NCBI GenBank assembly: GCA_937930235.1
Contig: CALGLJ010000084.1
Span: 1 to 62,313, forward strand
From: an uncultured Verrucomicrobiales bacterium
Lineage (GTDB): Bacteria; Verrucomicrobiota; Verrucomicrobiia; Verrucomicrobiales; Akkermansiaceae
DNA length: 62,313 bases
Direction of reading: 5' to 3'
Position 1 is the first letter of the stretch; every line of letters starts with the position of its first letter. Shown here piece after piece: positions 1-62,313 of this stretch. The position numbers and the translations under genes are program-made. Below the pieces are notes generated by a model that was given only the letters and a program-made list of their open reading frames with translations, was not told the origin of the DNA and did not search any database.

Positions 1-3
1 CCC

Positions 4-501
4 TTATCTTCCCTTGTGAAAGCGGGCAACTTCTCGCTGCGCTTCGCGTAACTCCGTCTTCTTTTTAAGATCATGGCGTTGGTCGCTGTGGCTCTTCCCT
101 TTCCCTAATCCGATCTGAATTTTGACTCTCCGACCTTTAAAATAGATTTTGAGACAGACGACGGTGAATCCTTGCTGCTGGGTTGCTTCCTGAATTTTTA
201 AAATCTCTTTCCGATGAAGGAGGATTTTACGCGGACGCTTAGCAGTATGTTGAAAAAATTCACCTGCAGTCTGCCAAGGCTGGATATCACAGCCGTAAAG
301 CCAGGCCTCATTTCGCTCAATACGAACGAAAGCATCACCAATATTTACTTTCCCTTCGCGAATCGATTTCACCTCGGTCCCGACCAGGACGACCCCCGCC
401 TCAAAGGTGTCAGAAATTTGATAATCTCGTCGGGCTTTTTTATTGGTCGCTACATCTCCGGTAGCTGGCGTTTTCTTAGTCTTGGACTTTTTCTGAGCCA
501 T
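4..501 (-). CDS. smpB: SsrA-binding protein SmpB
   Basis: SmpB binds tmRNA and brings it to stalled ribosomes for trans-translation. The 165-residue product has the family pattern: a basic N-terminal tail, a core with FEAGVVLVGTEVKSIREGKV and the IGDAFVRI segment, and a basic C-terminal tail ending RHDLKKKTELREAQREV, which inserts into the decoding path. The ATG at 501 gives MAQKKSK, a normal SmpB start; a TTG nine bases further out is possible because a GGAGG lies upstream, but at long spacing. It follows rpoZ with a 16-nt gap, so the two are probably cotranscribed. The gene looks intact; its TAA stop is at 4-6, at the window edge. Confidence 0.97.
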   Translation of the reverse strand: MAQKKSKTKKTPATGDVATNKKARRDYQISDTFEAGVVLVGTEVKSIREGKVNIGDAFVRIERNEAWLYGCDIQPWQTAGEFFQHTAKRPRKILLHRKEILKIQEATQQQGFTVVCLKIYFKGRRVKIQIGLGKGKSHSDQRHDLKKKTELREAQREVARFHKGR

Positions 502-517
502 AGCAGGCAAGCGACGC

Positions 518-790
518 TTATGCCTCCTGCTCCTTTAGCTTAATCTTGCCCTCAATGATTTCCATGAGAGCAATATCAGCAAACCCAGTGCTGGGCAGAG
601 CATCTACAAGTGGGGCGCGGCCGGTGTTTAGCTGAGCCACACGCTTGGAGACCAAATTAATGAGAACGAGAGGATCGCTGACGATTTCGGCAGCCTGTTC
701 GACAAGAGAATTTTTCATAGGAATCGAGCTGGAACGAGCGGGTGGAGAAGACGCCTCAAAAGGCACAATATTATCAGCATCCATCATCAC
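518..790 (-). CDS. rpoZ: RNA polymerase omega subunit
   Basis: This 90-residue protein carries the omega-subunit signature: DPLVLINLVSKRVAQLNTGRAPLV followed by ADIALMEIIEGKI near the C terminus. Omega helps fold and hold the beta-prime subunit of RNA polymerase. The first 24 residues are not part of the conserved domain. An internal ATG at 718 (MKNSLVEQ) would give a shorter protein and the start is not settled, because neither site has a clear ribosome binding site. It lies directly upstream of smpB. Confidence 0.9.
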   Translation of the reverse strand: MMMDADNIVPFEASSPPARSSSIPMKNSLVEQAAEIVSDPLVLINLVSKRVAQLNTGRAPLVDALPSTGFADIALMEIIEGKIKLKEQEA

Positions 791-802
791 TCAAAAATCA
801 AT

Positions 803-826
803 CGCAGGACTCATTATGAGCCTGCG
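803..826 (-). terminator. Hairpin upstream of rpoZ, possible terminator
   Basis: CGCAGG at 803-808 pairs with CCTGCG at 821-826, with a further CTC/GAG helix inside after one bulged base. On the minus strand it is followed by a short T-rich run. It could end transcription of the secreted-protein gene at 1016-2062 or form a leader hairpin for rpoZ. The rest of 791-1015 shows nothing I can name. Confidence 0.3.
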
Positions 827-1015
827 AGAAGTGGAGAAAGCAATATCTCATACAAATAGCAAGACCAAAAAGAAGAGGATACGGAAAAAGTGGTATTCTC
901 TTCTGATCAGTCTCACTCTTCACACAAAACACCGTGCTGGATGACCTGATAAAAATTCCTCATGAAGAGCATGACTTTAGAGCTGAATTTCAGAGAAATC
1001 GAGATCAGAAGCCTC

Positions 1016-2062
1016 TTACTCATTCGGTTGAATTCTCAGCCGGAAAAAGCGAGCGTCTTCGGGGTCATCTTCCACCGATACTCCACTACGGACAGTCAGT
1101 AATGAGTTTGTATCTGCGACGATCGTTCCGGTAGTGGTCAGATCCCTCCAAGCCCCTATCTGGAGGGTTGTCGATTCCTCAACCACCCAAGAAACATCAG
1201 CTAGAGCCGATCTCATAATGGAACCTTCAAAGAAAGTTTGACCTGAAACCGCCACCTGTTGCAGTTGAAAAGTAGGAGGAGTCACACCAGCAGGCTGTGC
1301 TTCCAGAGGATCAAAACCTGCGAGAAATTCATCATAATTCGTCACCCCATCACCATCGCGATCTTCATTGGGAGCACTCACTCCCCCATCAGCGTCGTCT
1401 AAGTCATCTATCGGAAAAATCGCTAAAACCCACTCATCATAATCGATCCGTGGAGTCGAGAGCCCAGGTGATACTGCTGCCGTGGTCATAAGTGGGTCAT
1501 CAATCACTGAGCTATTGGTCACCGTGCCGATGACCGTAGTCAGTTCGTCATTATCATTTACCGAGAACACTCCTACGTCTCCGCCCGTACTCCCTGATGC
1601 GAGAGGCCACACCCAATCTGGCCGGTTAATGAGAATCCACTCATCTGACAGTCCTGTCACGGGGTCAATATTGAATCCCCAGATATAAGGGGGGGTCTCT
1701 TCATCAAATGGGGCAAGGTTATTTTCTAATTCACGCCTCGCAATAAATCGGTTGTCAGGGCGTTGAGGTGGCCCTGTCACCGTTCTTGTCGAGTAACGAG
1801 TGACTCCTAGTGCCACAAAATTTTCAGCCCAGTCTTCCAGGTTGTCGCTAGATGGTTCAAATCCATTTTCAAAACTCCCACAAGCGAAGTAAAACGTATT
1901 ATCCATATCACTCCCATCACTTTGAAGATTCGTGACTGCGATCAGTTCGAGCGGACTGATTTGAAGGCTCGCGCCAGGGCTATCCCAGCTAATGGGAATA
2001 GCATGAACACTGGGAGAGAGGAAAAGACATTTTAGAAATAACAAACTAGAAAATTTTTTCAT
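1016..2062 (-). CDS. Secreted protein with calcium-loop-like motif and FFRL tail
   Basis: This 348-residue protein starts with a Sec-type signal peptide (MKKFSSLLFLKCLFLSPSVHA). Residues about 25-215 form a domain with a GFEPSSDN segment and a YIWGF....GLSDEWILI segment that recurs in the PEP-CTERM protein next door (2201-2920), so the two are probably paralogous there. Residues 233-252 hold an aspartate-rich loop, EDRDGDGVTNYDEFLAGFDP, of the thrombospondin type 3/EF-hand-like kind. The last 90 residues are beta-rich and end ARFFRLRIQPNE, a tail style shared with the proteins at 20395 and 37765. Function is unknown; it is probably exported to the periplasm or surface. Confidence 0.8.
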   Translation of the reverse strand: MKKFSSLLFLKCLFLSPSVHAIPISWDSPGASLQISPLELIAVTNLQSDGSDMDNTFYFACGSFENGFEPSSDNLEDWAENFVALGVTRYSTRTVTGPPQRPDNRFIARRELENNLAPFDEETPPYIWGFNIDPVTGLSDEWILINRPDWVWPLASGSTGGDVGVFSVNDNDELTTVIGTVTNSSVIDDPLMTTAAVSPGLSTPRIDYDEWVLAIFPIDDLDDADGGVSAPNEDRDGDGVTNYDEFLAGFDPLEAQPAGVTPPTFQLQQVAVSGQTFFEGSIMRSALADVSWVVEESTTLQIGAWRDLTTTGTIVADTNSLLTVRSGVSVEDDPEDARFFRLRIQPNE

Positions 2063-2128
2063 AAATTAAAGAGGGCTAAGAACAATTAATAACAAAGGGA
2101 AATGCTAAACGCAAAGATCCGAGGGATA

Positions 2129-2170
2129 TAAAAAAAAGATTCCTCAGACTTGATCGTCTGAGGAATCTTT
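2129..2170 (-). terminator. Rho-independent terminator after the PEP-CTERM gene
   Basis: A perfect 15-bp inverted repeat (2135-2149 with 2156-2170, six-base loop) is followed on the minus strand by a T-run (A-run at about 2129-2137 on the plus strand). It lies 30 bp after the stop of the PEP-CTERM gene, so it ends that transcript and probably the one from the giant gene upstream. Confidence 0.9.
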
Positions 2171-2200
2171 GAACGAGAATAAGATCACTGTTATTCTGCC

Positions 2201-2920
2201 TTAGCTGCGTCTTCGACGACGAGCAAAGAAGAGAACTCCCATCAGGGATAACAGAGCGGAACTCGGTTCAGGGATTGTCTGGAAAATAATCCTATTAAGG
2301 TTGCCACCGCCGTCATCCACACCTCCAATAATCGGAGTCGAGTCAGCAGCAATCCAGTTAATCGCATTCGTATCGTGGCTGGTATTATCTGAACCATCGA
2401 ATGAGATCCAGTTATCAGAAGCCGCTACGTTGGTGCCATCCGTCTCAGTTGACAGGAACCAATCAGGAGTAACCCCAGAAGTTGGATCGAATGTGTCTTC
2501 ACCGTTACGGAAGCCCCAAAGATAGACTTGAGTGGCTGCGAAAACATTTGGCACATCGATTTCACCAGTTTGATTACCGAAGGTGACGGTATCACTCGTG
2601 AAGTCACCAGCAGTTCCGCTAACCATTCCGACTTCATTAGGGAATGGCATCCAGAAGCTATCCCATTGAGCCGCATTGGCAAAGGAGGGAACAAAGCTCA
2701 TTCCAGTCGCAGGATCGACACCGAAGATTCCTAGTTCAAAGGTGATCGTGTCAGTTGCGCTTGGAGTGATAGTCATTCCGGAGCCATCTACGTAATCGGC
2801 AGCGAAGGAAACCCCCCAGCCGACATCAACGCCGGTTTGACCATTTGCAGCTCCTACCATTAAGGAACACAGGCTTAAACATCTTAATTTCTTCATTTGA
2901 TTGTGATTTTTATAATTCAT
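2201..2920 (-). CDS. PEP-CTERM sorting-domain secreted protein
   Basis: The protein has an N-terminal signal peptide and a C-terminal tripartite sorting signal: IPEPSSALLS, a short hydrophobic stretch (LLSLMGVLFF) and a basic end (ARRRRRS). In PEP-CTERM systems an exosortase recognises this signal and releases the protein to the surface or exopolysaccharide; no exosortase gene is in this window. The core (a GMSFVPSFANAAQWDSF region, YLWGF, TPDWFLSTETDGTN) resembles the first domain of the protein at 1016-2062. The ATG at 2920 or the one at 2896 (MKKLRCLSLCSLM) may be the start; the second gives a cleaner signal peptide. It lies 21 bp after the giant gene, probably in one operon. Confidence 0.85.
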   Translation of the reverse strand: MNYKNHNQMKKLRCLSLCSLMVGAANGQTGVDVGWGVSFAADYVDGSGMTITPSATDTITFELGIFGVDPATGMSFVPSFANAAQWDSFWMPFPNEVGMVSGTAGDFTSDTVTFGNQTGEIDVPNVFAATQVYLWGFRNGEDTFDPTSGVTPDWFLSTETDGTNVAASDNWISFDGSDNTSHDTNAINWIAADSTPIIGGVDDGGGNLNRIIFQTIPEPSSALLSLMGVLFFARRRRRS

Positions 2921-2941
2921 TTTGCCGAGAAAGCAACCACA

Positions 2942-5900
2942 TTAAGGTGCAATCTGTGATGGAATTTTGAAGTCAGGATTTCCGTCATCTCCAGCGGTCG
3001 CGTCGAAGATTGTGATCACTGCCGCTCTGTCATTCTCAAACAGGGCATCGTCAGTTCGGTTATCCAATCCACTACCAGCAGCATTCCATTGATTCAAATT
3101 CCCTGCAACGAGCAGGAAGGAAGTATCAAAACCAAAGACCTCAGTGAATTCACCGTTCGCATCAGCATCAATCGCATCACCGAGCCAATTCTGAATCTGA
3201 TCAGAACGGTTAGGAGAGAAGCTTCCACTAAATCCATTGGTCGTAAGAATGTTTCTTGAACGTGGACTTTGATCAACGGGGTAAATCGCACCAATCAGGT
3301 TATCACCTTCTTGGAGAGGCACATTGACTGCATTGGTGCGAACTTCTCCGTATTGGATGAGCTCGAACGAATTCAAATTAGTCGCTCCACGGTTGTGAGT
3401 GTAGAGACCTTCAAATGGTGGGACCACCCGATCATTGAAGTTTTCTGCACCTACCCCGCGCCACTCAAGCACAAGCTGACCTCCTGATATTCCTACCACA
3501 TTCAGAGCAAGACTCTCAATCTGGCTTGTAGTAGCAGAACGATCTAACAAGAGGATCTGTGAGCTATCGTCAACACCCAGTCCAGGGTTGAATGGATCAA
3601 GAGGAACCACATCTGAGAGGAGGGAATGCTCGCGGATCACAACAAGTGCTCCATCAAAGCTCGCATCTAGTGCTCCAAGATGAGTGCTGTTGATCGGACC
3701 TGCAAAGAGGTCACTATCATTAGCGATGCGTGCCGTAGATCCTGAGACAGACTCAATATCTAGGAACTCACCTTCTGCTGCACTATTGGGGTCAATGACC
3801 TCAATGTAGTAGCGTGGGTTACCAAAGCTCGTGACGAGTGAATCCACAATGACAGTTTCCAGTGAGTCACCATTCAGTGAGTCGGCAAAGTCAATCGTGA
3901 AACCATCACCTCCATCTGGGAGTGAGATCGTCCCGGTGAAGAGACATGGCTTACCGAAAGGCTCAGAACCAGTTTCACAAATTGGGTCAACCACACGGCG
4001 ATTGAATCCTTGCACGTCAGATACATCAGACACTGCAGGAGTGACTCCAGTCAGAGCGATCGAGAGGCGAAGAATCGCATCTGTGTCCGATCCACTCAGA
4101 CCAAGCACATCTTCCAAGTCTGATATAGTCACCTTGGTCGATCCGGCAGGGCCGTCTGAAGTTGACACACTTGCAGCAGGAACGGTCACATCGACCCAGA
4201 ATGGATCTGCTACTGTTCCCGCAGCATCTGGATTGTAGGTCTGAAGGACGTAGTTGAGATCACTTGCTCCTCCAGGAGTGAAGTAACAAGCGTTCACAGT
4301 TGATTCCTCATCTCCAATGCCATTAGCACCTTCGACTCTCTCGATTTGGAAGCCTCCATTTCCAGGAGTTCCGTCCGAGAACACTTTGAGACCAGAGGTG
4401 GACTTGAAGCAAAGGGCATACTCGATCAGATTAGAAAAGGCATCATTATCTGGGTTACCGAGTGGACCAGCTCCAGGCTGACCTGCTGCTGGGAATGATG
4501 CTCCCTGAGAAGCCACCCATGCGTCAAAGTTGTTCGCCTTCACCAATGGAATGTTCACTCCAATGATCGCAGGATCGCCATCTTGTAAGAGGAACTTGGT
4601 GAATGATGGGTTCGCGGCCGTGCTACCAGCAGGACCAGAAACTGATCCAGTGTTCGCATCCAAGAATCCATCATTGTCATTATCGAGCTGGCCGATTGCC
4701 ACTTCACCATTCACGGGAATAATTCCGCTGGTGTTCGCAACAAAAGGAGTGTCGTCAGAAGTGTTAGGGAATTCGGTGCCTCCATTGCCTTCGAAGTCGA
4801 ATGCAGGATCCAGAACATAACCTGAAGGCAGAGTATAAGTGACACAGAACTCACCTTCCATCCCAACGGCAGACCAAGAGAAACATCCATCGGATCCATC
4901 GACAGCAACCAGAATATTTGGGCTGTCAACAACTCCCCCAGGTCCATCAGACACGGGGCCGTTTGCGATTGGATTTCCAGAAGCATCTGCGGTCAATTGC
5001 ACGCTGATTCCACCTCCGGGGATCACCTCACCGGTTCCAGAGACATAGAAGCAACCTTGTGGATCTGCCACGAAGTCGCGGAATCCAAAGTCAACTGTCA
5101 GATCAATATTGCCATCAGAAGCATCATCTGAGCTTCCTGAGACACCACTTTCGTCAGAACCAGATGGCTCGTTAAGAGCAGGCCCTAGGACAATCTTATC
5201 GGAGAACACCCCGTTGGTTTCAGGATCAGCACTGACTTTACCGTTTTGACCGGCATCATCATCAGTTCCTGTGTCACCATCATTGATCACACTCGCATTG
5301 AGTGGACCGGCAGGGATGCGTAGAATTCCATTTCCACCTTGAGCAGTGGTCGCGAAGTTTTCTGCATCCACTTGCACTACGTAGCAACCAGCAGGGAGTT
5401 CACTGAATAAGTAGCTTCCGACCTGCCCATTGAGCGTAGAAGTCGTCTGCATATCCAGTGGAGTATTCAAGTCAGCAGCGTCGAAAAGTGTTAACTCCAC
5501 GCCATTGACTCCAGTATCTCCAGCGTCGAAGAATCCGTTATCGTTGTTATCGAGGAAGACGAGATTTCCGAGTCCGAAACGTGGTTGGAAACCAAAGTCA
5601 ACGGTCAAGTCATCAGTGCTACCCGGTAAGAAAATCGGATCTGAAACAGACGGCTGGCCAGCTGTTGGTTGATTTCCGCTATTCTGATTATCACCTCCTG
5701 GGGCCGCACTTGAAGCAAGTGGAGCACTGGCAGGTGGGGTGACCCGCACAACGTATGTCTGACCACCGTCAAGACCTGTAAAGAGGTATTCTCCGGTAAC
5801 AGAATCTGTCGTTGTGGTGTTCACAACATTATTGTTGGAATCGAGTAACTCGACAGTCACTCCGCCGATTGGAGAATCTCCCTCATTCGGCTCGAAGTTT

Positions 5901-8900
5901 CCGTCACCATCTGTATCGAAGAATACGAGGTTACCGAGTGAGGACAGAGCGGAGAAGGTGAGAAGGTAATCTTCCACTTCACCATCGTTGACAGATCCAC
6001 CTGGCAGGCTCGCTGTCAGGGCAGGGTCTGAGGACACTCGGAAACGAGCATAGGTGTTATCGCCAGCTCCTCCTAAGAGGCTCTGAATTTCAGCACCAGT
6101 CCACATGATCATATTCTCAGTCACTCCATCAGCAACAACTGCACTTCCAGAAAGCACCTGTGCTTCAGCGGGCTCGAATGTTTGATCACGATCAAAGTCA
6201 ATCCATGCTACGATCGACAATGCGGCGGAAGCCGAAGGTGCACTCAAGGTGAGATCATTGATGCAGAAGCCATCGAAGAGTCCCCCTCCTTGACCATCAA
6301 GGTTCGAAGTAAAGACCAGTGCAAGCTCACCATCATCTAAGAGAGAGAGAGGAACTGGAGCGGTGAATTGAGTGCTGTAATCCAGAGGATCATTCGCATC
6401 AGGATTGGAACCACTAATTGTTCCTAGCAAGACGGAATTCCCAGGATTTCCCACTTCCTCAACTCGGATCGCCACTTGGTCATCAGGCTCAAGAGCCTCG
6501 CGACGATAGCTAAAGGTTAAGGTTCCGTTTCCGGAAGCAGAAGAGAAATCGAAATTACGACTGATTGATGTTGGTCCCTGAATACAGAGAGCATACTCAT
6601 TATCAGCCCCAAGTGATGAACCTTCAACAGTCACTTGATTGCCTGGAGTATTGACCAGCACATCGCCTGAAGAAGGATTTCCATCATCTCCAGTTTCAGT
6701 CCACGGTCCAGTCCAGCCAGATCCAAGACCATAGCTGACATTAGCGCCACTAGGAACATCAAAGGCATCAGTAGCGGTTAAGGTATTCACAGGTAGAGTT
6801 GCCGCTGAAACCGATGTTGCGAGAGCGAGATCATTGATGCAAAAGCCATCAAAGGTCTGACCATCAGCTTGCCCATCGAGATTGACAGATTCAATAACGA
6901 GAGCCAGTTCGCCATCCTGAAGGATTGAAAGAGGCACAGTCGCGGTGAATTGCGTGCTGTAATCCAGAGGATCATTCGCGTCAGGACTTTCCCCAACTAA
7001 GGTGCCGAGTTCAACGAAGTTTCCAGCATTCCCTACTTGCTCTACCAGAATTCGCACAGTGTCACCTATCTCAAGCCCTTCACGGCGATAGCTGAATGTC
7101 AACGTGGCGTCTGTAGAAGATGCAGAGAAGTCGAAAGTTCTGCGAGCTGATGTCGGTCCAGTGACGCACAATGCAAACTCATTATCGGCTCCGAGTGATG
7201 ACCCATCAAGAGTCACCTGGTTGCCGGGAGTATTCACTCTGACATCACCAGTGGCAGGATCATTGTCATCTCCAGTTTCAGTCCATGGTCCAGTCCAACC
7301 AGATCCGAGGGAGTAGTTAACAGGAGTGCCATTTGGCACATCGAAGTTGTCCATTGCAGACAGGTTACTGGTCAAGGTATCCTGAGTCACTACGGCCTTT
7401 GCGACAAAATCTTGTGGCACAGGTGAGGACAGGACAATCGAAGTTCCGTTCGGGAAAGTGATTCCATCTTCGTCATCCGCACTTCCAGCCGGAGAGCTAT
7501 CATCTCCATCCGCACCAGTGGATGGGATTTCGCTATTCTCAGCATCAACAACCGATCCAAAACGGAGCGGGCTAGAGATAACGTGTGATGGTGCGTTCCC
7601 ATCATTCAGTGCAGCCGGAGCATCACTGAAATCGCTCCCTGGAGCAGGAAGAACAAAGCCAGCATCAATCGTTGGATTCGTCTCACCATTTCCAAGTGTA
7701 ATCACTCCAGTTGTTCCGGTCGTTCCACCAGCTGGGAAGTCACTATCCCGAGCATCGTCTGAACCAGCATTCTGGGTTGTCAGAGTAAAGTTCGCGTTGG
7801 ACGGAGCAGTGACTTGCACTGTGTATGATCCGGGAACCAATCCACCGACAAACCATGTGCCGTCAGAACCAGTTGTCGCTGTTCCGACAGAATTATTTGA
7901 GGAATCGAATACTTCAAAGATGACTCCTTCAACCCCAGGTTCATCTGGATCTTGAATTCCATCACCATCTGCATCGAAGAAAGCTAAGTCACCGATTGCT
8001 GCGCCACCCAACTGGGTGAAGCCGAAGTCCACCGTGAGATCATCATTTGAACCCAAGGCGATTGGCTCCGAAATCGAAGGCTGACCTGGTGAAGTTTGCT
8101 CACCGCTGTTCTGGTTATTTGCTCCACTTCTAGGAGTTGATGCAACTGGGAAAGAACCATTTGGAGTCACTCTCACGAAGTAAGTCGTGTTGGGAGTTAA
8201 GCCTTCAAAGAGGTAACGTCCATCTTGACCAGCTTCAGTAGCTGTCGTGTCTGTTGCTAATACAGTAGTTCCATCTGCTGCAAGCAACTCGACGGTGAGA
8301 CCGTTAATTCCATCATCCGATCCATTGAGAATCCCGTCATCATTCTGATCGAAGAACACAAGATTACCAAGTGAAACACCTGGGGTGAATGCCGCATCCT
8401 GATCATCAATGTCATCGCCAGAGCTAATTGTGAAAGCAGGACCGACGCTCATCGTCGGCATGGATGCGATGGGTGATGCTGGATTATCCGCACCACTGAC
8501 CGCGGCCACTAAGTTTGAACCCGCAGGTTGAGTAAATTTTACTACGAAGTCTGTTAGCGCAGGAGTCACATCATCAAACTGGTAAAAACCGGTAGCATCC
8601 GTCGTTGTGTCATCAAGCGGATTTGTAAAACCAGTGTCTGCGGCGTTGAAGAGTTCCACAATCACATTTGGAATGCCATTTTCACCAGCATCGCGATCAC
8701 CGTCGTTATTTGAATCTAAGAAAACAAAATCACCAACGGTCGCATTCGTGTAGAGACCGAAATCGATCGTATTATCTGTTTCTCCTGGATTGAGAGCAAT
8801 CACGGGAGAGAAGATAGGATCACCAGGGCCGGCCTGAATCCCATTGTCATCATCATTCTGCTGATTATCGAGAAGATCTGTATTTGTAGAAGAATTCGGA

Positions 8901-11404
8901 GCAAATGCAGGCGGGATCACGCGAATGACATAGTCTAACGCGGGATCCAGATTTGTGAACTCATACACCCCATCAGGACGTCCAACTCCACCGGTGAAAT
9001 CAGTTGCCAGCGGATTACTAAAATCAGTATCTGTGGCATCAAATAGATCTACCTGAACTCCAGAAATAGGAAGCTCCGTAGCACCTGCACGACGTCCACT
9101 GTTATTTGAATCGAGGTAAACCAGGTTTCCAAGTGCTGCTGGCTGTCCGATGAAGATGGGATAATCCTCTACCTCACCATCTCCAGCAAGACCACCTGGG
9201 GTATTTGACCCAATGTTTGTATCAGTAGTGACACGGAAACGAGCGTAAGTTTGCCCAGAGAATCCATTCACTAAAGCACTCACATTGTTCCACATGACCA
9301 TATTTTCAGTAATGCCATCGGCGATCAGATTCGCCGCATTCACTACGGTAGCTTCGTCAGAGTCGAACGTGCCGTTTCCATCAAAGTCAATCCATGCAGT
9401 GAGGGCTGGAGATGCACTCGCACCTGGGCGAACCACGGCCTTCGCGACAAAATTCGCAGCACCACCTGAGATCACGGTCCCATCTGGGAAAGTCACTCCA
9501 TCTTCATCATCTGTTCCATTATTGTCATCACCATTAGCTCCAGATCCTGGAGCGCCGTCATTCTCAGCATCGACAGACTGACCCAAAGCCAGCTGATCAA
9601 CGATCTGATGTCGTGCCCCAATTCCACCAGTCGTCTGGTAAGAATTAGGAGCATCACCATAATCAAACTCAGTGACCGAAGGAGTCGCCGAGACAAATCC
9701 AGCATCAAGAGTTGGATTCACCTGCCCTGCGGACAGAGAAAAGTTTCCAGTGAAGCCCATCGTAGTTCCCACTCCATTGTATGAACTGTCTAACAGACTA
9801 TTCCCTCCTGCGCCTTGTGTCGTTAACACTAGAGTCGGAGTATTTGAGCTAGCCTTGAGGCGGTAGTTTCCAGCAGGAATCCCTTCGATCGCCCAACTTC
9901 CATCAGGCGCTGAAATTGCTTCCAGAGGAAGTCCATTAGGACCAGTAATGACATTACCGGCAGAATCTACAATCTGGAAGAGAACTCCACCGACACCGGT
10001 TTCGCCAACATCTTGAATCCCGTTGTTATTCGCATCAAAGAAAGCGAGATCACCAACGCTCGCAAGCCCAGTGGTGAAACCAAAATCAACGGTCATGTTC
10101 CCGTTGTCATCACCACCTGGTAAGTTGCTGTCTTGGCCACCACCAAAGGCATTGTCTTCTCCGTTTGTGCTCGTGAGTTCACCATCGCGAGTCAGCATAA
10201 TAATGGGAGAGCGAACTCCACCTTCGAAAGGAATTCCATCATCATTCCCATCAATATTATTATCTGCATCCACCGTACCGGGAATTGAAACTAAACCATT
10301 CAGCGGCCCTCCGGCAGCGAACTGGTCAGCATCAATTTCCACACGGTATTTTCCGGCGCGAAGCCCCGTGAAAAGATAGTTACCATTAGAATCCGTAGTA
10401 GTCCGGGCCACGATATTTCCCTCGGGGGAATTATCCAAAAGCCGTACCTCGACCCCACTCAGTAAGGTATCACCCGCATTCACAAAACCATCTCCATTAT
10501 TATCTTGGAAGACGGTAGAGCCGATCGAGTGGTTTGCATTAGGATCAGCAAAGGTGTATTCGATATATGCAATTCCACCCGAGTTTGCTCCGAAACGAAC
10601 GTCGATCTGATCAATCTGGCTCAGAGCGGATAAGGCTCCTGATCCCGCAACGAAATTAGGAGTAATGTTCAAGCTGTTATTGCCGAGCTGCCAATTTCCA
10701 AAACCGGGGACATTGGTAGAATTTGTTAAGAAGATCACTGCTTCTGAGGCGATCGATCCGTCAGGGTTGAGATCACGAAACGCTAAACGCGCACCAGAAT
10801 CATCGCCGAAGTTATTTGGCGTTCCATTATCATCACCCGGAGTTTCAATATCAGCGAGCAAGGTTTGGAAGGACGCCAAAGGCTCTTCAAAGGTTAAGAG
10901 GAGGAAACCACCCGCCCCACCATCATCAGGAGCGTTCATGATCCCTGCCGTGCTTCCACCATTGGGTGGATTGCTTCGTCCGCGGGGCAAAGAAAGCTGA
11001 CGAGCAGCAATTTCTGCCGCCGTAGCATGCTCTTGGAGAATCAAAAGGGCGTTTGCCTCATCGCTCAGAGAGAGCGCATTACCAATGTCGAACGCTTGTT
11101 CAAGATCGGGATCTTCACCACCTGTCACCGTGCTGTCATAGAGTGACGCGAGATCGGGAATTCCCTGGTTACCGGTTGGTTGGACTCGAACTCCAATTGA
11201 ACCGAGATACCGTTGGAACGGATCAGCAGGAGAGATCAACACACCGGAGTCTTCCGTGTCAAAGGTCAATCTTACTGCTTCTGCAGAACCTAACATAGGA
11301 ACTGCCATGGCGGTGGCGATACTGGCCTTACTTAGCCAGTCATTCAGTCGAGATAGGAAGATACCGCGTCGAGGGGTACTTCGCGAAAAACTCAGTTTTT
11401 GCAT
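2942..11404 (-). CDS. Giant secreted SdrD_B-repeat/GEVED protein (2820 aa)
   Basis: This very large exported protein starts with a long signal region (basic, then IATAMAVPMLGSAEA). From about residue 290 to 2050 there are eight SdrD_B-like (CnaB-fold) modules, each opening with a variant of SIGDLVFFDxNxDGxxDxGE and closing near GNYLFTGLxxGxYxVxV. Such domains are beta-sandwich stalks with calcium-like DxNxDG loops. Two GEVEDY motifs lie near residues 746 and 1811. Between about 1337 and 1720 a ~192-residue module (GSGWTGPWTETGDD... SLGADNE) is duplicated in tandem. The last ~600 residues contain no known domain and no PEP-CTERM signal. The protein is very acidic and low in lysine, as expected for a surface adhesin or matrix protein. 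Specific ligand unknown. Confidence 0.85.
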   Translation of the reverse strand: MQKLSFSRSTPRRGIFLSRLNDWLSKASIATAMAVPMLGSAEAVRLTFDTEDSGVLISPADPFQRYLGSIGVRVQPTGNQGIPDLASLYDSTVTGGEDPDLEQAFDIGNALSLSDEANALLILQEHATAAEIAARQLSLPRGRSNPPNGGSTAGIMNAPDDGGAGGFLLLTFEEPLASFQTLLADIETPGDDNGTPNNFGDDSGARLAFRDLNPDGSIASEAVIFLTNSTNVPGFGNWQLGNNSLNITPNFVAGSGALSALSQIDQIDVRFGANSGGIAYIEYTFADPNANHSIGSTVFQDNNGDGFVNAGDTLLSGVEVRLLDNSPEGNIVARTTTDSNGNYLFTGLRAGKYRVEIDADQFAAGGPLNGLVSIPGTVDADNNIDGNDDGIPFEGGVRSPIIMLTRDGELTSTNGEDNAFGGGQDSNLPGGDDNGNMTVDFGFTTGLASVGDLAFFDANNNGIQDVGETGVGGVLFQIVDSAGNVITGPNGLPLEAISAPDGSWAIEGIPAGNYRLKASSNTPTLVLTTQGAGGNSLLDSSYNGVGTTMGFTGNFSLSAGQVNPTLDAGFVSATPSVTEFDYGDAPNSYQTTGGIGARHQIVDQLALGQSVDAENDGAPGSGANGDDNNGTDDEDGVTFPDGTVISGGAANFVAKAVVRPGASASPALTAWIDFDGNGTFDSDEATVVNAANLIADGITENMVMWNNVSALVNGFSGQTYARFRVTTDTNIGSNTPGGLAGDGEVEDYPIFIGQPAALGNLVYLDSNNSGRRAGATELPISGVQVDLFDATDTDFSNPLATDFTGGVGRPDGVYEFTNLDPALDYVIRVIPPAFAPNSSTNTDLLDNQQNDDDNGIQAGPGDPIFSPVIALNPGETDNTIDFGLYTNATVGDFVFLDSNNDGDRDAGENGIPNVIVELFNAADTGFTNPLDDTTTDATGFYQFDDVTPALTDFVVKFTQPAGSNLVAAVSGADNPASPIASMPTMSVGPAFTISSGDDIDDQDAAFTPGVSLGNLVFFDQNDDGILNGSDDGINGLTVELLAADGTTVLATDTTATEAGQDGRYLFEGLTPNTTYFVRVTPNGSFPVASTPRSGANNQNSGEQTSPGQPSISEPIALGSNDDLTVDFGFTQLGGAAIGDLAFFDADGDGIQDPDEPGVEGVIFEVFDSSNNSVGTATTGSDGTWFVGGLVPGSYTVQVTAPSNANFTLTTQNAGSDDARDSDFPAGGTTGTTGVITLGNGETNPTIDAGFVLPAPGSDFSDAPAALNDGNAPSHVISSPLRFGSVVDAENSEIPSTGADGDDSSPAGSADDEDGITFPNGTSIVLSSPVPQDFVAKAVVTQDTLTSNLSAMDNFDVPNGTPVNYSLGSGWTGPWTETGDDNDPATGDVRVNTPGNQVTLDGSSLGADNEFALCVTGPTSARRTFDFSASSTDATLTFSYRREGLEIGDTVRILVEQVGNAGNFVELGTLVGESPDANDPLDYSTQFTATVPLSILQDGELALVIESVNLDGQADGQTFDGFCINDLALATSVSAATLPVNTLTATDAFDVPSGANVSYGLGSGWTGPWTETGDDGNPSSGDVLVNTPGNQVTVEGSSLGADNEYALCIQGPTSISRNFDFSSASGNGTLTFSYRREALEPDDQVAIRVEEVGNPGNSVLLGTISGSNPDANDPLDYSTQFTAPVPLSLLDDGELALVFTSNLDGQGGGLFDGFCINDLTLSAPSASAALSIVAWIDFDRDQTFEPAEAQVLSGSAVVADGVTENMIMWTGAEIQSLLGGAGDNTYARFRVSSDPALTASLPGGSVNDGEVEDYLLTFSALSSLGNLVFFDTDGDGNFEPNEGDSPIGGVTVELLDSNNNVVNTTTTDSVTGEYLFTGLDGGQTYVVRVTPPASAPLASSAAPGGDNQNSGNQPTAGQPSVSDPIFLPGSTDDLTVDFGFQPRFGLGNLVFLDNNDNGFFDAGDTGVNGVELTLFDAADLNTPLDMQTTSTLNGQVGSYLFSELPAGCYVVQVDAENFATTAQGGNGILRIPAGPLNASVINDGDTGTDDDAGQNGKVSADPETNGVFSDKIVLGPALNEPSGSDESGVSGSSDDASDGNIDLTVDFGFRDFVADPQGCFYVSGTGEVIPGGGISVQLTADASGNPIANGPVSDGPGGVVDSPNILVAVDGSDGCFSWSAVGMEGEFCVTYTLPSGYVLDPAFDFEGNGGTEFPNTSDDTPFVANTSGIIPVNGEVAIGQLDNDNDGFLDANTGSVSGPAGSTAANPSFTKFLLQDGDPAIIGVNIPLVKANNFDAWVASQGASFPAAGQPGAGPLGNPDNDAFSNLIEYALCFKSTSGLKVFSDGTPGNGGFQIERVEGANGIGDEESTVNACYFTPGGASDLNYVLQTYNPDAAGTVADPFWVDVTVPAASVSTSDGPAGSTKVTISDLEDVLGLSGSDTDAILRLSIALTGVTPAVSDVSDVQGFNRRVVDPICETGSEPFGKPCLFTGTISLPDGGDGFTIDFADSLNGDSLETVIVDSLVTSFGNPRYYIEVIDPNSAAEGEFLDIESVSGSTARIANDSDLFAGPINSTHLGALDASFDGALVVIREHSLLSDVVPLDPFNPGLGVDDSSQILLLDRSATTSQIESLALNVVGISGGQLVLEWRGVGAENFNDRVVPPFEGLYTHNRGATNLNSFELIQYGEVRTNAVNVPLQEGDNLIGAIYPVDQSPRSRNILTTNGFSGSFSPNRSDQIQNWLGDAIDADANGEFTEVFGFDTSFLLVAGNLNQWNAAGSGLDNRTDDALFENDRAAVITIFDATAGDDGNPDFKIPSQIAP
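6245..7396 (-). repeat. Tandem duplication of a ~576-bp module inside the giant gene
   Basis: Two copies of about 576 bp lie head to tail inside the giant gene. Matching landmarks such as GAGATCATTGATGCA occur at 6251 and 6827, and the segment coding for GSGWTGPWTETGDD occurs in both copies with the same spacing. Because 576 is a multiple of three, the frame is kept and the protein gains a second copy of a ~192-residue domain. The copies have diverged at many third positions, so the duplication is not very recent. Confidence 0.8.
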
Positions 11405-11977
11405 AGATATTTTAGGGGGCTTGTTTTGAGAACCAAAGATTACGTTTAGGTCTTACGATTTCTGGTCCTGCTTGAGGGCACTAACCAATTTCGTTATCCG
11501 AAATGAGGTAGCGATGGCGAAAAAGAACGTGAGAGTCGATACGAAGTCAAAAAAAAATGGAAACGCCAGTACTGACTATAGGCCTATAAGATTTTCATTC
11601 AAAATAAGGAAAAGAACGAATTCTCGCCTTGAGAAAAAAAATCACCAAAATGAAATCAGCATAAAATGCTAATTAATAATAAGTTGAAGAAAATTGACTT
11701 ATTTGAAAAAATTCACCCTAATATTCTGGGAGACAGGATAAACCCGAAAAAAGTAACCATTTATTTTAGGTACACAAAGTATGGCTCGCACATCAATCGG
11801 TGTGAGATGAAGTCTGCCAAGTCGGGGCAAGGACAAGATGATCGCAGAACTCACGCCCTGACACGGCACTCGTTCTGATATGTCTATCAGGTAAAAAGAT
11901 GATCCTTTGTGCGAACACAAAAACGATCTGACATCAAAACTTCCGGATCAGCCCTCACTGATACTAAGAACAAAGAT

Positions 11978-12107
11978 CCGCCGCAAAAAATGCTTTTTTA
12001 AAACACGCCCCCCAAAAGAGTATTACGCTATGTAATCTGACTAAAATCGTCTAGGCCCCCCAGCTTTGACGAAGTCACGTGTGTTGTTGAATCAATTTTT
12101 GCGGCGG
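11978..12107. ncRNA. Possible structured RNA or small element closed by a 12-bp stem
   Basis: CCGCCGCAAAAA at 11978-11989 is exactly complementary to TTTTTGCGGCGG at 12096-12107. The flanks (CTAAGAA on the left, TTCTTTAG on the right) can extend the helix imperfectly. Inside lie an ATTAC/GTAAT hairpin, a TGAC/GTCA hairpin and two C6 tracts. The form fits a noncoding RNA of about 130-170 nt or a tiny mobile element; the sequence alone does not give the strand or family. Confidence 0.35.
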
Positions 12108-12142
12108 TGATTATTCTTTAGAAGTGTTGTTGTTACCTCTTG

Positions 12143-12169
12143 AGAGATTGCAGACCATCTACAATCTCT
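12143..12169. other. Hairpin downstream of the response-regulator gene
   Basis: AGAGATTG at 12143-12150 pairs with CAATCTCT at 12162-12169, and outer bases (AGTGTT near 12123, AACACT near 12178) can extend it. It lies about 80 bp past the stop of the minus-strand operon but has no clear T-run, so it is at best a weak terminator or an RNA 3'-end stabiliser. Confidence 0.35.
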
Positions 12170-12252
12170 TATTGCAAAACACTCTACTATCGCAGGGGGA
12201 TTATCGTCAACAACTGTCTGAAGCTTAACGTTTTTTACTACTTTTCCTCAAT

Positions 12253-13245
12253 TTATTTAAGATTGCCTAATATTGCCCCAACCAAGTAAGGATCGTCTAC
12301 AAATAACGAATAAAGCTCCTCAAACGTATTATAAGACTGAGGATCTGAGCCGGTTGATGACATTTTCCAACCAGTCTCTTTTTTACTAATCTCGTAGCCA
12401 GCTTCGTAAGCCGAGATCAGAAGCGCCAGCGATTGGAGATCTTCTTCCTCAGGCACTCCCTGTAAGAGCATGAAAAAAGAGCTGACCAAAACTGATTGCT
12501 CTCCCGGCACTTGCTCTATGAGCAGCGCCTCCAGTTCCTCGAGCTGATTCGCAGAAGGCTCTCTCCCGGCATCAATCAGGGCAATCAGAGGCTGAAGAGC
12601 ATTTTTTGAACTCGCTATCATTTCCAAACGCCCTTCCTGCGACAGTCCACGCAAACTCGCAAATTGGGAATACGGTTCCAATTCGTTCAGATCGAGAGAG
12701 AGTCGTAAAAGATCACGAAACGCTCGAATAGAACTCGGAGCCTCTGTCATCAAAGCGGGAATGGCGAGGCAAGCAAGAAGACGGGACTGATGGAACATCT
12801 GCTCCAGACCTGCGATCTTTACCCGAGCGAGTAATCGATGCTGCTCTTTGAGCTGATAGAGATCCATGGCTCGGCGCAGCGTGACTTCAAATTCCGCAAG
12901 ATCCCATGGCTTCGTAACATATCGGTAAATCCCCCCTTCGTTCACCGCATCAATCGCTGCGTCCAAATCACTGTAGGCCGTGGATAAGATATTCACGACA
13001 TCTGGATTTTCTCGGGCAATTTCCGAGAGCAATTCACTCCCCCCCATTCCCGGCATCCGCTGATCCGATACGACTACCCCGATCTCTCCTTTTTTCTGCT
13101 GAAAAAGGGCCAAGCCCTCTTCCCCGTTCGAGGCGAGATGGATATGGAAAATTTTTCCAAAAATTTGAGAAAAATACTTCTGAGATTGGGCCTCATCATC
13201 AATGAAAAGGATCGAGCTTTTGCGATATTCTGGATCAACGGTCAT
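12253..13245 (-). CDS. PhcQ-like response regulator
   Basis: The first ~125 residues are a CheY-like receiver: acidic pair in ILFIDDE, phosphoacceptor D61 in VVSDQRMPGMGG, switch Thr in STAYSDLDAAIDAVN, and the conserved Lys in YRYVTKPWDL. The DQRMPG and TAYSDLDAAI forms are typical of the receiver family that includes PhcQ of the Ralstonia phc operon. Residues 130-330 are helical and contain no DNA-binding, GGDEF or HD motif that I recognise, so the output is unknown. Its start overlaps the end of the hybrid kinase gene by 11 bp, which indicates translational coupling, and it is the last gene of the three-gene operon. Confidence 0.85.
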   Translation of the reverse strand: MTVDPEYRKSSILFIDDEAQSQKYFSQIFGKIFHIHLASNGEEGLALFQQKKGEIGVVVSDQRMPGMGGSELLSEIARENPDVVNILSTAYSDLDAAIDAVNEGGIYRYVTKPWDLAEFEVTLRRAMDLYQLKEQHRLLARVKIAGLEQMFHQSRLLACLAIPALMTEAPSSIRAFRDLLRLSLDLNELEPYSQFASLRGLSQEGRLEMIASSKNALQPLIALIDAGREPSANQLEELEALLIEQVPGEQSVLVSSFFMLLQGVPEEEDLQSLALLISAYEAGYEISKKETGWKMSSTGSDPQSYNTFEELYSLFVDDPYLVGAILGNLK

Positions 13246-15889
13246 GCGTTATATTTTGTTGAGTTTGAGTAGATTGAACGGAAGGAGGAAAAGACATCTG
13301 AAATTCGGTATACTGCCCCACCTCCGAATCAACGGTGATTTCGATTTGATGGCTCTCGATAATTTGATGAACGATACTAAGCCCCAAGCCCATGCCATCA
13401 CCCACCTCTTTGTTTGTAAAAAATGGGTCAAAAATTTTGCTCCGCTGTTCAGCCGGAATCCCACATCCATTATCGTGAAACGTAAAAATGATTCTTTGCC
13501 CCCCTCCGATATCAGGAATGTTTCTCGCCTGCGCACGGATCCTCCCTTGATGCTCTTTTTCCTTCAGCTTGCGATCTTGGATTGCATGGATCGAATTCTG
13601 GAAAAAATTCACAAGCACTTGGACCAGCTGTCCTTGATTCCCCATAACCTGGTGATCCGCTTCCACATCAAATTGAACCTCTATTTCATCTTCCAGTTGA
13701 TTCCCTAACAATTTCTGAGCGGTTTGTAAAATTTCGAGCAAATACACTGGATGCAGTGGTTGTTGCCCTGATGTGGTGAACGATCTGAGATCCGAAATGA
13801 TTTGCCCGACCCGCTCCACCCCTTCGGTAGCATCTTTGAGATTATCTTTAAAATCTTCAGCCACTTGTCCACTCAGCTCGGCTCCATGACGTGCCAGCAT
13901 GTAGTGTGCCCCCTGGACATAATTCAGAGGATTATTGATTTCATGAATGATTCCTGCACTCATCCGACCTAGAGAAGAGAGTTTTTCCTGACGTAACATT
14001 TTGACCTCATTTTCTTTGAGCTGCTCCATTGCCAACTCCAATTTCTCATTCTTTTCCTTAAGCTTCCTCTGAAAAAGAATGGCCTCCACCTGGTTTTTCA
14101 CTCTCAAATTCAGTTCTCCAAGAACAAAAGGCTTGGAAACAAAGTCACTTGCACCACTCCGCAAGCATTCCAACTTAATTTCATCATCAGCGCGTGCCGT
14201 AAGCATAATAATAGGAAGGTGGGAAAAGTTCTCGGAAGCTCGAATCTCCTGACATACTTCTAGTCCATTTTTATCGGGCATCATATAGTCCAAGAGTAAT
14301 AAGTCAGGATGATACTGATTGACCAACTCCAGGGCCTCCACACCATCTCGAGCCTCAATGACCTCATGATTTCTGGAAAGTTCAGACGATAAGAAACTCC
14401 TGAGATCTGCCTCATCATCAGCAATTAAAATGCGTAAATTGTGGCTTTGCTCTCCCCCTTTAGAATCCTGAGGAGTCTTGATCGTGGTTAATTCTGGAAG
14501 CACCAACATGGCCTGCTGGTGCATCTTAGCGACAGGGTCTAGCTTGGTCACCTCCACAGGGGAAACTTCGGTGTGAGCGGCGATCTCTGCCGGAAGCCTC
14601 ACATAAAAGGTCGACCCTACCCCTTCCTCGCTCTCAACCCGAATCTCGCCCTCCATCACATCGAGGAGATTCTTGACCAGAGACAGGCCAATTCCAGACC
14701 CTCTAAATTTTCGGTGCGATGAGGTATCAGCCTGCCAAAATCGTGAGAAAATAAGCTCTTGTTTCTTCTCACTCATCCCAATGCCGTTATCTGCGACTTC
14801 AAGGCAAAGATCACCATTCGCGTAGCTCACGGTGAGAGCAATCTCCCCCCCAAAATCCGTAAATTTGACCGCATTCATCAGAAGGTTCAAAGTGATTTTT
14901 TCCAGCTTATCTTTATCTAACAATAAGGTCGGAATCTCATCATCACCTTTCCAAGTTACCAAAATTTCTTTGCGATCAGCCAAGTGCCTCATACTGTGAT
15001 AGAACCCCTTTAGAAAAGACAGAGTCTCTACAGGCTCACGGATGACCTGATCCTCTCCCTGGTCAAACCGCACAAGATCGAGCAAATTATCAATCAGCCC
15101 CAGAAGCCTCAGACCATTCGAGTGCAACACACTCAAACGCCCGCTGAGATCCTCCACTTCCCGAGTGCGAAGAGTCTCCGTTGTCCCCAGCATGATGGTG
15201 AGTGGAGTCCGCAGCTCATGACTGACATTCGCGAAAAAACGCGTCTTAGTTTCGTCTAATTCCTGCAAGCGGATTTGGTTATCCGCAAGTTCAAGATTCT
15301 GATCCTCCACTTCCTTCTTCAGCTGAAATTCACTTCTTCTCGTAATCTCGTAAAGATACGTTCCAAAAATCACAATCACCGCATTGCTACCAAGGAAGAA
15401 AAAGTTCGGGAATATATCCTGAAAGGTAGCCGTCCGCAGAGATGGAAAAATCGCTACGATATACATCGTGATTAAGATAACACTCATGCGGATACTCTTA
15501 TTCACGGTCCACCTCATGAAGATCGCTAGCGCAACGAGAACAAGATTCAGGGCTTCGTAATATGAAGATTTCACCCCATCTGTTAGAAAGATCATCAAAC
15601 AAATCGAAAAGATGATCGTTAAAGGAAGATAATTATCGAACCCTTCAGGAGATTCTTCGGCAGACCAATGACTTGCCTTAAAATAAATCGATATGCAGAT
15701 AATGACTGCAGCCAATCGAATCATTTGATGTTTCCAAAAAACATCAGGATAAACAACCCAATCTAAAACACAGCCAAAGAGACACATGAGCGCAGCCACA
15801 ATTGCTGCTCCCTTAATATTCCGGTGCCGAATGAGCTTCTCATGAAGCTCAAACTCATCTTCGACGTTCTGCTGCTCCCCAATCTTCAA
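13235..15889 (-). CDS. Six-helix hybrid histidine kinase, HK-REC-HK (PhcS-PhcR-like fusion)
   Basis: This 884-residue membrane sensor has six hydrophobic helices between about residues 26 and 180 and a short coiled coil, then a kinase module with phosphorylatable H224 (SHELRTPL), N box LLMNAVKF and G boxes DNGIGM and [10 protein letters not shown] receiver follows at about 485-600 (acidic pair DDE, D534 in [13 protein letters not shown]586). A second kinase module has H649 in [12 protein letters not shown] box FFQNSIHAI and G boxes DNGCGIP and GMGLGLSIV. In Ralstonia, PhcS is a multi-helix kinase and PhcR is a receiver joined to a C-terminal kinase; this gene looks like the two fused in that order. 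It starts 2 bp after the methyltransferase gene. Binding of a diffusible signal is an inference from this context. Confidence 0.85.
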
Positions 15890-15891
15890 GA

Positions 15892-17307
15892 TTATTCAGA
15901 ACCTCTGGTAAGTTTGAGAAAGAAGTTCACGCCAGTGGCATCAACTTCGAGTTGTTTATCAAAAGATTGACAATGACTAGGAACTAAATCGTCCATTTCA
16001 TCACGCGAGCGATGAATCAAGTCCCAAGCTGCCACATACTCCATCCAATCGATCACGGGATTTGTATCTGCGACATTAGTCACAATCACTGCTCCTCCAG
16101 GAAGAACCATTGAGGAGAAGAGCTCCACCATCTTTTTACACACTTTTTGAGAAAAGTAGTCAAAAAGTCCAGCGCAGTAGACAAGGTCATACTCTTCAGA
16201 CTGAAGATCTCCCCGACTCGCCATTTTGAGGACTTGATGCACCGATTTTTTTTGAAAAGTCACATTCGTACTACGCCCAAAACGAGCACGCGCATCCTCC
16301 AGACGTTTCTGAGTAAATGCAATCGTCTCATCATTGAAATCCAAGAGAACAAAGTCGATGACATCCGAAACCTCTTCTTGCGCGAGGATTCGTAATACCT
16401 CTTCAGCCGGACCACAGCCCAAATTCATCACTCGTAATCGCTGCCCATGACTCGCCTTCTCTTGAGCTGCCTCCCTAATCGCTTTGACCAAGTAGTCTAT
16501 TCGATTCCGGTGCGCCTCAGCTGGAGGAGACTGTAACAGCATGTGATTTAATAATTTGGCAAAGGTGGAAACTCCCTCGAACTCATTGCGAAGGATCATA
16601 TTCACCATCTCATAGTCACCCGCATAGCCCAGTGGCTTTTTATATGTCCGATAAAGAAATGGTGAACACAACAGGTGTGGATGAAGTTGCCTCCTGACAT
16701 ACGCTTTGTGCATCGCCGTTTGATCCGTATTGACATCTTCAACCGCAGAGCGGAAATCAATCAACAGATTGTAAAGACGCTCGCTGACTCCATCTTTCAG
16801 CTCAGATAGAATTTTGGACTCCATTTCCTGTCGATCCACCCCGGATGATGACCGGAGTCCGATGTCAATGCGGCCAAGCCATTTTTGAGTTCCCACAAAC
16901 CAGTTCTCTGCTTCCGCGACTACGAGTTTGACCGGAGAAATAATGTCGTTCGATTGAGTCCAATCATCAAAAAAATTATCCAGCTGAGTGGCTAAATTTG
17001 ATGTTTGCCGTTTTGCAAAAATATCTACATCGATCCATGGGTCCTCAAGAATGACCTCACAAATCAAGAAAATCCCCGTATTCACTAAGTTACTAACAGA
17101 TGCTTTCCCCGCATAAATAATGCGCTGATCGACGAAGATTCGAAAATCTTTCAACACTTCAGAAGATTGAATAATGCTATATGGATTATATACTTCAAAT
17201 ACAACAGAATATCTTTGCAATTTCAAAACGTTTGCTACCAAGTCTACCCCCTGACTATTCGAACAGGAGATTGAAACCATCGATTCTTCTACTCGAGCAA
17301 CACTCAT
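15892..17307 (-). CDS. PhcB-like SAM-dependent methyltransferase
   Basis: This 471-residue protein has an N-terminal ~100-residue beta-rich, PilZ-like segment (SIIQSSEVLKDFRI) and a C-terminal class I methyltransferase domain with SAM motif I LRVMNLGCGP at 291-300 and an acidic residue at the end of strand 2 (LLDFND). The middle LYRTYKKPLGYAGDYEMVN block is typical of enzymes annotated as extracellular factor (3-hydroxypalmitic acid methyl ester) biosynthesis proteins, the PhcB family. In Ralstonia, PhcB methylates a 3-hydroxy fatty acid to make the quorum signal. It is the first gene of an operon with the kinase and response regulator, which supports signal synthesis. The true substrate is unknown. 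Confidence 0.78.
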   Translation of the reverse strand: MSVARVEESMVSISCSNSQGVDLVANVLKLQRYSVVFEVYNPYSIIQSSEVLKDFRIFVDQRIIYAGKASVSNLVNTGIFLICEVILEDPWIDVDIFAKRQTSNLATQLDNFFDDWTQSNDIISPVKLVVAEAENWFVGTQKWLGRIDIGLRSSSGVDRQEMESKILSELKDGVSERLYNLLIDFRSAVEDVNTDQTAMHKAYVRRQLHPHLLCSPFLYRTYKKPLGYAGDYEMVNMILRNEFEGVSTFAKLLNHMLLQSPPAEAHRNRIDYLVKAIREAAQEKASHGQRLRVMNLGCGPAEEVLRILAQEEVSDVIDFVLLDFNDETIAFTQKRLEDARARFGRSTNVTFQKKSVHQVLKMASRGDLQSEEYDLVYCAGLFDYFSQKVCKKMVELFSSMVLPGGAVIVTNVADTNPVIDWMEYVAAWDLIHRSRDEMDDLVPSHCQSFDKQLEVDATGVNFFLKLTRGSE

Positions 17308-17360
17308 GATTTTAAATTTTTTATTATTATATACTTAAATTTTAATCAAGTAGTATTATT
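17308..17360 (-). promoter_or_regulatory. AT-rich promoter region of the Phc-like operon
   Basis: The minus strand just upstream of the methyltransferase start is almost pure A/T and contains TATAAT near 17327-17332 and TTGATT about 12 bp further upstream. Spacing is too short for a standard sigma-70 pair, so the exact promoter is unsure. A palindrome GACC-N7-GGTC (17361-17375) sits next to it and could be an operator. Confidence 0.4.
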
Positions 17361-17401
17361 GACCTTATTAGGGTCGTCTATTTGGCATTCAAGGAGGCGC
17401 A

Positions 17402-17470
17402 TTGACGCACCCTAACGAAGAAGCTACTCAATTTTACAAAAAAGGTAAGCCCCTAATTTCAAAAACCTAG
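17402..17470 (+). CDS. Possible 22-residue peptide with strong ribosome binding site
   Basis: AAGGAGG at 17391-17397 is a near-perfect Shine-Dalgarno, rare in this window, and a TTG at 17402 follows. The frame codes for about 22 residues (MTHPNEEATQFYKKGKPLIS...) and stops at TAG 17470, 58 bp before the AraC-type gene. It may be a leader or signalling peptide or a chance match. Confidence 0.25.
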   Translation: MTHPNEEATQFYKKGKPLISKT

Positions 17471-17528
17471 CCAAGAGCAAAGTTGCCTTTGCGGCAGAAA
17501 CATAGTAACAACTTATCAGCCCAAAAAA

Positions 17529-17936
17529 ATGAATCCTAGCCCCACACTCGTCGAATTCAAGACCGTTCGCGGAGAGCCCCATGTCTTTTTCCTAAGACAA
17601 GAAACACCCGCAGTGAATTTCACGAACTTGTGTATTCAGCATGGATTTTCCATGGAACAAATTGCTCAACATCTCAATATTTCCAGTGGCACGCTTCGCA
17701 CCTCATTCGCCCGCTATGCTGGACTTGCTCCAAAGCATTGGATGGCGCAGCATCGAGTCCTCCTTTCGATCCGAATGATTCGCCAAGGAGTCTCGCTCAA
17801 CAAAATTACAAGCGCTCTTGGATACCATGACTATCCTCACATGGCCAAAGAGTTCAAATCTGTGGTAGGACACACCCCGAAGCAGATGGAAACATGTCTC
17901 AATCTCCTCCAAGAATCCGGCAACACTCGGCAGTAA
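17529..17936 (+). CDS. Small AraC-type helix-turn-helix regulator
   Basis: This 135-residue protein consists of little more than an AraC/XylS DNA-binding domain: a first helix-turn-helix (MEQIAQHLNISSGTLRTSFARYAGLAPKHWM) and a second one (LNKITSALGYHDYPHMAKEFKSVVGHTPKQM). The first ~35 residues are too few for a normal ligand-binding domain, so activity may be set by abundance or a partner. It is divergent from the Phc-like operon and shares its intergenic region, so it may regulate that operon (inference). No good Shine-Dalgarno precedes the ATG. Confidence 0.8.
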   Translation: MNPSPTLVEFKTVRGEPHVFFLRQETPAVNFTNLCIQHGFSMEQIAQHLNISSGTLRTSFARYAGLAPKHWMAQHRVLLSIRMIRQGVSLNKITSALGYHDYPHMAKEFKSVVGHTPKQMETCLNLLQESGNTRQ

Positions 17937-17999
17937 AGGAACGCTCTCAGCATCCCATCCGGCTGTCGCAACACGATCCAACTGCAAATTTCAGGATGA

Positions 18000-18512
18000 T
18001 CAAACCAAGGGCCGGGGCTCCTTTTTCGACATTTGCCAAAGCGCACGCAGCACAATTCCTAACCCTCCGATCACGAAGAGACAGGGAAACCAAATGGAAT
18101 ACCCCGGGGCTTTTGTCTCGTGTTCAAGAATGGCCTCTGCTGGGTTCTCTGGATTCACAAATGCAGTCACCTCCTGCCCGATATGAAATCGGCCCGCGAG
18201 AACCTCAGCTTTTTTTCTTTCTTTAGACCATGGATTTTCACGAACCCGGAGACGCTCTCCCAGATAGGACTTTCTCTCAAAGGAATATTCATACGTCAGC
18301 TTGAAAGCGAACTCCATCGGAATGCTCGGCCCTAAGACACGCTCCTGAACCGCCGATTCTAAAATCACTCCAGACACCTGCGTCCAAGTCCGAGTTTCCT
18401 TGGCGCTCGTATAGCCTTTCCAAAGCCAAGCCACAAAGATTCCTCCCATCGCAGCCACAGCTAGGCCAATAAACACGAGGTAAATTTGTCCTCCGATATT
18501 TCGCTCCTTCAC
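18000..18512 (-). CDS. DUF3592 membrane protein
   Basis: A 170-residue protein with a hydrophobic helix near each end (IYLVFIGLAVAAMGGIFVAWLW and SIWFPCLFVIGGLGIVLRALW) around a beta-rich middle (WTQVSGVILESAV...FKLTYEYSFERKSYLGERL...VTAFVNPENPAEAIL). This is the DUF3592 pattern, of unknown role. The frame is open upstream to 18770, but that part overlaps the oppositely oriented GatB/YqeY gene and looks non-coding. I chose the GTG at 18512 directly before the first helix; no clear ribosome binding site supports it. Confidence 0.7.
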   Translation of the reverse strand: MKERNIGGQIYLVFIGLAVAAMGGIFVAWLWKGYTSAKETRTWTQVSGVILESAVQERVLGPSIPMEFAFKLTYEYSFERKSYLGERLRVRENPWSKERKKAEVLAGRFHIGQEVTAFVNPENPAEAILEHETKAPGYSIWFPCLFVIGGLGIVLRALWQMSKKEPRPLV

Positions 18513-18590
18513 AGTCAGAGCGGTAACACATTCCTCTCTACTCGCAAGACCAAGGCTTGCATGATCTCGAAATTCCAGCGACAAGACTCT

Positions 18591-19046
18591 ATGAGCACAT
18601 TTGCTGAAACGATCATGGAAGACCTCAAGGCCGCAATGAAGGCCAAGGACAGCGTCACTCTCACCACTCTGCGAGCACTCAAAACAGCCTTGACGAATAC
18701 CGCGATCGAATCCGGAAACAAAGACAACATCGTTTCCGACTCCGACGCCCTCGCGCTGGTGCGGAAGCAAATCAAACAGCGCAATGACTCCATTGAGCAG
18801 TTCGAAAGTGCAGGCCGCCCCGAGCTTGCCGAAAAGGAAAAAGAGGAAATCACCGTCCTCGAGAAATACCTCCCCGCCGCTCTCTCGGCAGAAGAAATTT
18901 CTACCATCGTCTCTGATGCCGTCTCCGAAACCGGCGCTACTTCACGAGCTGATATGGGCCAAGTGATGAAAATCGTACAAGAAAAAGTCGCTGGCCGCGC
19001 TGATGGTAAAACCCTCTCGGCCGAAGTGATGAAACACCTCTCCTGA
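18591..19046 (+). CDS. GatB/YqeY domain protein
   Basis: This 151-residue protein matches the YqeY family, related to the tail domain of amidotransferase subunit GatB: LKAAMKAKDSVTLTTLRALKTAL near the start, RNDSIEQFESAGRPELAEKE in the middle, LEKYLPAALSAEEI and GQVMKIVQEKVAGRADGKTLSAEV at the end. Such proteins are thought to bind tRNA or related substrates; the precise role is not settled. The open frame extends upstream, but the ATG at 18591 (MSTFAET) starts the conserved domain. ispD follows after 3 bp. Confidence 0.88.
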   Translation: MSTFAETIMEDLKAAMKAKDSVTLTTLRALKTALTNTAIESGNKDNIVSDSDALALVRKQIKQRNDSIEQFESAGRPELAEKEKEEITVLEKYLPAALSAEEISTIVSDAVSETGATSRADMGQVMKIVQEKVAGRADGKTLSAEVMKHLS

Positions 19047-19049
19047 ACC

Positions 19050-19706
19050 GTGAGTTACGCTGCCATCATCGTTGCCTCCGGTACCAGTCGACGGATGGGC
19101 TTTGATAAGCTCGCCGCCGAATGGCAAGGGAAGCCCATCCTTTGGCATAGCGTTCACGCCTTTTCTCAGCAGCGCGAGATTACCCAAATCATCGTGGTCA
19201 CCCCTCCAGAACGTTTTGAATGGCTTTCCGACCTAGGCGATCAGCTCGTCCGAGTCGATGGCGGCACCGAACGCCCCGACTCAGTTCTTGCCGGCCTGCA
19301 AATTCTTAATGACAACATCACACACGTTGCCATTCACGATGGTGCGCGCCCTCTCATCGACCAAAGCAGTATCATCCAAACTTACGCCGCCGCAGAACGC
19401 TATCAGGCTGCGGCTCTTGCTCGCAAGGTAGTCGAAACTCTCAAGCGTGCCACCCCCGAGGGCATCACGACCGATTCCGTCTCCCGGGATCACCTCTGGA
19501 TTATGGAGACGCCGCAGGTTTTTGAAAAAAATCTCATTCTGAAGGCTTACGAACACTTCTCTGCCGGGGACTCCTCGATCACAGATGAGGTCTCCGCCCT
19601 TCAGCTCCTCGGTCAAGGCACCAAGCTGGTTGAAAATAAGAGCCCGAACCCCAAGATCACCTTACAAGCCGATCTTGATGCACTCTCGACATCAAGGACA
19701 CGCTAA
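19050..19706 (+). CDS. ispD: 2-C-methyl-D-erythritol 4-phosphate cytidylyltransferase
   Basis: IspD joins CTP and MEP to give CDP-ME in the non-mevalonate isoprenoid pathway. The 218-residue sequence shows the nucleotide-binding N terminus AAIIVASGTSRRMGFDK, the VHDGARPL-like motif (IHDGARPLI), and the later TDSVSRDHLWIMETPQVF and TDEVSALQLLG blocks. A GTG start is used, 3 bp after the GatB/YqeY stop, so the two genes form one operon. It appears intact. Confidence 0.93.
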   Translation: MSYAAIIVASGTSRRMGFDKLAAEWQGKPILWHSVHAFSQQREITQIIVVTPPERFEWLSDLGDQLVRVDGGTERPDSVLAGLQILNDNITHVAIHDGARPLIDQSSIIQTYAAAERYQAAALARKVVETLKRATPEGITTDSVSRDHLWIMETPQVFEKNLILKAYEHFSAGDSSITDEVSALQLLGQGTKLVENKSPNPKITLQADLDALSTSRTR

Positions 19707-19781
19707 GGACGCTTCAATCTCTTCACAAAAGATCTCCGGCGCTTTGCTCGCTTGATTCGCTCGGACTCTGAACAAGTCATC

Positions 19782-20231
19782 TTATCGCATCTTCGTTGCC
19801 TCAAAGGCAACGATTCCAATGATAGCGAGAATATAGAGAGCAATCGTCAGAATCATAAAGATTCCAACCACTTTCCAGAAGGAACGTTGCTTGTCTAAAG
19901 CTTCCACAAGGTTCTTTTCACTAGGAGCATGCACGAGGAGCTTAATCTTTGAAGCATACTGGTTGAGTTTGAAAGTAGGAATGAAATAGATCACTCCAAA
20001 AATTAAATAGATGACCCCGATAAACGTAGAGACCGTATTGACGGGCGTCACCCCCATCACCAAAACAATCACTCCAATCAAGAACATCAATCCGCATCCA
20101 ATAAATCCAAGTATTGAGAGGAAGCGAACCCAGCCTTGCGTTCCTTGAAGAAGAGCGACAACCGTCGACGAAACTTCGCCAGAATGAGAGGCTGACGTTT
20201 CCGTCGTTGGGGATTGATAGGGATTTTGCAT
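19782..20231 (-). CDS. DUF5362-like membrane protein
   Basis: A ~149-residue protein beginning MQNPYQSPTTE, a start style common in small membrane proteins of this phylum. It has a TQGWVRFLSILGFIGCGLMFLIG block leading into a first helix, a second helix pair (IGVIYLIFGVIYFIP) and a third near the C terminus (GIFMILTIALYILAIIGIV). The WVRFLSI pattern is typical of DUF5362. Between helices lies a soluble stretch (SEKNLVEALDKQRSFWK). Function unknown. An upstream in-frame ATG at 20249 gives six more residues and is less likely. Confidence 0.7.
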   Translation of the reverse strand: MQNPYQSPTTETSASHSGEVSSTVVALLQGTQGWVRFLSILGFIGCGLMFLIGVIVLVMGVTPVNTVSTFIGVIYLIFGVIYFIPTFKLNQYASKIKLLVHAPSEKNLVEALDKQRSFWKVVGIFMILTIALYILAIIGIVAFEATKMR

Positions 20232-20394
20232 CGGGATGCAGTGAAACAATACACTCAGGTGGGTAAAGCAAATTTTTAGGCGAAGTATTTCACGCGCGCC
20301 TTAGCAAAAGCACCTGAGCCTTCACGGTAAAGCATGGCAGAAAAAAAATCCGCGCGACGTCTTCTTCAACTCAAAGAAACTCTTTCGAAAAGGA

Positions 20395-23300
20395 TCAATT
20401 CCCTCTGACCAAGAGGCGGAAGAAGGTTTTTTCGATGGTTGAAAATGGTTGGGTAATTCGTCCGAAAGCCCATTCATAATTTGCAGGTGGCGGAGGTAGA
20501 TCATCGGGCACTGACATCGTTTCGACGGTCATCACATCCCAACTTTCGAGATCAAACGAAGCCTCCACTTCATAGGCGATCCCATCAGCGAGATACGCTC
20601 CATTTATCATGGTGCCACCAGTTCTTCGTAAATAAGGCAATCCTGCGAATTCGGTTTGACCGATCACCTCCTCGTTCACTTGTGCTAAAAGAGCGGGGGC
20701 ATCCGCACCGTTATTCGGGTTCGATCCGAGCGCAAATTCCACAAAGTTTGGAATCAAATCACCATCAGGATCGAGATGAGGCAATTGCTCCGAAACAGGA
20801 ATCCCTGCATCCATCAACGCCGCCACGAGAGCAGGAGAATCAAGAATAGGAATCTGCGGCGCAATCCCTGGAACTCCCTCTCCGGGAGCTACCCAAAGGC
20901 GAGCTCCATTCTGGACCTCTTCGAGTTGAGCAGGAGTGAGGGTATTCCCGCTAAGAGGGGTGCGATCAAGATACCAAATCGGCGTGGAGTACATCGCCTG
21001 ATATGCCTCTGGAATGAAGTCTTCCGTGCTCAAGGTCAGAGGCACCCCGAGGAGCGCACTTCCGGGGAAGGCCGAGAGGGAATCATATTGAAGTTCACCC
21101 AGGGCACACAAATCGGGACTCAAAAGCGGGATCACAACTAAATGGTCTTCCACTTCACCAGGTCCCCCATTTCCGAAAGGAGGGACGTTTTCATTCCGAC
21201 TAATGCGAGCCCTCACCGGGAAGTATGCCATTTCATCGAGAGCGCATGTTGAACTCAAGATGGTCCGGCTCATCGTAAATGTAATCGTTCGACCGGTATC
21301 CGGAGCAGTAGTCGAAGAAACAAGTCGCCCGCCAATGACAGGAAGTTCTTCTGTATTCTCAAAAAGCCCATCAAAATCATCATCCATCCAGAGACGAACA
21401 AAGGCGTCTTGCCCGAGTGTATTGATCACCGGGAGGCTTCCTTCCAGCTCCACTACGGTGCTAAATGAGGGAGGGTTCGTACTGAGAACCGTTGTTTCCA
21501 AGCGAGTCACTCGCACGAGAAGCTCATCTTCATCACCGGCATCTCCTGTGGCATCAGCGCTTGCAAGACCATCAGCCTCACCATCGGCGAGGCCAGACGC
21601 ATCCGAGGCAAATGCTAAATCATCACTTGGGTTATGCACCGGACCTTCTTCACTCAGGAAGACCCGATAATCGGGAGGATTGCTCGTCCCAAAGACACCT
21701 GGGGCAGAACCAGCGATCACACTCGGAAAATCACCATAGTCGCGACACAGATCGATCGTATTAATGCCATTAAGTTGATGTAGCTCGTCTACAACTTCTC
21801 CGAGAGGCGGAGTCCCGGTCGAGGGACCGTGAGGACCAATCGCGCTATCACTGGTCAGGCGGTAGCGAATTGGGAAATAGAAGGTCTCATTACGTAAAAA
21901 GCAGCGATCAGGAAAATCAAAATTGAAAGGAAAGGAGACCGTGACGGTGCTTGTTCCTGCCGCAACTGGGGTGCTGCCATCGGCAATCAATTCGTTGAGA
22001 GTGAAATCACCATCAAAATCCAAATCGACCCAAGCCTTCAGAAAAGCATCATCTCCAGTCGTATTGATGATCGGCACATCAATGGACGCAGTGGCGGAAT
22101 AACGGGCCACTTGCGGAGAAGTCGTCACAAAGGACCAGTTAATATTACTCAGCTGCAGTCCGGCAATTTCTTCATCGGGAGAGCCGTCATTATCATCTCC
22201 GCGCGCATCGGCAGTGGGCTGGCCATCATCCTCCGCATCAACTGCCGGTAAAAATCCGATATCGCTAAGAATTGCCAGGCCAGGAACAATCGTGTGACGC
22301 GGTCCATCGTCCGCCGCAAGAGTGCGATAGTCTGGGACATCCGAGTCATCACCTGTGCCAAACTCTCCGCTTCCAGTTCCAGCGAGACGATCAGGGAAAT
22401 CTCCAAAGTCAATTTGCGGCCCCGTCGGAACCGGCAGGGAGCCAAAATCGAGCAAATGATCTTCCACCTCTCCGTCGGGAGCCGCTCCTCCGGGACCGAG
22501 GCCGGTCTGGGAGCTAATTCTAAAACGAAACGGAACGATGTAAGGACCACCCGGAGGGAACAATCCAGCCGTCAATTGAAACTGAAGCGTCAGGATCCCA
22601 TTCTGAGTCACTGGAATATTATTGAAAACTCCCACTTCTCCAGGGTCCGCAAAGGATCCATTCAAATTGAGATCAGCAAAAAAAGAAACATTCGCGGGAG
22701 CGGATATCTGATTTGAATAGGGAAAACGAATCAGGATGGTTGCCGTGTTATTTGCATCAAAAGTGGTCTCGGTGGTGAATTCACTCAAATTTTCATCTCC
22801 CCCATCATCACCAGTGGCGCTGGCATTTGGCTGCGCTCCAGTTTCACCATCTCCAGCGGCCGTTCCCAGAAATAGATCATTCGTTGCAACGTGATTGGCC
22901 GTTTGATCATACCCTACCCCGTTCGGGCCAAATCCTGAGTCAGGAAGATCCCCGTAATCGACGCCATTATTTCCACCGTCTGGGGTCGGAGGCAGAGTGC
23001 CTAGGTTGAGGAAATGATCTTCCACCTCTCCATTAAGAGCGGGACCAGTAGGCCCCAAGTTGCTGTCATTCCCGATGCGGAAGCGCACTGGCATCAACAA
23101 AGGTTCTCCTTCTACATAGCGGGATTTGGAAAGAGTCAAGGTCAGCTGAAAGGGCTGAGCTTGGCCATTTGGGATGCTTGAGAAAGCAAAAGGTCCAAAC
23201 GTTTCACCAAGTTCTCCCAATACCCCATCACGATCAAAATCTATGAAGGCCCACACGTTTGCAATCGCCCCTGTAGAATTTGTCACCGGAATCGTAATGA

Positions 23301-23607
23301 TATTCTGAACCACGGTAGGATCTCCTGGCACGTCAAAGTTTGTCACAATAGGAAAATCTGACACATTTTCGTCAGACCCGCTGGCATCATCACCCGTCGC
23401 GCTTGCGTTTGGAGTGGCAGCACTTTCCGCATCCGGAGCGGCCGCCCCTAGGTAAAGAGAAGAAAGAATGGGATGATTCGCCGTTTGATCGTAACCGTTT
23501 GTTCCCCCAGGCCCAAAACCAGTTGTCGGAAAATCACCAAAATCACAATTAGTCTCTGCCAATACCATCGAATGACCGGCCAAGATGCCCAAAATGAAAT
23601 GCTTCAT
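20395..23607 (-). CDS. Secreted GEVED-repeat protein (1070 aa)
   Basis: The protein starts with a signal peptide (MKHFILGILAGHSMVLAETN) followed by four related modules, each opening with a DFGDFPxxGxG-type segment, then a GDDxxDE acidic loop, a beta sandwich with WxDxDxDGxF, and a GEVEDH motif (degenerate as GEVVDE in the third). This is the GEVED domain organisation of bacterial surface proteins. Near residue 940 is a calcium-loop-like LDPDGDLIPNFVEFALGSNPN, and the protein ends KTFFRLLVRGN, the tail style also seen at 1016 and 37765. It probably acts at the cell surface. Ligand and partners are unknown. Confidence 0.82.
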   Translation of the reverse strand: MKHFILGILAGHSMVLAETNCDFGDFPTTGFGPGGTNGYDQTANHPILSSLYLGAAAPDAESAATPNASATGDDASGSDENVSDFPIVTNFDVPGDPTVVQNIITIPVTNSTGAIANVWAFIDFDRDGVLGELGETFGPFAFSSIPNGQAQPFQLTLTLSKSRYVEGEPLLMPVRFRIGNDSNLGPTGPALNGEVEDHFLNLGTLPPTPDGGNNGVDYGDLPDSGFGPNGVGYDQTANHVATNDLFLGTAAGDGETGAQPNASATGDDGGDENLSEFTTETTFDANNTATILIRFPYSNQISAPANVSFFADLNLNGSFADPGEVGVFNNIPVTQNGILTLQFQLTAGLFPPGGPYIVPFRFRISSQTGLGPGGAAPDGEVEDHLLDFGSLPVPTGPQIDFGDFPDRLAGTGSGEFGTGDDSDVPDYRTLAADDGPRHTIVPGLAILSDIGFLPAVDAEDDGQPTADARGDDNDGSPDEEIAGLQLSNINWSFVTTSPQVARYSATASIDVPIINTTGDDAFLKAWVDLDFDGDFTLNELIADGSTPVAAGTSTVTVSFPFNFDFPDRCFLRNETFYFPIRYRLTSDSAIGPHGPSTGTPPLGEVVDELHQLNGINTIDLCRDYGDFPSVIAGSAPGVFGTSNPPDYRVFLSEEGPVHNPSDDLAFASDASGLADGEADGLASADATGDAGDEDELLVRVTRLETTVLSTNPPSFSTVVELEGSLPVINTLGQDAFVRLWMDDDFDGLFENTEELPVIGGRLVSSTTAPDTGRTITFTMSRTILSSTCALDEMAYFPVRARISRNENVPPFGNGGPGEVEDHLVVIPLLSPDLCALGELQYDSLSAFPGSALLGVPLTLSTEDFIPEAYQAMYSTPIWYLDRTPLSGNTLTPAQLEEVQNGARLWVAPGEGVPGIAPQIPILDSPALVAALMDAGIPVSEQLPHLDPDGDLIPNFVEFALGSNPNNGADAPALLAQVNEEVIGQTEFAGLPYLRRTGGTMINGAYLADGIAYEVEASFDLESWDVMTVETMSVPDDLPPPPANYEWAFGRITQPFSTIEKTFFRLLVRGN

Positions 23608-23799
23608 AACAATGCGGGTAGTATAAGCACAAAATCCGGAGAAGTTGAGCGATCATTATATAATGAATCTTCACTTGAAGACACCTGCGGAAATATCTTC
23701 TGAAACAATTGGGACATTTTCTGCATTGCGCAGGGAAGATCCTGATCGTAGATACCTCCTACCAGTCCGATACGTATGAACCGCCGAAAACCCAATATG

Positions 23800-23817
23800 G
23801 GATGTGGGTCCACATCC
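23800..23817 (+). promoter_or_regulatory. Leader hairpin with alternative pairing
   Basis: GGATGTG pairs perfectly with CACATCC around a GGTC loop. An overlapping alternative pairs ACCCA (from 23790) with TGGGT (to 23809) and would break this stem. Two mutually exclusive helices just before a terminator-like hairpin suggest a switch, but I recognise no known riboswitch family. Confidence 0.4.
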
Positions 23818-23838
23818 AGAGGCAAGCCGATGACGATC

Positions 23839-23881
23839 CCGTCAGACCAGTGCCGCTTGGGCGCATGTCGACGGTTTTTTT
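23839..23881 (+). terminator. Terminator-like hairpin in the ABC transporter leader
   Basis: CCGTC at 23839-23843 pairs with GACGG at 23870-23874, enclosing GTGCC/GGCGC (23850-23854 with 23860-23864, including one G-U pair), and seven T follow at 23875-23881. There is no plus-strand gene upstream for more than 3 kb, so the structure lies in the leader of the transporter mRNA. It would act as an attenuator rather than as the end of a gene. Confidence 0.5.
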
Positions 23882-23927
23882 GTATCTACTCAAAAAAAAC
23901 TAATCCAAATACCAGAATTCCATATTA

Positions 23928-24800
23928 ATGAAGACCTTGTTCAAAGCAGCCATTCTCGGACTATTCGCCCTGACTGCAAGCTGTAGCAAAAAAGAAACCG
24001 CCCTTGTCATCACGGCGATCCCCGATGAGAAAGTATCAGATCAAAAAGCCAAGTTTACGGCTCTCCAAGATTACCTTTCTAAGGAGTTAGGCATTCCGGT
24101 AGAATTTTCCATCTCTGCTGACTACGGTGCAGCGGTGGAACGCTTTAAGAATGGTGAAGTCCATCTTGTCTGGTTTGGCGGCCTGACTGGAGTGCAAGCT
24201 CGCGCCGCAGTTCCTGGCGCCCGGGCCATCGCTCAGGGAGATGTCGATCCTCAATATAAGAGCTACTTCATCGCGCACAAATCAACGGGACTTCAAAAAT
24301 CTGACACATTCCCCACCGCAATCAAGGACCTCAGCTTCACCTTCGGAAGCCGGAAGTCCACTTCCGGGCGCCTCATGCCAACATATTTCATCATGCAGGA
24401 GACTGGGAAAAAGCCAAAAGACTTTTTCACTCAACCAGTTCAGTTTCGTAAAACTGGCGGACATGACGCCACAGCCCGCGCGGTGGCTAGTGGAGCAGTG
24501 CAAGTCGGAGCTTTAAGTTACAAGAAATATGACTCCATGGTAGCAGCCGGAGAGATCAAAGCAGAAGATGCTCCCATCATCTGGCAAACCCCGTACTACG
24601 CGGACTACAATCTCACCGTCCACCCTGATCTTGATAAAAATTACGGCGAAGGCTTCATTGACAAACTTCAGAAAGTTCTCGTCGACTGCACCGATAAGGA
24701 GGTCTTGAAAGCCTTCAATCGTGACGATCTCATTCCTGCGAAAAACGAAGACTTCAAAGACATCGTGAAGGTCGCAAAAGAAGTTGGCCTAATGAAATGA
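23928..24800 (+). CDS. Phosphonate/selenate-type ABC transporter substrate-binding lipoprotein
   Basis: This 290-residue protein has a lipoprotein signal peptide with the lipid-attached Cys at about residue 19 (ALTASC). It belongs to the PhnD-like family of anion-binding proteins. The motifs VITAIPDE, YLSKELGIPVEF, DYGAAVERFKNG and LVWFGGLTGVQA match best the subgroup described as putative selenate-binding proteins, whose hallmark is an AIPDE start and a WFGGxTxVQA block. The ATPase gene overlaps its stop by 4 bp. Substrate (selenate, phosphonate, phosphite or phosphate) cannot be decided from sequence; selenate is the best guess. Confidence 0.75.
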   Translation: MKTLFKAAILGLFALTASCSKKETALVITAIPDEKVSDQKAKFTALQDYLSKELGIPVEFSISADYGAAVERFKNGEVHLVWFGGLTGVQARAAVPGARAIAQGDVDPQYKSYFIAHKSTGLQKSDTFPTAIKDLSFTFGSRKSTSGRLMPTYFIMQETGKKPKDFFTQPVQFRKTGGHDATARAVASGAVQVGALSYKKYDSMVAAGEIKAEDAPIIWQTPYYADYNLTVHPDLDKNYGEGFIDKLQKVLVDCTDKEVLKAFNRDDLIPAKNEDFKDIVKVAKEVGLMK

Positions 24801-25531
24801 TCACCTTCCGATCAGCAGACTTGCGATATGGCGAACACCCCGCACTCGTAAACATTAATCTCTCGATTTCATCCGGAGAGCAGGTCTGTCTGATTGGCCC
24901 CAGCGGGGCGGGCAAGTCGAGCCTGATGGGACTCATCAATGGCCGAGTAACGGCCTCCAACGGCCAGGTTTTCCTCGCAGATCAAGACCTGGCCCATCTT
25001 TCTGGCAAAGCACTCAGACAAGCCCGTTCCCGGATTGCCTGGGTGCCCCAGGATCTCGGGTTGGTTCCCAATATCCGGACCAACCAAAACATCGCCTGTG
25101 GGCGAGCCGCCTCAAAAGGATTTTGGGGCCTCCTCCGCAGCTTACTCGCGATGAGTGAACAGGAGACGGAGGACATTCATTCCCTCCTCACCAGAGTAGG
25201 TATTGCAGAAAAGCTCTACGAACGAGTAGACCATCTCTCGGGTGGACAACAGCAACGCGTTGCCATCGCACGAGCGCTCTATCAGCAACCACACATCATC
25301 CTCGCAGACGAACCGGTCAGCGCAGTGGACCCTGAGCGGGCCAGAAGTTTGGTCGAACTCCTCACCACCGTTTCAAAAGAGGAGAAAGCAACCCTTGTAA
25401 TGAGCTTGCATGACCTCTCCTTAGCCAAACGCTACTTCGATCGCATCATCGGGATGCGTGAAGGACGGATCATCTTTGATGGCAGCCCAGATGATGATGG
25501 GTTGGAAACACTCTATCGCTTAGATTCATGA
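24797..25531 (+). CDS. PhnC-type ABC transporter ATPase
   Basis: This 244-residue ATPase energises the importer. It shows Walker A GPSGAGKSS, a Q-loop region (RIAWVPQDLGL), the signature [19 protein letters not shown], Walker B HIILADEP and the H-switch in VMSLHDLSLA. The order and the VPQDLGLVP form match PhnC-type subunits. Its ATG overlaps the stop of the binding-protein gene (ATGA), and the permease gene follows 13 bp later, so the three genes form one operon. Confidence 0.88.
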   Translation: MITFRSADLRYGEHPALVNINLSISSGEQVCLIGPSGAGKSSLMGLINGRVTASNGQVFLADQDLAHLSGKALRQARSRIAWVPQDLGLVPNIRTNQNIACGRAASKGFWGLLRSLLAMSEQETEDIHSLLTRVGIAEKLYERVDHLSGGQQQRVAIARALYQQPHIILADEPVSAVDPERARSLVELLTTVSKEEKATLVMSLHDLSLAKRYFDRIIGMREGRIIFDGSPDDDGLETLYRLDS

Positions 25532-25544
25532 CCATTCCTCGTCT

Positions 25545-27272
25545 ATGAAACGTCGGTGGTTCCTCCTCTCATGTGTCGGACTATTCGGCCTCGGCCTGTG
25601 GGTCTTGAAGGCCAACCCCTCTGACCTCATTCCGAATCAGGGCGGGCGTGATCTTGCAGCCAATTTTTTAAGCGCCGCCTTCCAGCCAGCCCTCGATTTC
25701 GAAGACCCCGATTCACGAGGGAGAGAGGTCACCTTTTTTGGAAAAATAGCTACCTCACTGTGGCTCACCATTCGCTACGCCATCGTCGCGATGAGTCTCG
25801 CACTTGTCATTGGCATTCTGGGGGGAGTCATCGGGTCAAGAGCATGGTGGCACCGGGACTGTAAACTCTGCGCCACTCTCCGTATCGGAACTCGCCTTCT
25901 GGCCACTGCGGTCCGATCAGTCCATGAGCTGATGTGGGCTCTCCTCTTTCTCGCAGCTATCGGCACCTCCCCCTTGGCCGCGATCTTAGCCATTGCTCTT
26001 CCTTACGGAGGCACTCTCGCGAAAGTGTTCTCCGAACTGCTGGATGAAGCGACCGACTCCGCCACGGAAGTTTTATCCTCCTCTGGAGCAAGTGGGATCA
26101 CCGCATTTTTAGGAGGAACCGTCACCCACGCGCTTCCCGATCTCATCACATACGCGCTCTATCGTCTGGAATGTGCGGTGCGCTCTTCGGCCGTATTAGG
26201 ATTTGTCGGAGTCCCGACCATGGGATATCAGATTTCCAACGCATTTGAAGATGGGCACTATCGCGAGATTTGGACCTATCTTTACGCCCTACTCATCTTC
26301 GTCATCCTCTTTGAGTGGTGGGGTAATCAAGCACGAAGAATTTTGACCAAAGGCATTCCCGGAAAAGTAGCAGGCCCTACCATTGCCGAGCTCAAAAAAG
26401 CCCGTGGGTGGTCTCCCTTCCTGAGAACCACCTCACTCATTCTTGCAGGGATCACGCTGGCCGGTTGGTTCATCGAAGACCAGTGGGGATCTCATTTAGG
26501 ATGGGAACGTCGCCTCAGCAATTTACAGCGCTTTTTAGGAGAACTCGTCCCCCACCCGGTCCGTGAAAGTGGCAACTGGGATCAACTCCTGCCATGGTTT
26601 AGCGAAATGATGAGCCAGCATGGGGCCCAGGCCGTGTGGCAGACCTTTCACCTAGGAACGGCCGCGATCCTCTTGGCCGGTGCCCTTGCTCTTTTTGGAG
26701 TCCTCTATGGCTCGCGTTCTCTTGCCAATCCCTCTCCGAGAGAGGTGCATCATGGAGCCGCTCGCAGTCGGGTCATCTTTGCGAAAGGCCTCAGAGGAGG
26801 AGCCATCCTTGGACGGGCAATGCCCGAATTTATTTTAGCATTTTTCCTCCTCCAAATCTTTGGCCCAACGGTGTGGGCACTCATCTTCTCGCTCGCGATT
26901 CATAATGGTGGCATCCTCCTTCGTCTCGGAGCAGAAGTGATCGATAATAGCCGCAGCCACGGAGCGGAAGTCATCCTCTCTCAGGGAGGATCTCGTTCCG
27001 CAGCTTTTCTCACGACCCTATTACCCGAAAATTTCAATCGCCTCGTCCTTTTTCTCTTCTATCGATGGGAGACCTGTATTCGAGAGGCTACCGTTCTGGG
27101 GATGTTGGGAATCAGCTCCCTAGGAGCGCTCATCTCCGAGTCCCGAGCGGGATTATTCTACGATGAAGTACTCCTCTGGGTGGCTCTCGGAGCGGCGCTT
27201 GTATTCATGGGCGATCTCACATCTGACTTTGTCCGCCACAAACTGAAGAATATGACAAAATCGCCCCTTTAA
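25545..27272 (+). CDS. Fused double-permease subunit of PhnE type
   Basis: This 575-residue membrane protein is two PhnE-like permeases in one chain. The first half has its cytoplasmic coupling motif near residues 170-200 (LSSSGASGITAFLGGTVTHALPDL), followed by YRLECAVRSSAVLGFVG. The second half repeats this near 480-525 (LSQGGSRSAAFLTTLLPENF then YRWETCIREATVLGMLG). PhnE normally works as a homodimer, so the fusion supplies both halves. Such fused permeases are common with the selenate-type binding proteins. It is the last gene of the operon; the phoB Pho box begins 12 bp after it. Confidence 0.87.
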   Translation: MKRRWFLLSCVGLFGLGLWVLKANPSDLIPNQGGRDLAANFLSAAFQPALDFEDPDSRGREVTFFGKIATSLWLTIRYAIVAMSLALVIGILGGVIGSRAWWHRDCKLCATLRIGTRLLATAVRSVHELMWALLFLAAIGTSPLAAILAIALPYGGTLAKVFSELLDEATDSATEVLSSSGASGITAFLGGTVTHALPDLITYALYRLECAVRSSAVLGFVGVPTMGYQISNAFEDGHYREIWTYLYALLIFVILFEWWGNQARRILTKGIPGKVAGPTIAELKKARGWSPFLRTTSLILAGITLAGWFIEDQWGSHLGWERRLSNLQRFLGELVPHPVRESGNWDQLLPWFSEMMSQHGAQAVWQTFHLGTAAILLAGALALFGVLYGSRSLANPSPREVHHGAARSRVIFAKGLRGGAILGRAMPEFILAFFLLQIFGPTVWALIFSLAIHNGGILLRLGAEVIDNSRSHGAEVILSQGGSRSAAFLTTLLPENFNRLVLFLFYRWETCIREATVLGMLGISSLGALISESRAGLFYDEVLLWVALGAALVFMGDLTSDFVRHKLKNMTKSPL

Positions 27273-27283
27273 TAGTTGGCGAA

Positions 27284-27301
27284 AAGTGACAATAACGTCA
27301 C
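27284..27301 (+). promoter_or_regulatory. Pho box upstream of phoB
   Basis: AAGTGAC-AATA-ACGTCAC: two 7-bp half-sites with a 4-bp A/T-rich spacer, 18 bp in all, 51 bp before the phoB start. It has the same layout as three other sites in the window that precede phosphate genes, and suggests that phoBR is autoregulated. Confidence 0.7.
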
Positions 27302-27352
27302 CATCGTACTTTCTCTAAAATGCCCACGCCCGTCATTCAATACGATCCTGTA

Positions 27353-28033
27353 ATGCATAAGATCCTAGTCGTCGAAGACGAAGTGGACATCGCCGAGCTC
27401 ATTTCCTTTAACTTGAAAAGAGCAGGCTATCCTACTGAAGTGGCCCATGATGGAGCAGAAGGGCTTCAAGCGATCCTAACTCAACGCCCGGATCTCGTTA
27501 TTCTGGACCTCATGCTCCCTTCCATGGATGGCTTTCAAATTCTAAAAGAAATGCAACGAGACCCTCGCAGCAGTTCCATCCCCGTGATGATGCTCACCGC
27601 GAAAGGCCAAACTGACGATCGAATTCGCGGACTCGAATCAGGGGCAGATGACTATCTCACCAAACCCTTTAGCCCCAAAGAACTCCTCTTACGCATCCAA
27701 GCCATTTTAAAAAGAAACACCCCTACCCCAGGTTCTGTTGTCTATTCCTTCGGACCGTTCCGTTTCGATAAAAACAATCTCAGCTTCTACGTTCATGAGA
27801 AACCGGTCGACCTCACGGCCACGGAGTTCAAACTCTTCCTTTATCTCTGTCAGCGGGCCGGACAACCGCAAGATCGCAACGATCTCCTCAAAGCCATCTG
27901 GGGATACAATGATGACGTTCATAGCCGCACCTTGGATACCCACATGAAACGCTTACGCCAAAAGCTGGGTGAAAGTAGTGCCCTGATTGAAACCGTGCGG
28001 GGAATCGGCTATCAAGTACGAGAAATCGAATGA
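27353..28033 (+). CDS. phoB: Phosphate regulon response regulator PhoB
   Basis: This 226-residue OmpR-family regulator has an N-terminal receiver (ILVVEDE, phosphoacceptor D52 in LVILDLMLPSMDG, Thr in MMLTAKG, Lys in YLTKPFSPKEL) and a C-terminal winged helix (VDLTATEFKLFLYLCQRAGQ... SRTLDTHMKRLRQKLG... ETVRGIGYQVRE). It should bind the Pho boxes seen here. The ATG at 27353 starts MHKILVVEDE; an upstream ATG at 27320 would add 11 residues that are not family-like. Its stop overlaps the phoR start (ATGA), so the two are coupled. Confidence 0.92.
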   Translation: MHKILVVEDEVDIAELISFNLKRAGYPTEVAHDGAEGLQAILTQRPDLVILDLMLPSMDGFQILKEMQRDPRSSSIPVMMLTAKGQTDDRIRGLESGADDYLTKPFSPKELLLRIQAILKRNTPTPGSVVYSFGPFRFDKNNLSFYVHEKPVDLTATEFKLFLYLCQRAGQPQDRNDLLKAIWGYNDDVHSRTLDTHMKRLRQKLGESSALIETVRGIGYQVREIE

Positions 28034-29220
28034 AAGACGCGGTCATTTTGATCCTCCTTATTTTAGCCCTCATTCTTTTATTCGAGTGGCTGAAATTAAA
28101 ACGACTTCACAAATCCGCTCCCGTCGTTACCGACGAGGCTCCCTCCCCTCCGCAAGAACGATCTCCTGACCGCGTCATTGAACGACTCTTGAACGCCTTT
28201 CCGGGGCCTTTTTTTTCCATCAATGCTGAAGGCAAATTCATTCGCACCAACCTTGCGGCGCAGAATATTTTTACCGAACGCAACCTCCAAGGACGAAGCA
28301 TTCAATCGATCTTTCTGGAAGCCCCCCTCATCGAAAAAATCCAAGAGGCCCTGAAATCTTGGGAGCCAAATTCAACCGTAATCCAGCTCCCTGCGAATTC
28401 TCCTTTTTCTCAATCTGCTTTGGGAAAAGATTCTCATTGGGAGATCGATCTCAGCCCAATCTCTCTCCGGAGTAATACTCAAGAACTTCAAATCATCATG
28501 AGAGAGATCACCACCAGCATCCACACGGAACAGGTGCGACAAGATTTCGTTGCCAATGCTTCCCATGAGCTGAGGACTCCCCTTTCCATCATTTCGGGCT
28601 ACCTTGAAAATCTGACCGAAGACGATGCCCTAGAAGATCCTGAAATGTCCAAAAAGATGCTTCACACCATGGTGCGGCACGTGAATCGAATCAACCGCAT
28701 CGTCGAGGATATGCTCGTGATTTCTAAATTAGAATCAGAAGATGGGATGCCATTAAACATCGAAGATTTCGCCATCGGTCCCTGTGTTCGAGATGTTGTG
28801 GAACGGCTCGAACCACTCATCAATTCTCAACAAGCTAAGCTCACCATCGACATCCCTGAAATCCCCCTCGCAGGGGATCGATTTTATTGGACTCAGATTC
28901 TTTTCAATCTTGTGGAAAATGCGCTCAAGCAAAATGCCTCCACGCCCGTGCACATCCAAATCATCGGCAAACTGATAGGAAGCGACCGCTTCGAGCTCCA
29001 AATCAAGGATGATGGGATTGGCATTCCAAGCGCAGACCTCCCTTTTATCTTTAAACGATTTTTCCGAGTGGAAAAGCATCACTCCCAATCACAGGTCAAA
29101 GGGACCGGATTAGGTCTCTCAATTGTCAAACGTGCCGTGGAAGCCCATCAGGGAAACATCACCGCCAGCTCAACTCCAGGAGTAGAAACCTCCTTCACCA
29201 TAATCGTCCCAGTAAGATAG
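28030..29220 (+). CDS. phoR: Phosphate regulon sensor kinase PhoR
   Basis: This 396-residue kinase has one N-terminal membrane helix (AVILILLILALILLFEW), a PAS-like domain at about 48-160 (LLNAFPGPFFSINAEGKFIRTN), a HisKA domain with H179 in [15 protein letters not shown], and an ATPase domain with ILFNLVENALKQN, DDGIGIP and GTGLGLSIVKRAVEAH. The lack of a large periplasmic domain is normal for PhoR, which senses phosphate through the Pst transporter and PhoU. It is convergent with phoU, 16 bp away. Confidence 0.9.
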   Translation: MKDAVILILLILALILLFEWLKLKRLHKSAPVVTDEAPSPPQERSPDRVIERLLNAFPGPFFSINAEGKFIRTNLAAQNIFTERNLQGRSIQSIFLEAPLIEKIQEALKSWEPNSTVIQLPANSPFSQSALGKDSHWEIDLSPISLRSNTQELQIIMREITTSIHTEQVRQDFVANASHELRTPLSIISGYLENLTEDDALEDPEMSKKMLHTMVRHVNRINRIVEDMLVISKLESEDGMPLNIEDFAIGPCVRDVVERLEPLINSQQAKLTIDIPEIPLAGDRFYWTQILFNLVENALKQNASTPVHIQIIGKLIGSDRFELQIKDDGIGIPSADLPFIFKRFFRVEKHHSQSQVKGTGLGLSIVKRAVEAHQGNITASSTPGVETSFTIIVPVR

Positions 29221-29236
29221 ACGACTTCAGGACATC

Positions 29237-29905
29237 TTAGGTATGCCGGATATCTTCCGCTGAGGTAATAAAGACCACATCCTCAGCCACATTGACCGCC
29301 AAGTCACCGATACGCTCCAAGCTGCGGGAGATGAAGAGAATATGGAGCAGTGATTCAGTCTGCGTCGTACCTCCATCCGCAATTTTTGAACTCAATGACT
29401 TACTGAGAGTTTTGTGTATCCGATCAACCTCCTGATCCATCGCGATGACATTCATCGCCGTCTCCTCATCGATATCAGAATAAGCCGTGAGAGCGAGAGA
29501 GACGATCTTTTGAGCCTGGAGATAGAGAGGCTCAATGAGACGCGCTTCTGGCACTTCTCCCGCTTTTAAAATCTTGCGGGATCGTTTCGCCAAATTCACC
29601 GCATGATCTCCGATGCGTTCCAAACTGCGACAAACATTGATCGAAGATAAGACTAAACGCAGATCAGAAGCGACTGGATTAAACCGCATGAGGATCGACA
29701 TTCCCTGTTCGTCGATCTGTTTCTCTGCTCGATCAATTGCCTCGTCTTCATCGACGACATCAGAGCACTGCTCACGATCACCCTCGAGGAGACCTTTGAT
29801 TGCTTTTTCCATCGCACTCATGACCCCGCTCCCCATCTGGAGAACATTGTCTTTAAGCTGCTCGAGCTCTTCGTCGTAATTTTTGAGAATATGTCCTGCC
29901 ATCAT
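29237..29905 (-). CDS. phoU: Phosphate signalling protein PhoU
   Basis: This 222-residue all-helical protein has the two PhoU repeats, each with the metal-binding style of E/DxxxD: VVDEDEAIDRAEKQIDEQ and RSLERIGDHAVNLAKRSR in the first, and AMDQEVDRIHKTLSKSL and SRSLERIGDLAVNVAEDVVF in the second. PhoU links the Pst transporter to PhoR and keeps the regulon off when phosphate is plentiful. It is the last gene of the pstC-pstA-pstB-phoU operon, 27 bp after pstB. Confidence 0.95.
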   Translation of the reverse strand: MMAGHILKNYDEELEQLKDNVLQMGSGVMSAMEKAIKGLLEGDREQCSDVVDEDEAIDRAEKQIDEQGMSILMRFNPVASDLRLVLSSINVCRSLERIGDHAVNLAKRSRKILKAGEVPEARLIEPLYLQAQKIVSLALTAYSDIDEETAMNVIAMDQEVDRIHKTLSKSLSSKIADGGTTQTESLLHILFISRSLERIGDLAVNVAEDVVFITSAEDIRHT

Positions 29906-29932
29906 TATTGGGATGCGAAATTTTTTTCAGTC

Positions 29933-30751
29933 TTAACCGAAGCGTCCACTCACGTAGTCTTCCGTTTGTTTTTTACTCGGGTTGCCAAAGATTTTGGCCG
30001 TGTCTGCATACTCGATCAGTTCGCCAAGATAAAAGAAAGCGGTACGATCAGAGACCCGGGTTGCCTGCTGCATGTTATGAGTGACAATCACAATCGTAAA
30101 CTCCTGACGCAACTCAGCGATGAGCTCCTCGATGCGTGCTGTGGCAATGGGATCGAGAGCAGAGCAAGGCTCATCCATCAGCACAATTTGTGGTTTCACG
30201 GCAATGGTGCGCGCGATGCAAAGCCGTTGCTGTTGCCCGCCAGAGAGCCCAAGTGCGCTGGAATCAAGACGATCTTTCACCTCACTCCAGAGGGCGGACT
30301 TCTTCAGAGATTCCTCCACCGCCTCATCCAAAACGCCCTTATTTTTAATTCCCTGAACCCGTAAACCATACGCCACATTTTCGTAAATAGATTTCGGGAA
30401 TGGATTATATTTCTGAAAGACCATGCCGACATGCTTGCGCAATTCAATCGCTTCCACATCAGGCGCATTAATATCTTGATCTAAAATCGAAATCTTCCCC
30501 GTCGTCACCTTTGCGGTATCGACGAGATCATTCATGCGGTTGAGACAACGTAAAAGGGTCGACTTACCACAACCGGACGGCCCAATGAAAGCGGTGACCT
30601 TTCCCGCCGGGATGTCGAGCGAGATATTCCGTAAGGTGTTCGTCTTTCCTAAATCATAGCTGAAGCTGAGATCATCGATCTTAATAATTGTTTCATCAAT
30701 CCCCATCACGGGGGCATCGGCGGAATCGAGGGTGACTGAATCGTCGTTCAT
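29933..30751 (-). CDS. pstB: Phosphate ABC transporter ATPase PstB
   Basis: This 272-residue ATPase carries Walker [20 protein letters not shown] (the LRCLNRMND stretch is a PstB hallmark), signature [16 protein letters not shown], Walker [17 protein letters not shown] and the later [18 protein letters not shown]. The ATG at 30751 (MNDDSVTL) is 17 bp after the pstA stop. An in-frame upstream start at 30799 would overlap pstA. The N-terminal ~20 residues ([15 protein letters not shown]) are outside the conserved domain. Confidence 0.95.
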
Positions 30752-30767
30752 GAAATCAAGAAGAGTG

Positions 30768-31922
30768 TTACCACTTAAGTTTACTGCGGAAGCGCGCACG
30801 CATGACGATGGAGATCATGGCAAATCCCATCACGAGAAGAAGAAAAACAAAAACAGAACCGTAGCGCATATCACGCACCGCATCTGCATCGGGAATACGG
30901 GCCGAAACGGTATAAATATGATACGGAAGAGCCTGGACTGACTGCGTTAATAAATCAGAGAACCAGAACAGTGGACTCCCTTCGGCTTCCTGCCAAGGGA
31001 GTTTCGCCTTATCCGCCACCGCTGCGGTGAACATAATCGGAGCCGTCTCGCCCGCCACGCGAGTCACGCCGAGAACAGAGGCGGTGAGCATGCCGGGAGT
31101 CGCATAGGGAAGAACCGCAGTGCGAATCATTTGCCACTTGGTCGCCCCAAGGGCAAGAGAGGCTTCTCGAAAGCCTTTTGGAACAGCTTTGAGTGACTCC
31201 TCACACGCTGCGATAATCACCGGAAGAGCCATCACGGCGAGAGTCAGCCCTCCCGCAATGAGTGAATTACCCCACCCCTCGAAGCTAAGAAAGCCCTTAC
31301 TCATTGGAACCTTAAATGCGAACACAGAAGTTTCAGGATTCACCTCATAGGTCAAAACAGGGAACCAAGGCGCTAGACAGAAAAACGCAAAACCAAAGAG
31401 TCCGTAAACAATCGAAGGCACCCCTGCCAGGTTCATAATGGCAAGGCGAATCGCCCCCACTAGTTTCCCATGGTGGGCATACTCATTGAGATAAACCGCC
31501 GCCGATACTCCGATAAAAAGAGACACAATCATGCAAACGATCACCAGAAGAGCCGTCCCCACGAGAGGTCCCAGAATTCCGCCACCTGAATAGGAAAACG
31601 TATGCTCATCTCGAATCACCGCATCAGGATTCTCCTCCTTGAAGCTCCTGAAATCGGATGCATCCATCCGAACCAACTCCCCTGCTCCATCACGAAACTC
31701 CACCAATGTCTGTGGACTCGTAAACAAGAAATCGAAGTTGATAAAAGGTGCTTCCGCTTGGAAGAGGACAGGTGCTCCATCGTAGGTGATTTTACCAAAG
31801 ATGAAGAGCGCACAAGCGAGGACAAAGTAGGTGAAGCCTGCGAAAATCACAGACCAGACCCTATCTATGATCTTCTGCCTATTTGAAGAAGCGACAAATG
31901 GATTTTTAGATTCTTCAAGCAT
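30768..31922 (-). CDS. pstA: Phosphate ABC transporter permease PstA
   Basis: This ~384-residue permease has a first helix at about 22-45, a periplasmic stretch of ~85 residues ([27 protein letters not shown]...), then five helices of the permease domain including [15 protein letters not shown] and the coupling motif [25 protein letters not shown]. The periplasmic part after helix 1 is longer than in E. coli PstA and echoes the extended PstC partner. The ATG at 31922 (MLEESKNPF) overlaps the pstC end by 8 bp. Confidence 0.93.
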
Positions 31923-33792
31923 GACCGAGACGTTTGATGATCCGTTGTGCCGCAACGTTAATGCACAGCGAAATGGTGAACAATACGAGACCGACTAAAA
32001 AGAGAGCTCGAAAGTGAAGGGTACCCTTAGTCACCTCTCCCATTTCTTGAGCAATGATGCCCGTCATGGTATGGGTCGGCTGAGTGATTACGCCAAGTCC
32101 AGCACTCCAGTCTGGAAGGGCAATTTTATTACCAGCTACCAAAAGGACTACCATCGTCTCGCCGATAACTCGACCAAACCCAAGCAACACGGCCGCCAAA
32201 ATCCCAGAAATGGCAGTGGGGACAATCACCTTGATCACGGTCTGCAGCTTGGAAGCTCCCAACGCGAGAGATGCCTCACTGTAGGCTCGTGGGACATTAT
32301 TGAGAGCATCTTCGCACAAAGTAAAAATCGTCGGCACCGCCATCAAAGCGAGGAGAAGCCCTGCGTTGAGCACATTCAGGCGCTCTTGCATTGGAAAACC
32401 TGGGACCCACGAAAGAGCTTCGATCTGACTCAAATCTCGAAGCCCCTCACCCAGAACTACGATTCCAAAGAACCCGAGAACAACCGACGGGATGGCCTGA
32501 ATCAACTCAATCGCCGGTTTAATCAAAGTCTGCTCCCAGCGACCTGCCAGGCGATTCACGTAAATTGCCGCTCCAATGGAAAATGGTACGGCAAACATAA
32601 TGGCGATCAGTGAGATCTCGAAAGACCCAATAAAGAGGGGTAACAGTCCGTAAAAATCATGCCACGAGCTATTCGTCACCCAATCCACTCCAAAGAAAAA
32701 TTTCATCGCTGATCCGAAAAAGCTGAGCTTTCGATCCCATTGCCATGTCGATGCCTTGGCGACACTTTCATCGAGCCATTTGACAAATGGAGGGTGCGCT
32801 TTGCGGACTTGATCGAGAAGGGCGGACGCTTCTTCAGAACTCAACTCGGTGGGTAATTTCGCCACCGCGATTCCTAACTTTTCCTTCAATTCCGCAACCG
32901 CCGCCTTGTGTGCATCTTTGGACGCCGCAATTTCTTCCGTGCGCGCCGCAAATGGGAACTCATCACGAATCACGATCGCATTCGCCTGTTCGATCTGCGC
33001 TGCCTTTTCGGCCTCATTCGTCATTGTTTCAGCCCCCGCAAGAAGAGCCTTTTTACGCTCTGCTGCTGATTCTTCCGCTGCCGCATCATCTTTGACTTTA
33101 CTCGCAATTTTCACGAGCTTTTGCCGAAGTTGTTTCAGCTCCCTCCCAGCGGATGAGATTTCATTTTTAGCTTCCTCAAAGCGGGCCATACCATCTCGCA
33201 GCTCCTGCTGAGCTTGTGTGACGTAGGCTGGTGGTTCCTCCTCGACAGGATCGTAGTCGATCATCGCTTTTTTCAACGCCGCCCAACTCGCATCGTCAAG
33301 ACGACCGAATGAATCAATGTCAGCTCGATTCGCACCTTCAACAACCCCAGAAACAAACGCTCTCCAATCCGCCTGCGCCTGCGCGAGAGCCTCTGGGTCA
33401 TCTTCCGCATCTTCAAGAGCTTCGATGAGGTCTTCCCCATCATCCTCTAGGGGATCGAGAAAGGCTTCAAAGGAGTTACTAATTCCACGCTGGAGCGCAT
33501 ATTTTTCATTTAACTCTTGGAAATAAGCCTGATTAGTCAGGCTAACGAGCTGACTATACTCGTTCATTTCCGTGATAATATGATTCACGTATTCCTGCCC
33601 AGATTTTCGATGGAGCTGAAGTTTCTCGTGATGTTGCGGGAAAAAACGAACCGCCTCCGTGATGAGGAAAAAACAAATGAGGAAAAGAATAATGATAGAA
33701 AGCGTCGCGTTCCCACCAAAGAATCCTTTGATCCAGCCCTGCCGGTCAATTCCCAGCAGTTTGCGGCCTGTGCGTTGAAAGTGTTTCGCCAT
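31915..33792 (-). CDS. pstC: Phosphate ABC transporter permease PstC with large inserted domain
   Basis: At 625 residues this is about twice the length of E. coli PstC. A first helix (ATLSIIILFLICFFLITEAV) is followed by ~310 residues of mostly helical, charged, coiled-coil-like sequence (AQQELRDGMARFEEAKNEI, KLVKIASKVKDDAAAEESAAERKKALL), likely periplasmic. The canonical permease follows, with AIPSVVLGFFGIVVLG and the coupling motif [25 protein letters not shown]. The ATG at 33792 (MAKHFQRTG) is preferred over 33843. A Pho box lies 78 bp upstream. Long N-terminal regions are known in some PstC families; the role of this one is unknown. Confidence 0.9.
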   Translation of the reverse strand: MAKHFQRTGRKLLGIDRQGWIKGFFGGNATLSIIILFLICFFLITEAVRFFPQHHEKLQLHRKSGQEYVNHIITEMNEYSQLVSLTNQAYFQELNEKYALQRGISNSFEAFLDPLEDDGEDLIEALEDAEDDPEALAQAQADWRAFVSGVVEGANRADIDSFGRLDDASWAALKKAMIDYDPVEEEPPAYVTQAQQELRDGMARFEEAKNEISSAGRELKQLRQKLVKIASKVKDDAAAEESAAERKKALLAGAETMTNEAEKAAQIEQANAIVIRDEFPFAARTEEIAASKDAHKAAVAELKEKLGIAVAKLPTELSSEEASALLDQVRKAHPPFVKWLDESVAKASTWQWDRKLSFFGSAMKFFFGVDWVTNSSWHDFYGLLPLFIGSFEISLIAIMFAVPFSIGAAIYVNRLAGRWEQTLIKPAIELIQAIPSVVLGFFGIVVLGEGLRDLSQIEALSWVPGFPMQERLNVLNAGLLLALMAVPTIFTLCEDALNNVPRAYSEASLALGASKLQTVIKVIVPTAISGILAAVLLGFGRVIGETMVVLLVAGNKIALPDWSAGLGVITQPTHTMTGIIAQEMGEVTKGTLHFRALFLVGLVLFTISLCINVAAQRIIKRLGHA

Positions 33793-33869
33793 GCGCGTTG
33801 AGTTGAAGCGCCGTTTTCTGACGCCCTGACAGTAAAAAGGCACATCTGTATTTCACAGATGCGCCCATT

Positions 33870-33887
33870 GTGACAATTTCGTCACAA
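33870..33887 (-). promoter_or_regulatory. Pho box upstream of pstC
   Basis: Read on the minus strand: TTGTGAC-GAAA-TTGTCAC, two 7-bp half-sites 11 bp apart. The same bases also form a near-perfect inverted repeat. It lies in the short pstS-pstC gap, so pstCAB-phoU can be induced separately from pstS. A small hairpin (ATCTGT/ACAGAT, 33844-33860) follows in the leader. Confidence 0.75.
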
Positions 33888-33907
33888 ACCGATTTGCTCA
33901 ATGAAAA

Positions 33908-34714
33908 TCAATCCACAGGGATAAATCCTACCTTCGTAATGATCTCCTTGGCAGGCGCTGAGTGAATTGCCCAATCGAGGAATTTTTTAGAAGCTCCGGT
34001 AGGCTCATTGGCGGTGTAATAATAGAGTTTCCGGGAAAGAGGATACTCCGCTTTATTTTTGGGCTTAGGAGATACTCCTTCCACCTTGATTGCACGAAGC
34101 CCGTCTTTACCCGCATACGCGAGGCCGACATACCCAATGCCATTGACATTCCCTGCCACTTCGGTCGCAATTTGCTCATTACCAGCTAATTTCTGTGATT
34201 CAGGGCTGTAGTCACGCTTGGACATCGCGAGCTTCTGGAATGATTTATACGTCCCAGACGAGGTGTTCCGAGTATACATTGAGATCTTACCAGGGTTACC
34301 ACCGAGTTCACTCCAATCCGTAATATCGCCCGTGAAAATTCCTTCAATCTGCTTTACGGAGAGTCTGCGCACTCCATTTTTCTTATTGGTGACCACGGCG
34401 ATCATATCCCAACCCGCAACGTGCTCCACCAGTTTCTGACCTTTCGCGGTAAAGGAATCTTTTTCCTTATCTTTCGCATCCCGGCTAGACATTCCGATGT
34501 CTGCAGTCCCCGCAAGAAGGTTCGAGAACGCTTGAGAAGACCCTTCTGCTGCGATTTCAAAATCGACTTGATTACCAGCCGCGATGTAAGCTTCTTTTAA
34601 TTGAGGAACCATCTTGGCTCCGAGGGTATCAGACCCTTTGATCACGATTTTTTCCTGAGCAAAAGCTGATCCTGTGAACATTGCTCCGAGAGCAAGAAGA
34701 GCGGTATATTTCAT
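33908..34714 (-). CDS. pstS: Phosphate-binding protein PstS
   Basis: This 268-residue periplasmic protein has a signal peptide (MKYTALLALGAMFTGSAFA) followed by KIVIKGSDTLGAKMVPQLKEAY, the PstS-like phosphate-binding start. The middle contains GTADIGMSSRDAKDKEKDSF, GWDMIAVVTNKKNGVRRLSVKQIEGIFTGDITDW and YTRNTSSGTYKSF, all typical of the phosphate-binding cleft. It lies between its own Pho box and pstC, in the same direction. Confidence 0.95.
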   Translation of the reverse strand: MKYTALLALGAMFTGSAFAQEKIVIKGSDTLGAKMVPQLKEAYIAAGNQVDFEIAAEGSSQAFSNLLAGTADIGMSSRDAKDKEKDSFTAKGQKLVEHVAGWDMIAVVTNKKNGVRRLSVKQIEGIFTGDITDWSELGGNPGKISMYTRNTSSGTYKSFQKLAMSKRDYSPESQKLAGNEQIATEVAGNVNGIGYVGLAYAGKDGLRAIKVEGVSPKPKNKAEYPLSRKLYYYTANEPTGASKKFLDWAIHSAPAKEIITKVGFIPVD

Positions 34715-34797
34715 GATTTTTGTATAATTCAGTGCCGTCTTTTTGATGACGACAATGACACTCTACTGCAAAAAAGCTTTTTACAGAATATTCCCTT

Positions 34798-34815
34798 GTG
34801 ACTGTTTCGTCACAT
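34798..34815 (-). promoter_or_regulatory. Pho box upstream of pstS
   Basis: Read on the minus strand: ATGTGAC-GAAA-CAGTCAC, with a TATTCT -10-like hexamer about 8 bp downstream, so the box would replace the -35 element as in classical Pho promoters. It is the closest match to the pstC site (identical GAAA spacer and first half-site except for one base). Confidence 0.75.
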
Positions 34816-34860
34816 ACCATTTCGCTCCATCCAATAAGGGCGCCTCTTCATGATTTTTTC

Positions 34861-34902
34861 AAAAAAGAAAACAGGCGCTTCCGAAACCAGAAGCGCCTGT
34901 TT
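34861..34902 (-). terminator. Rho-independent terminator of the porin gene
   Basis: A perfect 13-bp stem (AAACAGGCGCTTC at 34869-34881 with 34890-34902) and 8-base loop, followed on the minus strand by a T-run at 34861-34866. It lies 28 bp after the porin stop and separates the porin transcript from pstS. Confidence 0.92.
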
Positions 34903-34930
34903 GCATGAAAAAGATTAATTTCAATCAATC

Positions 34931-36091
34931 CTAGAAATACGCTCGGAAAGCGGCCCAATAAGTGACTGCTTCGAGATCCACTGCAGGTCCGCTGAGATCT
35001 TCGTATTCTACCCCGACCAAGATCTTCGCATTGTGATCCGCAATGTGGTAATTCAGACCAGCATAGAAGGTATGATTATCATCCCCGCGGGCAAATCCTG
35101 CTCCTTCGTTACGAGCCACGGCCAGAGCGCCTCGGCTTCCACTTCCACGAATGACCGCTCCACCATTAGAATGAGCCCACTGGTAGCGGAAAACCGCTTC
35201 AAGCTTGTCTTCTACGATGAACTTACTCGGCATGACCACCACACCGTAGACATTTTCATTGCCAGTATCTCCATAGGTCACGTTTGTGAAGAGCTCCACT
35301 CCTCCAGGGAGTTCCGTGGTGTAGGTGAGCGAAGTTGCCCAGTCGTATGTGAGGACATCATCATCTCCATTCAGCTCGCCTGCATCCGTGTAGATCAGAT
35401 CTGCAATGAATTCCCCATTCAGGGCATCAAACTCGGCACTGGCATAATAGAACTTATCTCCGTCCCACTGTGCCCAGGTCTCGGCATCCCGATCCGTGGA
35501 ATAGACACCAAAATTGTAATCAACCCCATTTTTGGAGAGGCCGATCTTACCGCCGGTAGCGCGATTTGGGGCATAGAAATTATTCAAATTGGTTCGCTCG
35601 ATCGTCTTGATTTTTTTAGATGATGAATGCTCTTCACCACCAAAGGACACTTTGTAACGTCCGTATCCGAGCTTCACATTATCAAAACCGGCAAAGTCTT
35701 TTTTACTATATTCCAGGTAAAGCTCATCCAGATTATCGTAACCAATACTGGTATTGCGGAATCCTCCTTTTTCAATGTTCGCGCGGACTCCAGCTTTGAA
35801 GCCATTTAAGAACTTCACCGATGTTCCAAAGCGAAAGCGGCGTAACTCGCCACCATTCCCACTGAAATCAATACCGTTACTTTCTCCGTCTGTATAGTTC
35901 CACTGATAGTGGGCGCGGCCGAAGAACTTAACCTCTTGAATGAAGGGATTGCTCTTGTCTTTGTAGACTTTACCGATGTTTTTGAGCGTATCAGCCCAAT
36001 CGCCGGCTCCACCAGCGGCAGATGCGACAACAGTAGATGCCGCAAAAGTTACTCCGATCGTCTGGATTAATTTATTTTTCATTTGTGTCAT
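34931..36091 (-). CDS. Phosphate-selective porin (OprP/OprO-like)
   Basis: This 386-residue protein has a signal peptide (residues about 1-26) followed by a short helix-like start (DWADTLKNIGKVYKDK), then alternating amphipathic strands rich in Tyr, Phe and Gly: VKFFGRAHYQWNYTDG, RRFRFGTSVKFLNGFKAGV, LDELYLEYSKKDF, KLGYGRYKVSFGGEEH. It ends in an aromatic residue (WAAFRAYF), the outer-membrane assembly signal. The pattern fits the OprP/OprO porins that admit phosphate under starvation; the Pho box upstream and pst genes next door support this. An ATG at 36082 is an alternative start. Confidence 0.88.
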   Translation of the reverse strand: MTQMKNKLIQTIGVTFAASTVVASAAGGAGDWADTLKNIGKVYKDKSNPFIQEVKFFGRAHYQWNYTDGESNGIDFSGNGGELRRFRFGTSVKFLNGFKAGVRANIEKGGFRNTSIGYDNLDELYLEYSKKDFAGFDNVKLGYGRYKVSFGGEEHSSSKKIKTIERTNLNNFYAPNRATGGKIGLSKNGVDYNFGVYSTDRDAETWAQWDGDKFYYASAEFDALNGEFIADLIYTDAGELNGDDDVLTYDWATSLTYTTELPGGVELFTNVTYGDTGNENVYGVVVMPSKFIVEDKLEAVFRYQWAHSNGGAVIRGSGSRGALAVARNEGAGFARGDDNHTFYAGLNYHIADHNAKILVGVEYEDLSGPAVDLEAVTYWAAFRAYF

Positions 36092-36158
36092 TGAGTCACC
36101 GTTTTTTGGAAACCATGGTGAATTATCACACCTCAGATGTCTCGCGACCTCCCAAATG

Positions 36159-36176
36159 TGACAAAATCTTCACATA
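36159..36176 (-). promoter_or_regulatory. Pho box upstream of the porin
   Basis: Read on the minus strand: ATGTGAA-GATT-TTGTCAC, the same 7+4+7 layout with one mismatch in the first half-site. A GATAAT -10-like hexamer lies about 30 bp downstream (36123-36128), which is further than at pstS. Confidence 0.62.
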
Positions 36177-36394
36177 CCTCACAACTCGATCAAGCGGCGA
36201 GGTCGAAAGGAAATAGGGTGGAGAAAGGGCGATGACAATGGAATTTTACCAACCACCGTATTTGAAGCTCTCCCTCCCCCGAATCTCCATTATCAGATCG
36301 TCAGGAAAAAAGCGCAAAAACAGAATCACCCGGCACACCCAACTGGGGCGAGATGATGTTCTCGCATGGAGAAGGTCAAATCATTTGCCACAAG
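36177..36394. other. Intergenic stretch between porin and panD
   Basis: This stretch separates the porin promoter from the 3' end of panD. I see no domain-bearing reading frame, terminator or repeat in it; a short plus-strand frame from 36232 has no known features and is probably not a gene. Confidence 0.5.
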
Positions 36395-36754
36395 CTACTT
36401 CTCCTCGCAACCAGATGATTTAATAATCTCATTGTTCTCGTTCAGAACATGCCTTCTCGGAGTAATTGGTTGATCAGAAATCGCAAAGGACATAATCGTG
36501 ACGCACTCGCCTTTTTTGATGAGATGGGCGGCGCCGCCATTCATAATAATGTGACCAGTTCCTTCTGGCCCGCGTTGGGCATACGTCTCCAGACGCCCTC
36601 CTGCAGTCATCGAAGTCACGAGGACTCGCTCTCCCTCCCAAAAACCTGCGGCATCCATGAGGTCACCAGGAATTTCAATACTCCCTTCATAGTCGATATC
36701 GGCTTGTTTAATGATCGCCCGATGAAGTTTTGATTTCAAAAGCACTCGCTGCAT
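36395..36754 (-). CDS. panD: Aspartate 1-decarboxylase
   Basis: PanD makes beta-alanine for pantothenate and CoA. The 119-residue product MQRVLLKSKLHRAIIKQADI... contains the self-cleavage site YEGS (Gly-Ser, giving the pyruvoyl group on the Ser), LMDAAGFWEGERVLV, GGRLETY and GTGHIIMNGGAAHLIKKGE, which match the family throughout. The open frame extends 27 residues upstream (to 36835), but the ATG at 36754 is the usual start. It is divergent from rnc. Confidence 0.93.
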   Translation of the reverse strand: MQRVLLKSKLHRAIIKQADIDYEGSIEIPGDLMDAAGFWEGERVLVTSMTAGGRLETYAQRGPEGTGHIIMNGGAAHLIKKGECVTIMSFAISDQPITPRRHVLNENNEIIKSSGCEEK

Positions 36755-36840
36755 GGAAGGCACACAAATAGGTAAATCCTCTGGGGTCAAGCGATGAAAC
36801 AAGAGATTCACCTCCTTCCTCAGAAATCTCACCATCGACG

Positions 36841-37587
36841 ATGGAGAATGTCATGCGCGGTAATTCCTGCTTCCCCCCTTTTGAAAACTTCGTAATGATG
36901 TGCCAAGTGAGTCGTATTGAGGAACAACTGGATTACCAATTTAAGGATCAATCCCTCCTGAAAGAGGCTCTTTCTCACCCCAGTCTTTCATCAGAAATTC
37001 GCCCCGCACCTCCTGATAATCAACGCTTAGAATATCTTGGAGATGCGGTCCTAGAGCTTGTCATTAGCAGCTACCTTTATAAGCACTTTCCTCTTTGCCA
37101 AGAGGGACCGTTGACCAAACTCCGCGCAAGCATCGTCTCAAGAAACGCCCTCGCTGGGGCTGCCGGACGCTTGAATCTCGGTTCTCAACTTTATTTAAGC
37201 AAAGGAGAAGAAGGAAGTGGCGGGAGAACCCGACCTTCAAATCTTGCCGATGCCATCGAGGCGCTCATTGGCGCGATTTATCTCGATGGTGGCATTGAAA
37301 CCGCCAACACCATCATCTTGAGACTTCTCTCTGAGGAGCTGCAGCATCTCGATCCCGATGAAGCTCAGGGCAACACCAAAGGGGAATTACAAGAAATTCT
37401 CCAAAGCGTCACTCCGGAAGCGCCCATTTATAAAATCATCGAGCAGGAAGGACCACCGCACGATCGCACCTTTACTTCCAGTGTCTTCTGGAAAGGAACA
37501 GAACTTGGTCGCGGGGTTGGGGCAAGTAAGAAAATAGCGGAAGCAAAAGCTGCCGGAGAAGCCCTAAAAGCACGACGGTGGGAGTGA
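36841..37587 (+). CDS. rnc: Ribonuclease III
   Basis: RNase III cuts double-stranded RNA in rRNA maturation and regulation. The catalytic domain shows ALSHPSLSSEI, the signature NQRLEYLGDAVLELVIS with acidic catalytic residues, and ADAIEALIGAIYLDGG; a C-terminal dsRNA-binding domain follows from about residue 172 (GNTKGELQEILQS... GVGASKKIAEAKAAGEAL). Several in-frame ATGs occur (36841, 36853, 36895, 36898). The conserved part begins at IEEQLDYQF near residue 26, so a downstream start is quite possible. Confidence 0.93.
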   Translation: MENVMRGNSCFPPFENFVMMCQVSRIEEQLDYQFKDQSLLKEALSHPSLSSEIRPAPPDNQRLEYLGDAVLELVISSYLYKHFPLCQEGPLTKLRASIVSRNALAGAAGRLNLGSQLYLSKGEEGSGGRTRPSNLADAIEALIGAIYLDGGIETANTIILRLLSEELQHLDPDEAQGNTKGELQEILQSVTPEAPIYKIIEQEGPPHDRTFTSSVFWKGTELGRGVGASKKIAEAKAAGEALKARRWE

Positions 37588-37668
37588 TCGGCTCGCAATC
37601 AGATTCCAAAGTTCCTCTTCAAAATCACGCCGGAGTTTCCGACCTTCAATGAGCGCCTGGAGCTTCTT

Positions 37669-37706
37669 GAAAAAAAAAGGCCTTTCGCTTTATCGCGAAA
37701 AGCCTT
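37669..37706 (-). terminator. Terminator after the metallopeptidase operon
   Basis: AAGGCCTTTCGC (37677-37688) pairs with GCGAAAAGCCTT (37695-37706) with one mismatch and a six-base loop. On the minus strand it is followed by a run of at least eight T. It lies about 60 bp past the stop of the metallopeptidase gene. Confidence 0.85.
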
Positions 37707-37764
37707 GGGATATGAGCAGGAAGAGCGCTTTACTCGATTGATTCGACTGTCTCTATATTCTTCG

Positions 37765-39534
37765 CTATTGGCGAGTCGCTTCGACTCTGAAGAACGCTTG
37801 AGGTGTGAGCGTGTCGAGATCACCTAGGTTACTGCGCATGAGGTTAATCTCACCACTACCATCTAGGAGCGTTCCTGCGGGGATCACTTCAGGGTTTGGA
37901 TCTGGGAGAGTATCGAGCCGAAGTAGGCGGAAACTCAAATCCACAGCTTGATTACTCAGCGGATAATCGAAGGTCACCTGATTCCCTGCGTTGAGACCGA
38001 TTACGGGGGGCGCTGGAAAGGAGGTGACATCATTTGGGTCCCCTCCAAAGGCATATTCCTCAAGATTTGTGTGACCGTCCAAATCGCCATCATCTTCAGG
38101 ACCATCAGGAGAAGCCTGATTGAGCTGAGCCCAGAGTGCGTAGTCCAGATTTGGGTAAGGAATATTTTGGACATCCCATCCCAGATCTCTCATTACGGTG
38201 AGAGTGACATCAAGAGATGAGGTATCGGCAGGGAAGATATTCAGTGAATCTGGGCGCATGAGGATGCCAGTAGAGGTCAGTCCATCGAAATGAGAAATAG
38301 AACTCCCAGGCGCAAAAGCGAATGGAGTTTGTAAGAACGGTCTTCCCTGGAAAGTGCCAGGTCGGTCACCAGGGGGAAGAAGGGTCAGAGTTTCTCCATT
38401 GGCCAGAGAGCGGAAAGTCTGGCCGTTGGCAAGCGTAATTGCGAGGGTTGGGATGGATAGCCCTGGATCAGTTCCACCCAGCTCAATAATTTGCTGAGGG
38501 TTCGTATTCGCAATCACCACAGCGACTGCACCCGCAATTTCTGCACGAGATGATTTTGTAGAGAAATCGCAACCTCCACGGTCAATGAGGGCGATTTTAC
38601 CTGAGACATCAGCAGCATTAATGATCTCTTCACAGCCATCAGAATTTGGTGCTACCCCATCATCGACTAGCACAATCTCGGCGGTAATGCCGCCAGCGGG
38701 AACTCTGGGACCAAATGTTGCCGTCTCGGCAGGGAAGACCATTCCATCTGAAGTCCGCGTAATCGTTGCAAGATTATCACCATTGTTAATTTGGCTCTGA
38801 GATCCGATTTGAGTATTGCGCCCTCCCCATACCGTAAGGGGGCCAGCCGCCGCTGCTCCGAGGCGTTCCGCACTCGTCAGATCAGCCCATGATTCTCCAG
38901 TAGGGAGATAAGTCATGTTGCGTGTAAAGACATCTGGATTATCAAAAAAGAAATCTCCTGAATCATTATCAATCAAAGCACTAAATCCAAGACCATGTGC
39001 AATTTCATGTAGCATTGTTCGGAAAAAAAATGGGATCCCAGGAGTGGGAGGAGGAGAATCAATCCCATAGTACATACTGGCTGTTGTAACACAATTCCCT
39101 GCATCAATCTCAGCATTAATCCGAACGCTTATTTCAGAGCGGGCGGGATCAAGATCTTCTTCGGCGAGGTGATTCGCCAAGGCTGAGCCATAAAAAGTAT
39201 CACTGAGCGGTGCCCCGGGAAAATTTTGGAATGCACTGATCGTACTAGCTCCCGCAATTACTGCGCCTAAGGCGCTACAGGGTAAAGACTCAAATCTTGC
39301 GTCAATGACCACGGGGCCTTTGGGATTGAGGTGAGATTGCCAAATTTCAACGGCCCGCTCCATTGCGATTCGCCTTTGTTCACCAAGCGTAGTTCCCATG
39401 TTTCCAGCCACGGGAGTCCTTGCTTCCTCGGAGAAAAACCCTGTTCCCGGAGCATCGAGATAGTTCAAGCTGATTTGCGCTGATGCTTGCGCGGTGATGA
39501 GTCCAAAAAGTAGGAAAAAATAAGATTTTTTCAT
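37765..39534 (-). CDS. Secreted zinc metallopeptidase with inserted PA domain
   Basis: This 589-residue protein has a signal peptide (FFLLFGLITAQASA) and a zinc motif HEIAHGLGF at about residues 170-178. A third zinc ligand is probably the His of SISHFDG, near residue 410, followed by an ILMRP Met-turn-like segment and a VMRDLGWDV block. Between the two motifs is a protease-associated domain (about 255-385; GKIALIDRGGCDFSTKS). The C terminus has DGDLDGHTNLEEYAFGGDPND and ends QAFFRVEATRQ, the tail module also seen at 1016 and 20395. It is the last gene of an operon with the redoxin at 39911-40558; its start overlaps the upstream gene by 4 bp. Confidence 0.8.
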   Translation of the reverse strand: MKKSYFFLLFGLITAQASAQISLNYLDAPGTGFFSEEARTPVAGNMGTTLGEQRRIAMERAVEIWQSHLNPKGPVVIDARFESLPCSALGAVIAGASTISAFQNFPGAPLSDTFYGSALANHLAEEDLDPARSEISVRINAEIDAGNCVTTASMYYGIDSPPPTPGIPFFFRTMLHEIAHGLGFSALIDNDSGDFFFDNPDVFTRNMTYLPTGESWADLTSAERLGAAAAGPLTVWGGRNTQIGSQSQINNGDNLATITRTSDGMVFPAETATFGPRVPAGGITAEIVLVDDGVAPNSDGCEEIINAADVSGKIALIDRGGCDFSTKSSRAEIAGAVAVVIANTNPQQIIELGGTDPGLSIPTLAITLANGQTFRSLANGETLTLLPPGDRPGTFQGRPFLQTPFAFAPGSSISHFDGLTSTGILMRPDSLNIFPADTSSLDVTLTVMRDLGWDVQNIPYPNLDYALWAQLNQASPDGPEDDGDLDGHTNLEEYAFGGDPNDVTSFPAPPVIGLNAGNQVTFDYPLSNQAVDLSFRLLRLDTLPDPNPEVIPAGTLLDGSGEINLMRSNLGDLDTLTPQAFFRVEATRQ

Positions 39535-39860
39535 CTGACAACGGGGGTCTGGGTTTGGGGAGCAGCATGTCTTTGCTCAATGATCCCCTCGAGTCCTTGC
39601 TCGTCACCACGAACACAGGAAATTGTTCTTGAGTCATCGGCTGCCCGCACCAACACGCTGTAGTGCATTGGCATATTCTCGAGGGAAACTCGTTCCATCC
39701 CATTCGCATAGTGTTCGACTTCCACGATTTTACCATTATGCAGTGTCGTGCTGAATGTTGACCCCGAAGATGGCGAATCTTTCTCTGTCGCGTAGACGAT
39801 GACGGAAACCCCAAAGACCGCAGTAGCGATCAGGGATATCTTTAGTGGACTAAATTTCAT
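39531..39860 (-). CDS. Small secreted or membrane-anchored protein
   Basis: This 109-residue protein has a basic start and one hydrophobic stretch (ISLIATAVFGVSVIVYATE) that may be a signal peptide or anchor. The mature part has a short beta-like HNGKIVEVEHYANGMERVSLENM segment and a single Cys (ISCVRGDEQ). I do not recognise the family. It lies between the redoxin and the metallopeptidase, overlapping the latter start by 4 bp, so it is probably coexpressed and may help that enzyme (inference). Confidence 0.65.
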   Translation of the reverse strand: MKFSPLKISLIATAVFGVSVIVYATEKDSPSSGSTFSTTLHNGKIVEVEHYANGMERVSLENMPMHYSVLVRAADDSRTISCVRGDEQGLEGIIEQRHAAPQTQTPVVR

Positions 39861-39910
39861 AAAATTCGGTGATTAAATATTGAACTGTTTAAGACAAATG
39901 ACTCACATCA

Positions 39911-40558
39911 TTACTTGGCATTGAGAGCTTCTTCTTGAACCGCCTTTTTCTGTGGTTCCACTTTTTCTTTTGCTTCTGGCTCGGCCACGGGAGCATCCGT
40001 GGACGCATTTCCTTCAAGCTTTGCCACGGCAGCTTCGACTCGTTCTTGGTATTTAGTCAAACCATCTCCACCGTGGAAAGGTCCTCCCATATTATGATGC
40101 AGCATTGTGCCATTCTCATCAAAAATAAGGTAGTAAGGAACGTATCGCGCTCCGATGGGGTAAGACGTTCTGGACATGACTGAAAAATTTTCGAGATCAG
40201 GAGTCCACCCCGCTTTTTCCAAATCCTTCAACATTCTCGATCCACCCCATGATTGATAGTGGGAGGCGATGAGTCGAAACGGCTTTCCTTCCATTTTTTT
40301 GGCCAAACTGACCATGCCGGGAGTGACCCGGACGCAGCCTGGTCAGGAACCCCAGAGCACAAGCAGGACAATCTTACCTTTCAGATCTTCGGCTTTCGAT
40401 ATCTTTGGCCCCGCAATATGTTTTCCCCAAACGATTTCGGAGCTGGTTTTCGGTGGCTTAGGAGCTTCTTCGGCCTTTTTTCCCTCTTCGGCGTGACAAG
40501 TCATGCTGAAAAGGAGAGTTGAGGCCATTGCGGCTAGGAATGGTACTTTTTGGAACAT
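39911..40558 (-). CDS. Thioredoxin-like protein with in-frame UGA: probable selenoprotein (UxxC)
   Basis: The 215-codon frame is open except for TGA at 40343-40345 (residue 72). Before it: a signal peptide (MFQKVPFLAAMASTLLFSMTCHA), a Glu/Lys/Pro linker and the strand GKIVLLVLWGS. After it: PGCVRVTPGMVSLAKKM and a thioredoxin-like second half with the cis-Pro strand RYVPYYLIFDENG. The stop sits exactly where the first Cys of CxxC belongs, giving U-P-G-C. A SECIS-like hairpin follows the UGA. GGGAG upstream supports the ATG at 40558. It would be a periplasmic thiol/selenol oxidoreductase heading the operon with the small protein and metallopeptidase. Alternatives are a nonsense mutation or a sequencing error of TGC/TGT. 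Ordinary TGA stops elsewhere exclude UGA as Trp. Confidence 0.75.
40308..40346 (-). promoter_or_regulatory. Putative bacterial SECIS element
   Basis: On the minus strand the UGA (40345-40343) is followed by 11 nt, then the stem CCGGG/CCCGG (40331-40327 with 40321-40317) with a UCACU loop. A perfect 7-bp outer stem, CUGACCA (40346-40340, containing the UGA) with UGGUCAG (40314-40308), closes the 39-nt structure. Spacing and a G-U at the top of the stem-loop are like the element in E. coli fdhF as I recall it. Confidence 0.7.
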
Positions 40559-40726
40559 CGCTTTACTCCCGCAAGAAGGAGCCAAATGCTGGTCTTGTCT
40601 AGAGGAAAAAGCAAAAATCTCCTCTCTTGGCGAGCGACTTTAACTCCCAAAAAAGCCTGCAAAGCCTCATTCGTTCTTCAACTCATCTTAAGGGCACCTC
40701 CGGAAACCTGCTTTCGATCAGAACAA

Positions 40727-42133
40727 TTACGAATACATCATCAAGATTGAATCCACGGCTTTTTCTTGATGCATGATTTCAGAAAAAATCACGAGAGGAG
40801 TCCCTGGTTCAATATCGCGTTTGGTCCGAAGAAGCTCCACCGCTGCCGCTACGGTATCGCGCGGGATGTCAAAAAATGGAATTTGGAACGTCCTCACTCC
40901 CCGAGAAAGCGTCAGTCCGGCACAAATCTCGCTCTGCGGAGAAAAGGCAAAAATGGAAGATCGGGGCCTTAAGAGAGCCGCTTGATGCGCGGTTCTTCCC
41001 GATTTAGTGAAGACGATCAGTAACGCTTTGGGGATGGAATCGGTGAGATTGACTGCGGCTTGAATCGTTTTCTGCTTATCGGTTTTGAGCGACACCTCTT
41101 TTCCATAGCCCATTCCCCCCGAACGCTCGATTCGTCTCGCCACCCGATCCATCAGCTCGACACAGCGCACGGGATATTTTCCCACCGTCGTCTCCCCCGA
41201 AAGCATGATCGCATCCGCTTCTTCATACACCGCGTTTGAAACATCCGTGACTTCCGCTCTCGTGGGAGTGGGATTCACAATCATAGACTCAAGCATATGA
41301 GTCGCCACGATGACTCGGGTCCCCATCTGATGACAGCGCTTCACGATCCGCCGCTGAATAATTGGGAGTTCCTCTACATGCACTTCGATCCCGAGATCTC
41401 CACGGGCTACCATGATCACATCCGATTCCTGAATAATATCATCCAGATGTTTCATCGCCTCTTGATCCTCTAATTTTGAGACAATCTGCGCATCTCCCCC
41501 TTCACGATGAAGCACTGACCGTAACTCACGCACATGGCTTGCATCTCTGACAAAAGATCCCGCAACGAAGTCCGCCTGACACTCTGCTGCCACTTTGATA
41601 TCAGCATGGTCTTTCTCAGTAAGAGCGGGCAGATTCAAACGAATACCCGGTAAATTAATGTGCCTCCGTGATCCCATTGACCCAGGAGTAATGACCGAGC
41701 ACGTCACCCGGTCGCTCGTCACCTGCTCCACCTTGACTAACATTTCCCCGTTATCGACGATGATTTCATCACCTACGGAAACATCATTGATCAAACCCTC
41801 ATAATTCACCGTCGTTGATTTCTCGATCTCAGGCGCGGCATTTTCTAAGCGGAATTCTACCAATTCCCCCTTCGCCAATTGCATCTTCTCATCCAAATCA
41901 CCGGTGCGAATTGAGGGCCCTTGAAGATCAAATAGCACCCCAACTGTTTTCCCAACTTCCGAAGCAACAGTGCGGATGCGAGTTACGATTTCTCGACACC
42001 AATCATGTCTCGCATGACTCATATTGAGGCGAAACACATCCGCCCCTGCTAAAATCATCTTTCGCAACATTTCTGCTGATTCAGTTGCAGGCCCTAGCGT
42101 ACAAATAATCCTCGTCTTCCTCACCATTGCCAT
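40727..42133 (-). CDS. pyk: Pyruvate kinase
   Basis: Pyruvate kinase converts phosphoenolpyruvate and ADP to pyruvate and ATP. The 468-residue sequence begins RKTRIICTLGPATES and has NMSHARHDW, LFDLQGPSIRTGD, the B domain, IVSKLEDQEAMKHLDDII (active-site Lys and Glu), MVARGDLGIEV, RVIVATHMLESMI and AIMLSGETTVGKYPVRCVELM, then the C-terminal regulatory domain. The first few residues (MAMVRK) allow ATG 42133 or 42127. It is divergent from pheT. Confidence 0.95.
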   Translation of the reverse strand: MAMVRKTRIICTLGPATESAEMLRKMILAGADVFRLNMSHARHDWCREIVTRIRTVASEVGKTVGVLFDLQGPSIRTGDLDEKMQLAKGELVEFRLENAAPEIEKSTTVNYEGLINDVSVGDEIIVDNGEMLVKVEQVTSDRVTCSVITPGSMGSRRHINLPGIRLNLPALTEKDHADIKVAAECQADFVAGSFVRDASHVRELRSVLHREGGDAQIVSKLEDQEAMKHLDDIIQESDVIMVARGDLGIEVHVEELPIIQRRIVKRCHQMGTRVIVATHMLESMIVNPTPTRAEVTDVSNAVYEEADAIMLSGETTVGKYPVRCVELMDRVARRIERSGGMGYGKEVSLKTDKQKTIQAAVNLTDSIPKALLIVFTKSGRTAHQAALLRPRSSIFAFSPQSEICAGLTLSRGVRTFQIPFFDIPRDTVAAAVELLRTKRDIEPGTPLVIFSEIMHQEKAVDSILMMYS

Positions 42134-42369
42134 GTCGCAAGCATGTCACGTACCGAGCTACGGCTCAAATTACAAATGCCCGATTTCCCGAAATAAAGAT
42201 CGAGCATTTTCACAAACTCCCTTGACAAGCGATTGAGGGACACATTCTGACATTCTTTCCCTATCAGATTCCCAATCGATAAGATCTGAGCTCTCCTTCT
42301 CCCATTCTCACCTCATTTCTAAAGCTGAAGAGTTGACAGAATCCTATTCCCTACAAGACTCTCCGCCCC

Positions 42370-44751
42370 ATGAACGTCTCGCTGAACTGGCTCAAAGAAC
42401 GCCTCGACCTAGGCTCCCGCTCTCTCGATGAAGTGTGCGATCTCCTAACTTTTGCAGGCATCGAAGTCGAAGGCCTCCAGACCCTCGGTGTCCCGAGCGA
42501 GCAAATCGTGGTGGCCGAAATCAAAGAAGCCATTCCTCACCCAGATGCCGATAAGCTCAAAGTCACGCAAGTCGACGCGGGAGAAGGTGAGCTTCGCCAA
42601 ATCGTCTGTGGCGCGAAAAACTATCAAGTCGGAGACAAAGTCCCCTGCTGCCTTCCTGGGGCTGACCTCGGAGGATTTGTTATCGGGGAGACCAAGATGC
42701 GTGGAGTCGAGTCCAAGGGCATGCTCGCGGCTGGCTCTGAGATTGGTCTCACTGACAAGGAAGACGGCCTTCTCATTCTTGAAACGGAAGCCGCTCCCGG
42801 CACCCCCGTCAAAACTCTCTTTGATTCTGACACTCTGATCGAAGTCGAAATTACCCCCAACCGCCCGGACCTCCTTTCACACTCCGGCATGGCCCGTGAA
42901 CTCGCTGCTCTTTTAGAAACATCATGGTCGCAAGTTGAAAAGACTCACCCCACAGAAACTGCGGAAGATTCTGCCATCGTAACCGTGGACTCTTCCATTT
43001 GCCCCTTTTACTCCCTGCTCTCAATTAAAGGAGTCAAAGTCGCTCCCAGCCCGGAATGGCTCACCAAAAAACTCGAAGCGATCGGTCTGCGTCCCATCAA
43101 TAACATCGTCGACATTACAAACTATGTCCTGCACGAACTCGGTCAGCCGCTACATGCCTTTGATGCGGCAAAGGTCAGCGGGAAGATCCATGTTCGAAAT
43201 GCCTCTGAAGGAGAATCCTTCAAAGCGCTTGATGAGGAAACTTACCAATTAGAGCCGGTCGATTGCGTCATTTCTGACGACTCTGGAAGCGCCCTTGCCC
43301 TCGCGGGCGTCATGGGAGGGTTCGACAGTGGAGTCACTGATTCTACCACGGACATCCTGCTTGAATCTGCCTATTTTACCACTTCGGAGATCCGCCGTAC
43401 TTCTCGGCGACTTTTTCTTACTTCTGATTCCTCTTACCGCTTTGAACGTGGAGTAGACCCTGAAAAGGTCCTTCCTGCTTCCGCGCTGGCCGCAGCTCTT
43501 ATTTTAGAGATCGCAGGCGGTGAAGCTTCAAGCCAGACAATCACCGCAGGAACCATCCCAGATGCACCACCATCGGTCGAACTTGATATCGATCGCATGA
43601 ATCAGCTCATGGATGAGAGCATTTCCCTCAATGAAGCAGAAGGGATTCTCACTCGCCTCGGCATATCCAAAGAAGGGGGAAACCTCTGGACGATTCCTAG
43701 CTGGCGTGGCGACCTCGAGCGCTCAGCAGATCTGGTGGAAGAAGTCGCTCGGGTCTACGGTCTCGACAAAATCCCATCTCGCACTGGCGGCACGGCGGTC
43801 GATGAATCAACGTATGATCGCGACTACGACCGCCTCATGATCCTGAAGCACAAGCTCGTCGCGCTCGGTTTCTACGAAACTCAGACCATCAAGCTCATCT
43901 CTCAAACTCAACTTCAGGATTGCCTCCCTCTTCGCCCTCTGATGGATGGAGATCTCATCAAAGTAGCTCGCCCTTTAAGTGAAGATCATGCCGTTCTTCG
44001 CCCGAGCCTGACCCCCGGTTTGATTCAGGTGGCAGAAAACAATCTGCGCCAAGGAGCAAAATCGCTCCGCTTCTTCGAATCTGGAACCCAATTTCGCAAC
44101 GCAGGGGGCGGGAAAGCCAAGGACCTAGAGGCCAACTCCGTGGCCCTCCTCATGGGTGGCGAAGCCGCTCCTCTGAGCTGGTCTCGTGGAGAAAATCGCG
44201 CCATCGACCTCTTCGATGTCAAAGCCGCCGTACAAAGTATCCTCAGTGGGGTCGAAATTCAATTCGCCCCACGTCCCCGAGATGGCTTCCTCATCGCAGG
44301 CGATATCATACTCGATGGCAAAAATGCAGGGGTATACGCGCAAGTGCTCCCTTCCCGCACCCGGATGATCGACCTCGCCGCGCCACTTTACCTCGTCGAA
44401 CTCGATCTCTCAAAAGCACTCAAAGTGCAAAAGGACGGATTCCAGATTGAACCTCTCCCTCAATTCCCTGGATCATCGCGAGATATCGCGATGGAACTTC
44501 CGGCGAAGACGAGCAATGCGGAAATCGAAAAAGTGCTCTCCAAGCACAGCGACCCGCTCCTCGTTTCCACCATCTGCTTCGATTACTTCCGCGATCCTTC
44601 GGGCGAAAAGCTAGACGCTGATAAAAAATCCATCGCCTACTCCTTCACCTATCGCTCTCCTAGTAAAACGCTCAAGCAAAAGGAAGTCGATGAAGCTCAT
44701 AAAAAAGTCCGCGCCCATCTTGAAAACAATCTCCCGGTCACATTCCGATAG
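42370..44751 (+). CDS. pheT: Phenylalanyl-tRNA synthetase beta subunit
   Basis: This 793-residue beta chain pairs with PheS to charge tRNA-Phe. Domains in order: MNVSLNWLKERLDLG start, tRNA-binding/EMAP-like domain (about 40-150; IVVAEIKEAIPHPDADKLKV, IVCGAKNYQVGDKVPCCLPGA), B3/B4 editing domain (ITPNRPDLLSHSGMARELA, INNIVDITNYVLHELGQPLHAFD), B5 (about 400-475), catalytic-like core, and a C-terminal FDX-ACB domain (PLPQFPGSSRDIAMELPAKT). pheS is not adjacent in this window. A TTGACA at 42333-42338 may be part of its promoter. Confidence 0.96.
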   Translation: MNVSLNWLKERLDLGSRSLDEVCDLLTFAGIEVEGLQTLGVPSEQIVVAEIKEAIPHPDADKLKVTQVDAGEGELRQIVCGAKNYQVGDKVPCCLPGADLGGFVIGETKMRGVESKGMLAAGSEIGLTDKEDGLLILETEAAPGTPVKTLFDSDTLIEVEITPNRPDLLSHSGMARELAALLETSWSQVEKTHPTETAEDSAIVTVDSSICPFYSLLSIKGVKVAPSPEWLTKKLEAIGLRPINNIVDITNYVLHELGQPLHAFDAAKVSGKIHVRNASEGESFKALDEETYQLEPVDCVISDDSGSALALAGVMGGFDSGVTDSTTDILLESAYFTTSEIRRTSRRLFLTSDSSYRFERGVDPEKVLPASALAAALILEIAGGEASSQTITAGTIPDAPPSVELDIDRMNQLMDESISLNEAEGILTRLGISKEGGNLWTIPSWRGDLERSADLVEEVARVYGLDKIPSRTGGTAVDESTYDRDYDRLMILKHKLVALGFYETQTIKLISQTQLQDCLPLRPLMDGDLIKVARPLSEDHAVLRPSLTPGLIQVAENNLRQGAKSLRFFESGTQFRNAGGGKAKDLEANSVALLMGGEAAPLSWSRGENRAIDLFDVKAAVQSILSGVEIQFAPRPRDGFLIAGDIILDGKNAGVYAQVLPSRTRMIDLAAPLYLVELDLSKALKVQKDGFQIEPLPQFPGSSRDIAMELPAKTSNAEIEKVLSKHSDPLLVSTICFDYFRDPSGEKLDADKKSIAYSFTYRSPSKTLKQKEVDEAHKKVRAHLENNLPVTFR

Positions 44752-44807
44752 GCGGGTAGATTGCTTTCCGGCGAGGCTGGGATCTAAAAAATGCTCGATC
44801 AATTGCC

Positions 44808-46013
44808 TCAGTTGCCCGCAATGACTTTCATGACATAGGCGGACGGTCGAAAATTTTCGATCACGACCTCCGTGCGATCATCCCAGATCATGCGGACCTC
44901 TTTCACATTGAAGTTTGGAGTTTTGTGAGGGGCAAAGAGAATATCATCGTGCGTGCTATTCTCATGCACTTTAAACATTTCAGGAACAATATCTCCTCCT
45001 AAATGGTCGTCCCGTCCAGTCGCTAAGTGACAGGTCCCCAGCACTTTCTCATCTTGAATATCTTGGTATGAAACAGGCAAAACCTGTGTTCCAAAACCGA
45101 GTTCCCCCAGAGTCCCAGTCATCGGATCATCCGCAAGGCGCGCATTGTGAGCATCAATCGTCGCCTGATTTCCTTCGATCAAAGTCGAACGAACAACATC
45201 TCGATTCTCCACATCCAAGACGCCCAAAGTCCCATCTTCATATTTCATCGGAAATTTTCCGCGCGCATCCTGGGGCACAAAATACACTTCGCCCGCAGGA
45301 AGATTCGCGATGTCAGGGGTCGTTCCACGACACAAGCCGTGAGATTTTTGCGCATCCTGCCCGTTGAGTCCCAGCCACGCAGTCAGGATCGAGCCATCCT
45401 CGAGTTCAAAATCAATTTCCACCTCTTTGGCATTTGTCAGTGCCGCCCGCATCTTCTCAGCATCGTCTGACACCTCTTGATAATCTACCGCGAGACCAGA
45501 GCTCAAGATGACATCGTTCATTCCGTGCATGGTAGCCCCTCGGAAATTGAATTCCTTGCACTTAGCGGTTAGGGGCGCAGTGGCTGAAAAGGTGGAAATG
45601 CACAAGACAATATCATAATTTGAATATATATCATGATCTAATGACAACTGATTTCCTTCCGCATCCCAAACTTCATCTTTGAGATCGAGATTCGAACCAT
45701 GCGTACATTGATACGCATACATCTCCCCTCCATTCATTCCGAGCTCTTCCATCACTCCTCGATGTAAGTTCTGGTAGAAGTGTTGATGAGCATTCTGCTG
45801 CACTTCGAACTGCTCATTCTCCAGAAAGGCGAAGTCCTTCATCCATCGCGCAGGATCTTCAAAATCAATCAGAATGCAGACCTTACAGCCTTGAGTCGGA
45901 CTGAAGACGGTGTCGAGAAGCCGACTTAAATCAAAGTTAGGAAATTTGCGTTTCTCGGGATTTAATAAGATTTCCTCAGTGAGATAATCAGGAAAATTGG
46001 CTGCAATAGACAT
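44808..46013 (-). CDS. M29-like aminopeptidase family protein
   Basis: This ~401-residue protein has a C-terminal half typical of M29 (thermophilic aminopeptidase-like) metalloenzymes: CRGTTPDIANLPAGEVYFVPQD, LGTCHLATGRDDHLGGD, and HENSTHDDILFAP where His/Asp pairs may bind metal. The N-terminal half (CKVCILIDFEDPARWMKDFAFLE, YDIVLCISTFSATAPLTAKC) forms a separate domain. I take the ATG at 46013 (MSIAANFPDY) over an upstream one at 46046. The exact substrate is unknown. Confidence 0.65.
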   Translation of the reverse strand: MSIAANFPDYLTEEILLNPEKRKFPNFDLSRLLDTVFSPTQGCKVCILIDFEDPARWMKDFAFLENEQFEVQQNAHQHFYQNLHRGVMEELGMNGGEMYAYQCTHGSNLDLKDEVWDAEGNQLSLDHDIYSNYDIVLCISTFSATAPLTAKCKEFNFRGATMHGMNDVILSSGLAVDYQEVSDDAEKMRAALTNAKEVEIDFELEDGSILTAWLGLNGQDAQKSHGLCRGTTPDIANLPAGEVYFVPQDARGKFPMKYEDGTLGVLDVENRDVVRSTLIEGNQATIDAHNARLADDPMTGTLGELGFGTQVLPVSYQDIQDEKVLGTCHLATGRDDHLGGDIVPEMFKVHENSTHDDILFAPHKTPNFNVKEVRMIWDDRTEVVIENFRPSAYVMKVIAGN

Positions 46014-46055
46014 GAAGCATATTAGCCCGGAATGATCCTGTCGCAAGTGATTCTT

Positions 46056-46526
46056 TTAGTCATCAAAACCATATCCTCCCAAGGCTTCAGCTTCGGCCCG
46101 GAGTTCCTCTAAAGTCTCACTCATATCATCTAACTGTTCCCAAACAGATTTTACGAAGAAAATTGGGGCGTCTTTTCGCACTGCCATGGCCACGCAATCG
46201 CTCGGGCGAGCATCCAGCTCCACGAGCTTCTTCTGCATAATTTCATTCTCCGCTTTGAGATACAAACGCGCGTAGAAGACCTCTCCTTCTACCCGTATGA
46301 TGGTGGCATGAAGGACTTCCGCGCCAAAAGCGTCTAAGGAAAGGGTAAAAAGATCATGAGTCAATGGGCGGGGTGGCTTAACGCCTGCAAGTACGGCATT
46401 GATCGACGCCCCAATCGAAGGATCGATATAAAAAACCACGACTTTATTTCCATCACCCAAAAACACCGCGCAACCAGCCTGAGTTGGGAGGAGAGCAATT
46501 GGCTCAACGCGCACCAGATCTTTCAT
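46056..46526 (-). CDS. Bifunctional nuclease (BFN/DUF151) family protein
   Basis: This 156-residue protein matches the DUF151 family named after a plant bifunctional nuclease. It shows VFLGDGNKVVVFYIDPSIGASI, the core PRPLTHDLFTLSLDAFGAEVLHATIIRVEGEVFYARLYL, and the conserved LDARPSDCVAMAVRKDAPIFF. Nuclease activity has not been shown for most bacterial members. It lies 43 bp from the M29-like gene and in the same direction. Confidence 0.88.
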   Translation of the reverse strand: MKDLVRVEPIALLPTQAGCAVFLGDGNKVVVFYIDPSIGASINAVLAGVKPPRPLTHDLFTLSLDAFGAEVLHATIIRVEGEVFYARLYLKAENEIMQKKLVELDARPSDCVAMAVRKDAPIFFVKSVWEQLDDMSETLEELRAEAEALGGYGFDD

Positions 46527-46568
46527 AAGGAAATCATTTCAGATCTTCGATCGAGAAGCGAGCAGTCA

Positions 46569-47084
46569 TTAAAATTTACGCTCTTTATACTTCCGAGCAT
46601 TTTCAACATACTTCTCAGCCCATTTTTTGACATTCCCTTGATCCTTGAGGTCCAAGCTCTTCACTACCTTTGCAGGACTTCCCAGAACAAGAGAACCAGG
46701 AGGAATCTCCGTCCCTCCCGTGACCAAAGCATTTGCCCCAATAATGGACCGCTCTCCAATGACGGCTCCATCTAAAATACAAGCTCCCATCCCAACGAGC
46801 ACTTCATCTTTAATGGTACAGGCATGGATGATCGCCCCATGCCCTACCGTCACCAACTCCCCTAGATAAGCACCATAATCATCGGCAAGATGGATCACGG
46901 CATTATCTTGCACATTACTCCGTGGCCCAATCACGATTTCATTGATATCGCCACGCAAGGTCGCATGATACCAGATGCTCGCTTCTTCCGCTAAGGTAAC
47001 TCTTCCAATCACATCGGCGCTCGCTGCAACAAAGCAAGAATCATCGATTTTTGGCCAAATTTCTCCAAAAGGTTCAATTGCCAT
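46569..47084 (-). CDS. Gamma-carbonic anhydrase family protein
   Basis: This 171-residue left-handed beta-helix protein has the hexapeptide-repeat pattern and the metal-site region of gamma-carbonic anhydrases: WYHATLRGDINEIVIGPRSNVQDNAVIHLAD, then VGHGAIIHACTIKDEVLVGMGACILDGAVIG and IPPGSLVLGSPAKVVKSL. His residues in VIHLA and GHGAIIH are the expected metal ligands. Activity as anhydrase, transferase or scaffold cannot be told from sequence. Confidence 0.9.
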   Translation of the reverse strand: MAIEPFGEIWPKIDDSCFVAASADVIGRVTLAEEASIWYHATLRGDINEIVIGPRSNVQDNAVIHLADDYGAYLGELVTVGHGAIIHACTIKDEVLVGMGACILDGAVIGERSIIGANALVTGGTEIPPGSLVLGSPAKVVKSLDLKDQGNVKKWAEKYVENARKYKERKF

Positions 47085-47185
47085 GTGGTAAATCTGCCCT
47101 TATCGGTGTAGTTTAACAAGTCAGACAACAAAATGATTGGCCAGAGACTCCCCAGCGTTCATTTTCAGTCTTCACTCACTACTCC

Positions 47186-48004
47186 ATGCAAGAATCCCTC
47201 CTCGTTCTGGCCACCGTCATCATCGGCGTGGCCCTTCGCTCGTGTCGCACACTCTTCTTACGTAAATTGGGAGCCCTTACTTTCTTGGGGACCTCTTTTC
47301 TTATTTTTTATTTTCTGTTCGATCACTACTGGGCCGGGATCTTAGGCTCAGCCATCTGGTTTCTCCTTCCATGGGTCGATCTCTTAACACGCATTCGGAA
47401 CTTAAGATTACCTCTCAACAATCGACTTCAATTTCGGACCACTCCTTCTCCACACCATTTTCCTAATGCCGCAGAAACTGTCACTGAAATCGAAGAAGAG
47501 GACTTCGAACACATCACCGACAGCGGATGGGAATGGATTGGGATGCAGCAATTTTTCCGTCTCTATTGGCATGCCGAACACAAGCTCATCGCCTCAGTTT
47601 GCCTCTGTGAGCATGACAATATCGCCTTCGCTTTCATGACCATTTCCTGCCGCACCACTGACGGCCGTGCCATTCACACCACCAACTTCCCCTTCTCCCC
47701 CACACTCCGCCACCAACCCAGCTCACATTGGCAACATCTTCCCTGTGAGAAAAATCGTTTCCCAATGATTCTGGAAGATCACACCAAACACCTTGAGAAA
47801 TTAAATCTGAATGAGGCCGATCTCCTGATCCCTGACCCAGATGATGTTGTCAGCCAGATTGAAAATGAAATGCGAGAGCAAATTGACCACAACTTGGAGT
47901 GTGGGCTCATCACGCTGACTGATGATGGACATTTCCGCTATTCCATGCGCGGACTTTTTTTCCTTTGGAAACAAACCGTTAAGGACATGATTCGGCTTTG
48001 CTGA
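47186..48004 (+). CDS. Membrane protein of unknown function
   Basis: This 272-residue protein has three N-terminal hydrophobic segments (LLVLATVIIGVALRS, LTFLGTSFLIFYFLFDHYW, ILGSAIWFLLPWVDLL) followed by a soluble domain of ~180 residues that includes DSGWEWIGMQQFFRLYWHAEHKLIASVCLCEHD and LIPDPDDVVSQIENEMREQID. I do not recognise the family. It is followed after 3 bp by the YhaM-like gene, which indicates cotranscription. Confidence 0.75.
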   Translation: MQESLLVLATVIIGVALRSCRTLFLRKLGALTFLGTSFLIFYFLFDHYWAGILGSAIWFLLPWVDLLTRIRNLRLPLNNRLQFRTTPSPHHFPNAAETVTEIEEEDFEHITDSGWEWIGMQQFFRLYWHAEHKLIASVCLCEHDNIAFAFMTISCRTTDGRAIHTTNFPFSPTLRHQPSSHWQHLPCEKNRFPMILEDHTKHLEKLNLNEADLLIPDPDDVVSQIENEMREQIDHNLECGLITLTDDGHFRYSMRGLFFLWKQTVKDMIRLC

Positions 48005-48007
48005 TTT

Positions 48008-49039
48008 ATGTCGATTCTTGAGCTCCTTAACACGACGACCGAGATTTCTCTCGAAGGGTCATTTTTTGCCCAGGTCCAGGCCATCAAAGAAAAAGAAACG
48101 AAAGGTGGTAAACCTTATCTCGAATGGACCCTAGCCGATTCCACCGGAAGCCTCACCCTCAAGGTTTGGAATAATCATCCCCAATGGCAGGCAACCGCCG
48201 AGATCCAAGCGGAGAGCATCCTCCACTTTCACGGTCACTGGACCCAAAACCAATACGGTGTCGATGGCAAATCTTGGAAGTTCCGCTTCCTCACGGAGCC
48301 TGAAACAGCCGAATTCCTCGCTGGAGATCCTGCCACTCGTGAAAAGCAAGAAGGTGACTATGCCGAGATCCTTACCATGCTCGCAGAAGTCGCGGACCCT
48401 CGATTAAAAAGTCTCTCAGATCTCTTCATCGCCCAATTTGGCCCCCGTTTCCTCCGCACTGCTGCCGCAAAAAAGAACCACCACGCCAGACGTGGAGGAT
48501 TAGTCGAGCATGTTGCTCAAATGATGCGTAGCGCGAAAGTTCTCGCTGGAGTCTATCCTTATCTCAACCTGGACCTCCTCTTGGTAGGCATCCTCTTTCA
48601 CGATTCGGGGAAACTCTGGGAGAATAGCTATCCTGAAACCGGCTTCAACCAACTCCACACTCTCCATGGGGAAATGCTCGGCCACATCCCACTCGGGATG
48701 GAGCTGGTGAACAAACTCTGGCGCGACCTCGATCACACTCCGTGGAAAGAGCTCTCCCCTTCATCAGAAGATGTTCGCCTTCATCTTCTCCACCTCATCG
48801 CATCTCATCACGGCCAACTCGAGTTCGGCTCCCCTACTCTCCCTCGTACTCCCGAAGCATTTATCCTGCACTACATCGACAACATCGATGCCAAGCTTGA
48901 AATGGTCAAGGACGCCTACCAACGCGCCCAAGAACTCGCTCCGAATATTCTGGAACGCCAATTTCCCCTCCCCGCTAATCTCGTCACGCCACTCCCGAGT
49001 TTCGAGAAACCAGCAAGCGAAGATCTTGATCTTATTTAG
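48008..49039 (+). CDS. YhaM-like 3'-5' exoribonuclease (OB fold + HD domain)
   Basis: This 343-residue protein has an N-terminal OB-fold nucleic-acid-binding domain (EGSFFAQVQAIKEKETKGGKPYLEWTLADSTGSLTLKVWN) and an HD domain (HHARRGGLVEHVAQM...LLVGILFHDSGKLWE... LHLIASHHGQLEFGSP... LHYIDNIDAKLEMV). This is the YhaM/CBF1 family of manganese-dependent exoribonucleases. The HD ligands (H in EHVAQM, HD in FHDSGK, H in ASHHG, D in YIDNID) are all present. Confidence 0.87.
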   Translation: MSILELLNTTTEISLEGSFFAQVQAIKEKETKGGKPYLEWTLADSTGSLTLKVWNNHPQWQATAEIQAESILHFHGHWTQNQYGVDGKSWKFRFLTEPETAEFLAGDPATREKQEGDYAEILTMLAEVADPRLKSLSDLFIAQFGPRFLRTAAAKKNHHARRGGLVEHVAQMMRSAKVLAGVYPYLNLDLLLVGILFHDSGKLWENSYPETGFNQLHTLHGEMLGHIPLGMELVNKLWRDLDHTPWKELSPSSEDVRLHLLHLIASHHGQLEFGSPTLPRTPEAFILHYIDNIDAKLEMVKDAYQRAQELAPNILERQFPLPANLVTPLPSFEKPASEDLDLI

Positions 49040-49065
49040 GCCGCGCGCCGTAGGCTCACAAATGC

Positions 49066-50448
49066 TCAGTTGATCAAAAAGCAATACAGCCCAATCACCA
49101 GCGCGCCGATCAAATTAAGAATGAGTCCTTCCCGAATCATCCGGGGAACAGTCAGGTATCCCGTGCCGAAAACAACCGCATTCGGTGCCGTCGCCACCGG
49201 TAGCATAAAGGCACAACTTGCACTGAGAGCCGCGGGCAACATGATCATTTTAGGATCGAGATCATGAGCAAGTGCCACCGAACCAAGAATCGGCATCATG
49301 AGAATGGTACTCGCGGTATTACTCGTCATCTCCGTTAGAAACGTCATGAGAAGACAAATCGTGATGACCAAGATGAAACTTGGCCAAGCCCCAAAATGAG
49401 TCAAGAGCCCGGCAATTCGCTCACTGAGACCAGAATCGCGAATGCCCGCAGCGAGACAAATCCCCCCCGCAAAGAGAATAAGAATGCCCCAAGGAATTTC
49501 CTTCGCCGTGTCCCAATCCAGCAATCTTCCTTTCTCTCCCGCACGACCACTTCCGTCAGGAATTAAAAAAAGAAACAGCACCCCGATGAAGGCAACCGAA
49601 GCATCATTCGCGCCAGGCAAATGCAACAACTCACTCCACCCCCCGAATGGTTCAGATCGAGTCATCCAAGCCAGAGCTGTAAGAGAAAAAACGCCGAGCG
49701 TCCGACGTTCGGCAGGCCTCCAATTACCAACTTCAGGCAAGGTCACAACTTGCGTTCCAGATTGATGTCGAGAAAGCCAGAGCCACATCAAGGGAATCAT
49801 TATTACGACAATTGGCACCCCATATTTCATCCACCCGACAAAGGTCATCGTCTCTCCCGAGACCTCCGCATACTGCTCAATGAACACTAGGTTCGGAGGA
49901 GTCCCGATCGGGGTTCCCAGTCCTCCGATATTTGCCGCATAAGCAATGGCCATCATCAAGGGAGCCGCCAATACCGGAGCCGCCTTCGAACCATTCAGCA
50001 CCGCGAGGGCGATAGGCAGGAGCATGAGGGTCGTGGCGGTATTAGAAATCCACATACTCAAAAAAGCAGAAGCTAACATGAAGCCAAGCATCAGCCCCTT
50101 TCCTCCGCTTCCACAAAGCTGAATCATGGCTAAGGCAAGCCTCCGATGCACCCCGCTGCGCTCCATTCCTTTGGAAAGAAGAAAGCCACCTAAAAGAAGC
50201 AGAATTAACGGATGTCCATAACTCTGGGCCACCGTCGTCTTGGCTGGGAGAACCCCGAATAAAGGTAGAAGAGCAATGGGCATCAGAGAGGCCACCGGAA
50301 TGGGCACCGCCTCACTCATCCACCATCCCGCAGTCAGGATGGTAATTCCTAGCGTAATCGCGGCTTCATTCGGCAAGCCGCTCAAATTGGACCCCACCCC
50401 CGCAATCAAAGCGAGGATCGGGATCAACCAACGAAGCATTTTTTTCAT
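49066..50448 (-). CDS. DASS/SLC13-family sodium:anion symporter
   Basis: This 460-residue membrane protein has about eleven hydrophobic helices and the DASS pattern: AWWMSEAVPIPVASLMPIALLPLFG near the start, SNTATTLMLLPIALAVL and TSNTASTILMMPILGSVA (the two SNT motifs that line the substrate and sodium sites), IGTPPNLVFIEQY, and MLPVATAPNAVVFGTGY. Members import dicarboxylates, sulfate or other anions. Its neighbour 11 bp upstream is an aspartoacylase-like hydrolase, so a succinate- or acyl-amino-acid-related substrate is possible (inference). Confidence 0.88.
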   Translation of the reverse strand: MKKMLRWLIPILALIAGVGSNLSGLPNEAAITLGITILTAGWWMSEAVPIPVASLMPIALLPLFGVLPAKTTVAQSYGHPLILLLLGGFLLSKGMERSGVHRRLALAMIQLCGSGGKGLMLGFMLASAFLSMWISNTATTLMLLPIALAVLNGSKAAPVLAAPLMMAIAYAANIGGLGTPIGTPPNLVFIEQYAEVSGETMTFVGWMKYGVPIVVIMIPLMWLWLSRHQSGTQVVTLPEVGNWRPAERRTLGVFSLTALAWMTRSEPFGGWSELLHLPGANDASVAFIGVLFLFLIPDGSGRAGEKGRLLDWDTAKEIPWGILILFAGGICLAAGIRDSGLSERIAGLLTHFGAWPSFILVITICLLMTFLTEMTSNTASTILMMPILGSVALAHDLDPKMIMLPAALSASCAFMLPVATAPNAVVFGTGYLTVPRMIREGLILNLIGALVIGLYCFLIN

Positions 50449-50459
50449 CTTTTTCTCCC

Positions 50460-51506
50460 CTACTGATCGGCATGCGCATCTCGGAAAATGGGACGATCAA
50501 GATCTGGCAACACCTCTTCCGCACTGCGGGTGATGCGTTCTTCTGCTCGTTCGGGCGCGGCGCGAGTCTGGCCAATATGAAAGAGCGCATCACCTTCATC
50601 GACCAGACTCCCCGTGGTACGCCCAAGGACAATACCACTGTAGTCGGAGCGGACTTCGCTCTCCTCATTCCCCATGGGATCACCAATAACTCCCAGCACT
50701 TGACCGACCTCCACCGCCCGTCCAAGCGGGATCAACGCTCGGAAAATGCCCCCAACCCCAGCTCTCACCCAGCGGCTCGAATCACAAAATGCGGAGGGCA
50801 ATTCTTGATCTTTTTTTCGAGCAGGAAGCATCTCAAGATGACGCATCACTCGGATCACTCCACGTGCGCCAAAGGTCACGGCCGGAAGATCCAAGCGTAA
50901 GGCTTCACCTGCTTCAAAGAGAACATAGGGCATTTTTTTATTCTCACAGGAAGCCCTCAAGCTGCCATCACGAATACCAGCTTTCAACATCACCGGAGCC
51001 CCAAAGGCCTTAGCCATTTCACGAGACCCCGGCACGCGATCAGCCATACGCGTCTGAGGTAAATTGATGCGACCGCCCGCAGCCGTGTGAAGATCAATCC
51101 CGTGTGAACACTGCCCGACCACCTCATCCATTAAGGTGCGTGCAATGCGAGAGCCAAAACTCCCATCAGCATTGCCAGGGAAGAGACGATTCAAATCACG
51201 CCGATCTGGTAAATAGCGAGAACGCAGAAGAAACGCCGCAACATTCACCACCGGCACCACAAAAAGATCACCCTTTAAGCCACGAAATTTATGCGCAATG
51301 AGTTTACGGGCAATTTCCACCCCATTGAGTTCATCTCCATGAACCCCAGCGGTGACAAAAAGCCGAGGCCCCGGCTTCTTCCCCCGGAAAACGTGAACGC
51401 GTAAATCGAGCTCCGCATGACTCACCAGTCGCCCCACCGGTAAATCGACGACCCCTCGTTCACCGGGGTAAAATTTACGATCTCCTATTGTTAGACTTTC
51501 GTTCAC
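50460..51506 (-). CDS. Succinylglutamate desuccinylase/aspartoacylase family hydrolase
   Basis: This 348-residue protein is of the M14-like AstE/AspA family, which removes acyl groups from amino acids with a zinc ion. The metal motif GVHGDELNGVEIARKL near residue 55 and the later HGIDLHTAAGGRINLPQTR provide ligands; FVVPVVNVAAFLLRSRYLPDRRDLNRLFPG lies between. The C-terminal ~130 residues (FRALIPLGRAVEVGQVLGVIGDPMG) form a lipoyl-like beta domain. It is cotranscribed with the DASS transporter and divergent from the SDR gene. Confidence 0.85.
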   Translation of the reverse strand: MNESLTIGDRKFYPGERGVVDLPVGRLVSHAELDLRVHVFRGKKPGPRLFVTAGVHGDELNGVEIARKLIAHKFRGLKGDLFVVPVVNVAAFLLRSRYLPDRRDLNRLFPGNADGSFGSRIARTLMDEVVGQCSHGIDLHTAAGGRINLPQTRMADRVPGSREMAKAFGAPVMLKAGIRDGSLRASCENKKMPYVLFEAGEALRLDLPAVTFGARGVIRVMRHLEMLPARKKDQELPSAFCDSSRWVRAGVGGIFRALIPLGRAVEVGQVLGVIGDPMGNEESEVRSDYSGIVLGRTTGSLVDEGDALFHIGQTRAAPERAEERITRSAEEVLPDLDRPIFRDAHADQ

Positions 51507-51562
51507 ATGCGATATCTTAGTTCCCTCTTCACTAATCTCAAATCTCTATTCATCATTTCAGT

Positions 51563-52237
51563 ATGCTCATCTGGATTACTGGCTGCACCCAAGGCCTAGG
51601 ACTGGCACTCACCGAGTCTCTCGCGAAACGAGGCCATACTATTATTGGTTGCGGGCGCAATGAAATCGCCCTTCAACGCCTATCGGAGCAGATGCCAAAT
51701 TGTCTCTTCATTCGATGTGATGTTGCAGAGAACGAAAGTGTGGAAAGCTTTGCCGAAGAAGCACTCATCGCACATGGAACTCCTGATATGGTCATCAATA
51801 ACGCCGCCATCATCAATGACCCTGCTCCCCTCTGGGAAATCCCAGCAGATGAGTTCGGGCACCTCACGGCGGTGAATATCAATGGCACTGCAAATGTCAT
51901 CCGACATGCGCTCCCGGCGATGATTGCGGAGAATTCTGGCATCGTGGTGAATATTTCTTCGGGCTGGGGGCGCTCCACTTCCCCAGAAGTCGCCCCATAT
52001 TGCGCCAGTAAATGGGCCATCGAAGGCTTAACGCAAGCTCTCGCCCAGGAATTACCTGAAGGGCTCGCGGCCATCGCCTTAAACCCAGGAATCATCAATA
52101 CCGAAATGCTCCGTAGATGCTTCCCTGAAGATGAGGCGACATCCTACCCTAGCCCTGAAATTTGGGCAAACACGGCTGCTCCTTTTATTGAAAATCTGAG
52201 CGCGAGTGATAACGGAAAAGCACTTACCGCACCATGA
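51563..52237 (+). CDS. Short-chain dehydrogenase, pterin-aldehyde-reductase-like
   Basis: This 224-residue SDR has a Rossmann start (WITGCTQGLGLALTESLAKRGHTIIGCGRN), the NNAA motif and the catalytic Ser-Tyr-Lys (VVNISSGWGRS, Y146 and K150 in PYCASKWAIEGL). The blocks ISSGWGRS, APYCASKWAIEGL, ALNPGIINTEMLRRCF and SASDNGKALT strongly resemble, from memory, the plant NADPH-dependent pterin aldehyde reductase that salvages folate breakdown products. Its ATGA overlap with a DHPS-like gene, with folD nearby, fits a pterin/folate role. The substrate has not been proved. Confidence 0.78.
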   Translation: MLIWITGCTQGLGLALTESLAKRGHTIIGCGRNEIALQRLSEQMPNCLFIRCDVAENESVESFAEEALIAHGTPDMVINNAAIINDPAPLWEIPADEFGHLTAVNINGTANVIRHALPAMIAENSGIVVNISSGWGRSTSPEVAPYCASKWAIEGLTQALAQELPEGLAAIALNPGIINTEMLRRCFPEDEATSYPSPEIWANTAAPFIENLSASDNGKALTAP

Positions 52238-53121
52238 CCTTACAATTGCCTGGTCGCAGTATCGAGTTCCCCCGCCGCCCTCTTCTGATGGGGATCGTGA
52301 ACATTAATGATGATTCTTTTTCCGGAGATGGAACTCTCGATCCAGATCGCGCACTCACTCACGCCCGTCAGCTGATCGCCGATGGTGCTGATATCATCGA
52401 TATCGGGGCCGAGTCCGCGCGCACGAACCGGGAACCCATTACGATTGATGAGGAAATCTCCCGCTTACACTCCTTTCTCGATGGTTGGGCTGATCTGGTC
52501 AAAGACTGCCAAACAGCAGATTCCACCCAAGTGCAAACGCCCATTCTTTCTGTCAACACCTGGCGCCCCGAAGTGACCGCAGCCGTCCTCCCCCATCAGG
52601 TCGATCTACTCAATGACATGTCCGCTCTCCCGGACTCTCGAAATGCCGAGCTGTGCGCCAAGCACGATGTCGCGCTCCTCATCATGCACTCGGTAGGACT
52701 TCCCAAAGAAAAACACACGCACCAACAATGGCCCGATTTAATGGCCTCCATGGGAGAATTCTTTCGAGATAAAATCCGTCTCGCACTCAATGCAGGAATG
52801 ATCATGGAGCACCTGATTCTGGATCCCGGTCTGGATTTCGCGAAACAAAAAGAGGACAACTTACTCCTCCTCCGCGAACTGCACCAGCTCCACAAATTTG
52901 AACGGCCCCTTTTACTTCCCATTTCCCGGAAGGGCCTCATCGGAGAAGTCCTCGATCAGCCAGACCCTCGTGACCGCGATCCCGGAACGCTTGCTCTCTT
53001 AGCTCACGGAGTCAGAAAAGGGGCTCAAATTTTTCGCGTCCATCATGTGCGAGCCGCATGGGAGGCGATGAAGCTCTTGGATGCCTTAGAACGCCCTCCG
53101 CAACCAGCTCCTCAAAAGTAA
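52234..53121 (+). CDS. folP: Divergent dihydropteroate synthase family protein
   Basis: DHPS joins p-aminobenzoate to the pterin diphosphate in folate synthesis. The 295-residue barrel keeps the overall pattern (GIVNINDDSFSGDG, DIIDIGAESAR, ILSVNT, LLNDMSAL, LILDPGLDFAKQKEDN, ISRKGLIGEVL, IFRVHHV), but key loops differ from textbook DHPS: NINDDSF in place of NVTPDSF, GAESAR in place of GGESTRP, SVNT in place of SVDT, and DPGLDFAK in place of DPGxGFGK. The ISRK loop is kept. It may be a true DHPS with altered drug or substrate binding, or a related pterin-binding enzyme. It is translationally coupled to the SDR. Confidence 0.72.
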   Translation: MTLQLPGRSIEFPRRPLLMGIVNINDDSFSGDGTLDPDRALTHARQLIADGADIIDIGAESARTNREPITIDEEISRLHSFLDGWADLVKDCQTADSTQVQTPILSVNTWRPEVTAAVLPHQVDLLNDMSALPDSRNAELCAKHDVALLIMHSVGLPKEKHTHQQWPDLMASMGEFFRDKIRLALNAGMIMEHLILDPGLDFAKQKEDNLLLLRELHQLHKFERPLLLPISRKGLIGEVLDQPDPRDRDPGTLALLAHGVRKGAQIFRVHHVRAAWEAMKLLDALERPPQPAPQK

Positions 53122-53190
53122 AGTCGCTCTGAAGACTCACCCCTCGGAGAGAATACTCCTTCCTGAAAACGCTTTCAGAAGATGGAGAGA

Positions 53191-54072
53191 TTAGAGGAGC
53201 TCTCCCCTTTGACGAGCGGCTTTGATGGTGTTTTTGATGAGCATGGCGATGGTCATTGGCCCGACTCCACCTGGAACCGGAGTCATCGCGTGAGCCTTCG
53301 CCGCCACCTCTTCATAGGAAACATCACCGCAAAGACGATAGCCTTTTTTGGTGGAAGGATCTTCCACTCGATTGATGCCAACATCTATCACGGTGGCCCC
53401 ATCTTTCACAAAATCTGCCGTAAGGAATTCCGGCTTCCCAATCGCGGCAATGATGATATCGGCGCGGCGACACACTTCGACAAGATCTTTGGTCCGAGAA
53501 TGCGCTACCGTGACCGTGGCATCACTCCCACGAGCCATGAGGAGGAGAGCCATCGGCTTACCCACGATCATACTGCGACCAACTACGACAGCTTCTGCTC
53601 CGCTGGTCTCAATGCCAGAGGCTTGCAGAAGTCGCATACACCCAGCAGGAGTGCATGGGACAAATCCGGTGGAATCTTCGAGAGCAAGTTTCGCGACATT
53701 CTCCGGGTGAAATCCATCCACATCTTTTGCTGGATCAATCGCTCTCACGATCGCTTCTTCATCAATCTGGGGTGGCGGAGGCGATTGTACGAGAATTCCA
53801 TGAATTGCATCGTCTTCATTGAGTCGAGTCACCACCGCGAGGACTTCCTCTTGCGTAGCGTCTTTCGAAAGAACGATTTTTTCTGAATGCAGTCCGAGTT
53901 CAGAACATTTTTTCACCTTGGAATTGACGTAAACTTTCGAAGCAGGGTCTTCCCCTACCAAGACCACTGCCAGCCCTGGGGTGATGCCCTGTTGTTTGAG
54001 TTCTGCAATCTCGCTCTCACATTCAGTCAGCACTTCGTGAGCAATTTTTTTACCATCAATGATTTGTGTCAT
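53191..54072 (-). CDS. folD: Methylenetetrahydrofolate dehydrogenase/cyclohydrolase
   Basis: FolD interconverts methylene-, methenyl- and formyl-tetrahydrofolate. The protein has [29 protein letters not shown] (with catalytic Lys in the YVNSKVK block), [24 protein letters not shown], the NAD(P)-binding [18 protein letters not shown], and the C-terminal [27 protein letters not shown] and [19 protein letters not shown]. The ATG at 54072 (MTQIIDGKK) gives 293 residues; an upstream start at 54117 is atypical. It overlaps the end of the acyltransferase gene by 17 bp. Confidence 0.95.
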
Positions 54073-54736
54073 CTTCTTCGAGGAGGTCTGTGATGCCTTC
54101 GCGGAGGCAGGTTTCAAGAGTCAGCCGTTTGGCTTCAAATTCATCTTCGGTAAGCTTGCGCGGAACTTCAAGGACTTCTCGTAATTCCAAAGTCACTTTA
54201 CTAAAAGGTTTTGGAATACGAAATCGGTCCCACGTTTTCAGAGTCCAACTGGAATGATAATGGAAATGCATGGGGATCATTTTTAGCCCAGTCGTTTGAG
54301 CAAGCTTAATGACTCCTGCTTGCAAGTGATATCGTGGGCCACGAGGACCATCAGGAGTGACCACGAGATCTGCACCTTCCTTAGCTGCTTTTTTCAGGGC
54401 AATCAGGGCGGCCGCTCCCCGGCGGCTACTCGATCCTCGGACAGATCCTACTTTGAATACCTTCATAGCCGCCGCAAGTGCGGCCCCATCTTTACTCGCG
54501 CTGGTCAGGACCACGCAATCCCGCTGAGGATACAGCCCACGCCAAATGTATGGTCCGGCACACACCTGATTATGCCAGAGGACGTGAATGAATTGTTCGG
54601 AATCGTCTGCAAACTGGTCCTGCCATCCTTTTGTCTCCACCCGCAGGGTCATTCCGAGCAAGCGAATCAACCAGCCGGCAATTTTACCGCCCCACTCCGC
54701 TTTCCAGCTTCCTTTGATCTCGTTGTCGGAGGTCAC
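54056..54736 (-). CDS. DUF374 lysophospholipid acyltransferase family protein
   Basis: This 226-residue protein matches DUF374, relatives of lipid A acyltransferases. It shows a hydrophobic N-terminal part ([20 protein letters not shown]), the [20 protein letters not shown] block with the conserved His, [34 protein letters not shown], and [34 protein letters not shown]. Probable function is acylation of a lipid A or phospholipid precursor at the inner membrane; the donor and acceptor are unknown. The long overlap with folD suggests cotranscription. Confidence 0.85.
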
Positions 54737-54745
54737 GGAAACAGT

Positions 54746-56137
54746 TTACTTTTTTGCGCCATGTCGACGCACGAGATTTAGCGCCTCTTCGGGCACCCAC
54801 TGCTCCCAATCTCCTCCTTTTAAGAAACCGCGGAGAACTTCACGACCTGTTTTTTTCAACAGCTCTTCGTCACTGCAATCAATGCCCCGAATGAGGCCAT
54901 TTTCTAAAAAGTGGCGATAAAGGTGTTGGAAATCTTCGGGAGCTTGAAAGTTTTCAGCGGTGACTCTCTCTTCGGTCCGGCGATTTCTCCAAGGATAGAC
55001 CAGAAGAGAGACTCCTGATTTGAAGAGGCGACCGAAAGATTCGAGAATCCCTCCGCTCAAATTTTCCGACCACTTCTCTTTGAAGAGTTCGTTCAATAGG
55101 CCGATGGAAAGAATCATCCCAACCGGTTCTCTGGTATAAAGCCTTAAGGTGGCAGCCACGCGATGAAACTCAGGGCAGTTGGAAATCATGACCACTTTTC
55201 CTAAAGCTTGCAGGGTATCAGCACGGTCAATGAAGGAGACCAGATCAACCTCTCCATCGCGCAGGAGATTTGCCAATGACACCTCACACACTTCCTGACA
55301 GGGTTTGGCACCCTCAGACTCCTCCCCACATGGGAATTGCTCCCTTGCCTGCTTGAGCATGTCGAGATGAAGATTTGTGACAGGCATGAAACTTCCACGC
55401 AGAACTCGCAGGGGAGTTTTATAAAATGCTTCCGCCGCTTGCACGACCTCCCCATTCGGCATGAAGACGGTCGCCGGAGTGCAGCCTTGCTTCACAAGCT
55501 CAAGGGCGCAAAGACGGTTATCGACCATCTCAAAACGCTCCCCAAGGAATTTGAGCATATCGATCTCAATACGACCAGGAGCGAGACCATCCCCAAGAGT
55601 TCTCACAAAGGCCTCCAGATCTAAGGCATTATGATAAGCGGCCCAAATCAGATTGACGCCCAAAACACCCAGCGCTTCCATCTGGTCGACATTCTCAGAA
55701 TCTAAAAGGCGAGTATGCAGAACGATCATTCCCGAGCGTCCCGTGGGACGAGCTTGGTAGCGGATCCCCAACCATCCGTGGCATTCTCCCTCATCTTTAT
55801 ATCCGCGAGCTCTGACGGTATTGCAGAAAGAGAAAAATTTGGATTCATCTCCTCGTTCTTCCGTCAGGCGCTCGGTGAGAAGATCATACTCGTAGTTGAG
55901 CATATCGATGAGACGATCCTGCGAAACATAGCGACTCGTCTTACCGTACACCGTATCACTGATCGTCATGTCATAAGCCGAGATGGTCTTAGCAACGGTG
56001 CCTGCACTCGCAGAGGCTCGAAAAAAGCAGTTCGCCACTTCCTGGCCAGCACCTATTTCCGCAAAGGTGCCATAAATCGAGGGATCGAGATTGAGTTGCA
56101 GTGCTTTGTCTTCAACTGTTCTGGTGATATCGTTCAT
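54746..56137 (-). CDS. Conserved protein of unknown function (463 aa)
   Basis: This 463-residue soluble protein has a well-ordered sequence with conserved-looking blocks, such as GTFAEIGAGQEVANCFFRASASAGTVAKTISAYDM near the start, FCNTVRARGYKDEGECHGWLGIRYQ, LGVLGVNLIWAAYH and LRVLRGSFMPVTNLHLDML. No signal peptide or membrane helix is evident. I believe close relatives in other phyla carry inconsistent annotations, so I give no function. It lies 9 bp from both neighbours, in the middle of a minus-strand gene run. Confidence 0.7.
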   Translation of the reverse strand: MNDITRTVEDKALQLNLDPSIYGTFAEIGAGQEVANCFFRASASAGTVAKTISAYDMTISDTVYGKTSRYVSQDRLIDMLNYEYDLLTERLTEERGDESKFFSFCNTVRARGYKDEGECHGWLGIRYQARPTGRSGMIVLHTRLLDSENVDQMEALGVLGVNLIWAAYHNALDLEAFVRTLGDGLAPGRIEIDMLKFLGERFEMVDNRLCALELVKQGCTPATVFMPNGEVVQAAEAFYKTPLRVLRGSFMPVTNLHLDMLKQAREQFPCGEESEGAKPCQEVCEVSLANLLRDGEVDLVSFIDRADTLQALGKVVMISNCPEFHRVAATLRLYTREPVGMILSIGLLNELFKEKWSENLSGGILESFGRLFKSGVSLLVYPWRNRRTEERVTAENFQAPEDFQHLYRHFLENGLIRGIDCSDEELLKKTGREVLRGFLKGGDWEQWVPEEALNLVRRHGAKK

Positions 56138-56146
56138 ACAAAATTC

Positions 56147-57352
56147 TTACTTTTGAAGACCTCTCACCCAACCGCCGGTAATATGATCCATAATGAAAAC
56201 CTGACTTTGTGAGCGAACTTTTTCCGGATACGCCACACTTAAAATCATGGAAGAAGTAAAATCGTCTTCGATTTTTTCATGAAGTTCCGACCCTCTCTCG
56301 ACATAGCCCCAGAGGGCCTGATCTGAGGAACGAAAAGAGAGTCGGTATGACTTCCATTTTTTATCATCATGGAATTCATAGTTATAGTAATCTTGATTAT
56401 TGACGACGACTCTTACTTCGACGGGTTCTTTCGGCTGTTCCTTCTGAAGTTGCTCAACCGACACGGCGCAGTATCCAACCCAGCTTTCCCAATCGATGAA
56501 ATATTTATCACCCACTTTTTCTACCACGATTGGCTTGTAAGTGAAGTCATCCAGTTGGACCGTCGACGAAATAAACGGATCTAGATATGAAATTTTCCGC
56601 TCTTCAAATTTCCGAAATCCGAGAGGTTCAAATGTGTTCTTGCGATAGAATTCCCGCATAATTGCTAAGGTCTGCTCAGGATTCCGAGAAAACTTCGATT
56701 GCTCTTCGAAGGTCTTGGCAGAAATAAAATTCATAACCCGCTCCCCTACCAATGGGATGTCAAATTCAGAAAATTGTTTCATTGCCTCCTCTGCAGTATC
56801 ATCCACTTCCTGCTTCATCTTATTCTGAGTAAGCGCAAGAGTTTCTTCAATTCTTGCCAGATCCTCGTCTGTCTCAATCAGTGAAAGGGACTGATGATTT
56901 GGCTTCGGCTTGGAATAGCTCTTTACCATATAGGCGGCTCCCACCGCGAGGATGGCCAAGCCCAAGACACTGCCAAAAATCGCCTTCCAAGGAATTCCTC
57001 CGCTTTCCTCTTGAGGGTCATCTTCCCAGTCCAATTTTTCATCCAGTCTTGCGGCCCCGTGACGATATTTTCTTACCGGCTTGGGTGCCTCATTCTCTTG
57101 AGCTTGTGATTGAGGAGAGCGATCTGCTCCGCCTTCTCGATCAGCATTTCCTTTTTCAGGCGATACTCTGGAGGGAGAAGAAGTTTCCGGGAGGGGATCA
57201 AGCAAGCGCACCGGCGCCTGACATCCAGGACATTTACCAATCTGCTGGAGACGGTGACGTCGAGCACGGAAGAGCTCAAAACATGCTGGGCACTGAAACG
57301 GGAGCCAGCCGCTTTGAGAAGAGGTAGACGGAGAAGCTTCAGAGGAACTCAT
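56147..57352 (-). CDS. Zinc-ribbon and single-helix membrane protein of unknown function
   Basis: This 401-residue protein has an N-terminal zinc-ribbon-like segment (CPACFELFRARRHRLQQIGKCPGC, residues about 19-44), an acidic/proline-rich linker, a single membrane helix (AIFGSVLGLAILAVGAAYMV, about 126-145), and a ~250-residue extracytoplasmic domain with several aromatic-rich strands (FIDWESWVGYCAVSVEQL, YYNYEFHDDKKWKSYRLSFR). Start overlaps the PBP gene stop by 4 bp, so it is probably translated with the PBP and may work with it in the envelope (inference). Confidence 0.65.
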   Translation of the reverse strand: MSSSEASPSTSSQSGWLPFQCPACFELFRARRHRLQQIGKCPGCQAPVRLLDPLPETSSPSRVSPEKGNADREGGADRSPQSQAQENEAPKPVRKYRHGAARLDEKLDWEDDPQEESGGIPWKAIFGSVLGLAILAVGAAYMVKSYSKPKPNHQSLSLIETDEDLARIEETLALTQNKMKQEVDDTAEEAMKQFSEFDIPLVGERVMNFISAKTFEEQSKFSRNPEQTLAIMREFYRKNTFEPLGFRKFEERKISYLDPFISSTVQLDDFTYKPIVVEKVGDKYFIDWESWVGYCAVSVEQLQKEQPKEPVEVRVVVNNQDYYNYEFHDDKKWKSYRLSFRSSDQALWGYVERGSELHEKIEDDFTSSMILSVAYPEKVRSQSQVFIMDHITGGWVRGLQK

Positions 57353-59826
57353 TCGACAACATTGGGAAGTTGAAAACGTGGCGGTCGTGGAAGTCGTAAA
57401 AGAGATCGTTTCTCACCCTTCACTCGATCTTCGACGACTAAGGTGTCATCATTTAAAAGGATGACATTACCCGCATTTGTATCTTCGGGAGCTAAGCTCG
57501 GCTTTTCACTTTGATACGGGTCTGCCCCAATCAATAAAGGGGCTTTTGATTTGATCGGCACCACTGGAAGAGCTTTCCGAGGAGGTTTCACATCAGTGAG
57601 GCCGCTGAGGTCCACCCCAGCCCCATGGATGCTACAGATCCCCACCTTGGTGCCCTTTTTGAAATATTCTTTATAACTGGTACTGCGAAAACTCACTTCT
57701 CCGGTGAGAGGATCTTCTACAGATCGATTACAGTAGAGTGTTGGTTTCTGGCCGGAATGCCGACAACACACCACCTCTTGCACATCGCTCGGCATTTTGA
57801 TTTCTTCTCCCTTAAACTTGCTGCGAGCTGCATTCATAGCCGTTTGCCAAATAGGGTATGCTAATTCTTTGGCAAAGCCCATGGGGACGATTGGCTTCCG
57901 GCCTCCCTGATGGAATCCCACCCAGACCGCTCCCGTCAGGCGTCCCGTGTATCCGGCCATCCATGCATCTGCAAAGCCGTAAGGAGTGCCAGTCTTACCG
58001 CCTCCAGGAAAGGCGGATCCAGTGAGACCTGAAGATGATTCTTTGAGATTTCCCGACGTCAGAACATCATTCAGCATCGTGTGAATCTGATACGCAGTCG
58101 CGGGCGAACACGTGCTTTTATACTGACTTTCTCGGCTCTTGGCCGCAGAGTAAATGACGACTCCAAATGAATCACGTATTTCCTGGATATAAGAAACTTC
58201 CGCAAGACGCTGCCCCTCATTAGCAAAACTGGAATATGCTGAAACCACCTCGGGGACACTCGCCGGATTCCAGCCCACAAGATTTCGGTTCAACACTTTC
58301 TCATCAGGAAAATCAAAGCCAAATCCCTGCGCTCCCTCCATGATTTTTTTCAACCCAATATCAGCGCCTAATCGCACCGTCGCAGCAATCTTAGAGTCAA
58401 TTAAAGCCTGACGAGCGGTGATATCACGCTGAGAATACTCTGGCTTCATAATCTCCATCCCCCATTCTCCCACGACTCCCTCAAGACCACCGACCATGAG
58501 TTGGCGATTATTCATTTGAGCATCCAGCACTGGACTGGCTGGGCTTTTGCCATTTTCCAGAGAGATCGCATGAATGAATGGGAAAAAAGCGGTGCCCAAT
58601 GGCCGACGTCCGAGCTCTAAAAAGTCATATTGCGAATGGGAATAGTTCCGCCCTCCCACGTGCGCAATCGCCTCCCCGCTCAGATGATCCACAATGAGAG
58701 CAGCTCCCTGAAGATATTCGGGCGCCTTTTTACCTCGCTTAAAATCTTGATACTTCTGATGAGGATATCCCGGCCGAGCTTCAATCGCATTGAGCTGATC
58801 TCTCAGAGCTGTTTTCAGACTGTCTTGTATTTCAGAATCAATCGTGGTCCGAATCACAAAGCCTCCTTCCGCCATCACTTCTTCTCCGATCTTGGCCCGC
58901 GCAATTTTCTCAATCTTCTCGTAGAGATGCGATTTCCCCCGGAGAATCGGGCGTGGATTCACTTGCACCGGTAAGCTCAACAAGCGGTCGCGCTCCTTCG
59001 AGGAAATCATCTCTTCCAATGCCATACGCCGAATCACGTGATCCCGCCCTACTTTATTAAGCTTCGGATTTCGCAAAGGATTGAGGCGTGAAGGGTTTTT
59101 CACACAAGCGACAATCGAAGCACATTCATGCAACTCCAGATCTCGCGGCTCTTTCCCGAAATACCCTAAAGATGCGGACCGCACCCCATAATAGCCAGAA
59201 CCAAAAGGAACGCGATTGATGTAAAATTGCAAAAGCTGAGTTTTCATCGCTTTTTTGCGAGCGTCAGGATCTGGATACTGTTCTTCAAAATCTTGGAGCA
59301 TTTTTTTCTCCACTCTGAGAGCAAGGAATGCTTCCACGATTTTTCGCTCATAGCTCGTCTGGTCTGATCGGCGAGCCTCTCCCAGAAGATCGAAGGCATT
59401 ACGAACCAATTGCATCGTAATGGTTCCCGCTCCCTGAGTCACCCCACCACTCTTCACATTGAGATAGACCGCACGGGCAACTCCGACCCAATCAACCCCA
59501 TCGTGTTCAAAAAATCTCTGATCTTCCTGCGCCAAGAGCGCGTCAATAAAGAGCTGCGGAACATCTTCGATGGGAATTTTATCCCGGTTTTCGGAAAACA
59601 TCCGCCCGATTTCAATTCCATTCCGATCATGAATCAGACTTGGCTCCTTGACACGATCAATCAGCTCCAGATCGTAACCATTTGCTTGCTCCTGATAAGG
59701 CTCAAGCTTCTTGAACACGACTAAAACTCCAATACATATGAGCAGGAGACAAATCCCTCCAAAAATCAAGAAACCCTTGCGCTTGTAAAAGCGGCGTTTT
59801 TCCTTCCTTTTCTTTCGACCAAACAT
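57349..59826 (-). CDS. Class A penicillin-binding protein with degenerate transpeptidase
   Basis: This 825-residue bifunctional-type PBP has an N-terminal membrane helix, a glycosyltransferase (GT51) domain that looks intact (LLAQEDQRFFEHDGVDWVGVARA with catalytic Glu, GAGTITMQLVRN, YINRVPFGSGYYGVRSAS, KNPSRLNPLRNP), and a transpeptidase-like domain. In the latter the SxxK motif reads TAFF (T412, F415, in RPLGTAFFPF) and the SxN motif reads SKI (about 478-480), while KTG (K611, GGGKTGTPYGFADAW) is kept. The C-terminal ~150 residues form an extra region with a CRHSG...YCNRS pair. Transpeptidase activity is probably lost. Start ATG is 59826 (MFGRKKR); an upstream frame to 59844 is possible. Confidence 0.88.
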   Translation of the reverse strand: MFGRKKRKEKRRFYKRKGFLIFGGICLLLICIGVLVVFKKLEPYQEQANGYDLELIDRVKEPSLIHDRNGIEIGRMFSENRDKIPIEDVPQLFIDALLAQEDQRFFEHDGVDWVGVARAVYLNVKSGGVTQGAGTITMQLVRNAFDLLGEARRSDQTSYERKIVEAFLALRVEKKMLQDFEEQYPDPDARKKAMKTQLLQFYINRVPFGSGYYGVRSASLGYFGKEPRDLELHECASIVACVKNPSRLNPLRNPKLNKVGRDHVIRRMALEEMISSKERDRLLSLPVQVNPRPILRGKSHLYEKIEKIARAKIGEEVMAEGGFVIRTTIDSEIQDSLKTALRDQLNAIEARPGYPHQKYQDFKRGKKAPEYLQGAALIVDHLSGEAIAHVGGRNYSHSQYDFLELGRRPLGTAFFPFIHAISLENGKSPASPVLDAQMNNRQLMVGGLEGVVGEWGMEIMKPEYSQRDITARQALIDSKIAATVRLGADIGLKKIMEGAQGFGFDFPDEKVLNRNLVGWNPASVPEVVSAYSSFANEGQRLAEVSYIQEIRDSFGVVIYSAAKSRESQYKSTCSPATAYQIHTMLNDVLTSGNLKESSSGLTGSAFPGGGKTGTPYGFADAWMAGYTGRLTGAVWVGFHQGGRKPIVPMGFAKELAYPIWQTAMNAARSKFKGEEIKMPSDVQEVVCCRHSGQKPTLYCNRSVEDPLTGEVSFRSTSYKEYFKKGTKVGICSIHGAGVDLSGLTDVKPPRKALPVVPIKSKAPLLIGADPYQSEKPSLAPEDTNAGNVILLNDDTLVVEDRVKGEKRSLLRLPRPPRFQLPNVVE

Positions 59827-60967
59827 GAGTTCATCTTCGACCATCTGTCTCGACGGCCTTCAACAGGCATTTCCTTACCCCCGATCTAGCTCGGGGGCAA
59901 CCACCGTCTTAGGGCAAGAAATCGCATCCCGAGCAAAAAAAGGCCAACTCATTCCTTTTCAAGAGTTTATGACTCAATGCCTCTACCATCCTGAATTCGG
60001 CTATTATTCTCGCCCCACCATCCCTACCGCCTCGAAAAAAGGGGATTTCATGACCAGCGTGAACGTCGGAAGTTGCTTTGGCGAACTCCTCGCACGTCGT
60101 TTCCATCATTTTTGGCGAGCCAACGGCTCTCCTAAAAATTTCCAACTCATTGAAATCGGCGCTCATGATGGCTCATTGGCGCAGGACATTCTCGCTGGAT
60201 GTACGAGTGAATTCAGAAAAAACGTCACCTACACCATTATTGAACCCCTAAAAGAACGAAGACATTTCCTTCGTGAACAATTTGGAAACACCATTCATCT
60301 CATCGAGGAAGCGAAATATCTCGGCTCTCACGGCATTCTGGTAGCCAACGAAGTATTAGACGCACTCCCTTTGCCCATCCTCTTATTTCAGAATGATCAG
60401 TGGCACGAGGTCGCAGTCCGCTTCCAGCAGGGACAATTCGAATGGGCTGTGATGCCAGAACTCTCCACCTCTTTAAAAGAATTCACCGCGCTGTTGGGAA
60501 ATCAATTTCCGAATGGCTACGTCACCGAAGCACCCCCGGAACTCATTCCCTTTCTCAAACCTCTCACTCAACTTTTCGATCACGGCCTCTTCACCCTGAT
60601 CGACTATGGATTGGATGCGGAAAACCTCTACTCTACCTCACGCAGGGTGGGAACGTTCCGCAGTTATCGAAATCACCAATCGAATGCGCACCCGCTCGAC
60701 TATCCAGGCGAGCAGGATCTCACCGCTGATGTGAACTTCACCGCCGTCGAGGAGCACGCATCTCAGCTCCACCTGACCCCTTGCCCCATCATGAAACAAA
60801 GTCGTTACCTCCCTTATTGCGCCAAAGAATGGATGCTCTCCGACAATCCGCCCACCCCAGAACAACTTCGTCAATTTCAAACCCTCATTCACCCCAGCCA
60901 ATTCGGATCACGCTTTTATATGCTAGAACTTCTCAAAGGAGATGTGGAGCAAGCATTTCCATCATAA
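59825..60967 (+). CDS. MidA-like (NDUFAF7 family) SAM-dependent methyltransferase
   Basis: This 380-residue protein has the MidA/NDUFAF7 start GQLIPFQEFMTQCLYHPEFGYYSRP, a SAM-binding motif (LIEIGAHDGSLAQDIL), YTIIEPLKERRHFLREQFG, and GILVANEVLDALPLPILLF. The eukaryotic relatives methylate an arginine of respiratory complex I; the bacterial role is less clear. Its ATG at 59825-59827 overlaps the divergent PBP start codon by two bases, so the start is as unusual as the arrangement; no other good start is seen near it. Confidence 0.82.
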   Translation: MSSSSTICLDGLQQAFPYPRSSSGATTVLGQEIASRAKKGQLIPFQEFMTQCLYHPEFGYYSRPTIPTASKKGDFMTSVNVGSCFGELLARRFHHFWRANGSPKNFQLIEIGAHDGSLAQDILAGCTSEFRKNVTYTIIEPLKERRHFLREQFGNTIHLIEEAKYLGSHGILVANEVLDALPLPILLFQNDQWHEVAVRFQQGQFEWAVMPELSTSLKEFTALLGNQFPNGYVTEAPPELIPFLKPLTQLFDHGLFTLIDYGLDAENLYSTSRRVGTFRSYRNHQSNAHPLDYPGEQDLTADVNFTAVEEHASQLHLTPCPIMKQSRYLPYCAKEWMLSDNPPTPEQLRQFQTLIHPSQFGSRFYMLELLKGDVEQAFPS

Positions 60968-61004
60968 AAAAGCCACCTCGTCTCCATTGAGTATGAATCT
61001 TTCA

Positions 61005-62129
61005 TCACTCCCGCATCACAAACACTCGGCTCCTTCCACTCAGCAACTTCTTCCCGGGCTTCACTCGCATCCGTCCCATCTCCTCGCAGTAACGCTCGGA
61101 CACCTCTCGTACAAATCCTTCGCTCCCTAACACCACCCCTCGGCTCATCGCCCGAATCCGATTCTCCTTCAAATTGAGACCCTCTTTCAACTTCACCTTT
61201 GTCATCTCCTCAACGCTCACTCCTTTCTTCTTCGACTTTCGGTTCCCTCCCGTTTTCGGATCCTTTTCTCCTACTGAAACTCCCTCTTCATAGAGCCAAC
61301 AACGATAAATCGAACTTGCTTTCGTCTCCCACGCATCCTGCGGAGCTTCCACGACCTTACACAACCCTCGCCGGGCGCGCCGACTCCCACTCATCGCCTC
61401 CCCATACCCCGTCCACCGAGACTTCGCCGGATCATCCACTAAACCCGCTCGCACCGGATTGAGATCAATGTATGCCGCCATCATCCGCAACGCGTCTCCA
61501 TTTTCCACCAAGACCGAGTGAAATCGATCCATCCACAAGGTCCCCCGCCGTCCATGCAGCTTATTATACCACCGAGAAAACCGCTCCTTCAGCTCCTTAA
61601 CGAAGAGACTAACATCACAAAAGCGCCGTTTAAAACGATCTAAAAGCACCTCAATCTCCTTCTCCCGCCCCTGATCCCGCAATTTTTCCAACTCTCCTTC
61701 TAACTGCTTCAAAAAAGCCTTCGAATAGACCTTCCCGAGATGTGCAAGCAAGCGGCTTTCTCCCTCCTCTCCTTCAAATCGTCGCAGCCATCGCTCCCGG
61801 TCTGGAACCCTCACTAACAAATGAAAATGGTTATCCATCAGCGCATAAGTGAGGAGTTCCACCCCTGCAAATTCCGCCATCCGCCACATCATACGTCGAA
61901 AAGCCTCCTTTTCCAGATCACCCAAGAGAAACTCACCCCCGACAATGCGAGACATGACATGATAGTATCCCCTCCCACCCTCAAACTTAATCCTCCGCCG
62001 CGAAGAAAACCCCGGAGCCTGATGAATCGGCCCTAACCTGCGCCCCGTTTTCATCTCCGCCAGCTCCAACGGAGCCCACTCCCGCTTCGCGCCCGAATCA
62101 TGATCAGCTAAAGGTTTTTCGTTCATCAC
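61005..62129 (-). mobile_element. REP-associated tyrosine transposase (RAYT, IS200-like)
   Basis: This 374-residue protein is a Y1-type transposase of the RAYT family. The key parts are HVMSRIVGGEFLLGDLEKEAFRRMM, the HUH-like ALMDNHFHLLVRVP and the YIDLNPVRAGLVDDP block near residue 245. RAYTs are usually single-copy, host-borne genes linked to short palindromic REP sequences. Short repeats with inverted symmetry lie just upstream (62168-62202). The N-terminal start is uncertain (62129 or 62126). A cut-off DNA methyltransferase gene lies beyond the repeats. Confidence 0.85.
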
Positions 62130-62167
62130 CCCATCATTCTACGATGATCAAAAACCCCCGGTCAATT

Positions 62168-62202
62168 ATTTTATGCCTGGCATAAAATTTGTGGCATAAA
62201 AT
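62168..62202. repeat. Palindromic ATTTTATGCC/GGCATAAAAT repeat cluster
   Basis: ATTTTATGCC (62168-62177) and GGCATAAAAT (62179-62188) form a perfect 10-bp inverted repeat around one base, and a third copy GGCATAAAAT sits at 62193-62202. This could be a REP-type target of the neighbouring RAYT or an operator. Confidence 0.75.
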
Positions 62203-62311
62203 TTGGAGGGACCCCGTAGTGAGCGGCGAGAAGGATCTTGGCACTGGTGCGGTATCCCCTTTCGTGCATTTGGCTAATGATGGTGTCGAAGAGTTTGCCT
62301 CCCTCGAGAGA
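62171..62311 (-). pseudogene. Truncated C5 DNA cytosine methyltransferase fragment (extends beyond the window)
   Basis: Read from 62311 on the minus strand the frame gives SLEGGKLFDTIISQMHERGYRTS then AKILLAAHYGVP, the pattern of C5 DNA methyltransferases before their GVPQxRxR block. After HYGVP the match stops: the frame runs PNFMPQILCQA through the ATTTTATGCC repeats and ends at TAA (62171-62173). The domain is therefore cut in its conserved core. The N-terminal part lies outside the window. Confidence 0.65.
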
Positions 62312-62313
62312 GA

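Follow-up and report, generated by a model that had tools for sequence, protein, structure and literature searches.

A very probable selenoprotein gene of the UxxC thioredoxin-like kind, with a likely SECIS hairpin downstream of its active-site UGA, in an uncultured Verrucomicrobiales bacterium

The question raised by this locus is whether a single TGA within an otherwise open thioredoxin-like frame, placed exactly at the first position of the CxxC motif, is a stop codon, a defect, or a codon for selenocysteine (Sec). The locus lies in the window, by which we mean the whole 62,313-nucleotide stretch of DNA that was analyzed, from an uncultured Verrucomicrobiales bacterium of the Akkermansiaceae. 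The reading at which we arrive, with a probability of roughly 0.94, is that the product of the gene is an exported thiol-disulfide oxidoreductase of the ResA/TlpA/DsbE type, with Sec in place of the nucleophilic Cys (U72-P-G-C75), and that its SECIS element lies at positions 40314-40300.

Results

The reading frame and its TGA

On the minus strand, the frame from an ATG at 40558 to a TAA at 39911 specifies 215 residues and is open save for one TGA (40345-40343, minus strand), which falls at residue 72 in the context ...VLWGS-U-PGCVRV.... The frame bears out the claim of an earlier note on this DNA that one UGA occupies the first position of the CxxC motif, giving U-P-G-C. The selenoprotein gene (39911-40558, minus strand) encodes a putative signal peptide (approximately residues 1-23, 40490-40558, recognized by eye in the translation), a linker, and a thioredoxin-like domain containing U72-P-G-C75, followed by a cis-Pro segment (YVPYY) and a low-complexity C-terminal tail before the stop; as judged from the sequence, the product is probably exported. 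ORF calling with translation table 11 replaces this gene with two frames, one of 80 aa (40585-40343) and one of 134 aa (40315-39911), and automatic annotation would split it in the way that had been predicted. In the window, 26 TGA codons terminate open runs of at least 150 codons; these runs are frames of unverified gene status, and their ends are consistent with the use of TGA as an ordinary stop.

Predicted fold and family

A structure model of the protein, built with eight sequences (mean pLDDT 73.1, pTM 0.67), has the thioredoxin-like order of elements. When residues 31-190 are divided into 16 ten-residue blocks, 13 of these have a pLDDT above 75; residues 1-28 and 188-215 are below 50. 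In the model, U72 immediately precedes a helix (residues 73-88), which puts UxxC at the N terminus of the first active-site helix, and V140-P141, at the cis-Pro place, is invariant in 11 subfamily sequences; together these two features mark a thioredoxin-like protein. Foldseek assigned a probability of 1.00 to ResA- and DsbE-type structures, with TM scores of 0.57-0.70 when normalized to the target and 0.35-0.48 when normalized to the query, and an rmsd of ∼4-7 Å for most of the matches, among the 50 listed. Profile matching to thioredoxin-like chains of the PDB gave a best E value of 1.9e-8. The ResA/TlpA/DsbE Cys enzymes rank high in the fold comparison (4nmu, 3gl3, 3c73, and 2f9s) but have Cys in place of the Sec of the window protein, with which they share 16-21% identity in those matches.

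All Pfam and NCBIfam matches of the protein are below cut-off. NF041054 (WAxxUGC_long), like the window protein, is by its family name ResA-like with an active-site Sec, but the window protein reaches only 14.1 of the 300 bits that this model requires, and its motif is different. The Prx-like UxxC selenoproteins (PF00578/PF08534) have UxxC in common with it and match weakly as domains (E 0.004-0.008), but the scores are under the gathering cut-offs. According to the accessible part of the text of PMC13188914, the UxxC thiol-disulfide isomerase-like and TlpA-like selenoproteins (cd02966) have the same fold, the same Sec position, and a bacterial SECIS within the gene, and share the predicted redox role, whereas the present subfamily has the active-site motifs UPGC, UVGC, and UIGC and was found only in records named Akkermansiaceae, Roseibacillus, or Verrucomicrobiales and in genomes of the host's family; the comparison with the families in that part of the text was made through NCBIfam and Pfam scans rather than through their sequences. 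Since no named model matches it, the protein is assigned to a new subfamily within a kind of UxxC selenoprotein that is already known.

Relatives and the alternation of Sec and Cys

The genome to which the window belongs (2.89 Mb in 179 contigs, 86.6% complete) contains five matches to the protein, its own included, each with one internal TGA. Two are subfamily paralogues on contig C115, with 61% (WGSUPGC) and 39% (GGUPGC) identity, and the other pair, also thioredoxin-like, has the motifs WUGSC (C115) and WUGPC (C83). A second WUGPC gene adjoins the match on C83, so that the genome has, besides the subfamily members, three further TGA-bearing thioredoxin-like genes. The two genes on C83 (5921-9289) are adjacent and oppositely oriented, and both have WUGPC and a SECIS-like hairpin; on C115, three UGA-bearing thioredoxin-like genes (a UPGC fusion, a UPGC gene, and a UGSC gene) are clustered within ∼6 kb from position 616. 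The pattern TGGTGAGGNYCNTGY occurs at four places in this genome (one for the reversed-pattern control), three of which are genes already known; the fourth, C147:4483, was rejected as a gene because its frame is insufficiently open.

Matches to the protein are present in 73 of 145 sampled genomes of the family. The eight closest relatives outside the own genome (42-51% identity, one per genome) all have TGA at the position of residue 72; two of these matches ran past a TAG or TAA near their ends in the 145-genome search and have a single TGA in a search of 260 genomes of the family. In the latter, conducted with a profile of the 11 subfamily sequences at an E value of 1e-15, ten genomes matched, nine of them holding 11 TGA-bearing genes and the tenth (G048) a distant TGA-free match (4.6e-17); the best 13 candidates at most were scored per genome, so that weak members of the subfamily may have been missed. 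A 387-genome sample of the phylum, with at most the best nine candidates scored per genome, gave matches in the own genome and G048 only, the other eight matching genomes presumably lying outside that sample. By record name, seven related loci belong to Akkermansiaceae (three), Roseibacillus (two), and uncultured Verrucomicrobiales (two).

The 11 genes, which come from different species and encode proteins with 38-61% identity to that of the window, have their TGA in one alignment column. On this sequence evidence, a TGA that recurs at the same place in all 11 genes from nine genomes is more than chance. In the TGA-free homologues that were fetched, the codon for residue 72 specifies Cys in 20 of 20 cases; a match with three TGA and five TAG codons (G024:C19) was left out of this set. 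The in-frame UGA is therefore aligned with Cys or Sec of homologues, as is expected of a selenoprotein gene, and the homologues carry what the earlier note had looked for at residue 72. One gene of the WUGPC family (L105) has UGPS, a Sec without a resolving Cys, and retains the hairpin.

The SECIS hairpin

The only consensus structure found by RNAalifold in the 11 subfamily genes is a hairpin, UGGUC-A/G...GGCCA, that corresponds to 40314-40300 of the window. There, the core hairpin is UGGUC[AGUUU]GGCCA (40300-40314, minus strand), with a loop at 40309-40305 that starts 33 nt after the UGA. Its consensus energy over the 11 genes is −5.9 kcal/mol. Codons +11 (GTC) and +14 (GCC) after the UGA are identical in all 11 genes and codon +12 is AGT or GGT, and the synonymous identity of codons +9 to +14 is 0.81 as compared with 0.42 elsewhere, the highest of 147 six-codon windows. 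The 5-bp stem has no two-sided change, and its single variable pair goes from A-U to G-U. When the full 60 nt are folded, the core hairpin is in the minimum free energy structure of six of the 11 genes, the window being outside those six, and when 12 nt are trimmed from the 5′ end, to imitate a ribosome positioned on the UGA, ten genes have it, the window included; one relative (L033) favors it in none of five foldings. The window fragment less 18-21 nt folds with −8.2 kcal/mol, where the bSECIS criterion is −7.5 kcal/mol or lower.

An automatic bSECIS scan of best folds with the −7.5 threshold, which passed seven of 16 sites and failed the window, was replaced by a loop motif. This generalized motif, a loop [AG]GU[UC] on a stem of 5 bp or more at a distance of 16-37 nt from the UGA, was chosen after viewing the 16 defining sites, 15 of which have it, and was then tried on sites that were still unfetched. 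Of 29 further UGA sites, each unique, 28 have it. Most of the 29 come from a pair of related families that were both represented among the defining sites, and they are therefore not independent events; the 29 derive from 38 loci (L097-L134) less two missed by the site search and seven duplicates in their first 60 nt. The motif occurs at none of the 20 Cys homologues and at none of the 26 TGAs that close long open runs, and its chance rate is 139 in 18,286 codon positions of long window frames and four in 204 ordinary Cys codons. At the single miss (L097), a 6-bp hairpin with the loop CGUGA can be seen by eye in the same place. The two loci that the site search missed, L103 (with a TAG within 40 codons downstream) and L105 (with UGPS in place of UGPC), both bear the motif. 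The window loop resembles that of Escherichia coli fdhF. Both the loop and the spacing of 33 nt fit the bSECIS model as given in the accessible part of PMC13188914. The SECIS of the gene is likely to be the hairpin at 40314-40300.

The earlier note had placed the element in a hairpin directly after the UGA. A strong fold does exist there. It has the lowest energy predicted for this part of the window (−21.1 kcal/mol, z −2.83), one of 200 shuffled sequences folds as stably, and 14 of its 16 pairs are kept in the two own-genome paralogues. However, only 8-11 of the 16 pairs are kept in the other eight of the ten relatives, the loop is without an early G, and the UGA, which was thought to be inside a closing 7-bp stem, is unpaired in the predicted fold. 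The long hairpin would also pair bases expected to be inside the ribosome. A ribosome that has the UGA in its A site would mask the nucleotides immediately 3′ of this codon, so that, to judge by the foldings, the long hairpin could not form and the core hairpin would be free. That Sec is inserted through the long hairpin is thus quite improbable, and the conserved SECIS-like hairpin further downstream, at 40314-40300, is the better candidate.

Sec machinery of the host

The own genome contains selB (contig C121, 646 aa, 291.9 bits against a cut-off of 242.25) and selD (contig C25, 378.1 bits against 125), the latter with an in-frame TGA of its own in CAGUASK. This selD gene (L026) has a hairpin with the loop AGUUU 32 nt after its TGA. 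No selA was found in the 86.6%-complete assembly, and no tRNA-Sec above cut-off was found there when 150 of 282 candidates were scored; a search with the tRNA-Sec of a relative as query likewise found none. Fourteen tRNA-Sec-like places, all below cut-off, were rejected, ARAGORN giving only ordinary tRNAs at the eight that were fetched. On the window itself, ARAGORN found no tRNA and an Rfam scan no match. In 20 other sampled genomes of the same genus, selA is present in all and a tRNA-Sec above cut-off in 16, and gaps in the assembly are consequently the simplest reading of their absence here; since the two genes are on different contigs or far apart in the relatives, two separate gaps are required. 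The 73 genomes with matches divide into 32 with a TGA-bearing match, of which 30 have selA, and 41 whose matches are all TGA-free, of which three have it (Fisher p ∼8e-15, uncorrected for kinship); the exceptions among the 32 are the own genome (G000) and G110. A further 32 genomes of the family have selA and are without a match to the protein at an E value of 0.001, and there other selenoproteins presumably maintain the trait.

That tRNA-Sec and selA were not found in this assembly speaks for a reading of UGA as an ordinary amino acid without selenium, as Cys or Trp, whether through an altered tRNA or under a different genetic code, but selB and selD are present, the SECIS-like hairpin is found at UGA sites and not at those of the Cys homologues, and TGAs end long open runs of the window, with the proviso on gene status given above. 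We regard this reading as very unlikely. The earlier proposal of a Sec-containing UxxC thioredoxin-like protein is supported by the Sec and Cys homologues, selB, and a selD of the Sec type.

Discussion

Two further accounts of the TGA can be weighed against these results. Were it a true stop, the locus would encode two proteins, of 80 aa and of 134 aa, the second restarting at the ATG at 40315. Both ORFs exist mechanically, but the break between them falls within the active-site motif of what is modeled as a single uninterrupted fold, and the TGA-free homologues read through this point with Cys, which makes two separate proteins hardly credible. The least probable account is that the TGA is an error of sequencing, or a nonsense mutation that has recently made a pseudogene of a Cys gene; it is in effect refuted by the TGA of the relatives, for although the draft is fragmented and selA was not found in it, the protein is conserved after the TGA and the codons of the hairpin are conserved to an extra degree. 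The gene is very probably a real selenoprotein gene.

From these data we infer export, catalysis, a substrate, and the actual insertion of Sec at residue 72, and a mechanism can be outlined. During translation, the hairpin at 40314-40300 would recruit SelB with Sec-tRNA-Sec. In catalysis, the selenol of U72 would be the group that attacks a disulfide of the substrate, with Cys75 as the resolving residue.

Upstream of the selenoprotein gene is a gene (40727-42133, minus strand) that by eye reads like pyruvate kinase. Downstream, a gene for a secreted-looking 109-aa protein (39531-39860, minus strand), which matches post-PEP-CTERM-1 weakly (25.2 bits against a cut-off of 28), starts 50 nt after the stop of the selenoprotein gene and overlaps by 4 nt a gene for a 589-aa protein (37765-39534, minus strand), which has a PA domain (E 6.1e-17) and a zinc-protease-like motif, HEIAHGLGF. 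The 589-aa protein scores 28.5 bits of the 80 required for the NF038122 metalloprotease model, far under the cut-off, its matches to the M36 model sit on the PA domain, and it has no Pfam peptidase match. The closest paralogue (L006:616-2829, plus strand, on C115) is a 737-aa fusion of a WGSUPGC thioredoxin with M8 and TraB/PrgY/gumN domains, in which the M8 leishmanolysin match has 22.6 bits (cut-off 21) and the TraB/PrgY/gumN match 121.6 bits, and it bears HETFHVMGFG. The fusion hints at a connection with proteases. At the seven related loci, no convincing HExxH neighbor was found among open stretches of more than 110 codons within ∼3 kb, and the link is therefore drawn from the own genome. 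Two HExxH matches, both at L083, were rejected because their frames look spurious. It is accordingly a speculative and rather doubtful proposal that the UPGC/UVGC subfamily is a Sec-only redox enzyme of the Akkermansiaceae now tied to secreted metalloproteases.

In the accessible part of PMC13188914, 119 selenoprotein families or subfamilies are tallied, with UxxC thiol-disulfide isomerase-like and redoxin types among them, and its listing has no mention of Verrucomicrobia. None of PMC5029168, PMC2398784, and PMC9312934 has "Verrucomicrobi-" in its main text. Among the matches listed for selenoproteins of Verrucomicrobia, Akkermansia, Verrucomicrobiota, or Roseibacillus, mostly open-access literature, there is no paper that treats them; the portions consulted of PMC3281104 name homologues of SELO, a different protein family, in Verrucomicrobia, and those of PMC4807772 report selenoproteins in Planctomycetes.

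The present findings add a subfamily from a host group that is not treated in the selenoproteome papers examined, insofar as their available texts show; each of the 11 close members identified has UGA at the active site. Gene calling with table 11 would split genes like this one, and the shared [AG]GU[UC] loop, which is 25-33 nt after the UGA at the sites examined, provides a simple rule for the search for selenoprotein genes in this family. The fusion paralogue provides a testable functional lead: if the link with proteases is true, selenium chemistry would serve the disulfide handling or the redox switching of exported proteases.
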